Part shown: in pieces, positions 1 to 40,019 of the stretch
Layout of the letters: each line of letters opens with the position of its first letter
Numbering within the stretch: the first letter of the stretch is position 1
Assembly (NCBI GenBank): GCA_016792785.1
Contig: JAEUML010000025.1
Span: 1-40,019, forward strand
DNA length: 40,019 nt
Reading direction: 5' to 3'
Origin: Alphaproteobacteria bacterium
GTDB lineage: Bacteria > Pseudomonadota > Alphaproteobacteria > Micropepsales > Micropepsaceae
The notes under the pieces: model-generated
Told to the model about the DNA's origin: nothing
The model's input: the letters and a program-made list of their open reading frames with translations, nothing else
Databases searched by the model: none
Translations under genes and position numbers: made by a program

Positions 1-1034
1 CCGACGCCGAGCGCGTTCAGGCCGTTGACGAGCTGCTGCAGGCTGACGCCCGCCTTCAGCACCGCGAGTTTCCGGTCCGAGGATGCGTCGACGTCGATTT
101 CGGTGCGCGGGACGACGACAGTCTCGCCGTCGCTGAACGGCGCGGGCTGCGAGACTTCCGGGAACTCGGTGATGCGGATCGTAAGGTTGCCCTGCGCGAT
201 CGCGACCGCGGAGACGCGCACGTCGGCGCCCATCACGATAATGCCTGAGGCTTCGTCGATCACGACCTTCGCGGGCAGGTCGGGCTCGACGCGCAACTGT
301 TCGATGTCGGTGATGAGGCCCACGGCCTCGCCCTTGTAGTTCGCGGGGACCAAAATGGTGACCGTCGCGGGGTCGGCGGCGTTCGCGACCTTCGAGCCGA
401 TGAAGGCGTTGATCGCATCGCTCATGCGGCGGGCGGTCGTGAAGTCGGGGTTGCGCAGCGCGAGCTTCAGGCGCTGCATGTCGGCGAGCGCGAATTTGAT
501 CTCGCGCTCGACGATCGCGCCGGCGGCGATGCGGCCGGACGTCGGTACGCCGCGGGTCAAGGAGGCCGCGGCACCTTGGGCCTGGAACCCGTTGATCGAA
601 ACCTGGCCCTGCGCAATCGCATAGATGTTGCCGTCGGCGGCGAGCAAGGGCGTGACCAGCAGCGTGCCGCCCTGCAGGTTCTTCGCGTCGCCCAACGCGC
701 TGACCGTCACGTCGATGCGCGTGCCTTGGGTCGAGAACGGGGGTAGGTTCGCGGTGACGATGACGGCCGCGACGTTGCCGCTCGAGATGTTCGTGCCGCG
801 GGTGTTGACGCCGAGGCGTTCCAACATCGCCTGCAAGGATTGCTGCGTGCCCGGCGCGTTGCGCAAGCTGTCGCCGGTGCCGTTCAGGCCGACGACCAGG
901 CCGTAGCCGACCAGCATGTTTTCGCGCACGCCTTCGACGTCGGCGATGTCCTTGATGCGGGAATAGGCGGCGACGGGCGCCACGGGCGCGAACGCCAGGC
1001 TTGCGGCGATCAAGGTCGTCAGTACACGGCGCAT
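1..1034 (-). CDS. flgI: Flagellar P-ring protein FlgI (C-terminus outside the window)
   Basis: FlgI builds the periplasmic P-ring that supports the flagellar rod in the peptidoglycan layer. Reading the complement from the ATG at 1034 gives a Sec signal peptide (MRRVLTTLIAASLAFAP, then Ala/Val-rich), followed by the FlgI opening RIKDIADVEGVRENMLVGYG and VVGLNGTGD. Further family blocks are visible, such as GGTLLVTPLLAADG and VVIDEASGIIVMG. About 344 residues are present and the frame runs off the left edge, so roughly the last 20-30 residues are missing. It is divergent from fliX, as in Caulobacter. A sigma-54-type promoter and an upstream dyad lie in the shared intergenic region. Identification is firm; only the C-terminus is unseen. 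Confidence 0.96.
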   Translation of the reverse strand, partial: MRRVLTTLIAASLAFAPVAPVAAYSRIKDIADVEGVRENMLVGYGLVVGLNGTGDSLRNAPGTQQSLQAMLERLGVNTRGTNISSGNVAAVIVTANLPPFSTQGTRIDVTVSALGDAKNLQGGTLLVTPLLAADGNIYAIAQGQVSINGFQAQGAAASLTRGVPTSGRIAAGAIVEREIKFALADMQRLKLALRNPDFTTARRMSDAINAFIGSKVANAADPATVTILVPANYKGEAVGLITDIEQLRVEPDLPAKVVIDEASGIIVMGADVRVSAVAIAQGNLTIRITEFPEVSQPAPFSDGETVVVPRTEIDVDASSDRKLAVLKAGVSLQQLVNGLNALGV

Positions 1035-1079
1035 GGGGTGCTCTTGTTTCTCAAGGGCGCAATGGGTCGGGTTTTGGAT

Positions 1080-1095
1080 TGCGAAGGCCGTGCCA
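1080..1095 (-). promoter_or_regulatory. Candidate sigma-54 promoter of flgI
   Basis: On the minus strand 1095-1080 reads TGGCACGGCCTTCGCA. The -24 element TGGCAC is exact. The -12 element is TCGCA against the usual TTGCA, and GG and GC are exactly 10 bases apart, as sigma-54 requires. It lies 46 bases upstream of the flgI start. The bases just upstream of the -24 element (TTTCTCGC) nearly match those at the flgF promoter (17005-17020), which supports a shared regulon. Confidence 0.7.
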
Positions 1096-1156
1096 GCGAG
1101 AAACGCCGCGCAAGTGGTTGTTCGGGCTTGGGTTCATGGGGATTGGGTAGAGCGGG

Positions 1157-1171
1157 CGGCAAGATCTGCCG
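1157..1171. promoter_or_regulatory. CGGCA-N5-TGCCG dyad, candidate FlbD-type enhancer (ftr-like)
   Basis: The sequence CGGCAAGATCTGCCG is a perfect 5+5 inverted repeat around a 5-base centre. The same arms and spacing recur at 17075-17089, ahead of the other sigma-54 flagellar promoter. It sits 62 bases upstream of the -24 element of flgI, a normal distance for an activator of sigma-54 promoters. The likeness to Caulobacter ftr sites bound by FlbD is from memory and is inference. Confidence 0.6.
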
Positions 1172-1229
1172 AGACTGATTTGCCGCTACCGCTGCGTTTC
1201 AATCGAATCTTAACCCGCATGCGGCATGC

Positions 1230-1245
1230 TTAAGTGCGGATTAAC
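1230..1245 (+). promoter_or_regulatory. CtrA box, TTAA-N7-TTAAC
   Basis: TTAA at 1230-1233, seven bases, then TTAAC at 1241-1245 is an exact full CtrA recognition sequence. A further TTAAC lies at 1210-1214, with two GCATGC palindromes between. The box ends 14 bases before the fliX ATG. CtrA control of fliX is known in Caulobacter. Here the box is closer to the start codon than a site overlapping -35 would normally be, so it may act on an unusually short leader or as a repressor site. Confidence 0.65.
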
Positions 1246-1259
1246 GGGACCTTTCGTCC

Positions 1260-1682
1260 ATGAAAGTCGACGGACCTCGGGCGGTCGAAACGGTGCGTCA
1301 CATGCGCGGGCGCGCAGGTGTGGGCGCGGCCGGTGCGTTCGCACCCGACATGGGCGGCGAAGTTCGCCATGCGCCGGCAGTCGCGAGCGGGACGCCGATT
1401 GCTGCCGTCGACACGCTGATTGCGCTGCAGGCAGTGCCCGACAGCCTGGCGGGGCGGGCGAAAGCGGCACGACGCGGACGTGATATGCTGGACCTGCTGG
1501 ACGACGTGCGCGACGGGATGCTTTCGGGCGCCGTGTCGCGCGCGACGCTGACCCGGCTGGTGGCGCTTGTCGAGGTCAAGCGGGAGGAGTTCGTCGACCC
1601 GGGTTTGGCCTCCGTGCTCGACGAGATCGAGCTTCGGGCGCGGGTCGAACTTGCCAAGCTGAACTTCCAGGCCGCCTCCTGA
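1260..1682 (+). CDS. fliX: Flagellar assembly regulator FliX
   Basis: FliX couples completion of early flagellar structures to the activity of the sigma-54 activator FlbD in alphaproteobacteria. The 140-residue product begins MKVDGP, the usual FliX opening, followed by a variable Ala/Gly-rich stretch to about residue 45. It then has the family core: AAVDTLIALQAVPDSLAGR, RGRDMLDLLDDVRDGMLSG, and a helical end containing RARVELAKLNFQAAS. Length fits the family (about 140). It is divergent from flgI and followed by dksA. No strong Shine-Dalgarno is visible; the start is chosen on the conserved N-terminus. A CtrA box lies 14 bases upstream. Confidence 0.9.
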   Translation: MKVDGPRAVETVRHMRGRAGVGAAGAFAPDMGGEVRHAPAVASGTPIAAVDTLIALQAVPDSLAGRAKAARRGRDMLDLLDDVRDGMLSGAVSRATLTRLVALVEVKREEFVDPGLASVLDEIELRARVELAKLNFQAAS

Positions 1683-1746
1683 AATCGTCCCCAACGGCGG
1701 GGCCCCCAAAGTCATAAACCCTTAAAGAACCTCGCGTTTTCTCCCG

Positions 1747-1776
1747 TTGCTGTTGCGGTGCGGGTCTGCCTATAGT
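1747..1776 (+). promoter_or_regulatory. Possible housekeeping promoter of dksA
   Basis: TTGCTG at 1747-1752 and TATAGT at 1771-1776 are separated by 18 bases, 46 bases before the dksA ATG. The -10 is good and the -35 keeps only the TTG. A clear GGAGGAA ribosome-binding sequence follows at about 1808. It would let dksA be expressed apart from fliX. Tentative. Confidence 0.35.
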
Positions 1777-1822
1777 CCGCCCGCTTTGGCGCTTTGGGTC
1801 GCGTCGGGGAGGAAGAGCGAAC

Positions 1823-2239
1823 ATGGGCGTGACGCTGCCGCCGAACTACCGGCCGTCGGACGACGAGCCCTTCATGAACGAACGCCAGCGCGAATATTTC
1901 CGCCGCCGGCTGATCCAGTGGAAAGACGACATCATCCGCGAAGCGAAAGAGACGCTGCAAAATCTGGCGGCGGATTCGGTGGCGCACGCGGACCTTGCCG
2001 ACCGCGCGTCGAGCGAGGCGGAGCGCGCGAACGAACTGCGCACGCGCGACCGGCAGCGCAAGCTGATCTCCAAGATCGACGCGGCGCTGCGCCGAATCGA
2101 AGAAGGCACTTACGGGTTTTGCGAAGACACGGGCGATCCGATCAGCCTGCGCCGGTTGGAAGCACGCCCCATCGCCACGCTCAGCATCGAAGCGCAGGAG
2201 CGGCATGAGCGGCGCGAGAAGGTCTACCGGGACGATTAG
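1823..2239 (+). CDS. dksA: DksA-type RNA polymerase-binding transcription factor
   Basis: DksA enters the secondary channel of RNA polymerase and works with ppGpp at stringent promoters. The 138-residue protein has a coiled coil whose tip carries the functional acidic pattern (D57, D60, A62 in DLADRAS). The C-terminal zinc-finger fold keeps only one of four cysteines: C100 remains, while the other ligand positions hold T103, S121 and A124. This cysteine-poor form is typical of alphaproteobacterial DksA and should not need zinc. The opening MGVTLPPNYRPSDDEPF matches family members, supporting the start at 1823 over a later Met. The stop overlaps the convergent cyclase gene by 4 bases. Confidence 0.93.
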   Translation: MGVTLPPNYRPSDDEPFMNERQREYFRRRLIQWKDDIIREAKETLQNLAADSVAHADLADRASSEAERANELRTRDRQRKLISKIDAALRRIEEGTYGFCEDTGDPISLRRLEARPIATLSIEAQERHERREKVYRDD

Positions 2240-4500
2240 TTCGTCTTCGCGTCGCCGGTGGCGAGCGCTTCGAAGCGCGGATCGTCGCGCAGTTTGTCGA
2301 AGATCGGGTCGAGGCGCAGGATCGCGGGCGTGTAGTCTCCGCTGGGCGCCTTTTGCATCCGTTCGAGCGCCGGGATCGCGAGGTCTTTGTCCCCGAAATA
2401 GGCCCAGATGCGCATCTGTGTGTCTTCGTACCGGTTGGTTGATCCCGTCTGGAGGCCGATCGCCTTTTGCGCATAGGTCAACGCGCGTTCGCGGTCGCCG
2501 AGATAGCAATAGGCTTGGGCGAGCGAATTGACGATGCTGGCGTTCTTCGGCTGGCGCAGGAATTCGGCGGCGAACGCCGCACGCGCCTTTTCCAGGTCCT
2601 GCACCGCGCGCACGGCATCGCCCGAGAGCGCGCGCAGGCGGCCGAGTTCGAGGCGCATGTTCGCGGCGGTCGTCGCCTCCTGGTCTTTCGCCAGATGCGC
2701 CTCCAGAACGGCGATGGCGTCCGTGTACTGACGTTCGAGGGCGGCCTGCGTCACGATGCGGCGGTAGACGAAAAAGTCCGAGCGGCTGCGCAGCGGCTTC
2801 AGCAGGGCGCCCGCCTCCGCAAGTTTGCCCTGGCGCTGGAAGATGCGCGCCTTCTCGGCCGTGAACGACGCGTCGCCGGGCCAGCGGGCGAGCGCCTCGT
2901 CCGTTTGTTTCAGCGCGGCGTCGAGATTGCGCATCGAGACGAGCACGCCGATCAGGCTGGAGCGTACGTCGGGGCGCAGCGGATCGCGCGCGACAGCCTG
3001 TTCATAGATCGCGCGGCTTTCCTCCCAGCGGCCCTCGCGCCTGGCGATCGAGCCCAAGGCCATGAACGTCTCGAGCTCGTTCGGCCAGGTGGCCTGCACC
3101 TTTTCGAATTGCTGGCGGGCGCGGGCGTAATCGCGCTCCACGTAATAGGTGTAGAACCCTTCAGCCAACTGCACCTCGGGCAGGTCGGGGCGTAAGGCGA
3201 CCGCCTTGTCCAGCGCCGCGCGCGCGGCGGCGCGTTGCGCCTCGGTCTGCTCGCGCCTCGAATAGGTTTGCGCTTCGACGCGGGCGGTTGCGGCCCAGGC
3301 GAGCGCAAAGTCCGGGTCGAACGTCACCGCTTCGGCGAAGTGGGCCGCCGCCCGCGCGCGGCCGCCGCGTTCGTGGGATGCGGCGACACCGCGCAGATAG
3401 GCGATGTAGGCCTCAGGCCTTGCCGTCGATGCTTGCGCGATCGCCTTTTTCTCTTCGGCGGTGACGGTCGCGTTCAGCGCGCCCGCGATCGCGACGGCGA
3501 TTTCGGTTTGCACGGCCAGGATGTCGTCGACCTTGCGGTCGAAGATCTCGGCCCAGAGATGCCCGTCGGTTTCGGCGCGGATCAGCTGCACGTTGACGCG
3601 CACGCGGTCGCCTTCGCGCTGCACGCTGCCTTCGAGGATGTTGGCGACGCCGAGCTGGGCCGCGAGCTCGCGCAAGTTGCCCGGCCGGCTCGACAGTTGC
3701 GCGGTCGAGGTGCGGGAGATGACTTTCAGCGAAGAGAGTTTGGCGAGCCGCGTCAGGATCTCGTCCTGCACGCCGATCGCGAAGAAGGCCGCGTCTTTTT
3801 CCGAACTCAAATTCTCGAACGGCAGGACGGCGATCGAGGCGATCGGCGCCTGATCGCCCGGCATGACGCGCAGCGCGCCCAATGTCAGCGCGACGGCTGC
3901 GGCGGCAATGATCAGCGCGCCTGCGATCAGCGCCGCGCGCCGCGGCACGCGCGAGGCGGTGCGCGCCCAGAAATAGGCAAGGCGCGCTTTCAGGTCGCGC
4001 CGGCGCGGGGCGTGCGGCAGGAACGTGAAGACCTCGATCACCTCCGACATCTTGGGCAGGCGGATCGTGCCGCGCGAATGCAGCGAGTCGGCGAGCGGCC
4101 CGCGCATCATGCGCTTCACGTCGGCCGAGATCAGGACCGAGCCGGGGGCGGCCTGCGCCATCAGGCGCGCGGCGACGTTGATGCCGTGGCCCAAAAGGTC
4201 GCCGTCCGGCTGCACCATCACGTCGCCCAAATGCACGCCGACGCGCACTTTCGGTTCGCAGGTCTCGGCAAGTTCGAACGCGGCCTCGACGGCGAGCAGG
4301 CTCGACGGGAACTCCAGCATGAAGCCGTCGCCCGCGGAGTTGAACATGCGTCCGCCGTGGCGGGCGGCGATCGCGTCGATCTTCTCGTGCAGCGCCGCCA
4401 CCTCCGCCGTCGTGCGCGCCTCGTCGGCCTCGGTGCGCGCGGAGTAGCCGGCGACGTCGAGCGCGACGATAGTGGCGAGTTTGCGGGTGGCTTCGGCCAT
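2236..4500 (-). CDS. Class III adenylate/guanylate cyclase with FlgO-like domain and TPR repeats
   Basis: The 754-residue product starts with a class III cyclase catalytic domain (about 8-160). Metal-binding Asp are D15 (ALDVAGYS) and D58 (SAGDG), and the transition-state pair N108/R112 is in GINVAARL. The Lys that usually reads adenine (KxxGD) is N54 here, so nucleotide specificity is uncertain. One membrane helix follows at about 188-212. Next is a TolB/FlgO-like region (IASIAVLPFENLSS, LEGSVQREGDRVRV) and TPR-type helical repeats to the end. The start is the ATG at 4500, where the catalytic domain opens (MAEATRKLATIVALDVAGYS). Such multidomain cyclases are common in rhizobia and relatives. 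It converges on dksA with a 4-base overlap. Confidence 0.85.
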   Translation of the reverse strand: MAEATRKLATIVALDVAGYSARTEADEARTTAEVAALHEKIDAIAARHGGRMFNSAGDGFMLEFPSSLLAVEAAFELAETCEPKVRVGVHLGDVMVQPDGDLLGHGINVAARLMAQAAPGSVLISADVKRMMRGPLADSLHSRGTIRLPKMSEVIEVFTFLPHAPRRRDLKARLAYFWARTASRVPRRAALIAGALIIAAAAVALTLGALRVMPGDQAPIASIAVLPFENLSSEKDAAFFAIGVQDEILTRLAKLSSLKVISRTSTAQLSSRPGNLRELAAQLGVANILEGSVQREGDRVRVNVQLIRAETDGHLWAEIFDRKVDDILAVQTEIAVAIAGALNATVTAEEKKAIAQASTARPEAYIAYLRGVAASHERGGRARAAAHFAEAVTFDPDFALAWAATARVEAQTYSRREQTEAQRAAARAALDKAVALRPDLPEVQLAEGFYTYYVERDYARARQQFEKVQATWPNELETFMALGSIARREGRWEESRAIYEQAVARDPLRPDVRSSLIGVLVSMRNLDAALKQTDEALARWPGDASFTAEKARIFQRQGKLAEAGALLKPLRSRSDFFVYRRIVTQAALERQYTDAIAVLEAHLAKDQEATTAANMRLELGRLRALSGDAVRAVQDLEKARAAFAAEFLRQPKNASIVNSLAQAYCYLGDRERALTYAQKAIGLQTGSTNRYEDTQMRIWAYFGDKDLAIPALERMQKAPSGDYTPAILRLDPIFDKLRDDPRFEALATGDAKTN

Positions 4501-4836
4501 GGTCTCGCGCGGTCTCTTGCACGGTGCGGTGCGGATGCTACGCGGGGCGGGGGGCAAAGGCGAGGGGCGTAGGGGCGGATGCCGGAAGGAGACGCGGCGG
4601 CTCAGGCGCGGTGCCTGCGTCGCGCCCACCGGGACAGCGCTGGCACGCCCGGTTTCGACGAGGGTTCCGGGTGGCGGCGCGCTGCGGCAGGTGCCGCTTT
4701 GTGAGCATTGCCGCTTGTGCAAGCGGCCCCATCGCTTGAGTCGCCGATGGTCCTGATCGGTGTCTGGCCCGATCCGATCGATAGTTGTCCCATCCCAGTT
4801 AGACGAGGGCCCGTTCTCGCCCCTTAAGCTGGGCCG
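4501..4836. other. Intergenic region between the divergent cyclase and PaiB-like genes
   Basis: These 336 bases separate two divergent genes. I see no convincing coding frame: the short open frames are arginine-rich and unrelated to any family. The only structure that stands out is the 7-base inverted repeat at 4711-4726. Promoters for both neighbours must lie here but no clear -35/-10 pair could be assigned. Confidence 0.6.
4711..4726. repeat. Perfect inverted repeat CCGCTTG-TG-CAAGCGG
   Basis: Seven-base arms flank a 2-base centre, 111 bases before the PaiB-like gene and 211 bases before the cyclase gene. The short centre favours a protein-binding dyad over an RNA hairpin. Which gene, if any, it controls is unknown. 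Confidence 0.45.
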
Positions 4837-5478
4837 ATGAAGCGCCCGATTGCGGAAAAATTCTCCGCCAGCAACGAAGAAACGGTTCGCCTGATCGACA
4901 CTTATCCGTTGGCCTGGATCGTGGCCGGTGCCGGAACCGAGGCGAAAGCGTCGTTGCTGCCGTTGAGAGCGGTTGTCGCCGACGATGGGCGCATTACGGC
5001 GCTGATGGGGCATTGCGCCCGCGCCAACGAAGTCGTTGCGGCACTACGCGCCAATCCAGCGGCCGTCGTGCTGTTTTTGGGGCCGCACGGCTACATCTCG
5101 CCGTCGTGGATGCGCGACCGCACGCAAGCCCCGACATGGAACTATGCGAGCGCGCGCTTCGCCGTCAGGATCACGCTCGTGGACGACGCGCGCGCGTTGC
5201 GCGACCACCTGGACGATCTGGTGCAGGCGATGGAGCAAAAGATCGGCGGCCGTTGGTCGGTCGCAGACATGGGCCCTCGTTTCGAATCCCTCGCCGAGCG
5301 CATCGTCGCCTTCCGCGCCGACGTCGTATCGCATCACGTGAAGTTCAAACTCGGGCAAGACGAACGGGACGACGTCTTCGACGACATCCTGGCGGCGCTT
5401 GCGGCAGGCGATGATCGCGCATTGCTCGATCTCATGACCGCGTTCAACCGAAATCGCGCGGGGCGGGAAGGCGACTGA
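4837..5478 (+). CDS. PaiB-like FMN-binding protein
   Basis: The 213-residue protein belongs to the PaiB / FMN-binding split-barrel group, whose founding member is a Bacillus transcriptional regulator. Supporting motifs are GHCARANE (about 65-72), FLGPHGYISPSWM with TWNYASARF (about 88-112), and the late basic stretch HHVKFKLGQDERDD. These correspond to the conserved flavin-pocket blocks of PaiB. Length matches the family (about 205-215). It is divergent from the cyclase gene. It converges on the AraC gene with 20 bases between stop codons. Whether it regulates transcription or is a flavoenzyme cannot be told from sequence. Confidence 0.85.
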   Translation: MKRPIAEKFSASNEETVRLIDTYPLAWIVAGAGTEAKASLLPLRAVVADDGRITALMGHCARANEVVAALRANPAAVVLFLGPHGYISPSWMRDRTQAPTWNYASARFAVRITLVDDARALRDHLDDLVQAMEQKIGGRWSVADMGPRFESLAERIVAFRADVVSHHVKFKLGQDERDDVFDDILAALAAGDDRALLDLMTAFNRNRAGREGD

Positions 5479-5498
5479 GGCGACGAGCTATACGACCG

Positions 5499-6290
5499 CT
5501 AGTCCGCGCCGGTGTCGTCGACGCCTTCGAAATAGTGCGAGGGCGAGACGCCGAACGTTCTGCGGAACATGGCCGTGAACGCGCTTGGGCTGTTGTAGCC
5601 GATGTCGAAGGCGACGTTGGTGACGCGCTGGCCTGTCGCCAGTCTCGCCAACGCCTCCATCAAGCGAACGTGCTGGCGCCAAGCGGCGAAGCTCATGCCG
5701 GTTTGCTGACGAAAAAGGCGCGTGAACGTGCGCCGCCCCATGTTGACGGCGCGCGCCCAATCGTCGAGCGTTTTGGCGTCGGCCGGGTCGGCGAGAATCG
5801 CTTTGGAGGCGCGCGCGAGCCTTGCGTCGGTCGGCATCGGCACATGCAGCGGTGCCGCCGGGGTCGCCGTGATCTCGTCGAGGATCAGGTTCATGATGCG
5901 CCCACCGCGCCCGCCTTCGTCGTATTCGATCGGCAGCAACGTCGCCTCGACGATCAGTTCGCGCAGCAGGTTCGACACTTCGATGGCGCGGCAGGTCTTC
6001 GGCAGATTCGGCCGCGCGTTCATGTCGACGTAGAGCGTCTTCAACGAGACGGCGCCGCGGCAGACGGCTTCGTGCTCCAAATTCGGCGGGATCCACAGCG
6101 CGCGTTGCGGCGGAACGACGAAGCTCGCCTCGCTCGTCGATATGGTCATCACGCCCGCCGTCGCGAAGAGGAGTTGCGCGCGCGGATGGCTGTGCTTCGG
6201 ATCGACAAAGCCCGGCGGATACTCGTCGACCAGCGCCGCGACGGGACGGGCTACTTTCTGGTAGTCGACGCTTTTTGTGCTCCGGGCCAT
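5499..6290 (-). CDS. AraC-family transcriptional regulator with cupin N-terminus
   Basis: The 263-residue protein has an N-terminal cupin-like sensor (about 25-110: HSHPRAQLLFATAGVMTIS, VVPPQRALWIPPNLEHE). A C-terminal AraC DNA-binding domain follows (about 165-255), including LDDWARAVNMGRRTFTRLF and the second-helix signature VAFDIGYNSPSAFTAMFRR followed by FGVSPSHYF. The start at 6290 (MARSTKSVDYQ) is chosen because upstream codons read into the divergent promoter region. It is divergent from the esterase and TonB receptor genes, which are its likely targets. The effector is unknown. Confidence 0.88.
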   Translation of the reverse strand: MARSTKSVDYQKVARPVAALVDEYPPGFVDPKHSHPRAQLLFATAGVMTISTSEASFVVPPQRALWIPPNLEHEAVCRGAVSLKTLYVDMNARPNLPKTCRAIEVSNLLRELIVEATLLPIEYDEGGRGGRIMNLILDEITATPAAPLHVPMPTDARLARASKAILADPADAKTLDDWARAVNMGRRTFTRLFRQQTGMSFAAWRQHVRLMEALARLATGQRVTNVAFDIGYNSPSAFTAMFRRTFGVSPSHYFEGVDDTGAD

Positions 6291-6393
6291 TTTGCCCAGA
6301 ATAGCTTGAATTCGAGCCGCGGGCGACAGTGCGCGTGCCGGGCTCCTTGCTATGTTTGCGAGCCGTACCGTTAACAGGAGCGCTTGTCGCGCC

Positions 6394-7377
6394 ATGACCG
6401 TTCAGCCGAACCGCGCCGTGGATGCTCATGCCGGCGATGTCGATCCGCAGATCAAACGGTTCGTCGAGACCATGAGCGCTGCCTATGCGCGCTATCCCGA
6501 CTTCTCGACCATCACGGTGGAAGAGGCGCGCCGGATCTGCGAAGCGGTTCGCGCGCCCTGGGTCAAGGGCGGACCGTCGATCGCCGCCACGACGGAGCGT
6601 ACGATCCCGACGCGCGCGGGCGAGGTCAGGCTTCGCATCTATGACCCGGAGCCCGAGCGCACAAAGCCTGCGCTCGCTTATCTGCACGGCGGCGGCTGGA
6701 CGGTGTTCAGCCTCGACACGCATGATCGCTTGATGCGCGAATACGCGCATCGCGGACGCATCGCGGTCGTCGGCATCGACTACGCCCGCTCGCCGGAGGC
6801 GAAGTTCCCGACGGCGCTGGAACAAACCGTCGATGCGTTGATCTGGTTGCAGGCGAACGCGGCAGGCCTTTCGATCGATGCGAACAAACTCGCGATCGGC
6901 GGCGATTCCGCGGGCGCCAATCTTTCGATCGCGGCGGCGTTGATGCTGCGCGATGTAGGGCGCGCGAAGCTACTCAATGCGCTCGTGCTGAACTACGGCG
7001 TGTTCGACGTTGCGATCTCCGAGGCGTCGGCCCGCCGCTATGGCGGCAAGGGCTACATGCTGACTGCGGATGAGATGGACTATTTCTTCAACAACTACAC
7101 GCGCAGCCCAAAGGATCTCGACGATCCGCTCGTGCGTCCGGTCAAAGCGGACTTGCGCGGGTTGCCGCCCTGCCTTCTGATCGTTCCGGAATGTGACGTT
7201 CTGACGGAGCAGAGTTTCGCGCTTTCGGAAAAACTGTTGCGCGCGAATGTTCCCGTCGAGGCCAAAATCTATGAGGGCGCGACGCACAGCTTTCTTGAAG
7301 CGATGTCGATCGCCGACGTCAGCAACCGTGCAATTTCTGATACCACCGCCTGGCTGCGCCGTACGCTAAGTGATTGA
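6394..7377 (+). CDS. Alpha/beta hydrolase, hormone-sensitive-lipase (HSL) type
   Basis: A 327-residue cytoplasmic esterase of the HSL / alpha-beta hydrolase-3 group. The oxyanion-hole motif HGGGW is at about 101-105. The nucleophile is S172 in GGDSAGAN, the acid is D268 in ECDVLTEQ and the base is H298 in THSF. There is no signal peptide. The ATG at 6394 is preceded by AACAGGAGC; an earlier ATG at 6352 adds an arginine-rich leader and is less likely. It lies between an AraC regulator and a siderophore-type receptor, so one idea is that it opens an ester bond in an imported siderophore. Substrate cannot be read from the sequence. Confidence 0.88.
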   Translation: MTVQPNRAVDAHAGDVDPQIKRFVETMSAAYARYPDFSTITVEEARRICEAVRAPWVKGGPSIAATTERTIPTRAGEVRLRIYDPEPERTKPALAYLHGGGWTVFSLDTHDRLMREYAHRGRIAVVGIDYARSPEAKFPTALEQTVDALIWLQANAAGLSIDANKLAIGGDSAGANLSIAAALMLRDVGRAKLLNALVLNYGVFDVAISEASARRYGGKGYMLTADEMDYFFNNYTRSPKDLDDPLVRPVKADLRGLPPCLLIVPECDVLTEQSFALSEKLLRANVPVEAKIYEGATHSFLEAMSIADVSNRAISDTTAWLRRTLSD

Positions 7378-7415
7378 AAAATAACAACCTGACCGGCTTG
7401 GCAGATTGCGCACTG

Positions 7416-7431
7416 CAACTTCTAATTGTTG
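7416..7431. promoter_or_regulatory. Short dyad in the TonB-receptor leader (possible metal-regulator site)
   Basis: CAAC-N8-GTTG with an AT-rich centre lies in the 177-base gap before the receptor gene, 123 bases before its ATG. It is the most AT-rich part of the gap and could hold a promoter or iron-regulator site. It does not match a Fur or Irr consensus that I can state with confidence. Confidence 0.2.
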
Positions 7432-7554
7432 ATATGGCCACGGCGCGATGGTTTGCGGCCCTTTCGCGAATGCGGGCCAATCCATCGAAGTTCAGGATCG
7501 AGCACGCGGGCGCAAGAGGCCGCGTCGGCGTCAAGAAGAGAAGTGGGGGCACAC

Positions 7555-9702
7555 ATGGCACATCGGACACACGGGGCAACTGCGCGCGCGTTCAAAGCGT
7601 TGCTGCTCGGCGGCGCGGCCGCCGCTTGCATGAGCGGAGCTGCGATCGCGCAGCCCGCGGATTCTTCTTCGGACAAGGTCGAGAAGGTCGTCGTGACCGC
7701 ACCGCGCTATGTGCCGCAACGCACGCCGGGCGCGACGAAAACGGACACGCCGTTGGTCGAGACGCCGCAGTCGGTCACCGTCATCGATCGCGATCAGATG
7801 GACGTGTTGGGATGGACCAGCGTCGACCAAGCCGTGCGCTACAGCGCCGGCGTGATCGGCGAAAACTTCGGCCCCGACCAGCGCTATGACTGGCTCACGC
7901 TGCGCGGGTTCTATCCGATCCAATACGTCGACGGTTTGCAGGCGCCCATCGGATCGACTGCCAATATCGGCCTCGACCTCTTCGGCCTAGAGCTCGTCGA
8001 AATCCTGAAAGGCCCCGCCTCCGGTCTCTACGGCACGACGCCGCCCGGCGGCATCGTCAACATGGTCAGCCGCCGCCCGGGCGACGTGTTCGGCGGATCG
8101 GTTTCCGCGATGTACGGCAACAACGACTCGTGGCAGTTCACGGGCGATGTGACGGGTCCGCTCAGCGATATGCTGGACTATCGGTTGACGGGGCTCTATC
8201 GCGACAAGGGCACGCAGATCGACGGCGTCAACGTCGAGCGCACGTATGTCGCACCGGCGCTGACCATGAAGTTCGGGCCGGCGACGCAGCTGACGCTTCT
8301 TTCCTATTATCAGGACGACGATGTGCAGGGCGACGGCGGCGGCTTCTTGCCTGCGTCGGGTCTGACAAAGCCCAATCCGTTCGGACAAATTCCGTGGTCG
8401 CGCAATTTGGGCGAGCCCGGGTACAACCGCTTCCAACGCGAGCAGTACGGCGTCGGCTACGACTTCGCCCATGAGTTCAGCGACATGCTGATTCTCCGGC
8501 AGAATATGAAGTACTTCTCCGCGGACACGGACATCCTGCAGGTCTATGGCGCCGGTTTGCAGGCCGACAATCGAACCGTCAACCGCAACAACTTCCCGTT
8601 CAAAGAGGAAGTCACGTCGCTCAACTTCGACACGCGGCTCGAGGGGCATTTCGACACCGGCGGCTTGGCGCACTATCTGCTCGTCGGATTCGACTATCGC
8701 GACTTCGAGAACGGCTCGAAGTTCGGCTTCGCGTTCTGGCAGACCACCATCGACCTGTTCAATCCGGTCTATGGCCAACCGATCGTGACGCCGCCGCTCA
8801 GCTTTACGTTTCTTGACCAACAGGAACAGCAGACCGGTCTCTATGTGCAGGACCAGATCAAAGCCGGCTCGTGGATCTTCACGCTGACCGGGCGTCAGGA
8901 CTGGCTCGACACGACGAACGCCGGCGTCGCGCAGGATTTGAGCGAATTCACCTATCGCGTGGGGCTCAACTACGTCTTCGATTCCGGGTTTGCGCCCTAC
9001 GTCGCCTATGCCACTTCGTTCCAGCCGACCAAGCCGGGTTTCGATTTTGTGACGTCGACCAATGTGTTGCTCGATCCTTCGACCGGCAAGCAATTCGAAG
9101 CGGGCGTCAAATGGGACGGACGCGGCTTGCCGAAGGGCGTCAACGTGTTTGCGTCGGCGGCGTATTACTCCCTCACGCAAGACAACGTCGTTTCGCCGGG
9201 ACCGGACGTGCGCTATCCGTTCGGGATCACCCAAGTCGGCGAAGTGGAGGTGCAGGGGTTGGAGCTTGAAGCCGTGGCGCGGTTCTACGAGCGGCTGAGT
9301 TTCAACGCATCGTACAGCTACACCGACTCCGAGATCGTCAATTCATCGGCCCCGTCGCAGATCGGCAAGCCGATGGCGATGGTGCCGGATCATAAGGCGT
9401 CGATCTTCGCCGATTACACCTGGCAGGACGGACCGCTCGCGGGCCTCGGCTTCGGCTTCGGCGTGCGGTATGTGAGCGAGACGCTCGGCGCGCCGGGATT
9501 CTACGACGAGCCGAACGAAGCGGTCACGCTTGCCGACGGCAGCATTCACTACGACTTCGCCGATTGGCGCATTCAGTTGAATGGAAACAACCTGTTCGAC
9601 AAGGAATATGTGGCGCGCTGCAACAGCGACAGCGAATGCTACCTTGGAACCAAGGGCGTTTACACGGTTACGGTGACGAAGAGCTTCGGCGCCGGAAGTT
9701 GA
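7555..9702 (+). CDS. TonB-dependent siderophore-type outer-membrane receptor
   Basis: A 715-residue outer-membrane receptor. The signal peptide is about residues 1-32 (LLLGGAAAACMSGAAIAQ). The TonB-box region is VEKVVVTAPR. The plug follows (ETPQSVTVIDRDQMD, LRGFYPIQYVDG, LELVEILKGPASGLYGTTPPGGIVNMVSRRP), then a beta-barrel with late blocks LNGNNLFDKEYVARC and KGVYTVTVTKSF. These are marks of the ferrichrome/pyoverdine-type subfamily. The end differs slightly from the usual terminal Phe, with GAGS following it. The start at 7555 gives a proper signal peptide and has a GGGGG-rich ribosome site; an upstream ATG at 7426 adds 43 unlikely residues. Neighbouring peptidase and PepSY genes fit iron uptake. 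Confidence 0.93.
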   Translation: MAHRTHGATARAFKALLLGGAAAACMSGAAIAQPADSSSDKVEKVVVTAPRYVPQRTPGATKTDTPLVETPQSVTVIDRDQMDVLGWTSVDQAVRYSAGVIGENFGPDQRYDWLTLRGFYPIQYVDGLQAPIGSTANIGLDLFGLELVEILKGPASGLYGTTPPGGIVNMVSRRPGDVFGGSVSAMYGNNDSWQFTGDVTGPLSDMLDYRLTGLYRDKGTQIDGVNVERTYVAPALTMKFGPATQLTLLSYYQDDDVQGDGGGFLPASGLTKPNPFGQIPWSRNLGEPGYNRFQREQYGVGYDFAHEFSDMLILRQNMKYFSADTDILQVYGAGLQADNRTVNRNNFPFKEEVTSLNFDTRLEGHFDTGGLAHYLLVGFDYRDFENGSKFGFAFWQTTIDLFNPVYGQPIVTPPLSFTFLDQQEQQTGLYVQDQIKAGSWIFTLTGRQDWLDTTNAGVAQDLSEFTYRVGLNYVFDSGFAPYVAYATSFQPTKPGFDFVTSTNVLLDPSTGKQFEAGVKWDGRGLPKGVNVFASAAYYSLTQDNVVSPGPDVRYPFGITQVGEVEVQGLELEAVARFYERLSFNASYSYTDSEIVNSSAPSQIGKPMAMVPDHKASIFADYTWQDGPLAGLGFGFGVRYVSETLGAPGFYDEPNEAVTLADGSIHYDFADWRIQLNGNNLFDKEYVARCNSDSECYLGTKGVYTVTVTKSFGAGS

Positions 9703-9709
9703 ACATCGC

Positions 9710-9740
9710 GGCGTCCCTCGCTCCACCGGTGAGGGGCGCC
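9710..9740 (+). terminator. Terminator-like hairpin after the receptor gene
   Basis: GGCGTCCCTC and GAGGGGCGCC form a 10-base stem (one U-G pair) around an 11-base loop, starting 8 bases after the receptor stop. No T-run follows (CCATTCCCCC), so if it terminates it would do so weakly or with a factor; it may instead protect the mRNA 3' end. Confidence 0.45.
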
Positions 9741-9817
9741 CCATTCCCCCGCGTGACGCTCGGTCAGCGCGGTGGCAATATTCGCGCGCTTTCACGACCG
9801 ATTTGAGGCGAAGTCCG

Positions 9818-11974
9818 ATGGACCGGCGCGCGTTTCTATTGTCGACGGCAGCCGCATTTGCGCTTGGCGGCACGGCCGCGGCGCAGCGGGCGCCGGTCGC
9901 GCCGACGACGGCGCGCCGGCCGGTGACGATCGAGCAGGTCGGGCGGACGCGCGTCGACGACTATGCGTGGCTCAAAGACCCGCACTGGAAGGCGGTGTGG
10001 CGCGATCCGAGCGTCTTGAACGCGGAGATCAAGCGGCATCTGGCGGATGAAAACGCCTATGCGTCGGCATTGCTTCGGCCGACACGCAAACTTCAACGGG
10101 CATTGTTGCGCGACATGCGGCGCAAGGCCGTGAAGGACGAGGACGCGCCGCCTTCGCGGGACGGCGAATGGTCGTATTTCACGCGGCACAAGACGGGTGC
10201 GAGCCAGCCGTCGTTCTATCGCCGGCGCGGGCCTGACGAGCAACTGCTCTTGGACGGGAACGCGCGCACGGCGGGCACGACGTTTCTGCACATCGCCAAT
10301 GCGCAGCACAGCCCGGATCATGCGCTATTCGCGTGGGCGGAAGACCGCGAAGGGTCGGAGCGGTTTCGCATCTTCGTCAAGGACATCGCGACCGGGGCGA
10401 TCATGGGCGAGCCGGTGACGGGCGCGTTCGGCAACTACACGTTCTCGCCCGATTCCAAGTGGCTGTTCTGGATCGAGCGCGACGAGAACAGCCGCCCGGT
10501 TAGGGTGTGGCGGCGGCCGGCGCGCGGCGGCGCGGCCGCGGTTGTCTATCACGAGCGCGATCCTGCGTTCTTTCTCGACGTGACGCGGACGGCTTCGAAC
10601 AGCCATTTGATGATCCGCATTTGGAACGGGGACTCGAGCGAGGTTCACTTGATCCCGGCCGCCGCGCCCGAGGCCGCGCCGCAGTTGGTCGCGCCGCGCG
10701 CGCCGGGGTTGCTTTATTCGCTCGAATTTTGGGACGGCCGCTTCGTCGTTCTGACGAATGCGGACGGCGCGATCGACTTCAAGCTGATGTGGGCGGACGG
10801 TCAAGACCCTCAGCAAGCGACGTGGCGCGATTGGATCGGCCATCGTGCGGGCCGGCACGTCATGGCGATGCAGGCGTTCAGGGATCACTTCGTGCGCGTC
10901 GAACGGGCGAACGGCAATCCGGTGATCGTCGTGACGAAGCGCGCGGGGTTGGCCGAGGCTGCGGTCGAGTTTGACGAAGCGGCCTACGCGGCGTCCATCG
11001 ACGAACCGCAGGATTACGCGGGGACGGCGCTTCGCTTTACGTTCGAGACGCCGCGCCAGTCGAAGCGTTGGATGACGCTCGACATCGAGACGATGAAGCA
11101 GGCCGTGCTGAAGGCGGATGCGACTTCGGGCGCGTACGTTGCCGAGCTGCTCAACGACAATTCCGCCAACTACGTCGTCGAGCGACTGTTCGCGCCGGCC
11201 GCCGACGGAGAGACCGTGCCAATTACGCTGCTGCGCCGCCGGTCGCAGCCGCTCGATGGATCGGCGCCGTTGCTGCTCACCGGCTACGGAGCTTACGGGT
11301 TTTCGATGGAGGCGGGGTACTCGCCGGCGGCGCTGGCGCTCGTCGATCGCGGGTGGATGTGGGCGATCGCGCACGTGCGCGGCGGGTCGGAGAAGGGGCG
11401 CAGTTGGTACTTCGGCGCGCGCGCGCACACGAAGAGGAACAGCTTTTCGGACTTCGTCGCCTGTGCCGAGCATCTAGTCGGCGCACGATACACGTCGGCG
11501 GGCCGGATCGTGGCGCAAGGGTTTTCGGCGGGCGGGCTGTTGATCGGCGCCGCGCTCAATCTGAAGCCGGAATTGTTCGGCGGCGTGGTCGTGCGCGCGC
11601 CGTTCGTCGACATGCTGAACACGATGAGCGATGCGCAGCATCCGCTGGTTCCGCTGGCGCGTCCAGATTGGGGCGATCCGCTGGCGCGGGCCGAGGACTA
11701 TGACTACATCGCAAGCTATTCGCCGTATGAAAACGTGAAGGCGGCGCGCTATCCGGCGGTGCTGGCGACGACGAGCGTTGCGGACGACCGCGTCGGCTAT
11801 TGGGAACCCGCGAAGTGGATCGCGAAGTTGCGCGAGAAGAGCACGAGTGGAAAGCCGATGTTGCTCGTGAGCGACGCCCAAGGCGGCCATGGCGGGGCCG
11901 GCGGAACGGACGCCGAACTCCAGCGCGCGAGTCTGCAATATGCCTTCGCGAACTGGGCGATCGGCGCGCGCTAA
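9818..11974 (+). CDS. Tat-exported S9A serine peptidase (oligopeptidase B / prolyl oligopeptidase type)
   Basis: A 718-residue peptidase. The N-terminus MDRRAFLLSTAAAFALGG is a twin-arginine signal, so the enzyme should act in the periplasm, whereas E. coli PtrB is cytoplasmic. A beta-propeller region (about 60-420) is followed by the alpha/beta hydrolase domain (TGYGAYGFSME, VRGGSEKGRSWY). The catalytic triad is S570 (QGFSAGGLL), D656 (VADDRVGYWEPAKW) and H691 (GGHGG). The YWEPAKW block is typical of oligopeptidase B, and length fits the family (about 690-720). The ATG at 9818 gives the clean Tat signal. It follows the TonB receptor by 115 bases, and might trim a peptidic ligand. Confidence 0.9.
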   Translation: MDRRAFLLSTAAAFALGGTAAAQRAPVAPTTARRPVTIEQVGRTRVDDYAWLKDPHWKAVWRDPSVLNAEIKRHLADENAYASALLRPTRKLQRALLRDMRRKAVKDEDAPPSRDGEWSYFTRHKTGASQPSFYRRRGPDEQLLLDGNARTAGTTFLHIANAQHSPDHALFAWAEDREGSERFRIFVKDIATGAIMGEPVTGAFGNYTFSPDSKWLFWIERDENSRPVRVWRRPARGGAAAVVYHERDPAFFLDVTRTASNSHLMIRIWNGDSSEVHLIPAAAPEAAPQLVAPRAPGLLYSLEFWDGRFVVLTNADGAIDFKLMWADGQDPQQATWRDWIGHRAGRHVMAMQAFRDHFVRVERANGNPVIVVTKRAGLAEAAVEFDEAAYAASIDEPQDYAGTALRFTFETPRQSKRWMTLDIETMKQAVLKADATSGAYVAELLNDNSANYVVERLFAPAADGETVPITLLRRRSQPLDGSAPLLLTGYGAYGFSMEAGYSPAALALVDRGWMWAIAHVRGGSEKGRSWYFGARAHTKRNSFSDFVACAEHLVGARYTSAGRIVAQGFSAGGLLIGAALNLKPELFGGVVVRAPFVDMLNTMSDAQHPLVPLARPDWGDPLARAEDYDYIASYSPYENVKAARYPAVLATTSVADDRVGYWEPAKWIAKLREKSTSGKPMLLVSDAQGGHGGAGGTDAELQRASLQYAFANWAIGAR

Positions 11975-12052
11975 GAAAGTCTTCGCGCCAGGAACGTCAC
12001 ACGCTACGCCCCTTGCGTCTTCGTCTTTGTGTTTCTTTGCGTGAGATCTATT

Positions 12053-13255
12053 CTACTGCGCCGAAGCTGACGGCGGCGTCGCAGGCAAGCCCCGTCGAAA
12101 CAGATTGCGCCCGGTCTTGCGCCACCAGACGTAGAAACCGGTGATCGCCATTTCGATCGTCGCGAGACCCAAGATCAGCACCAGGATGCGGGTCGGCCAG
12201 CCCCAGACGCGCCCGCTGTGCAAGGGATAGATCGAGCGCAGCGTCGCCCGGCCGGCGCCGTCATTGTAGGGATCGTCGGTGTAGACGGGCGCGCCGGTCG
12301 TGTCGTCGTAGAGAAAGAAGACGGGGCCGAGACTTGCATAGGTGTCGGCGCCCTTCGTGACATAGGCGACGGCGTACAGGCCGTATTCGGGAAGATACTC
12401 GGCGAATGTAGGCTCGAGCGCCGGTGCGCGCCGGGCGGCCGCGTCCTCCGCAAGCGGAAATATGTCGCTGAAAGTCCTCGTCGGCGTGTGGCCCGCGGGC
12501 ACGGAGCGCGCGCCGGGCTCGAACGGCGAGGGCGACAATGCCGGCGAAAGCGAGAGCGCGACCGGTTCGGCGGCCTCGTAGTAGAAGTTCAACGCCACCG
12601 ACGTGATCGCGAGCAACAACGTCGGAATGAACAGCCAAAGCCCAGAGGCCTTGTGCAAATCCAGCATGAAGCGCGGCAAGCGCGAGCGCAGTTTCAGAAC
12701 CCAGGCGTGGCCCCATTTGCGCCAAAATGGCGCCGTCTGGGGAAACGTGAGGTAGAGGCCTGCGAGGGCGGAAATCGTCCATGCGACCGCGACGATGCCC
12801 ATCAGGATGCGCCCGAACTCGCCGGCGAGCAGATTGGCGTGGAAAATGAAGAGGCCGTTGACGATTTGCCGAGGCCCCCAGCCAGGTTCGTTCTGGCGCT
12901 GGCCCACGAGCGTGCCGTCGGCCGGATCGACGAACATTTCATTGTGATCCAGCGGCTTTGCCGCATCGCGCGCTTCGACGATGAACTGAAGGCTCGCGCC
13001 GTCGCCGCCGCGCAGGTTGACGCGGTGGATCCAGAGGTCGCCGTGCGCGGCTTGTACGCGGTCGGCCATCGCGAGGGCCGCGGACGGCGTGGGCTGGGCC
13101 GCGCCTTCGCGGCGGAACAGATCGGCGTTCAGGCCCGCGTCAAGCTCGTCCTTGAACACCAGAACCGCGCCGGTGACGCCGGCGGCGAGCAGGAACGCAA
13201 ACGCGAACAGCCCCAGATATTGGTGGACATAGAACAGAAATTGGCGAAGCGACAT
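12053..13255 (-). CDS. PepSY-associated transmembrane (iron-uptake type) protein
   Basis: A 400-residue inner-membrane protein of the PepSY-TM family. Visible parts are a first helix (VHQYLGLFAFAFLLAAGVTGAVLVF, about 10-33), a periplasmic PepSY region and a second helix (ILMGIVAVAWTISALAGLYLTF). A third helix (WLFIPTLLLAITSVALNFYY), a second extracytoplasmic region, and a final helix ending GFYVWWRKTGR follow. Such proteins often sit next to TonB siderophore receptors and are proposed to reduce or handle imported ferric complexes; that role is inference here. It converges on the oligopeptidase gene, with about 78 bases between stops and no clear terminator. Confidence 0.85.
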   Translation of the reverse strand: MSLRQFLFYVHQYLGLFAFAFLLAAGVTGAVLVFKDELDAGLNADLFRREGAAQPTPSAALAMADRVQAAHGDLWIHRVNLRGGDGASLQFIVEARDAAKPLDHNEMFVDPADGTLVGQRQNEPGWGPRQIVNGLFIFHANLLAGEFGRILMGIVAVAWTISALAGLYLTFPQTAPFWRKWGHAWVLKLRSRLPRFMLDLHKASGLWLFIPTLLLAITSVALNFYYEAAEPVALSLSPALSPSPFEPGARSVPAGHTPTRTFSDIFPLAEDAAARRAPALEPTFAEYLPEYGLYAVAYVTKGADTYASLGPVFFLYDDTTGAPVYTDDPYNDGAGRATLRSIYPLHSGRVWGWPTRILVLILGLATIEMAITGFYVWWRKTGRNLFRRGLPATPPSASAQ

Positions 13256-13393
13256 GCGGGCGCGACCTTAGCGTTCAGACGGTGGACTTTCGCGAACCTG
13301 GCGCAAGGACGCTAGTGCGCGCGGGTCAAAGATCGTCGCGCGGCGGCGATAGCCCATTCGCAATGTGCAGGCGAGTCAGCTTCGTTGTCGATT

Positions 13394-13822
13394 CTAGCCC
13401 GCTCCACAGGGCCACGTGCCCGGCGCGGCGACGGCGGCGGGCCAGGCGGTGTGGAACCAGCCGGACTGACCCCAAAGATGCGCGCTCGTTTTGTGGCGGA
13501 ACGGGCCTATGGGCGTGGAGATGCGCCGCTTTGCCGGGCGCAGGACGTGGCCGTTGCGCACGAGTTCCCCGCGCCAGCCTTCGCTGCGCGTGCAGGGGGC
13601 GGTGACGGTGAGCCGGTAGGTCCACGCGTCGCGCCCCAGAATGAAATTGCCGCCGTTCGTTTGCATCCAGCGCAGTTGATCCGCGTGGATGAAGCCGCAC
13701 GGCACCCACGAGGTCGCACGCGACGCTGACGAAGGGGGGCAGCACCGCCCTCGCCAACCCAGACACCAACCCCCGTTTGGCTTGTCCGGCTTCGCCTTGG
13801 CAACACGGGCTCCGTCACGCAA
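13394..13822 (-). CDS. Hypothetical small protein or gene remnant downstream of flgH
   Basis: I do not recognise this frame. It encodes up to 142 residues from a TTG at 13822, or about 103 from a GTG at 13705. The C-terminal 100 residues look protein-like, with ADQLRWMQTNGGNFILGRD and AWTYRLTVTAPCTRSEGWRG, and are rich in Trp and Cys. The N-terminal 40 residues are arginine-rich and less convincing. In another frame the first 20 residues are hydrophobic, so a frameshifted secreted protein is possible. The TTG abuts the flgH terminator and no promoter is evident. It could be real, decayed or spurious. Confidence 0.33.
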   Translation of the reverse strand: MRDGARVAKAKPDKPNGGWCLGWRGRCCPPSSASRATSWVPCGFIHADQLRWMQTNGGNFILGRDAWTYRLTVTAPCTRSEGWRGELVRNGHVLRPAKRRISTPIGPFRHKTSAHLWGQSGWFHTAWPAAVAAPGTWPCGAG

Positions 13823-13827
13823 AGAGA

Positions 13828-13851
13828 AAGGCCGGGATCGCTCCCGGCCTT
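13828..13851 (-). terminator. Rho-independent terminator of the flgFGAH operon
   Basis: AAGGCCGGGA and TCCCGGCCTT form a perfect 10-base stem with a 4-base loop. Read on the minus strand it is followed by TCTCTTTG. It begins about 30 bases after the flgH stop, the expected place for the end of this operon. Confidence 0.85.
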
Positions 13852-13881
13852 GGTCGTTCCGGCGTTGGTGGTGGCCCGCGC

Positions 13882-14628
13882 TTAGAACGGAAACAAAATA
13901 TCGACGATCTGCTGGCCGTAGCGCGGCTGTTGGACGTCGGTGATTTGGCCGCGGCCGCCGTAGCTGATGCGCGCTTCGGCCATTTGCGTGTGCTTGACCT
14001 CGTTCGTCGCGCTGATGTCCTCGGGCCGCACGATGCCGGAGACCGCGAGGTCGCGCAGTTCGAAATTCACGCGCACCTCCTGATGGCCCTCGATCACCAT
14101 GTTGCCGTTCGGCAGGATCTGCGTGACCACCGCGGCGAGCGTGAGCTCCACCTTCTCCTTGCGGTTCACGCTGCCCTGGCCTTCGGTCGAGCTATCGCTG
14201 CCAAGGCTGATCGCGGCCGTCGGGTCGTAGCCGCCGGGCAGCAATTGTCCGGCAAGCCCGCCTTCAAAGCCGAGCAAGTTCGTCAGGTCCGCCTTCTCGT
14301 CGCCCTTGCGCGAGCGCGACGTCTGGTTCGACACCTCCGCCTTGTCGGAGATCGAGATCAGCACGGTCACGATGTCCCCGATTTTCGTCGCGCGCTGGTC
14401 CTTGAAGAACGAGCGGGCGCCCGCGGCCCAGAGCGAGTTCGCGCGATAGACGGGAACCTCGTGTCGCGGCATCGGCATCGTGATCTGGCGGTCGCCGTTG
14501 CGGTCGCGCGGGTCGATGATCGGCGTCATCTCAGGCGCCTGGCCGACCGAATTGATCTTGTCGATCGTGGAGCAGGCGCTGCCCATCAAAGCGAGGGCCA
14601 GGGCCGCGAGGGTTTTCGTGTGGCGCAT
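13882..14628 (-). CDS. flgH: Flagellar L-ring protein FlgH
   Basis: FlgH forms the outer-membrane L-ring. The 248-residue protein has a lipoprotein-type signal (LAALALALMGSAC, a slightly unusual lipobox with Gly at -3). The conserved blocks follow: NSLWAAGARSFFKDQRATKIGDIVTVLI (about 66-93), NGNMVIEGHQEVRVNFE, LAVSGIVRPEDIS, and the typical ending ARISYGGRGQI ... PRYGQQIVDILFPF. Length fits the family (about 230-250). It is the last gene of flgF-flgG-flgA-flgH, 36 bases after flgA, with a strong terminator just beyond. Transcription most likely comes from the sigma-54 promoter before flgF. Confidence 0.96.
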   Translation of the reverse strand: MRHTKTLAALALALMGSACSTIDKINSVGQAPEMTPIIDPRDRNGDRQITMPMPRHEVPVYRANSLWAAGARSFFKDQRATKIGDIVTVLISISDKAEVSNQTSRSRKGDEKADLTNLLGFEGGLAGQLLPGGYDPTAAISLGSDSSTEGQGSVNRKEKVELTLAAVVTQILPNGNMVIEGHQEVRVNFELRDLAVSGIVRPEDISATNEVKHTQMAEARISYGGRGQITDVQQPRYGQQIVDILFPF

Positions 14629-14664
14629 GGTTCTTATCTTTCGTCGTGCGTTTCGTTGCGTCGT

Positions 14665-15387
14665 TCAGCGGGCAGCGAGTGTGGCGTTCGGCGCGGTCAC
14701 CACGGCTTGGCCCACGCCCGTCACGCGCGCTTCGATCGTGCGGCGCGAGCGGGTGTTCAGGATCATCACCGCGTCGCCTTCGCCGGCGTCGGCTTGCGCG
14801 GTGCCTTGGGTCGAAAGCTCGATCCCCTCCACGCGGTAGGTCACGGTGACGAGCTCACCCTTCTTGATCAGCACCTGCTTCTTCACGTCGAAGGCAAAGA
14901 GCGGCGTGTTCGCGCGCAGCATGCGTCGCGCGGACTGTCCCGCGATCGCGCCCGTCTCGCGCAGCGTCTGCGCGTTCACGCGCTCGGCCGCGACGTCGAG
15001 CGTGGCGACGTCCGTGGCTTGGATCGTCTCGCCGGCCGCGACGTCGCGCGCGAGGACGGGCAGGGCGATCACCGCGCCGGCTGCGCCGCCAAGCCGCACA
15101 TACTCACGCTCGCCGTTTGCGTTCGTGAAGGCGAGGGCGGCGGCGAACGATTTGCGCGGCGCGTCGTAGGTCAGGCCCGCGATGTCGAACTTGCCTTGTG
15201 CGGCGTCGGGCAGGGTCAGCGTGAAGCCCGGGTCGGCGAGCATCACCTTGTAGCGGCCTTGCGCCGGCAGGCGTTCGGCCATCGTCTCGGCGATGCGCGC
15301 TTCGATCGTCTTTGCGTCGATCAGCGTGTCGGCGCTGGCTGCGCCGGCGAGCGCCAGCGTGGCTGCGAGGGTGAGGAGCATGCGCAT
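14665..15387 (-). CDS. flgA: Flagellar P-ring assembly chaperone FlgA
   Basis: FlgA is the periplasmic chaperone for P-ring (FlgI) assembly. The 240-residue product has a signal peptide (MRMLLTLAATLALAGAASA). The SAF/FlgA C-terminal domain has ARDVAAGETIQATDVATLDV, GQSARRMLRANTPLFAFDVKK, VLIKKGELVTVTYRV and a final GDAVMILNTRSRRTIEARVTG. The ATG at 15387 is preferred because AAGGA lies 8 bases before it; an ATG at 15396 is only 3 bases from that site. It lies 21 bases after flgG in the same operon. Its client FlgI is encoded at the left edge of the window. Confidence 0.95.
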   Translation of the reverse strand: MRMLLTLAATLALAGAASADTLIDAKTIEARIAETMAERLPAQGRYKVMLADPGFTLTLPDAAQGKFDIAGLTYDAPRKSFAAALAFTNANGEREYVRLGGAAGAVIALPVLARDVAAGETIQATDVATLDVAAERVNAQTLRETGAIAGQSARRMLRANTPLFAFDVKKQVLIKKGELVTVTYRVEGIELSTQGTAQADAGEGDAVMILNTRSRRTIEARVTGVGQAVVTAPNATLAAR

Positions 15388-15408
15388 GGGTGTCATCCTT
15401 GGTCGTCG

Positions 15409-16197
15409 TTACGAGCGCAGCCGCGCGGTCATCGACAGCATTTCGTCGGAGGTCGTGATGACCTTGGAGTTCATCTCATAGGCGCGCTGGGCCGTGATCA
15501 GCGCCGTGATCTCGGCGACCGCGTTCACGTTCGACGTCTCGAGAAAGCCTTGGCTGAGCTTGCCGTAACCGGTCGACCCCGGCGTGCCGGTCTGCGCGGG
15601 GCCCGAGGCCGCGGTTTCGAGATAGAGGTTCGAGCCCTGGGCCTCGAGGCCCGCTTCGTTCGAGAAGTTCGCAAGGTCGAATTGGCCGACCAGCGTGTCG
15701 GTCGTCTGACCTGCGAGGCGGACGTAGACCTGGCCTTGCGCGTTGATCGTGGTCGCGACCGCGCCTTCGGGAATCGAGATGCCGGGTTCGACGACGTAGC
15801 CGTCGTTCGTCACGATCTCGCCCGTGGCGCTCAAGCCGAACGAGCCCGCGCGGGTGTAAGCGTTTTCGCCGGTCGGCATGCGGACGCGGAAGAAGCCTTT
15901 GCCCTCGATCGCAAGGTCGTAGGGGCTTTCGGTCGGCATCAAGTCGCCTTGGGCGACGATGCGATAGACCGAACCGGTCTTCACGCCGGAGCCGACCTGA
16001 ATGCCGGTGGGCACGACCGTGCCTTGGTCGGAGGAGGCCGAGCCCATTCGCTCCAGGTTCTGATAGAGCAGGTCCTGGAACTCGGCGCGCTGACGCTTGA
16101 ACGCGGTCGTGTTCATGTTGGCGATGTTGTTCGAGATGACCTCGACGTTCAGCTGTTGGGCCAACATGCCCGTGGCTGCGATGCTGAGCGCTCTCAT
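15409..16197 (-). CDS. flgG: Flagellar distal rod protein FlgG
   Basis: FlgG forms the distal rod of the flagellar axle. The 262-residue protein opens MRALSIAATGMLAQQLNVEV and carries the rod-protein signature ISNNIANMNTTAFKRQRAEF (about 21-40). It has the core GDLMPTESPYDLAIEGKGFF and the conserved C-terminal helix SNVNAVAEITALITAQRAYE ... SKVITTSDEMLSMTARL. Length is typical (about 260). It is 16 bases downstream of flgF and has no signal peptide, as expected for a substrate of the flagellar type III exporter. Confidence 0.97.
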   Translation of the reverse strand: MRALSIAATGMLAQQLNVEVISNNIANMNTTAFKRQRAEFQDLLYQNLERMGSASSDQGTVVPTGIQVGSGVKTGSVYRIVAQGDLMPTESPYDLAIEGKGFFRVRMPTGENAYTRAGSFGLSATGEIVTNDGYVVEPGISIPEGAVATTINAQGQVYVRLAGQTTDTLVGQFDLANFSNEAGLEAQGSNLYLETAASGPAQTGTPGSTGYGKLSQGFLETSNVNAVAEITALITAQRAYEMNSKVITTSDEMLSMTARLRS

Positions 16198-16213
16198 GGG
16201 GCGGTCCTTCCTC

Positions 16214-16942
16214 TTAGACTTTCACTTCGCCAAGGCGCTGGAGCGCGCGGCGGATCAGATCGTCGGTTGCGTTCAGTTGTTCGGTCGAATGCTGATAGGC
16301 GCGCAGCACTTCGATCATCTGCGTCATTTCGTAGACCGGCTCGACGTTGGAACGTTCGATCATGCCTTGCAGGATGCGCGTGTTTTGCGCGGGTTCGGGC
16401 GTGCCTTCGGCGCTGTAGAGGTTCTTGCCCTCCTTGGTCAGCGCTGCGGGCGGAAAGGAGACGACCGCGAACCTGCCGATGACGCCCTGGGGCGTCGAGA
16501 CCGTGCCGTCGTCGGCGATCTTGATGTCGGTGACGCCCGCGGGCACGCTGATCGGGCCGCCGTCGCCCAGGATCGGATCGCCGTTCGCGGTCACGATCTG
16601 GCCCTGCGCGTCGAGCTTCAAATGGCCGTCGCGCGTGTAGCGGTCGCCTTCGGCCGTGCGCACGACCAGCATGCCGTTGCCTTCGACCGCGACGTCGAAG
16701 GCGGAGCCGGTTTGCAGCAGGGGGCCCGACGTCATGTCGCGCAGCACGCCCCAGTCGCGCACGAACGAGACTTCGCGCATCGAACCCGTGTCGGCTTCGA
16801 TCGAGGCGAGCAATTCTTCGAACATCGGGGTTTCGCGCTTGAAACCCGCGGTCGATACGTTCGCGAGGTTGTTCGCGATGATGTCCATGTTCCGGCGCAG
16901 CGCGATTTGCGCCGACAAACCGACGAGCAATGCGTTTTCCAT
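16214..16942 (-). CDS. flgF: Flagellar proximal rod protein FlgF
   Basis: FlgF is a proximal rod subunit. The 242-residue protein starts MENALLVGLSAQIALRRNMD and has the rod signature IIANNLANVSTAGFKRETPM (about 21-40). It has TGSAFDVAVEGNGMLVVRTA in the core and a C-terminal helix ending in the YEMTQMIEVLRAYQHSTEQL block. The ATG at 16942 is chosen because the family starts here; upstream codons would add an arginine-rich extension over the promoter region. It heads the flgF-flgG-flgA-flgH operon and is divergent from fliL, with a sigma-54-type promoter 63 bases upstream. Confidence 0.96.
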   Translation of the reverse strand: MENALLVGLSAQIALRRNMDIIANNLANVSTAGFKRETPMFEELLASIEADTGSMREVSFVRDWGVLRDMTSGPLLQTGSAFDVAVEGNGMLVVRTAEGDRYTRDGHLKLDAQGQIVTANGDPILGDGGPISVPAGVTDIKIADDGTVSTPQGVIGRFAVVSFPPAALTKEGKNLYSAEGTPEPAQNTRILQGMIERSNVEPVYEMTQMIEVLRAYQHSTEQLNATDDLIRRALQRLGEVKV

Positions 16943-17004
16943 CTTGTGCGGCCACCACTCCGCGACGCTGTCGGCGTTCTTGCCTTGGGCGTTGCGCATC
17001 CCTA

Positions 17005-17020
17005 AGCAGCGCGCGTGCCA
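17005..17020 (-). promoter_or_regulatory. Candidate sigma-54 promoter of the flgF operon
   Basis: On the minus strand 17020-17005 reads TGGCACGCGCGCTGCT: an exact -24 TGGCAC and a -12 CTGCT (usual TTGCT), with GG and GC exactly 10 bases apart. It lies 63 bases before the flgF start. The preceding bases TTTCCTCGC resemble those before the flgI -24 element. Confidence 0.72.
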
Positions 17021-17074
17021 GCGAGGAAACGCGCGGAAACGCTTATTTTTCCTCGGTAATCTCTCGTTAAAGGG

Positions 17075-17089
17075 CGGCAAATTCTGCCG
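17075..17089. promoter_or_regulatory. CGGCA-N5-TGCCG dyad, second candidate FlbD-type enhancer
   Basis: CGGCAAATTCTGCCG has the same arms and spacing as the dyad at 1157-1171, and both are preceded by GGG. It lies 55 bases upstream of the flgF -24 element and about 87 bases before fliL. In Caulobacter, FlbD both activates late operons and represses class II genes from such positions; a dual role here is inference. Confidence 0.62.
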
Positions 17090-17105
17090 CGCCGCGAACC
17101 GAACC

Positions 17106-17111
17106 TTAACC
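17106..17111 (+). promoter_or_regulatory. CtrA half-site TTAACC before fliL
   Basis: TTAACC lies 65 bases before the fliL ATG, a suitable place for a -35-overlapping CtrA element. The left half expected 11 bases earlier reads CGAA, not TTAA, so only half of the consensus is present. CtrA control of fliLM is known in Caulobacter. Confidence 0.35.
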
Positions 17112-17150
17112 AGCAGGGCGGCAATTTTAGGCCAACAACGCGGTAACCCG

Positions 17151-17162
17151 TCCGTATACGGA
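17151..17162. repeat. 12-base perfect palindrome TCCGTATACGGA in the fliL leader
   Basis: A gapless 12-base palindrome lies 13 bases before the fliL ATG, between the presumed transcription start and the ribosome site. It could be an operator or chance; no matching site was seen before the other flagellar genes. Confidence 0.3.
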
Positions 17163-17175
17163 GTGGTGGGAAGAC

Positions 17176-17796
17176 ATGGCTGACGACAAGAACGCCGACA
17201 AAGACAAGGCGAAGGACGCCGACGCGAAGGCCGAAGGCGAAGCGGCAGCGGAAGGTGCGCCGAAGAAGAAGGGGCTTTTGGGGTTCATCCCCAAGATCAA
17301 TCTCTCGCGCAAGACGTTGATGTTCGTCGTCGCACCCGCGGTGCTTGTCGTTGCGCTCGGCGCGGGCGCCTATTTCTTCCTGTTCTCGGGCGGCGAGGAA
17401 GAGCAGGTCGCCGAAGCCGGGCACGGCGAGGCAGGGCATGGCGAGGGCGACCACGGCGAAGGCGCACACGGCGAAGGCGCGCCGCATCCGGTGTTCTTCG
17501 AAGTGCCCGACATTCTCGTCAACGTCGCGAGCGACGGCGACAAGCCTGCGTTCTTGAAACTCTCCGTCTCTCTTGAACTGGAAGGCGAGGAAGAGGCGGC
17601 GAAGGCGGCGATCGAGCCCGTGATGCCGCGTGTCGTCGATCAGCTGCAGACTTATCTGCGCGAGCTGCGGGTCGAGGATCTCAGCGGCTCGGCGTCGGTC
17701 TACCGGCTCAAGGAAGAACTGTTGCGGCGCGTCAACCTCGCGGTCGAGCCCGTGAAGGTCAAAGACGTGCTGTTCCGCGAAATGATCATTCAGTAA
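17176..17796 (+). CDS. fliL: Flagellar basal-body protein FliL with His-rich periplasmic linker
   Basis: FliL surrounds the stator units at the flagellar base. The 206-residue protein has a charged Lys/Asp/Ala cytoplasmic tail (1-44), one membrane helix (about 48-70) and a periplasmic FliL domain. That domain has FFEVPDILVNVAS near 107, LKLSVSLELEGE, and an end RRVNLAVEPVKVKDVLFREMIIQ. Between helix and domain is a linker with His at 83, 88, 93 and 98, a five-residue HGE(A/G) repeat that is unusual and could bind metal or act as a flexible spacer. It heads the fliL-fliM group, 6 bases before fliM, and is divergent from flgF. Confidence 0.93.
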   Translation: MADDKNADKDKAKDADAKAEGEAAAEGAPKKKGLLGFIPKINLSRKTLMFVVAPAVLVVALGAGAYFFLFSGGEEEQVAEAGHGEAGHGEGDHGEGAHGEGAPHPVFFEVPDILVNVASDGDKPAFLKLSVSLELEGEEEAAKAAIEPVMPRVVDQLQTYLRELRVEDLSGSASVYRLKEELLRRVNLAVEPVKVKDVLFREMIIQ

Positions 17797-17802
17797 GCGC
17801 CC

Positions 17803-18960
17803 ATGTCGAACCCGAACAACGACGAACTTGAAATGGAAGATGCGGGCAGCGCCCAGGCGAAGCCCGAGGGTCAAGCCGCGCCCGCCGAGGCTGCGCCTGC
17901 GGGCGAGGCGCCGGCGGGCGGCGACGGAGCCGACGAATGGGAGGCGATGCTCGCCAAGGGCGAAGACGCCGAAGGGGGCGCGGCCGAGCGCGTCTTGAAC
18001 CAGGACGAGATCGACAATCTTCTCGGGTTCGAAGCGGGCGGCGCCGGCGCGCAGGATCGCACCGGCATTCATGCGATCGTCAACTCGGCGCTCGTGTCCT
18101 ATGAGCGTTTGCCGCTGCTCGAGATCGTGTTCGACCGGCTCGTGCGTCTGATGACGACGAGCCTGCGCAACTTCACGTCGGACAACGTCGAGGTCAGCCT
18201 CGACAACATTTCTTCGGTCCGGTTCGGCGACTACCTGAACTCGATTCCGCTGCCCGCGATTCTCGCCGTGTTCAGGGCGGAAGAGCTCGACAATTACGGG
18301 CTGCTCACGGTCGATTCCAGCCTGATCTATTCGATCGTCGACGTGCTGCTCGGCGGACGCCGCGGGACGGCGGCGATGCGTGTCGAGGGGCGGCCCTATA
18401 CGACGATCGAACGCACGCTCGTGCAGCGCATGCTCGAAGTCGTGCTGAATGATCTGAAGGTCGCGTTCGAACCGGTGTCGCAGGTGCAGTTTCTGCTCGA
18501 CCGCGTCGAGATCAACCCGCGCTTTGCGGCTATCGCACGGCCGGCAAACGCGGCGGTGCTCGTCAAACTGCGCGTCGATATGGAGGACCGCGGCGGGCGG
18601 CTCGAGCTGCTGCTGCCTTACGCGACGCTGGAGCCGATCCGCGAGTTCCTGCTGCAGATGTTCATGGGCGAAAAGTTCGGCCGCGACACGATTTGGGAAG
18701 GCCACCTTGCGACCGAACTTTGGCGCACGAATGTCGACATCGAAGCGGTGCTCGACGAGCTGCCGATGACGCTGTCGGAGGTGATGAACCTCGAAGTCGG
18801 GCAGACGGTGCTTCTCAACGTGGGGCCTGATGCGCGCATCGAATTACGCTGCGGCGGCGTCGGGTTGCTGAACGGACGGATGGGCCGCGTCGGACACCAG
18901 GTGTCCGTAAGGGTCGAGAACACAATCAAGAGCCGGCGTATCCCGGCACAGGTGCAATGA
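17803..18960 (+). CDS. fliM: Flagellar motor switch protein FliM
   Basis: FliM is the switch-complex subunit that binds phospho-CheY and, with FliG and FliN, sets rotation direction. The 385-residue protein has an Ala/Glu-rich N-terminal extension of about 64 residues. The CheY-binding-type motif LNQDEIDNLLGF is at 65-76, displaced from its usual place near residue 1. The middle domain has SYERLPLLEIVFDRLVRLMT and SIPLPAILAVF, and the C-terminal SpoA-type region has LNLEVGQTVLLN-like MNLEVGQTVLLNVGPDARI. The N-terminal extension is common in alphaproteobacteria. The stop overlaps the next gene by 4 bases (ATGA). Confidence 0.96.
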   Translation: MSNPNNDELEMEDAGSAQAKPEGQAAPAEAAPAGEAPAGGDGADEWEAMLAKGEDAEGGAAERVLNQDEIDNLLGFEAGGAGAQDRTGIHAIVNSALVSYERLPLLEIVFDRLVRLMTTSLRNFTSDNVEVSLDNISSVRFGDYLNSIPLPAILAVFRAEELDNYGLLTVDSSLIYSIVDVLLGGRRGTAAMRVEGRPYTTIERTLVQRMLEVVLNDLKVAFEPVSQVQFLLDRVEINPRFAAIARPANAAVLVKLRVDMEDRGGRLELLLPYATLEPIREFLLQMFMGEKFGRDTIWEGHLATELWRTNVDIEAVLDELPMTLSEVMNLEVGQTVLLNVGPDARIELRCGGVGLLNGRMGRVGHQVSVRVENTIKSRRIPAQVQ

Positions 18961-19340
18961 TGGAAACCGGTTTGATCATCGACGTCGTCGTCATCGCGTT
19001 GCTGGGCGCCACGATCTTCTATGCGCTGCGGCTCGAGCAAAAGCTTGCGAACATGCGCAGCGCACAAGCGGCGCTCGCCGACGTGATCCGCGAACTCAAC
19101 ACATCGGCTTCGCGCGCGGAGGCGGGCATTCAGGGTCTGAAGGCCGCCGCTGCGTCGTCGGGCCAAGCGCTCGACGAGAAGATCAAGCGTGCGCGCAGCT
19201 TGGCCGACGAAATCGAATTGTTGCTGCAGTCGGGCGAGCGCCTGGGGCAGAGGCTTGAAACGGCGCGTCCGCAGGTTGCGCCGCGTGCCGCGGTCCGCTC
19301 GGGTGGCGAGGCGCTGAGAGCGCTCGGCGGCCTGCGCTAA
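18957..19340 (+). CDS. DUF6468-like membrane-anchored coiled-coil protein of the flagellar cluster (PflI-position)
   Basis: A 127-residue protein with one N-terminal membrane helix (GLIIDVVVIALLGATIFYAL, about 4-24). A long amphipathic, likely coiled-coil region (about 28-100) follows, rich in Ala, Glu, Arg and Leu. I read it as the DUF6468 type found between fliM and motE-like genes in alphaproteobacteria. The same position in Caulobacter holds, as I recall, pflI, involved in flagellar positioning; equivalence is inferred from position and topology. Its start overlaps the fliM stop by 4 bases (ATGA), indicating translational coupling. Confidence 0.72.
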   Translation: MMETGLIIDVVVIALLGATIFYALRLEQKLANMRSAQAALADVIRELNTSASRAEAGIQGLKAAAASSGQALDEKIKRARSLADEIELLLQSGERLGQRLETARPQVAPRAAVRSGGEALRALGGLR

Positions 19341-19355
19341 AGGAAAGAAAAACAG

Positions 19356-20099
19356 ATGTCTTCGCGCGTACGACTTTTGCCGGTGCTGATCGGTGCGGCT
19401 GGAATTCTGATGACGTTGCGGATCGGCGCGATCGCGTCGAGCGCCGAGCCGAAGCATGGCGAGGAAGCGGCTGTTGCGGCGAGCGAGCCTGCGGAACACG
19501 CAGACGAGAGCGCGCCCGCAGCAGCGGCGAAGGCAGAAGATCACAAGGAAGGCGAGGCTGCGCACGCCGCTGCGGAGCCCGCGCCGACGCCCGTGGCCGC
19601 CATATCGCAAGCCCAAACGAAGGGCGAGGCCGAGGTGCTGCAGAACTTGAGCGAACGCCGCGCGGCGCTGGACGAGCGCGAGCGCGACCTCACGATGCGC
19701 GAACAGCTGATCGGCGTGACCGAGAAACGAGTCGAAGAGCGGCTCGTCGAACTGAAAGACTTGGAGACGCGGCTTGGCGCCATGCTCGCCAAGCGAGATG
19801 AGGCCGAAGAGGCGCAGTTCATCTCGCTCGTCAAAACCTACGAGAGCATGAAGCCGGCGGACGCCGCGCGCGTGTTCAACAAGCTCGACCGGCAGGTGCT
19901 TCTGACCGTCGCGTCTCGGATGAAGCCCGCGAAGATCGGCGCCGTGATGGCGGCGATGGATCCGGCGCGGGCGCAGGAACTGACCGTGATGCTGGCGTTG
20001 CGCCTCAACGTGCAGCGGCAGCGCACCGGCGAACCCGCCGCAGCGCCTGCGCCGGCGTTGGCGCCGCCAGTGGCGCCGTCCGCCGGGCATGGCGGCTGA
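19356..20099 (+). CDS. MotE-like flagellar protein (MgtE-N-like domain)
   Basis: A 247-residue protein with a single N-terminal membrane helix or signal anchor (LLPVLIGAAGILMTLRIGAIA, about 7-27). An Ala/Glu/His-rich linker runs to about 85. A coiled coil follows (LNLSERRAALDERERDLTMR-type heptads, about 95-150), then a compact helical domain resembling MgtE_N/MotE (KTYESMKPADAARVFNKLDR, VLLTVASRMKPAKIGAVMAAMDP). MotE chaperones the stator-associated protein MotC in rhizobia. The end is Pro/Ala-rich. It lies 15 bases after the DUF6468-like gene with AAAGGAAAG before the start. Confidence 0.82.
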   Translation: MSSRVRLLPVLIGAAGILMTLRIGAIASSAEPKHGEEAAVAASEPAEHADESAPAAAAKAEDHKEGEAAHAAAEPAPTPVAAISQAQTKGEAEVLQNLSERRAALDERERDLTMREQLIGVTEKRVEERLVELKDLETRLGAMLAKRDEAEEAQFISLVKTYESMKPADAARVFNKLDRQVLLTVASRMKPAKIGAVMAAMDPARAQELTVMLALRLNVQRQRTGEPAAAPAPALAPPVAPSAGHGG

Positions 20100-20102
20100 T
20101 CC

Positions 20103-20118
20103 TTAACGCAGGCTTAAC
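20103..20118 (+). promoter_or_regulatory. CtrA box, TTAA-N7-TTAAC, before the large TPR gene
   Basis: TTAA at 20103-20106, seven bases, then TTAAC at 20114-20118 is an exact full CtrA site, beginning 4 bases after the motE-like stop. It ends 54 bases before the TTG start of the TPR gene, so a -35-overlapping CtrA site would put transcription start near 20145. The downstream gene probably has its own cell-cycle promoter besides read-through from fliL. Confidence 0.7.
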
Positions 20119-20172
20119 CGCGCGGTCGCTAGCGTCGGTCGGTTCTAACCCTCACCGCTTCGGGGCTTCCTG

Positions 20173-23100
20173 TTGCGCACGCTTTTCGCCGCCGGTTTCG
20201 TGACGTTGGCGTTCGCGTCTTTGGCCTTGGCCGAAGGCGAGACGCCGACCGTGAAAATTGCGGCCGGCGCGCAAGGGGGCTTCGGCCGCGTCACGTTCGA
20301 CTGGAGCGATGAGGTTGCGGGCCGCGGCCAGGTCGTCGACGGTGTGCTCGTCGTCCGCTTCGAACAGAGCTTTTCGGCCGACACCGATGCGCTGGCGCGG
20401 TCGCTTGAACCTTATGTGGCGCTGGTGCGCCAGGATGCGGACGGGCGCACGCTGCGATTCGCACTCAAGGGTCCCGTGCGGATGAAGAGCGCGAACCAGG
20501 GCACGCGCGTTTCGTTCGATCTTTTGCCGCCCGGATTTTCGGGCGATCCGCCGCCGCCGCCGGCGCCGCCCGCGAGCAGCCCTAAGGAATCGCGCCAACT
20601 CGTGGTGCGCGCGACCGAACGCGAGCGGACGACGCGGCTGCAATTCGATTTCCCGGGCAAGGTCACCTACACCGCAAAGATGGCCGACGGCAAACTCGCC
20701 GTCACGTTCTCCAAGGAGGCCAAGGTCGATCTGAAGCGGTTCAGCGAGTCGCCGCCCGCCTGGGTTCGCGGCGCGCGCTCGACGATCGAGAACGGCAAGC
20801 TGAAGGTCGAGTTCGACGTCGATCGCGAAGCCGATTTTCGTGACGCGAGCGAGGGTGACCGCATCGTTCTGGAACTGAAGGAGCCGAAGACCGACACCAC
20901 CGTGTCCGAGTCCGGCGCGACGTCGTCGCCCAAAGTGTTGATTCCCGATCAGTCGGCCGAGACTGAGCCGCCGCCGCCCGTGCTGGTCGCGGAGAAGATC
21001 GCCTTCAAGCTGCCGCCGCGCAAAGGCGAACTGATCCCGCCGGAACCACCGAAGACAGCCGAAGCCACGACCGACGCGAGCAAGGATGCGAAAGCCGCCG
21101 CCGGCGATGTGAAGCCAACGGCTCACTCTGACGCCGCGGCACTCACCGCAGAGCATGCGGCGCCTGTTCATGCGGAACCGAGCGTGCCCAGCGATCCAAG
21201 CCCGCTGCCGCCCGCTCTGCGTCTCGGCCAATCCGATTTGGAAGCCGCGCTGTCTCCGTTGCCGGTCGCGTCGGCGGCGACCCCGGGGCAGGCGCGCGCC
21301 GAAATCTTCGGTTCGATGCTGCGCCTCGAACTCCCCTACACGAAATTGCCGCCCGCCGCCGTGTTCCGCCGCGGTCTTGCGGTTTGGTTCATCGCGTCGA
21401 GCGGCGAGGCGATGGATATGGCTGCGCTGACCGCGCTGCCCAACGCGCCGGCGCGTCTGTTGTCTACGCCGACGGAGATCGCGCCGGGTATCACGGCGTT
21501 TCGGCTCGAAGCGCCAGCCTCGATGTCGGTCTCGACGCAGGCCGCCGGGAACAGCTGGGTGATCGCGATCGGCAACACGGTGCCGGACGTGCCCGCTCAG
21601 CTGCAACTGGTGCGCCAGACGAGCGGGGGCAACACGAAACTCAGGGCGTATCTTCCCGGCGTCGACCAAGTTGTCTGGGTCCGCGATCCGCAAACGCAGG
21701 ATCGCATTGCCGCTGTGCTGAGCTATGCGCCTGCGCGTGGGCTCGCGACCGGACGAAATTTCGTCGAGTTCGCGGCGCTGCCGTCGCAACAGGGCCTGGC
21801 CGTGCAAGCGGTCGCCGACGACGTCACGGTGACGGTCGAAGGATCGGACGCGGTCATTGCGCGACCGAAGGGTCTCAACATTTCGGACGCGCAGTTTGCG
21901 CGCGCGGTCGCGAACGATGCGCCCGTTCTTGCGAGCGGCGAGAGCCCGGCCTTCGTCAATTTCGCGCAGTGGGGCAAGCCGATCGCCGAGACGCGCGCGG
22001 AAGCGGTACGCCAGCTGCTGCGACTTTCGGCGGCGAGCCCCGGCGGGATGAGCGCGCCGCGCATGTCGCTTGCGCGCTACTACATCGCGGAGGGTCTGGC
22101 GGCGGAGGCGCTCGGCGTCTTGAAGAACATCGCGCGCGAGGATCAAACCGCGGAGGCGACGCCGGCGTTTCGCGTCGCGCGCGCCGTCGCCAACATTCAG
22201 ATGGCGCGGCCGCGCGAGGCGCTGACCGACCTCAGCATGGAGGCGCTGGGCAACGATCCGCACGCGGCACTGTGGCGGGGTTTGGCCGCGGCCGGTGCGC
22301 GCGACTGGCGGCTTGCCCGCAGCAATCTGATGACGTCGACGAAGGTGTTAAACCGCTATCCGCTGCTGTGGCAAGCGAAGGCGCGCACCGCGTTGGCGCA
22401 AGCGGCGCTGGCGCTCAACGAGCCTTCGAGCGCAATGCAGGCGCTCGCCGGGCTGCCGCAAAGCGGACTGCCTACCGATATCGCGGGCGAAGCGAAGTTG
22501 GTGCGCGCGGCGCTCGATGTCGTGTCGAACAAGACGGACGCGGCGATTGCGGCCTATGACGAACTTGCCGCGTCGTCCCACCGCGCTGTCGCAGTGCGCG
22601 CGAAGCTCGAGGCGACGTTGCTCAAATCGCAGAAGGGCAAGATCAAGCCTGAGCAGGCGATCGAGACGCTCGAGCGCTTGCGCTTCCAATGGCGTGGCGA
22701 CGAGACGGAGCTGAAGACGCTGACCGAACTCGGCAAACTCTATGTCGAGAACAACCGCGTGCGCGACGGCTTGAACACGATGCGCCTGGCGGTGCGACAT
22801 TTTCAGAATACGGATGAGGCGCGAGCCACGGCCTCGCAGATGGCGAAGATGTTCGGGGATTTGTTCCTCGCGGGCAAGGCTGATGATCTGCCCGCGGTGC
22901 AGGCGCTCGCTTTGTTCTACGACTTTCGCGAGCTGACGCCGGTCGGCGCGCCGGGCGACGAGATGATCCGCAAACTCGCCGATCGGTTGGTCTCGGTCGA
23001 TCTGTTGCCGCAAGCAGCGGAGTTGCTGCAGCACCAAGTGTCGAACCGTCTTGAAGGCGTTGCGAAGGCTTCGGTTGCAACACGGTTGGCGCTTATCTAC

Positions 23101-23688
23101 CTGCTCGACCGCAAGGCGGAGAAGGCGCTGGCCGCTATTCGTGAAACGCGCCAGACGCGTCTGCCCGACGACCTTGTGACTCAGCGAAACCTGATCGAAG
23201 CGCGCGCGCTCACCGATCTGAAAATGTACGACGATGCGCTCGATCTCGTCGCCGCCGACATGAGCATTGAGGCCGATCGCCTTCGCGCCGACATCTATTG
23301 GGACGCGCAGCGTTGGCCGGATGCGGCCGCCAAGGCTGAGTCGATGCTCGGCGCGCGCTATCAGGACCTGACCGCGCTGACGCAGACGGAGCGCGACGAT
23401 CTGATGCGTGCGTCGGTGGCCTATTCGCTGGCCGGGGATGCGGCCTCGCTCGAACGGTTGCGTACGCGGTTCCAGACCAAGATGGCGCAATCGCCGGATG
23501 CGAAGGCATTCGCGGTCGTGACGCAATCGCCCGACGTGACGGGCGACGACTACAAGAACCTCGTCAAGCGCGTGGCTTCGGCCGATACGTTGAGCGCGTT
23601 CCTGCAGGATTTCCGTTCGCGTTACGGCGCGGGCGGGACGACGGCGGGCGCTGCGCCGGCCAAGCCACCTGAAACCGTGACGAACTGA
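20173..23688 (+). CDS. Large exported TPR protein of the flagellar cluster
   Basis: A 1171-residue protein starting at a TTG (the signal peptide starts here: MRTLFAAGFVTLAFASLALA). The N-terminal part (about 25-255) is beta-rich with two similar segments, each with FDW/FDF-type and F-S/L-KEAK-type patterns, split by a PPPPPAPPA linker. A Pro/Ala/Glu linker spans about 255-360. A middle beta region (about 375-560) is followed by long helical TPR-type repeats from about 590 to 1130 (RYYIAEGLAAEALGVLKNIA, ALWRGLAAAGARDWRLARSN). It is probably periplasmic. I do not recognise a named gene. Position and the CtrA box suggest a role in flagellar biogenesis or motility. It abuts the convergent nadC with no gap. 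Confidence 0.8.
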   Translation: MRTLFAAGFVTLAFASLALAEGETPTVKIAAGAQGGFGRVTFDWSDEVAGRGQVVDGVLVVRFEQSFSADTDALARSLEPYVALVRQDADGRTLRFALKGPVRMKSANQGTRVSFDLLPPGFSGDPPPPPAPPASSPKESRQLVVRATERERTTRLQFDFPGKVTYTAKMADGKLAVTFSKEAKVDLKRFSESPPAWVRGARSTIENGKLKVEFDVDREADFRDASEGDRIVLELKEPKTDTTVSESGATSSPKVLIPDQSAETEPPPPVLVAEKIAFKLPPRKGELIPPEPPKTAEATTDASKDAKAAAGDVKPTAHSDAAALTAEHAAPVHAEPSVPSDPSPLPPALRLGQSDLEAALSPLPVASAATPGQARAEIFGSMLRLELPYTKLPPAAVFRRGLAVWFIASSGEAMDMAALTALPNAPARLLSTPTEIAPGITAFRLEAPASMSVSTQAAGNSWVIAIGNTVPDVPAQLQLVRQTSGGNTKLRAYLPGVDQVVWVRDPQTQDRIAAVLSYAPARGLATGRNFVEFAALPSQQGLAVQAVADDVTVTVEGSDAVIARPKGLNISDAQFARAVANDAPVLASGESPAFVNFAQWGKPIAETRAEAVRQLLRLSAASPGGMSAPRMSLARYYIAEGLAAEALGVLKNIAREDQTAEATPAFRVARAVANIQMARPREALTDLSMEALGNDPHAALWRGLAAAGARDWRLARSNLMTSTKVLNRYPLLWQAKARTALAQAALALNEPSSAMQALAGLPQSGLPTDIAGEAKLVRAALDVVSNKTDAAIAAYDELAASSHRAVAVRAKLEATLLKSQKGKIKPEQAIETLERLRFQWRGDETELKTLTELGKLYVENNRVRDGLNTMRLAVRHFQNTDEARATASQMAKMFGDLFLAGKADDLPAVQALALFYDFRELTPVGAPGDEMIRKLADRLVSVDLLPQAAELLQHQVSNRLEGVAKASVATRLALIYLLDRKAEKALAAIRETRQTRLPDDLVTQRNLIEARALTDLKMYDDALDLVAADMSIEADRLRADIYWDAQRWPDAAAKAESMLGARYQDLTALTQTERDDLMRASVAYSLAGDAASLERLRTRFQTKMAQSPDAKAFAVVTQSPDVTGDDYKNLVKRVASADTLSAFLQDFRSRYGAGGTTAGAAPAKPPETVTN

Positions 23689-24564
23689 TCAGAGCGGCTT
23701 GAAGTCGAGGCCGAGGTCGAGGCACTTCGCGGAGTGCGTGATCGCGCCTGAGGAGATCAAGTCGACGCCGGTGGCGGCGATTGCGGCGATGGTTTCGGCG
23801 GTGACGTTGCCTGAAGCCTCAAGCGTTGCGCGGCCGGCCGTGCGCTTCACCGCTTCGCGCAGCATGTCGGGCTTCATGTTGTCGAGAAGCACCGTGTTCG
23901 CGCCGTGGACGAGCGCTTCTTCGAGCTGATCGAGCCCGTCGACTTCGATCTCGACGTGGACCATGTGGCCCGCATGTTTGCGCGCGGCGAGGATCGCGTT
24001 CTTTACGCCGCCCGCCGCCACGATGTGGTTGTCCTTGATCAGAATGCCGTCGTCGAGGCCGAAGCGGTGGTTGCGTCCGCCGCCGCAACGCACGGCGTAC
24101 TTCTCGAATACGCGCAGGCCCGGGGTCGTTTTGCGCGTGCAGACGACCTTGGTCTTCGTGCCTTGTGTGAGTTTCACGAGTTTCTCGGTTGCGCTCGCGA
24201 TGCCGGAGAGGCGGCCGAGAAAGTTCAGTGCGACGCGTTCGGCGCTCAAGATCGGGCGCGCCGCGCCGAACACGACCGCGACGACTTCGCCGCGTTCGAC
24301 GTCGGCGCCGTCGGGGACGTGGATCGTGAATTTGATCGCGGGGTCCAGCAGGCGAAAGGCTGCTGCCGCGACGTCGATGCCGGCAATGCGCCCGGGTTCG
24401 CGCGCGGCGATGATGCCGTGGGCGATCGCGTGGGGCGGGATCGTCGCTTCGGTCGTTAGGTCGCCGCCGCGGCCAAAATCTTCGAGCAGCGCGGCTTTGA
24501 CTGCCGGTTCGACAATAAGGGCTGAGAGCGGTTCGACGACGACGGCAGGCGTTTTGACGTTCAT
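23689..24564 (-). CDS. nadC: Nicotinate-nucleotide pyrophosphorylase (quinolinate phosphoribosyltransferase)
   Basis: NadC converts quinolinate and PRPP to nicotinate mononucleotide, CO2 and pyrophosphate. The 291-residue protein shows EDFGRGGDLTTEATIP near the start (about 28-43), ALNFLGRLSGIAS, the substrate-binding VVCTRKTTPGLRVFEKYAV, GGGRNHRFGLDDGILIKDNH and the barrel strands VHVEIEVD, LLDNMKP, LEASGNV and DLISSGAIT. Length is typical. The ATG overlaps the nadB stop by 4 bases (ATGA), so translation should be coupled. It is the last gene of nadA-nadB-nadC and ends flush against the convergent TPR gene. Confidence 0.97.
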   Translation of the reverse strand: MNVKTPAVVVEPLSALIVEPAVKAALLEDFGRGGDLTTEATIPPHAIAHGIIAAREPGRIAGIDVAAAAFRLLDPAIKFTIHVPDGADVERGEVVAVVFGAARPILSAERVALNFLGRLSGIASATEKLVKLTQGTKTKVVCTRKTTPGLRVFEKYAVRCGGGRNHRFGLDDGILIKDNHIVAAGGVKNAILAARKHAGHMVHVEIEVDGLDQLEEALVHGANTVLLDNMKPDMLREAVKRTAGRATLEASGNVTAETIAAIAATGVDLISSGAITHSAKCLDLGLDFKPL

Positions 24565-26147
24565 CGCACCGCCTCGAGGCGGGTGGGAAGCTTCAGGCCG
24601 TCCATGGCGGCGCGCACTTGCCCCAGTGTGGTGAACGTGCGCTTTGCTTGTGCTTCGTCCGTGCGCGGATAGTCGCTGCGGAAGTGGCCGCCGCGGCTTT
24701 CCTTTCGTGCAAGCGCGGCGCCTGCGATCAGAAGCGCGGTCGCGGTCATGTTGCGCATGTCGACGTCGGCCGCGTTCGCGCGTTCGATTTGGGCGATGGC
24801 GGCGAGCGCTGCCGTCAGGTCGGCGTGATTGCGTTCCAAGCCCACGTTCATCGTCATCGTCTTGCGCAAGGTTGCGAGCGCGAGTGCCGCAGGTGCAGCG
24901 GCGCTGGGGTGAGCGGGCAATGTCAGAATCGCGTTGTCGGCGCCGACGATGTGGGCGACGTCGGCTGCTGCGCGTGCGCCGAAGACGATCGCTTCGAGCA
25001 GAGAGTTCGACGCCAAACGGTTCGCACCATGCGCGCCGGTCGAGGCGCACTCGCCGATCGCCCAGAGGCCCGGCAGACTCGTGCGCGCGTTCTCGTCCGT
25101 CGCAATGCCGCCCATGTGATAGTGCTCGGCGGGCGCCACGGGGATCAAATCCGAGCGCGGATCGATACCTGCGGACATGCAGGTTTCAAAGACGGTCGGG
25201 AAGGCCGTGGGGAACTTGGCGCCGACGGCTTGACGTGTGTCGAGGAAGACGCGGCGGCCGGCGCGGATCTCGCGGAAGATGCCGCGGGCCACGACATCGC
25301 GCGGCGCGAGTTCGGCGTCCGCGTGGGTCACGGCCATAAAGCGTTCGCCGCGGTCGTTGACCAGGATCGAGCCTTCGCCACGCAAGGCCTCGGTCGCGAG
25401 CGGCGCCGGGTCGCGGCCAAGCGCGATTGCGGTCGGGTGGAACTGCACGAACTCGGGGTCCGCGATTACTGCGCCGGCGCGGGCGGCCATGCCGACCCCT
25501 TGACCGCGCGCTTGCGGCGGGTTCGTCGTGACTTCGAACAGGCCGCCGACGCCGCCGAGCGCGAAGATCGTCGCGTCGGCGCGGATGAATACGGGGCCAG
25601 AGCGGTCGGCGGCGCGATGGGCGTAAACGCCAACGACGCGCGCGCCTTCAATCGCGAGCTCGAAGGCGACCAAGCCCTCGAGCACTGTGATGCGGGGTTC
25701 GGCGCGCACAGCCTTGATCAGCGCCGCCATGATTTCGGCGCCGGCACGGTCGCCGGTGACGCGCACGATGCGGTTCCGGGAATGGGCGGCTTCTCGGCCG
25801 AGAACGAAGTTGCCCTTCGCGTCGCGGTCGAACGGTACACCGAGGCGCGCCAGGTCTTCGATGCGCGCGGGCGCTTCGTTCGCGATCAGGTGCGCGATTG
25901 CCGGATCGACGATGCCCGCGCCTGCCGCTTCGGTGTCGCGCGCGTGGAGTTCGGGTGCGTCGTCGGGGCCGAGTGCGGCTGCGATGCCACCTTGCGCCCA
26001 GGTGCTCGATGCGCCGGAGCCCAAACTTGCCGCGGCCAGCACCGTGACCGGGCCTTTCATCTTCAGGGCGGTGAAGAGGCCCGCAAGGCCCGCACCGACG
26101 ATCAGCACGCCGCCGGGGTTCAACACGTTGTTCAGCGGTTGTGCCAT
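24561..26147 (-). CDS. nadB: L-aspartate oxidase
   Basis: NadB is the FAD enzyme that oxidises L-aspartate to iminoaspartate, the substrate of NadA. The 528-residue protein has the dinucleotide fold VLIVGAGLAGLFTALKM (about 14-30), SGASSTWAQGGIAAALG, REAAHSRNRIVR and IFALGGVGGLFEVTTNP. It has the catalytic-region PEFVQFHPTAIALG and EHYHMGGIATDENAR, then the FAD-binding LWAIGECASTGAHGANRLAS. Length matches the family (about 530). It lies 21 bases after nadA and overlaps nadC by 4 bases. Confidence 0.97.
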   Translation of the reverse strand: MAQPLNNVLNPGGVLIVGAGLAGLFTALKMKGPVTVLAAASLGSGASSTWAQGGIAAALGPDDAPELHARDTEAAGAGIVDPAIAHLIANEAPARIEDLARLGVPFDRDAKGNFVLGREAAHSRNRIVRVTGDRAGAEIMAALIKAVRAEPRITVLEGLVAFELAIEGARVVGVYAHRAADRSGPVFIRADATIFALGGVGGLFEVTTNPPQARGQGVGMAARAGAVIADPEFVQFHPTAIALGRDPAPLATEALRGEGSILVNDRGERFMAVTHADAELAPRDVVARGIFREIRAGRRVFLDTRQAVGAKFPTAFPTVFETCMSAGIDPRSDLIPVAPAEHYHMGGIATDENARTSLPGLWAIGECASTGAHGANRLASNSLLEAIVFGARAAADVAHIVGADNAILTLPAHPSAAAPAALALATLRKTMTMNVGLERNHADLTAALAAIAQIERANAADVDMRNMTATALLIAGAALARKESRGGHFRSDYPRTDEAQAKRTFTTLGQVRAAMDGLKLPTRLEAVR

Positions 26148-26168
26148 GATTTGCCCCCTAAGCCATCA

Positions 26169-27215
26169 TCAATGCACGGCGGGTTTCGGTTTGCCGACGG
26201 CGAGCATGCGTTCAACGGCGGCCTTCGCGCGGGCGGCGACGGTGGCGTCGACCTTGACCTCGTGCGTCATCGTTTGCAGCGAGCGCAGGATCTTATCCAG
26301 CGTGATGCGCTTCATGTGCGGGCAGAGGTTGCACGGGCGCAAGAATTCGACGTCGCGCACTTGGGCCGCGATGTTGTCGGCCATCGAGCATTCGGTCAGC
26401 ATAACGACGCGCGCCGGGCGTTTCGTGTTGACGTAGTCCGTCATCGCGGAGGTTGAGCCTGCGAAGTCGCATTCGGCGACGACTTCGGCGGGGCACTCCG
26501 GGTGGGCGAGGACGACGGCGCCCGGATGGTCTGCCTTGAAGCGGCGGATGTCCTCGGCGGTGAAGCGCTCGTGCACTTCGCAGCGCCCATGCCAGGCAAT
26601 GATCTTGATCTTCGTCTGGTTCGCGACGTTCTGGGCCAAGAACTTGTCGGGAATGAAAATCACCGTGTCGACGCCGCGTTCCTTGGCGATCGATTCCACG
26701 ACCGCGACCGCGTTCGACGACGTGCAGGTGATGTCGCTTTCGGCCTTCACTTCGGCCGACGTGTTCACGTAGGTCACGACGGGCAGGTTCGGGTATTTCT
26801 GTTTCAGGAGCCGAACGTCGGCGCCGGTGATGGAGGCCGCGAGCGAGCAACCGGCTTCGAGGTCGGGGATCAGCACGGTCTTTTCCGGGGACAGAATCTT
26901 CGACGTTTCGGCCATGAAGTGAACACCGGCCTGGACGATGACCTTCGCGTCGGTCTTCGCCGCTTCGCGCGCGAGCTGCAGGCTGTCGCCTACGAAGTCT
27001 GCGACGCAGTGGAAGATCTCCGGCGTCTGATAGTTGTGGGCGAGGATGACGGCGCCGCGCTCTTTCTTCAGGCGGTTGATCTCGGCGATCACCGGCGCGA
27101 AGTGGGGCCACTCAATCTCCGGCACGACGTTTGCCACCTTCGCGTAGAGATCGCGCGTCGCAGCGGCGACTTCGGGCGTGTAGGACAGTTTCGTTGGGGT
27201 CCCGGCGGTCGACAT
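26169..27215 (-). CDS. nadA: Quinolinate synthase A
   Basis: NadA condenses iminoaspartate with dihydroxyacetone phosphate to quinolinate, using a [4Fe-4S] cluster. The 348-residue protein shows [20 protein letters not shown] (about 55-74), [66 protein letters not shown] and the final cysteine motif [16 protein letters not shown]. The three ligand cysteines are expected in AGCSLA, HPECP and the CNLCP region. It heads nadA-nadB-nadC. Two operator-like dyads and a terminator-like hairpin lie within 95 bases upstream, pointing to regulated expression. Confidence 0.97.
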
Positions 27216-27226
27216 CTGAACCTCAT

Positions 27227-27245
27227 TATGCTCAAGTTGAGCATA
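27227..27245. promoter_or_regulatory. Operator O1 of nadA: TATGCTCAA-G-TTGAGCATA
   Basis: Perfect 9+9 inverted repeat around one base, 12 bases before the nadA ATG on the minus strand and next to an AT-rich ATATAT stretch that could include a -10 element. A protein bound here should block the promoter or elongation. The best candidate regulator is the Nudix-winged-helix protein encoded at 28421-29413; that link is inference. Confidence 0.75.
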
Positions 27246-27256
27246 TATATGGTATC

Positions 27257-27281
27257 AAAAAAGGGCGGTTCCAGAGCCGCC
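27257..27281 (-). terminator. Terminator- or attenuator-like hairpin 42 bases before nadA
   Basis: Read on the minus strand, GGCGG, an 8-base loop, CCGCC and then CTTTTTT form a short intrinsic-terminator-like element. It lies between the two operator-like dyads, 42 bases before the nadA ATG. No minus-strand gene precedes it for more than 1.1 kb, so it would act on a long leader starting near 27299 or insulate nadA from antisense transcription. Confidence 0.5.
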
Positions 27282-27289
27282 TGCGAAAA

Positions 27290-27308
27290 AATGCTAGGAT
27301 TGAGCATA
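27290..27308. promoter_or_regulatory. Second operator-like dyad O2 upstream of nadA
   Basis: This 19-base stretch aligns without gaps to O1 with 14 identical positions: ATGCT and TTGAGCATA are kept and the middle is changed. The outer arms ATGCT/AGCAT remain symmetric. Its centre is 63 bases from that of O1, about six helical turns, so two dimers could sit on the same DNA face. Confidence 0.6.
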
Positions 27309-27463
27309 AGTGGAGTCAAGCGCGCATTGACGAGGCGTCCTTGCGCCGCAGATCGCGGCCATGCCAATTCGGCGCGCCCCAATGCCGCCGCACACCTCGT
27401 GCAGCGTTCGTTAGCGTTTCACCGTCGTTCTTGTTCCTCCTGTTACAAGTTTTCTTTTCCGCC

Positions 27464-28420
27464 ATGCGGTATCTGCTTTTCGTCGTGAAGCTCGCCGTGC
27501 TGGGCGGGCTCGGATTCGCGCTCGTCGTGCTTGCCGGCGTCGCCGGCTCGTCGCTGCATTGGTCGTTCGACCTTGCAGCGCAGTTTCTTCTGCCGGCGGT
27601 CGTGGTCGCGGGTGCAGCGACACTGGCCGCGGCGGCGTGCCGGTGGCCGCGGATTGCGGGCGGGGGGCTTGCGACGGCTGTTGCCGCCTATCTCGTCGCG
27701 GCGCCGTTCACCTCGGCGCCGTCGCCGGTCGCGAAGGACGCGGCGCGTTTCAAGGTGCTGCTGTTCAATGTGTGGCACGCCAACTGGCGACTTGATGACG
27801 TGCGAGAAATGGTTCGCGACACAGACGCCGATATCGTCGTTTTCGTCGAAGCCACGCCCCGCATCATCGGCGAGCTACAACCGCTTGGCGCGCTCTATCC
27901 CTATCGGTTTGATTGCGTCGGTTCGGGGCGTTGCGACATCGCGGTCTTTGCGCGCACGCGGCTGTCGTCGCCCGCCGTCAAGGCGACGGCCGATCCCGAT
28001 CGCTCGCCCGTTGTGCAGATTGAAACCCAAGTGGCCGGCTGCCGGATGAAGCTGTTTGCGACCCACATGACGCGGCCGTTTCCGAACCGTCCCTATTGGG
28101 CGCAGCGTGCGCAGGCCGAAGAGATCGCCGGCGACGTCGCGGGTTGGCCGGGCGCAAAGCTTGTTCTCGGCGACTTCAACGCTGCGCCTTGGGGCTATGT
28201 CATGCGCACGATCGCCGAACGCGGCAACGTCCGCGTTCTGACAGGTGCGGGCGGCACGTGGCATTCGCGCCTTCCGCCTCAGTTGCGCATTCCGATCGAT
28301 CACATGCTGGCAGGCCCGGGCCTCAGCTTCGTGTCGCGGCGCGTGCTGCCGAGGATCGGCTCGGACCATTTACCGGTTCTGGCTGAGATCGCGGTGACGG
28401 ACCCCGGGCAGTGCGGCTGA
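27464..28420 (+). CDS. Membrane-anchored endonuclease/exonuclease/phosphatase-fold protein
   Basis: The 318-residue protein begins with two or three hydrophobic segments (about 3-28, 37-58, 63-82). An EEP domain (about 92-315) follows, probably outside the cytoplasm. Active-site blocks of the fold are visible: LLFNVWHAN (metal/phosphate Asn), VVFVEATP (catalytic Glu), FATHMTRPFP, VLGDFNAAPW, IDHMLAG and the final GSDHLPV. Such proteins are annotated as endonuclease/exonuclease/phosphatase family; the substrate could be a nucleic acid, phospholipid or phosphoprotein. It is divergent from nadA and abuts the convergent NAD-regulator gene with no gap. Confidence 0.87.
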   Translation: MRYLLFVVKLAVLGGLGFALVVLAGVAGSSLHWSFDLAAQFLLPAVVVAGAATLAAAACRWPRIAGGGLATAVAAYLVAAPFTSAPSPVAKDAARFKVLLFNVWHANWRLDDVREMVRDTDADIVVFVEATPRIIGELQPLGALYPYRFDCVGSGRCDIAVFARTRLSSPAVKATADPDRSPVVQIETQVAGCRMKLFATHMTRPFPNRPYWAQRAQAEEIAGDVAGWPGAKLVLGDFNAAPWGYVMRTIAERGNVRVLTGAGGTWHSRLPPQLRIPIDHMLAGPGLSFVSRRVLPRIGSDHLPVLAEIAVTDPGQCG

Positions 28421-29413
28421 TCACAGACGAGCCGCGCGGCGCAGCGGAACCTTGACGCCCGGGGCAGGTCTTTCACGCAAGACTTCGCGGCGGAAGCGAA
28501 ATTCTTCTGCCGGGCGGCCGCCAGCCTTTGTCGAACGCTTGCCGGTGCGTTCGACGAGGCCCGAGGTTTCGACTAGGCGACGGAAGTTCTGCTTGTGCAG
28601 GCGAATGCCGGAGATCGCCTCGACCGTGCGCTGCAGGTCGAGCAGCGTGAACGTTGCGTCCATCACCTCGAAGACGATCGGGCGGTACTTCAGCTTGCCG
28701 CGCAGGCGGCCCATGCCGGTCGCCAGAATCCGGCGGTGGTCGAAAAGCATCGCTTCGCCGAAGCGGGCTTGGTCTTCGGCGGGCGGGGCTGACGGGGGCA
28801 GGGTGCGGCCGTCACGACGCGCTTCGAGCACGAGGCCCGCTTCGTACATCAGCTCGTACCGCTCGAGCACCTTCTCTTCGTCCCAATGCAAGCCGTCGAA
28901 GCCGAAGCAGAGGCGTGTGCGTTCGTTGCGCGCCTGCGCGTCGGCGAGCTTCGCCCACGCGTCGAGGCGCGGGCGGATCATTGCGTCGATGATCGCCGGG
29001 CGTTCCTTGCGCCAATCCTCCCACGGAAAGAAGTCGTAGATGTTGCGCCAACGCCCGGCGCTGTCGGCGGCCTCGCGCGTCAATGCGAGATAACCGACGG
29101 AAACGACACGCGGACCCTCGCCGGGTTCGAGCTCGTGGCGGCCGCGGTCGCCGAACGTGTAGAGTTGCTCGACGTAACCGAGCGACACCTGCGTCTGATC
29201 CTTCACCAGATTGCGCAGGCCGATTTCGAGGGTGCGGTGGCGTTCGGGTTCGAATGGACCGAACGGTAGGCCGTCCGAGGCGTGCGCTTTCGATACCGGA
29301 TCGCGCCGCACGACGAGGACGCGCGGCACGTCATCGCCGACCGTCACGACGCAGGCGTTCAGGCCGATGATGACGGCATTGGCTGCTTCGCGAATGGCGG
29401 CGGGCCTGCTCAT
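28421..29413 (-). CDS. Nudix-fold winged-helix NAD regulator (NadQ/NrtR-like)
   Basis: A 330-residue protein. The N-terminal half has a Nudix fold: ANAVIIGLNACVVTVG and RVLVVRRDPV, then GPFEPERHRTLEIGLRNLV and YVEQLYTFGDRGRHE. The catalytic box REUXEE is replaced by RNLVKD, so hydrolysis is unlikely. The C-terminal part (about 240-330) looks like a winged helix, with LHKQNFRRLVETSGLVE and a GGRPAEEFRFR wing like those of NrtR regulators. I recall the alphaproteobacterial family as NadQ/NAD regulator (COG4111). A nad operon with operator dyads lies 1.2 kb away. It overlaps the upstream phosphatase gene by 4 bases. Confidence 0.75.
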   Translation of the reverse strand: MSRPAAIREAANAVIIGLNACVVTVGDDVPRVLVVRRDPVSKAHASDGLPFGPFEPERHRTLEIGLRNLVKDQTQVSLGYVEQLYTFGDRGRHELEPGEGPRVVSVGYLALTREAADSAGRWRNIYDFFPWEDWRKERPAIIDAMIRPRLDAWAKLADAQARNERTRLCFGFDGLHWDEEKVLERYELMYEAGLVLEARRDGRTLPPSAPPAEDQARFGEAMLFDHRRILATGMGRLRGKLKYRPIVFEVMDATFTLLDLQRTVEAISGIRLHKQNFRRLVETSGLVERTGKRSTKAGGRPAEEFRFRREVLRERPAPGVKVPLRRAARL

Positions 29414-29925
29414 GGATCGAGATGCAGCGCGAACAGGCGGCCTTCGAAGACCACCTGGGCGGGGCCCATCGCGTCGATCGCGTCGACCATGCGGCCGTCG
29501 CGGCCGAGCAGCGCGTCGGCGAGCGCGACGATGCGCGGGTTCGGCTGGGCGTGCGCGGCGGCGCTGCGCAGGCGCAGTGCGATGTCTCGCTCGCGGCCGG
29601 GCGCGCTGAACATGCAGGCGACGGTGAACGCCGAGGCGGTCGAGCGGCTGATCCCCGCCCAACAGTGGATCAGCATCGGTTGCGCGCGATCCCACTCTCT
29701 GGTGAAGGCGATGAGTTCGCGCACATGCATTTCGTCGGGGGCGGTGTATTCGGGGCGGTCGGTTGCGATGTCGTGCATGCCGAGACGCAGATGGCGGTGG
29801 CCCGGAAAACCCTCCGGCGTCGGCATGTCGTCGGCGGGGTCGAGCAGCGTGATCAGATGCGACGGGCGCAACCGCTCGACCGACTGGGGCACTTTGCTTT
29901 TTGGGCAGACATAGATTGCGGGCAT
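29410..29925 (-). CDS. Protein tyrosine phosphatase-like protein
   Basis: A 171-residue protein with the cysteine-phosphatase loop HCWAGISRS (HCx5R, about 92-100). A plausible general-acid Asp lies in the GMHDIATDR segment (about 49-57), and family-like elements precede it (YVCPKSKVPQSV, THLITLLDP-type HLITLLDPADD). The substrate could be a protein, nucleotide or inositol phosphate. Its ATG shares one base with the HD-hydrolase stop (TGATG) and its stop overlaps the NAD-regulator start by 4 bases. The three genes are therefore translationally linked. I recall this gene neighbouring the same partners in other alphaproteobacteria. Confidence 0.78.
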   Translation of the reverse strand: MPAIYVCPKSKVPQSVERLRPSHLITLLDPADDMPTPEGFPGHRHLRLGMHDIATDRPEYTAPDEMHVRELIAFTREWDRAQPMLIHCWAGISRSTASAFTVACMFSAPGRERDIALRLRSAAAHAQPNPRIVALADALLGRDGRMVDAIDAMGPAQVVFEGRLFALHLDP

Positions 29926-30536
29926 CAGCGGCCTTGCTCACCGGGCAGGAGCGTTTTGACGCGTTCGACGAACTGGCGTTGCGCTTCCGCCGCGGGCAGG
30001 GGTGCGAGCTTTACGGGCGCCACACCGCGGGTCGAGCCGAAGAACGATAGCGCCTCTTCCGGCGCGAAACCCGCAAGCTGCGTCGCTTCGAAGAAGGCGG
30101 CTGCCTTGTCGGCGCGCTTGATGAGCGCGGTCACGTCTTCGGGCAGTTGCGCGGGAAGGCCGAAGCGGACGTGGATCGCGGCGAGCAGCTTGTTCTCGAG
30201 CGCCTTGTAGTCCAGACCGACTGCGGCCTTGAACGGACTGATCAGGTCGCCAACGACGTATTCCGGCGCATCGTGCAGCAGCGCTGCGAGGCGCCAGCGT
30301 TGGGAGAGCCCCGGTTTGAGCTGTCCCGTGAAATCCTCCACGAGCATGCAGTGCTGCGCGACCGAGAATGCGTGATCGCCGTAGGTCTGACCGTTCCAGC
30401 GGGCAACGCGCGCGAGGCCGTGGGCGATGTCCTCGATCTCGATGTCGAACGGCGAGGGATCGAGAAGATCGAGCCGGCGTCCCGACAACATGCGCTGCCA
30501 TGCGCGCGGTTGCAGTGCTTTCTGGAGTTTTGCCAT
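29925..30536 (-). CDS. HD-domain phosphohydrolase (YfbR-like)
   Basis: About 203 residues from the ATG at 30536 (MAKLQKALQPRAWQRM). The HD metal motif is spread over DHAFSVAQHC (about 63-72), LLHDAPEYVVGD (about 95-106) and a later Asp in LIKRADKAAAFFEA. This arrangement is of the YfbR type, which removes phosphate from 5'-deoxynucleotides. An earlier ATG at 30566 would add ten residues but overlaps the FNR/FixK-type box at 30558-30571, so the shorter start is preferred. It heads the operon HD-phosphatase-regulator and is divergent from the universal stress gene. Confidence 0.82.
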   Translation of the reverse strand: MAKLQKALQPRAWQRMLSGRRLDLLDPSPFDIEIEDIAHGLARVARWNGQTYGDHAFSVAQHCMLVEDFTGQLKPGLSQRWRLAALLHDAPEYVVGDLISPFKAAVGLDYKALENKLLAAIHVRFGLPAQLPEDVTALIKRADKAAAFFEATQLAGFAPEEALSFFGSTRGVAPVKLAPLPAAEAQRQFVERVKTLLPGEQGR

Positions 30537-30557
30537 GCTGTTGTTGAGCTTAATCGC

Positions 30558-30571
30558 TTGATTCATGTCAA
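30558..30571 (+). promoter_or_regulatory. FNR/FixK-type box, TTGAT-N4-GTCAA, for the stress-protein gene
   Basis: TTGATTCATGTCAA matches the Crp-Fnr family consensus TTGAY-N4-RTCAA at all fixed positions. A -10-like TACATT lies at 30594-30599. If transcription begins near 30606, the box centre (30564.5) is at -41.5, the classical class II activator position, and the 20-base leader holds a strong AGAGGAGGG ribosome site before the GTG start. It suggests oxygen-dependent control of 30626-31864. Confidence 0.68.
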
Positions 30572-30625
30572 GGTCGGCCTACGCTCAGAGGGCTACATTT
30601 CTTCTACGAATTAGAGGAGGGTCCA

Positions 30626-31486
30626 GTGGCATATCGCAAAATTCTCGTTCCATTGACGGGCGGAGATCGCGACGCGCATGTTCTGAACGCCGCGTTCGAT
30701 GTCGCCAAGGCGTTCGGAAGTCACGTGTCGGGCGTCTATGTGCGGCCCGATCCGAGTGAGGTTCTGCCCTATCTCGGCGAGGGCATTTCGGCAGGCGTGA
30801 TTCAGGAAATCATGGACGCGTCGCGCGACGCGGCGAACCGGGCGGCGGCGATCGCACGCGGGACGCTCGACAAAATCGCCAAGGCGGCCGGCGCTTCGTC
30901 GCAGCAACCGCCGGCGTCGGGTCTCGGTGCGTCGTTCCACGTGCGCGAGGGTTTGTCGGAAGAGGTGATCGCGGAAGAGGCGCGGCTGTCGGACCTCGTC
31001 GTATTCGACATGCCGGCCGAAACCAAAGACGTGACGATGCGCGCGGCGATGGAATCGGCGCTGCTCAACGGGCGGAAGCCGTTGCTTCTTGTTCCGCACC
31101 GCACGGTCAAAGTCGTCGGCGCGAAGGTGGCCGTCGGCTGGGACGGCGGGGCGGCTGCGGCGCATGCGATTGGCGGGGCCATTCCGCTGCTGGCGCGTGC
31201 CGAGGCGGTCGAGATCCTGAACGTCACCTCAGGGCCGATCGACACGGTGCAGATGGACCGACTGCGCGACTATCTGCGACTGCACGGCTTGAGCGCGGTC
31301 GAGCACGGCATCAATCCGGGCAGCCAGGGCACAGCCTCGACCCTGGTCGACGCGGCGCAGCGCGCAGGCGCCGGGCTGCTCGTCATCGGCGGCTACGGGC
31401 ACAGCCGGTTGCGCGAGTTGGTACTCGGCGGCGTCACGCGGCATGTGTTCGCGAACGTCACCATGCCGATCTTCATGGCGCACTGA
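30626..31486 (+). CDS. Universal stress protein with two UspA domains
   Basis: A 286-residue cytoplasmic protein starting at GTG 30626 with a strong AGAGGAGGG ribosome site 5-13 bases upstream. Two UspA-type halves are visible: the first opens YRKILVPLTGG (about 3-13), and the second begins at KVAVGWDGGAAAAHAI (about 168-183). The ATP-binding glycine pattern GGYGHSRLRELVLGG (about 254-268) lies near the end, before VTMPIFMAH. Tandem USPs are often induced under low oxygen, and an FNR/FixK-type box sits at the right place here. The next small gene follows by 12 bases. Confidence 0.92.
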   Translation: MAYRKILVPLTGGDRDAHVLNAAFDVAKAFGSHVSGVYVRPDPSEVLPYLGEGISAGVIQEIMDASRDAANRAAAIARGTLDKIAKAAGASSQQPPASGLGASFHVREGLSEEVIAEEARLSDLVVFDMPAETKDVTMRAAMESALLNGRKPLLLVPHRTVKVVGAKVAVGWDGGAAAAHAIGGAIPLLARAEAVEILNVTSGPIDTVQMDRLRDYLRLHGLSAVEHGINPGSQGTASTLVDAAQRAGAGLLVIGGYGHSRLRELVLGGVTRHVFANVTMPIFMAH

Positions 31487-31498
31487 GGGAGGATCACG

Positions 31499-31864
31499 AT
31501 GCCGCTTTTCCATGTGCGCCTTGAGCTTGCGCGTTCGAAGGAACATCCGAACGGCAGCGCGCGACACGGCTATGAGTTCGTCGCGCCGCTTGACGCCACC
31601 GGCCATCTGAGCAGCGAGGAGTGGAAGAAAACCAAGGCCAAGTGCACGGTGCGCCGCTTCACGGCGGGCGCAGACGACGAGCACGGGCGCCTGATCGATG
31701 TCGGGCGCGGCTGGCACTTCGACTATGACGCGGCCGACACGGACGACGACGAACCGCTCTACAAACTCGACCGGCACCAGATCAAGCAAGGCGAGTATCT
31801 GTCGATCACCGAACATGACGGCGTGATGCGCACGTTCAAGGTCGTGCGCGTCGAAGCGATTTAG
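31499..31864 (+). CDS. Conserved hypothetical protein co-transcribed with the stress protein
   Basis: I do not recognise a named family. The 121-residue protein is acidic and soluble, with no signal peptide or membrane segment. Its opening MPLFHVRLELARSKEHPNGS looks like a short beta strand plus loop. A middle RRFTAGADDEHGRLIDVGRG and an ending SITEHDGVMRTFKVVRVEAI suggest a small beta-barrel. A GGGAGGA ribosome site precedes the start, 12 bases after the stress-protein stop. A strong terminator follows 20 bases after its stop, so it shares the FNR-type promoter region. Confidence 0.8.
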   Translation: MPLFHVRLELARSKEHPNGSARHGYEFVAPLDATGHLSSEEWKKTKAKCTVRRFTAGADDEHGRLIDVGRGWHFDYDAADTDDDEPLYKLDRHQIKQGEYLSITEHDGVMRTFKVVRVEAI

Positions 31865-31884
31865 AGTTTCGTCTGGAGGCAACT

Positions 31885-31922
31885 GGCCCGCTGCCGGACT
31901 TCCCGGCAGCGGGCCTTTTCTT
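31885..31922 (+). terminator. Strong Rho-independent terminator
   Basis: GGCCCGCTGCCGG and CCGGCAGCGGGCC form a perfect 13-base stem with a 5-base loop, followed by TTTTCTT. It ends the stress-protein transcript. Confidence 0.93.
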
Positions 31923-32003
31923 GCTCGCCCGCGTAGCCATTTGCCATGGGACCCCAGAGCGCGCTCTCTTTGCGGCAATCTTTGAGATTCGAAAGAGGGT
32001 GAC

Positions 32004-32579
32004 ATGGGCAAGGGCCGCATCGAAGCGTTCAGCGACGGCGTGATCGCGATCATCATCACGATCATGGTGCTGGAGATGAAGGTGCCACACGCGACCGAGC
32101 TTTCGGCGCTGGTGCCGATCGCGCCGGTGTTCTTGAGTTATGTGCTGAGTTTCGTGTTCGTCGGCATCTATTGGAACAATCACCATCACCTTCTGCACGC
32201 CACCCACAAGATCGACGGACGGATCATGTGGGCGAACCTGCATCTTCTGTTCTGGCTGTCGCTGTTTCCGTTCTCGACGGGGTGGATGGGCGAGAACCAT
32301 TTCGAAGCCGTGCCGGTCGCGCTCTACGGCGTGGTCGCATTCATGGCGGCGGTCGCTTACACGATCCTGGCGCGCATGTTGATCGCCGTGAACGGCCGCG
32401 ACTCGGCGCTCGCGGAAGCGATCGGCAGCGACGTCAAAGGCTATTTGTCCCTCGCGCTTTATCTGGTTGGGATCGGGCTGTCGTTCGTCGACAGTCTCTT
32501 CGGGCTTGCCTGTTATGTGCTGGTCGCGGGCATTTGGTTCGTTCCCGACCGGCGGATCGAGAAGGCCCTGAAGCAGTAG
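32004..32579 (+). CDS. TMEM175-family (DUF1211) membrane protein, possible potassium channel
   Basis: A 191-residue membrane protein with the family's first-helix motif RIEAFSDGVIAIIITIMVLEM (RxxxFSD, about 5-11). About five or six hydrophobic segments follow, with conserved YWNNHHHLLHATHKID (about 55-70) and WANLHLLFWLSLFPFSTGWM. Bacterial TMEM175 proteins form weakly selective potassium channels by assembling several copies of such a unit. Length fits a single-repeat member. It has GAAAGAGGGTG before the ATG. A GC-rich hairpin includes its stop codon region. Confidence 0.88.
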   Translation: MGKGRIEAFSDGVIAIIITIMVLEMKVPHATELSALVPIAPVFLSYVLSFVFVGIYWNNHHHLLHATHKIDGRIMWANLHLLFWLSLFPFSTGWMGENHFEAVPVALYGVVAFMAAVAYTILARMLIAVNGRDSALAEAIGSDVKGYLSLALYLVGIGLSFVDSLFGLACYVLVAGIWFVPDRRIEKALKQ

Positions 32580-32604
32580 CGCCTCTCCGTTTCCGGAGAG
32601 GCGC
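32579..32604. terminator. GC-rich hairpin between TMEM175-like and alkB genes
   Basis: GCGCCTCTCC and GGAGAGGCGC form a perfect 10-base stem with a 6-base loop, starting at the last base of the TMEM175-like stop and ending 10 bases before the convergent alkB stop. There is no T-run on either strand. It may serve both transcripts as a weak or factor-assisted terminator or as a 3'-end stabiliser. Confidence 0.6.
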
Positions 32605-32614
32605 AGTTCGGGTC

Positions 32615-33799
32615 CTAGGTTGCGATTGCCTCTTGCGTGCCATAGCGGCGGTAGAGTGCCTTCTTGCGCCACGGGGCGACGTTGACCTTGGTGATGTCGC
32701 CGCCGGCCCAGGCCATGACCTTCGGGTCCATAACGGCGAACCAGAGCGGCGGGATCGCGGCCAGCGTGTAGCAGCCGGGATAGCCGGACGGCAGGCGCGG
32801 CAGGTCGGGGAAGTCGCGCAGCGCTTGATACGGACGCAGGGCGTTCGCATGGTGGTCCGAATGGCGCTGCAGGTGGAACAGCAGCAGGTTCGAGACGATA
32901 TGGTTCGTGTTCCACGAGTGGCGCGGCTGTACCGCCTCATAACGTCCGTTCGGCAGCTTCTGGCGAAGTAGGCCATAGTGCTCCACATAGTTTGCCTGCG
33001 TGAGCCCGTACCAGCCCGTCAGGTGGTGCACGATCAGGAACGGCACCATGTGCCAGCCGAACATCGCAACCAGCGCGACGGCGACGACGAGCGTGATCGC
33101 ATAGCCCTGCAAGATGTCGTTCTCGACCGACCACACGCTCTTGCCCTTCTTCGACAGGCGCAGCCGTTCGTGCTCCCAGCCGCGCAGGAACGTGCCCGGC
33201 AACTCGCGGCGCGCGAACTGATAGATGCTTTCGCCCATGCGCGAGCTTGCGGGATCTTCCGGCGTCGACACCGCCACGTGATGGCCGCGGTTGTGCTCGA
33301 TGCAGAAATGGCCGTAGCCGATGATCGCGTTGATGAGCTTCGCGCCCAGGCGGTCGGTCGCGTTCGTCTTGTGCCCAAGTTCGTGCCCGATCGTGAGTAC
33401 GTCACCGTGCACCGAGCCCGCGCCCCAGGCAAACACGAACAACGCCCACCAGGGCAGGTCCTGCGTGCCCACGAACCACGCGGCCGCAAAGAAGCTCGCC
33501 CAGAACACCGGCACCGCCGCGTGCAGCAGAATGCGGTAGTAGGGGTCCGCCGCCATCGCTTCGACCACTTCTTCGGGCGGATTGTGCGTGTCTTCGCCCG
33601 CGATCAGGTCGAACAGCGGGATGAACACGTAGAGATAGGCGAGCGGCACGAAGACCGCGAAAGCGCTTCCCGACCACAAATAGAGACCGATCGTCGCCGG
33701 TGCGACCAACGCCAGTAAGAACGAAAAGAACCAGAAATACCGCTTGCCGTCCTTGTAGCTGATGGTGCGACCGTCGGCGGTTTGGACCGTGAACGTCAT
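32615..33799 (-). CDS. alkB: Alkane 1-monooxygenase AlkB
   Basis: AlkB is the integral-membrane di-iron enzyme that hydroxylates the terminal carbon of n-alkanes, using electrons from rubredoxin. The 394-residue protein has all signature histidine boxes: HELGH(K) at 139-143, EHNRGHH at 168-174, NYVEHYG at 270-276 and QRHSDHH at 311-317. About six membrane helices are visible. Length fits the family (about 390-410). No rubredoxin gene or fused rubredoxin domain is present, so electron partners lie elsewhere. It is divergent from an AraC regulator, the likely activator. Confidence 0.95.
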   Translation of the reverse strand: MTFTVQTADGRTISYKDGKRYFWFFSFLLALVAPATIGLYLWSGSAFAVFVPLAYLYVFIPLFDLIAGEDTHNPPEEVVEAMAADPYYRILLHAAVPVFWASFFAAAWFVGTQDLPWWALFVFAWGAGSVHGDVLTIGHELGHKTNATDRLGAKLINAIIGYGHFCIEHNRGHHVAVSTPEDPASSRMGESIYQFARRELPGTFLRGWEHERLRLSKKGKSVWSVENDILQGYAITLVVAVALVAMFGWHMVPFLIVHHLTGWYGLTQANYVEHYGLLRQKLPNGRYEAVQPRHSWNTNHIVSNLLLFHLQRHSDHHANALRPYQALRDFPDLPRLPSGYPGCYTLAAIPPLWFAVMDPKVMAWAGGDITKVNVAPWRKKALYRRYGTQEAIAT

Positions 33800-33908
33800 T
33801 GGGTCGTTTTCTCCGTCTGTGAGGCTCTGCTCAAATGTGAGGGAAAGTTAGGCGCAGGGGGGCCAACGCGCGAGTTCCGCGCGCGCCAAAGATGTGGCAT
33901 TTTGCGCC

Positions 33909-34913
33909 ATGCCTGGACCCAAGGATTCGCCGCGCGATCCGCGAAAGGCGGTGCCCGCGCCCGCCGCCTATATCCGCGCGCTGCTGCGCCGTTTCGGCAC
34001 GACAGCGGCGTTGCGCGCGGCGCTTCTCGACGGTACCGACGTTGATGAGGCGAAGCTCGCCGATCCCGCCGCCGAAGTGACGCTTTTTTCCTTCGTGACG
34101 TTCAGCGAGAATCTGACGCGGGTCGTCGGTGAGGAATGGCCGATCGACGCACTGTCGACATGGGGTACCGCGATGCAAGGCGCGCTCGAGGTTGCGGTGC
34201 GCTCATCGGCGACAGTCGGTGAGGGACTTGCGACGATGGCGCGCTACGGCCACGTGCGTGGGCCTTATCTCGACCTAGCGTTCAAGCGCGGCAGGGCGGC
34301 TTCGCGCTTGACGCTCGCCTCCGCGGTCGCGACCAGCGAAGCGACACGGCGCGCGATGACGGAAACAGCGGCGCTCAGTGCTGCAGCAATGATAATCCAG
34401 ATTGTGGAGGAGGCGGCGCGCGCACTCGAGTTCCACGTGCCGTGGCCGCCGCCGAAATACGCCGCGCGGTTCGCTGCGCATTTGCCGGGGCCGCTCAAGT
34501 TTTCTCAACGCGAAGCGGCGATCGTGGTGCCGACCGCGCTTTGCGAGCGCGCTTCACCATTTGCGGACCCGACGCTGCACGCCTCCGCGGTCGGCGAACT
34601 CGAACATGCCGCGCGCCGCATCCAGGGCGAAGACATGTTGATCGTGCGCATCGAGCGCCTGTTCAAGCGTAAGCGTACGGGACGCATCACGGAGGAAGAC
34701 GCGGCGCAGGATCTTGGTTTGTCGCGCCGCACGCTTGTGCGTCGGTTGGCGGACAAAGGTACCAGCTTTCGCGTACTGCTGGACACGAACCTGAAGGAGC
34801 GCGCACGGCAGATGCTCGACGCGGGCAAACTCACGCGCGGCGAGATGGCCGAGGCGCTGGGCTTTGAAGACCCGACGAGCTTCAGCCGTGCGTGCCGGCG
34901 GTGGTTTCGGTAA
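33909..34913 (+). CDS. AraC-family regulator, OruR/arabinose-binding N-terminal type, divergent from alkB
   Basis: A 334-residue regulator. The N-terminal two-thirds resemble the arabinose-binding-like sensor (PF12625 type), with YIRALLRRFGTTAALRAAL and MARYGHVRGPYLDLAF. The C-terminal AraC domain (about 235-334) has ITEEDAAQDLGLSRRTLVRRL and MAEALGFEDPTSFSRACRRWF. The ATG at 33909 is preferred; a GTG at 33894 adds five residues. The gene is 109 bases from alkB on the opposite strand, an arrangement usual for alkane-responsive activators. The inducer is not evident. Confidence 0.88.
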   Translation: MPGPKDSPRDPRKAVPAPAAYIRALLRRFGTTAALRAALLDGTDVDEAKLADPAAEVTLFSFVTFSENLTRVVGEEWPIDALSTWGTAMQGALEVAVRSSATVGEGLATMARYGHVRGPYLDLAFKRGRAASRLTLASAVATSEATRRAMTETAALSAAAMIIQIVEEAARALEFHVPWPPPKYAARFAAHLPGPLKFSQREAAIVVPTALCERASPFADPTLHASAVGELEHAARRIQGEDMLIVRIERLFKRKRTGRITEEDAAQDLGLSRRTLVRRLADKGTSFRVLLDTNLKERARQMLDAGKLTRGEMAEALGFEDPTSFSRACRRWFR

Positions 34914-34971
34914 TGCCTCGAAAGTGCGAAACGCTGTTGCGTCCCAGCGATCGATCGGCCAAGGGTTGGTG

Positions 34972-36069
34972 ATGACGAAGTTGCCGCAATCGGAGCTCGA
35001 ACGGCTCGAGTTTCTCGACAGCATGGAAGGCATTACGCGGGCCGAACCGAGTGCGCCGTCGTCGCTGCTGCGCGCGCTGCCGCAAGGGGCGCTGATCCAT
35101 GCGGTCTATCCGGGCGTTCTGGCCGCGCTGACGATCGGCTTGGCGTCGACGTTCTTGTCGGACCACTACGGCGCGCCGGTGATGTTGTTCGCGCTCTTGA
35201 TCGGGATGGCGTTCCACTTTCTGCATGAAGAAGGGCGGTGCGTGGCGGGGATCGAGTTCGCGTCGCGCACGATCCTGCGCGTCGGCGTGGCTTTGCTGGG
35301 CGTGCGCATTACGTTCGACCAGATCGGCAGTTTGGGCGCCGCGCCGGTCGCGATGGTGGTCGTGGGCGTTGCCACGACCCTGCTGTTCGGGTTGGCGCTG
35401 GCGCGGGCGCTGAAGCTCAGTTGGACGTTCGGCGTCTTGTCGGGAGGGGCGGTTGCGATCTGCGGCGTGGCGGCGGCGCTCGCCATCGCAAGCGCGCTGC
35501 CGCGCACGGCGCAGAGCGAGCGCGACACGATCGTGACCGTGGTGTCGGTCACCGCGCTTTCGACCATCGCAATGATCCTCTATCCGATCCTGGTCGGCGC
35601 GCTCGGCTTCGATCACCGGCATGCGGGCGTGTTTCTAGGGGGCACGATCCATGACGTCGCGCAGGTCGTGGGCGCGGGTTACATGATTTCGCCCGAGTCC
35701 GGTGATGTTGCGACCTATGTGAAGATGCTCCGCGTCGCGATGCTGCTGCCGGTCGTGTTGGCGATCGCATTCTTCTTGTCGCGGCGTGGAGAGGCGGGTG
35801 CTGCGAAGCGGGCACCGCTGCTGCCAACGTTTTTGATCGCGTTCGCGGGGCTTGTCGCCATCAATTCCACGGGCGTCATCCCGAAGGACGTCACAGGCGC
35901 GGTCAGCGACCTGTCGCGCTGGTGCCTCGTCACCGCGATTGCGGCGCTGGGCATGAAGACGTCGTTCAAGGACCTCGTCGCCGTCGGGTGGCGGCCGGTC
36001 GGGCTGATGGTCGCGGAGACGACGTGGATCGCCGTGCTCGTGCTTACCGCGGTGGCATGGCTCGTCTGA
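34972..36069 (+). CDS. YeiH-family putative sulfate exporter (UPF0324)
   Basis: A 365-residue membrane protein with about ten helices. Family blocks seen are YPGVLAALTIGLASTFLSDH, the double-Gly motif ILRVGVALLGVRITFDQI, FGVLSGGAVAICGVAAALAI and FLGGTIHDVAQVVGAGYM, then KDVTGAVSDLSRWCLVTAIA with ALGMKTSF. These are typical of the YeiH/PSE family, proposed to export sulfate or other anions. The ATG at 34972 gives the start MTKLPQSELERLEF. It is 58 bases downstream of the AraC gene and may be transcribed with it. Confidence 0.88.
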   Translation: MTKLPQSELERLEFLDSMEGITRAEPSAPSSLLRALPQGALIHAVYPGVLAALTIGLASTFLSDHYGAPVMLFALLIGMAFHFLHEEGRCVAGIEFASRTILRVGVALLGVRITFDQIGSLGAAPVAMVVVGVATTLLFGLALARALKLSWTFGVLSGGAVAICGVAAALAIASALPRTAQSERDTIVTVVSVTALSTIAMILYPILVGALGFDHRHAGVFLGGTIHDVAQVVGAGYMISPESGDVATYVKMLRVAMLLPVVLAIAFFLSRRGEAGAAKRAPLLPTFLIAFAGLVAINSTGVIPKDVTGAVSDLSRWCLVTAIAALGMKTSFKDLVAVGWRPVGLMVAETTWIAVLVLTAVAWLV

Positions 36070-36075
36070 CCGCTG

Positions 36076-36483
36076 TCAAGACGCCGGCGCAGGTTCCAGC
36101 GGCACGCGCGTTTCGGCGGTGAACGTGACGCTGAACGACGGCACGAAGGGGACGATGAAGTCGTGCTGATAGTTCGCGGTCAGCTGTGCGATCGGCACGT
36201 CGCCCGCACTGTCCACCACGTAGTTCACGTCGATGTCCTGGTCCGTGAACGTCGCCAGCTCGTTCGAGAAGGCGGTCTGAACCTGGCTCGCCGACATGTC
36301 CTGATCGACCATCGTCAGGCGCGCCGTCCGCTCGAGCGCGTATTGCACACTGCCTGCGAAATAGTAGGCAAGGCCCATCTGGATCGTGCCGAACAGCATG
36401 GTGGCGAACACCGGAAGAACGAGCGCGAACTCCAACGCAGAGGCGCCGCCGGTTGCATTCCAAAAGCGTTTCATCGCGCGCAT
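36076..36483 (-). CDS. TadE-like pilus-assembly protein
   Basis: A 135-residue minor-pilin-like protein. The N-terminus MRAMKRFWNATGGASALEFALVLPV has the TadE signature, with a conserved Glu inside the hydrophobic helix (about 17-40), followed by MLFGTIQMGLAYYFAGSVQYAL. The rest is a small extracytoplasmic domain. AGGAGA lies 8 bases before the ATG at 36483. It is the last of three Tad-type genes and its stop is 6 bases from the convergent YeiH stop. TadE and TadF/G are pseudopilins of the tight-adherence (Flp) system. Confidence 0.88.
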   Translation of the reverse strand: MRAMKRFWNATGGASALEFALVLPVFATMLFGTIQMGLAYYFAGSVQYALERTARLTMVDQDMSASQVQTAFSNELATFTDQDIDVNYVVDSAGDVPIAQLTANYQHDFIVPFVPSFSVTFTAETRVPLEPAPAS

Positions 36484-36494
36484 GAGAGGGTCTC

Positions 36495-36920
36495 CTATCG
36501 CACGCGGATCGATTGTTCGGCGGTGTGACCGCTTTCCATCAAGATTCCCGGGAACGTCGCGACGGCGCGCAAGCGATTGAAACTTTGCGGGTAGGTGTCG
36601 TCGTCGCACAATTCGTTGCAGGCGTGCTCGACCCCGCCGCACATGCAGAAGCGCTCGGCCGCGATGCTGACGCCGTCGGGCTTTGTCGTCCACGACACGT
36701 TGACGACCTGCTCGGCCTTGCTGAGGTCGTCGCCGCCGTTCATGAAATACTGGACGCCTGCGCGCAATGCCGATTCCATGTCCGCGCGCTGATAGACGAT
36801 ATTGCCGATGTCGACGACGCCGAGCAGCGCGATCATCAACACGGGCGCCACGAGGGCGAATTCGACCGCCGACACACCCTTGCGGTCACGCGCGAAACGT
36901 TTGAAGAAGCGGTTCAACAT
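36495..36920 (-). CDS. TadE-like pilus-assembly protein with Cys-rich C-terminal domain
   Basis: A 141-residue protein with the TadE start MLNRFFKRFARDRKGVSAVEFALVAPVLM (helix about 15-38, conserved Glu at 20). YQRADMESALRAGVQYFMNGG follows. The C-terminal domain contains a compact cysteine cluster RFCMCGGVEHACNELCDDD (about 91-109), four cysteines within 15 residues, suggesting disulphides or metal binding. It is 11 bases upstream of the other tadE-like gene and 7 bases downstream of the TadG-like gene. Confidence 0.87.
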   Translation of the reverse strand: MLNRFFKRFARDRKGVSAVEFALVAPVLMIALLGVVDIGNIVYQRADMESALRAGVQYFMNGGDDLSKAEQVVNVSWTTKPDGVSIAAERFCMCGGVEHACNELCDDDTYPQSFNRLRAVATFPGILMESGHTAEQSIRVR

Positions 36921-36927
36921 GGATCAC

Positions 36928-38193
36928 CTATTCGACGAGTGAAACGCGGCCGGGCAACGGCATGTCGTTCAGGCCGTAACCGGAACAGTCGGCATTCATG
37001 TCGGTGGAACCCGTGACCTTGATCGTGCTGGCGACGATGCGCATGCAGCCGTTTTCGCCGCTAAAATTGCCGAGGAACTCCACGTCCTGCGAAGGAAAGT
37101 AGAGGGCGCCGGTCAATTGCGAGCTTGCGTTGCCGTTGAACTTGTTCGACGTGCTAGAGTTGTCGCGATCACCGTAGAACAGAACGCCCTTGTAGGTTCC
37201 GGAGGTTGGCGCGGACAGCTGAATGTTCGCGGCGCCGTTGAAGTCCGCAGTCGCATCGTTCGTCATGAAGAACGTGACGTCGTCGCCGGTGACGTTCGCG
37301 CCCGCATTGATGCGAAAGTTCGCGCCGTCAATCACGTAGGTTCCGGGCGAGAAATGCTTGTCGCCTTTCAACGGACCGCCGCTGCAGTAGCGGCCCGGCG
37401 TCAGCGTGGCCGCGCCGTTGCCGGCCGGAAGCGCCAGGCAGGGACCCGTGACGCTGGGTTCCGGCAAGTTCTTGAACGGGTCGGCTGCCGGGGGCACGTT
37501 GCTTTGGGCTTCTGGGCAATCGGTGAGCGTCAACCCGTCATCGACCGACACGCCGCCGGCCGCCAGCGCGCACGGTACGGTGACGTCGGCCGAACCGTTG
37601 ACGATGAGCGAAGAGTCGCTCAGCGAGTTCGACATGACGTTGCAGCCGTTGATCAATGTCAGCGCATTGCCGGTGAACGTGACGGCGCCCGACTCTTCGG
37701 GGTGAAGAGCCAAGATGCAGGCTTGGCCGCCATCCTCGTGGCGCGCGACGCCGCGCGCGTTCATCGTCACTTCCTCGTTCGAGAAGATCTTCGAGAAGAA
37801 GCGCGTCACCGGCATCGTAAGCAGGACTTCGACGGAACGGTTGTCCTGATGGTCGCCGGACGCCGGCGGCGCGTTGACGTCGATCGTACCTTCGGCCGCG
37901 ACGAAGCCGTGCTCGATCGCCTCCGCCCGCGCCGTCGACGTGATCAGGCTCATGTCGCCGCCGCTGCGCTTCTCGACGGCGCCCGCGACCGCGGCGACGT
38001 CTGCCGCCGTCTGGAGCTCACGCTGCTTGAAGTACCAATAGCCGGTCTCGACGCCTAAGCCCGCTGTGCCGACGATGACCGGCAGCGAGAGGCTGAACAG
38101 CAGCGCCGTGTTGCCGCGGCGGCTCGAGAGAAATCGCTTGAGAAGCGGGCGTTTGGACATGGCATTGGACCTGAGGCGAAGTTGACGCGCCAT
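36928..38193 (-). CDS. TadG-like pilus-assembly protein with a beta-repeat C-terminal domain
   Basis: Up to 421 residues. The TadG N-terminus is SSRRGNTALLFSLSLPVIVG followed by LGVETGYWYFKQRELQTAAD, a single membrane helix and the usual VAAVAGA. The C-terminal two-thirds, rich in Asn, Gly, Ser and Thr, show repeated short strands (VTFTGNALTLINGCNVMSNS, GTYVIDGANFRINAGANVTG, DATADFNGAANIQLSAP, YKGVLFYGDRD), suggesting a beta-solenoid or adhesin-like fold. The ATG at 38193 has AGAGGA upstream at a long spacing; a later ATG at 38160 (MSKRPLLKRF) is an alternative. It heads the three-gene Tad group. Confidence 0.85.
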   Translation of the reverse strand: MARQLRLRSNAMSKRPLLKRFLSSRRGNTALLFSLSLPVIVGTAGLGVETGYWYFKQRELQTAADVAAVAGAVEKRSGGDMSLITSTARAEAIEHGFVAAEGTIDVNAPPASGDHQDNRSVEVLLTMPVTRFFSKIFSNEEVTMNARGVARHEDGGQACILALHPEESGAVTFTGNALTLINGCNVMSNSLSDSSLIVNGSADVTVPCALAAGGVSVDDGLTLTDCPEAQSNVPPAADPFKNLPEPSVTGPCLALPAGNGAATLTPGRYCSGGPLKGDKHFSPGTYVIDGANFRINAGANVTGDDVTFFMTNDATADFNGAANIQLSAPTSGTYKGVLFYGDRDNSSTSNKFNGNASSQLTGALYFPSQDVEFLGNFSGENGCMRIVASTIKVTGSTDMNADCSGYGLNDMPLPGRVSLVE

Positions 38194-38595
38194 GGTGGCG
38201 TCGATCCTCTTGCCGGGAGGCTAAGGCGCGCGGGCAAACCCCCGACTTATTTGACGAAATTCCGCTTGAGTGCCTGTCAGAAGTGACAAGCGGCTCAGTC
38301 GTCGCGTGCGTACGTCGAATGCCTGATTTGCGTCTGGAGCCAAGGGGTTGCGGTGCAGTGTTGGCGCTCTCACACGGTTTTACGCGGGTTGTGGCCAATA
38401 AGGGGACAGTATGAGCGGCGTCACAGTCCTGACGGGGCGTCACCCGCGCAGGCCGCGGAACCCCTTAGGGGGACGCCGGTTGCCCTTCTGTCGCAAAGCG
38501 GCTTGGCCGCTGCGCGGCGATCGTTTGAAGCAGCCCAACACTCGGACGACAGCTGATTGGGGCTGCGCGGGTGGCGGTGCGCAGCCATGGGACAA
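38194..38595. other. Intergenic region between the TadG-like and ketoacyl-synthase genes
   Basis: These 402 bases hold no convincing coding frame. One small dyad, TGTCA-GAAG-TGACA at 38275-38288, lies 82 bases before the TadG-like start and could be part of its promoter region. The part from 38400 to 38595 shows nothing that I can interpret; no terminator for the ketoacyl-synthase transcript (ending at 38596) was identified. Confidence 0.55.
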
Positions 38596-39720
38596 TCAAT
38601 GCAGTTTGCGTACGATGACACTGCCTGCCGAATAGCCGGCGCCGAAGGAGCAGACGACGCCGAGGTCGTCTTTCCTCAGGTCGTCCGAGTATTTGTGGAA
38701 GGCGATGATCGAGCCCGCGGAGCTCGTGTTCGCGTAGGTGTCGAGGATTACCGGCGACTCGCCGGGCGCGGGGTCGCGGCCCAGAACTTTTCGGGCGATG
38801 AAGTCGTTCATGTTGATGTTCGCCTGATGCAGCCACAGGCGCTTCAGGCTCTCGGGCGCGATCTTTTCGTCGGCCAGGTGGCTTACGATCAGTTCGGCGA
38901 CCATGGGCACGACTTCTTTGAAGACCTTGCGTCCCTCTTGGACGAAAAGTTTGTCCGGCTTGCCGACGCCTTCGGGCGCGGCACGGTTCAGAAAGCCGAA
39001 ATTGTTGCGGATGTTGTTCGAGAACTGGGTCTTGAGCCGTGTCCCTAGAATTTCCCAGGCGTGAGGTCCGCGCGCGCGGTCCTTGGGCTCGAGCACGATC
39101 GCGGTCGCGACGTCACCAAAGATGAAATGGCTGTCGCGGTCGCGGAAGTTTAGGTGGCCGGAGCAGATCTCCGGGTTGACGACGAGGGCGGTGCGGGCGT
39201 TGCCGGCGCGGATCATATCGGCGGCAGCCTGCATTCCGAATGTGGCCGACGAGCAGGCGACGTTCATGTCGAACGCGAATCCTTGGGCGCCCAGCGCGTT
39301 TTGCACTTCGATTGCGATTGCGGGGTAGGCGCGCTGCAGGTTCGAGCAGGCGACGAGGACGCAGTCGATGTCGGCGGGCTTGCGGCCGGCGCGGGCGAGC
39401 GCTTCCTTCGCAGCAGTCACGGCCATCTCGGCCAGGATCGAGATCTGGTCGTTCGGACGTTCGGCGATGCGGGGGCACATCACGTCGGGATCGAGGATAC
39501 CGTCCTTGTCCACGACGAAGCGGCTCTTGATGCCGGAAGCCTTGAGCACGAACTCCGTGCTGGATTCCTGCAGCGCCTGCACTTTGCCGGCGGCGATGTC
39601 GGCAGTGTGCGCTGCGTTGAACTTTCTGACGTAGGCGTTGAAGGCGGCGACCAGCTCTTCGTTGCTGATCGAATGTGGCGGCGTGTAAAGACCGGTGCCG
39701 CTGATCGCTATGGCCGTCAC
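38596..39720 (-). CDS. Beta-ketoacyl-ACP synthase III-like enzyme (FabH family)
   Basis: A 374-residue thiolase-fold condensing enzyme. The catalytic triad is C156 (MNVACSSATFG), H298 (WLHQANINMNDF) and N331 (TYANTSSAGS). The opening AISGTGLYTPPHSISNEELV and an insertion at about 32-58 are typical of a long FabH-like subgroup, distinct from the roughly 320-residue housekeeping FabH. It would condense an acyl-CoA or acyl-ACP with malonyl-ACP. The start is a GTG at 39720 with GAGGG seven bases upstream; upstream codons give an unlikely Cys/Arg-rich extension. No other fatty-acid gene is nearby. Confidence 0.88.
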   Translation of the reverse strand: MTAIAISGTGLYTPPHSISNEELVAAFNAYVRKFNAAHTADIAAGKVQALQESSTEFVLKASGIKSRFVVDKDGILDPDVMCPRIAERPNDQISILAEMAVTAAKEALARAGRKPADIDCVLVACSNLQRAYPAIAIEVQNALGAQGFAFDMNVACSSATFGMQAAADMIRAGNARTALVVNPEICSGHLNFRDRDSHFIFGDVATAIVLEPKDRARGPHAWEILGTRLKTQFSNNIRNNFGFLNRAAPEGVGKPDKLFVQEGRKVFKEVVPMVAELIVSHLADEKIAPESLKRLWLHQANINMNDFIARKVLGRDPAPGESPVILDTYANTSSAGSIIAFHKYSDDLRKDDLGVVCSFGAGYSAGSVIVRKLH

Positions 39721-39824
39721 GGTTAACCCTCGCGCGGAATGGTGTTTGAGGCTCTTTATCCCATTGCGCGCGGGCGTGCATCCCCCCAATCTCCGCGCCG
39801 TTGTGCACTGCGGCGGACATTCGG

Positions 39825-40019
39825 TTGAGCGAGCGTAACAAAGCGCTGGTTTTGTTTTCAGGCGGGCAAGATTCGGCAACGTGCCTCGCCTGGGCGCTCG
39901 CGCGTTTTGACGCTGTCGAGACCGTCGGATTTTCGTATGGCCAGCGGCACGCGGTGGAGCTCGAGTGCCGCACGCGGTTCGTGAAGGGCTTGCGCGCTCG
40001 GTTCGCGGATTGGAGCGCG
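39825..40019 (+). CDS. queC: 7-cyano-7-deazaguanine synthase QueC (C-terminus outside the window)
   Basis: QueC makes preQ0, the precursor of queuosine, from 7-carboxy-7-deazaguanine, ammonia and ATP. The 65 residues in the window contain the PP-loop [19 protein letters not shown] (about 7-25) and the family's [14 protein letters not shown] (about 38-51). The start is probably the TTG at 39825 ([11 protein letters not shown]), since no in-frame ATG lies close. The frame continues past the right edge. It is divergent from the ketoacyl-synthase gene, 104 bases away. Confidence 0.92.

Follow-up and report, generated by a model that had tools for sequence, protein, structure and literature searches.

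The nadA leader of the window (the whole 40,019-nucleotide stretch of DNA analysed, which is a single contig from the 3.96 Mb draft genome of an alphaproteobacterium) carries two predicted operators for the regulator NadQ, the upstream of which (op2) overlaps the -10 element of the promoter. Between them lies a conserved terminator-like hairpin whose end keeps, among related genomes, a near-constant distance from the downstream operator (op1). We propose, with slightly better than even confidence, that NadQ blocks initiation at op2 and acts as a roadblock at op1, where it would gate the weak leader terminator. In its broader form, a reading that we regard as evenly balanced, NadQ operators may be repressor-gated intrinsic terminators, in which a repressor bound at a fixed distance switches on a weak promoter-proximal terminator. 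They would then be a bacterial counterpart of the Pol I terminators built from a hairpin, a T-tract and a roadblock, conserved across the Alphaproteobacteria and present in Betaproteobacteria.

The operon lies on the reverse strand and begins with nadA, encoding quinolinate synthase (26169..27215, ATG at 27215; PF02445 E=3e-113, TIGR00550). It continues with nadB, encoding L-aspartate oxidase (24561..26147; NF005701 / TIGR00551), and with nadC (23689..24564), an open reading frame that overlaps the nadB stop by 4 nt and, used as a query, matches nadC in other genomes. The neighbour upstream of nadA, an Exo_endo_phos gene on the forward strand (27464-28420), is divergent, and the leader has no upstream gene on its own strand, as the preliminary description had stated. 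The protein proposed there as the candidate regulator, encoded on the reverse strand at 28421-29413, is NadQ (COG4111). It matches the NadQ structure PDB 7q91 with E=8.6e-81 over residues 19-326 and contains an NrtR-type winged helix (PF21906 NrtR_WHD, E=3e-18), and the operator ahead of nadA has the NadQ motif. According to the title of the paper on its structure (Minazzato 2022, cited in PMC11452294), NadQ is an ATP-responsive, Nudix-like regulator. The nadQ gene overlaps an upstream small-protein gene (29410-29925, reverse strand), which has a CWAGISRS phosphatase-like motif and no Pfam match, and a gene with an HD-like motif (29925-30566, reverse strand) lies further upstream; these genes may form one operon with nadQ.

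Op1 (27227..27245, reverse strand) is the perfect dyad TATGCTCAA-G-TTGAGCATA, located 11-12 nt ahead of the nadA ATG and at about +40 to +58 of the predicted transcript. Its 17-nt core fits the published NadQ operator, ttATRCTCannntGAGYATaa (PMC5343134), with 0 mismatches and is the sole zero-mismatch site in the 3.96 Mb assembly. Op2 (27290..27308, reverse strand) reads ATGCTCAATCCTAGCAT along the nadA strand and has 2 mismatches to the consensus; it is identical to op1 at 14/19 positions with the two centres 63 bp apart, and its pattern ATGCTCAnnnnTAGCAT is kept in relatives. Both dyads had been correctly described before, together with the suggestion that they repress nadABC. That suggestion is strengthened by the relatives, where the operator pair, with its promoter overlap, is conserved in 29/30 same-family nadA loci. 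Judged by sequence, both dyads are predicted NadQ operators and ordinary members of the known regulon. Two 1-mismatch sites elsewhere in the genome were checked as further NadQ targets and rejected, as both fall within long ORFs. When transcribed, the op1 palindrome would itself form an RNA hairpin (27226-27246, reverse strand; -8.9 kcal/mol, z -5.3) directly 5' of the nadA ribosome-binding region, and an effect on nadA translation is possible.

The imperfection of op2 is explained by its right half, TAGCAT, which also serves as the -10 element (27291..27296, reverse strand) of the nadA promoter P1, an overlap absent from the preliminary description. With the -35 element TTGACT at 27314..27319 on the same strand, P1 reads TTGACT-17-TAGCAT and is the sole sigma70-like promoter in the 3 kb scanned. 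By departing from its palindrome, op2 seems to reconcile the needs of an operator with those of a promoter. TAGCAT is present in 42/66 leaders of wider relatives with a distant op2, and 38 of these 42 also have TTGA at 16-18 bp; the right half of op1 mostly stays TGAG(C/T)AT in the same wider relatives, where op2 has TAGCAT instead. Placing predicted starts 7 nt after the -10 element, we infer that transcription from P1 begins near 27284. Given the overlap of op2 with the -10 element, the predicted transcript therefore enters the hairpin at about +4.

On the nadA strand the sequence between the operators contains GGCGGCTCTGGAACCGCC, then C, then six T. The GC hairpin and T-run previously noted between the dyads are thus a GGCGG-loop-CCGCC stem-loop at 27281-27264 and a TTTTTT tract at 27262-27257, both on the reverse strand. 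A GC-rich hairpin followed immediately by a U-tract on the transcribed strand, and conserved, has the features of an intrinsic terminator, and its location between predicted P1, whose -35 and -10 elements are conserved, and the first gene is that of an attenuator. Release is predicted near 27256 and would yield an RNA of ~29 nt. The earlier suggestion of attenuation is in keeping with this putative leader terminator. In this single sequence the hairpin is not significant (fold z = -0.8), and we therefore place all weight on the comparison with relatives. A riboswitch or known leader RNA was rejected on the Rfam result, which gave nothing at gathering score among nine related loci, the window itself yielding only sub-threshold matches; neither an antiterminator nor an aptamer nor a leader peptide was found, with 0-20 nt before the stem, and a leader peptide was also rejected for insufficient space ahead of the hairpin. 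The terminator of an upstream gene was rejected as well, since the upstream neighbour is divergent and P1 precedes the hairpin.

The comparison covered nadA leaders that have a NadQ site, 142 after removal of redundancy, taken from family, class and named genomes. A terminator-like hairpin lies within 60 nt before op1 in 107/142 of them. In 93/142 it is followed by a T-run and its stem end falls 16-21 nt ahead of op1, an arrangement for which dinucleotide shuffles predict 3.4. Across a 90-nt interval the hairpin occurs in 109/142 leaders on the sense strand versus 27/142 on the antisense strand, the corresponding counts downstream of op1 being 13 and 34. A hairpin score blind to T peaks sharply where the stem ends 19 nt before op1, and the next 8 bases average 5.2 T over 106 loci that were not selected for it. 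The stems have changed while remaining paired, with C-G, G-C, A-T and T-A all seen at one same position; the loci used for this observation were chosen as paired, so that the shuffle test stands as the formal test for the hairpin.

The stem end lies 19.0 nt before op1 (mode 19) with an sd of 1.0, a spread limited by the -16 to -21 acceptance window; the distribution is equally peaked without this restriction, the stem ends of 84/107 hairpins found anywhere from -60 to -8 falling at -18, -19 or -20. The distance from op2 to the stem, in contrast, has an sd of 6.7 nt, and the hairpin is therefore tied to op1 and not to the promoter. The role of the hairpin, left unexplained in the preliminary description, now has a candidate in this fixed gap of 18-20 nt to op1 across the Alphaproteobacteria. 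Where op2 lies 35 bp or less from op1 a hairpin at that position is found in 0/10 leaders, compared with 58/66 where op2 is distant (p=5e-8), an absence that is partly forced because there is no room between the operators. The predicted stems start at +1 to +20 and the predicted released RNAs are 24-42 nt long, 29 nt here. Between the T-run and op1 (27245-27256 and the equivalent region of relatives) most leaders also keep CC at -8/-7 and an A/T-rich, CATAT-like end; an extended operator, a pause element or a melting region are candidate roles for this stretch.

In an even draw across the class the module was found in 18 GTDB families, and named carriers include Rhizobium, Phyllobacterium, Shinella, Rhodoblastus, Parvibaculum, Phenylobacterium, Aquisalinus and Marinicaulis. 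About a third of the leaders are without it, some of these having op1 and no visible op2. In Betaproteobacteria the NadQ site precedes nadC, and three genera have a TAGCAT-type op2, a hairpin with a T-run at -18 or -19, and op1, while a fourth locus has the T-run and a poor hairpin. As the module precedes nadC in this group, it tracks the NadQ operator and not nadA. A perfect NadQ-like site, preceded at 18 nt by a hairpin and T-run, is also present in one betaproteobacterium (L159:233-1450, reverse strand) ahead of a gene for a periplasmic substrate-binding protein, possibly reflecting uptake of an NAD precursor under NadQ control. The hairpin is absent in Rhodobacterales and in Brevundimonas, with the exception of Brevundimonas locus L112, and op1 in these groups apparently sits at the promoter or start, a position judged by eye. 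Rhodobacterales-type nadA leaders (L154, L265, L266 and L268) have two NadQ sites ~59 bp apart with an apparent promoter between them, op1 at the start and no hairpin. In one further case, L225 (genome G117), the genome has nadQ but nadA is preceded by nothing that can be recognised as a NadQ site; the long hairpin CGTTTCGAGCAAA..TTTGCTCGAAACG in the vicinity of nadA is perhaps a diverged operator.

How might the operators and the terminator work together? NadQ bound to op2 would cover the P1 spacer and -10 element and so block initiation. Op1 lies inside the leader, ~40 bp into the predicted transcript, and NadQ bound there would form a roadblock to any polymerase that had left P1. We infer NadQ occupancy, stalling on the U-tract and a dependence of termination on NadQ. 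Once the polymerase was halted, its active site would lie over the U-tract of a short and rather weak terminator, whose stem stops about 19 nt short of op1; this pause would allow time for the hairpin to form, and the polymerase would be released with an abortive RNA of ~30 nt, giving attenuation at about +30. Without NadQ the weak terminator would mostly be read through. With a mode of 6 bp and a median of -8.3 kcal/mol, the stems are short, as fits a conditional terminator. In E. coli, roadblocks 30-60 bp from the promoter leak more than expected, and early polymerase is perhaps resistant to Mfd (PMC4132739); such leakiness and resistance would provide a reason for a built-in terminator.

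A precedent for the geometry comes from Pol I, which is halted 15 bp before the Reb1 site and released by the RNA hairpin with help from a T-rich tract (PMC12366685). The same distance argues against our proposal, as a stall 15 bp before the op1 core would leave the active site ~4 nt beyond the stem, where the U-tract starts, whereas 7-9 nt (about 8) are usually required for release. The polymerase must therefore press closer to the operator, or the hairpin must invade, and this active-site distance is the weakest link of the proposal. Termination at about +30 would also be unusually early, which again counts against it, as does the lack of the module in about a third of the leaders, and the fixed gap between stem and op1 might serve another purpose.

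The terminator could instead simply dampen nadABC, either constitutively or under some other control, with NadQ acting separately at op1 and op2, a reading that we consider unlikely. It is consistent with a conserved terminator ahead of the genes, and shared ancestry could partly account for the fixed spacing. However, the leader of 0-20 nt before the hairpin cannot accommodate a sensor domain or leader peptide, the stem keeps its distance to op1 while its sequence and its distance from the promoter vary, and no hairpin is found where op1 is close to the promoter. Less likely still, the structure may serve as a 5'-terminal hairpin that guards the nad mRNA against decay, or that prevents backtracking of the roadblocked polymerase and so aids read-through on derepression. 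A stem starting within the first 20 nt of the predicted transcript would suit this role, but neither version needs the T-run, nor a constant spacing from the operator. A second promoter near op1, where TATAT lies just upstream, might drive nadA while the hairpin ends transcripts from P1 or from read-through. Many loci do have an AT-rich CATATAT ahead of op1, yet this arrangement seems improbable: no promoter-like match was found near op1 in the window, op1 keeps the operator half that op2 has exchanged for TAGCAT, and Phenylobacterium-type leaders are without TATAT. Looping between cooperative NadQ dimers on the same DNA face, in line with the cooperative, helically phased pair that about six turns would suggest in the preliminary description, was rejected as very improbable, because the operator pairs, though found 55-89 bp apart in many genomes, follow no 10.5-bp phase (Rayleigh R 0.12, p about 0.45), which makes the six turns incidental, and because the hairpin would be left unaccounted for.

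If NadQ does gate the terminator, one repressor would govern both initiation and intrinsic termination, stopping the polymerase on a dedicated U-tract. This would explain how a promoter-near roadblock could repress tightly without clogging the promoter, despite the reported leakiness and perhaps poor removal by Mfd. The geometry of a stem, about 19 nt and an operator would be simple and transplantable, and NAD synthesis in a large bacterial group would gain a further level of regulation. As far as could be checked, the operator-locked conserved terminator appears to be a new element of the NadQ regulon: the parts of the NadQ literature available to us (PMC5343134, PMC11452294) make no mention of the overlap of op2 with the -10 element, the terminator or the fixed spacing. 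Our literature search, which ran mostly outside the subscription journals, returned no described case of a bacterial repressor roadblock joined to an intrinsic terminator.

The regulator, operator motif and target genes are all shared with the known NadQ regulon (COG4111; PMC5343134; structures 7q91-7q94). The published account covers palindromes and regulon content, to which the present analysis adds the overlap of op2 with the -10 element, the putative leader terminator and the fixed spacing to op1. Bacterial roadblock repression by LacI, PurR, CodY and CcpA (PMC10310618) similarly involves a DNA-bound repressor downstream of the start that blocks elongating polymerase, as NadQ would do here. 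In those systems Mfd or possibly Rho is credited with clearing the stalled polymerase, whereas the NadQ leaders have a dedicated hairpin and U-tract at a fixed upstream distance. Termination of Pol I by Reb1 or Nsi1 (PMC12366685) shares the order and similar spacing of RNA hairpin, T-rich tract and roadblock protein, but it is a process of eukaryotic 3'-end formation and not of regulated repression, and the proteins are unrelated to NadQ. Attenuation of the trp, riboswitch and TRAP types likewise relies on a leader terminator ahead of biosynthetic genes; in the NadQ leaders the 0-20 nt before the hairpin have room for no leader peptide, aptamer or antiterminator, and the sensor would instead be the DNA-bound repressor.
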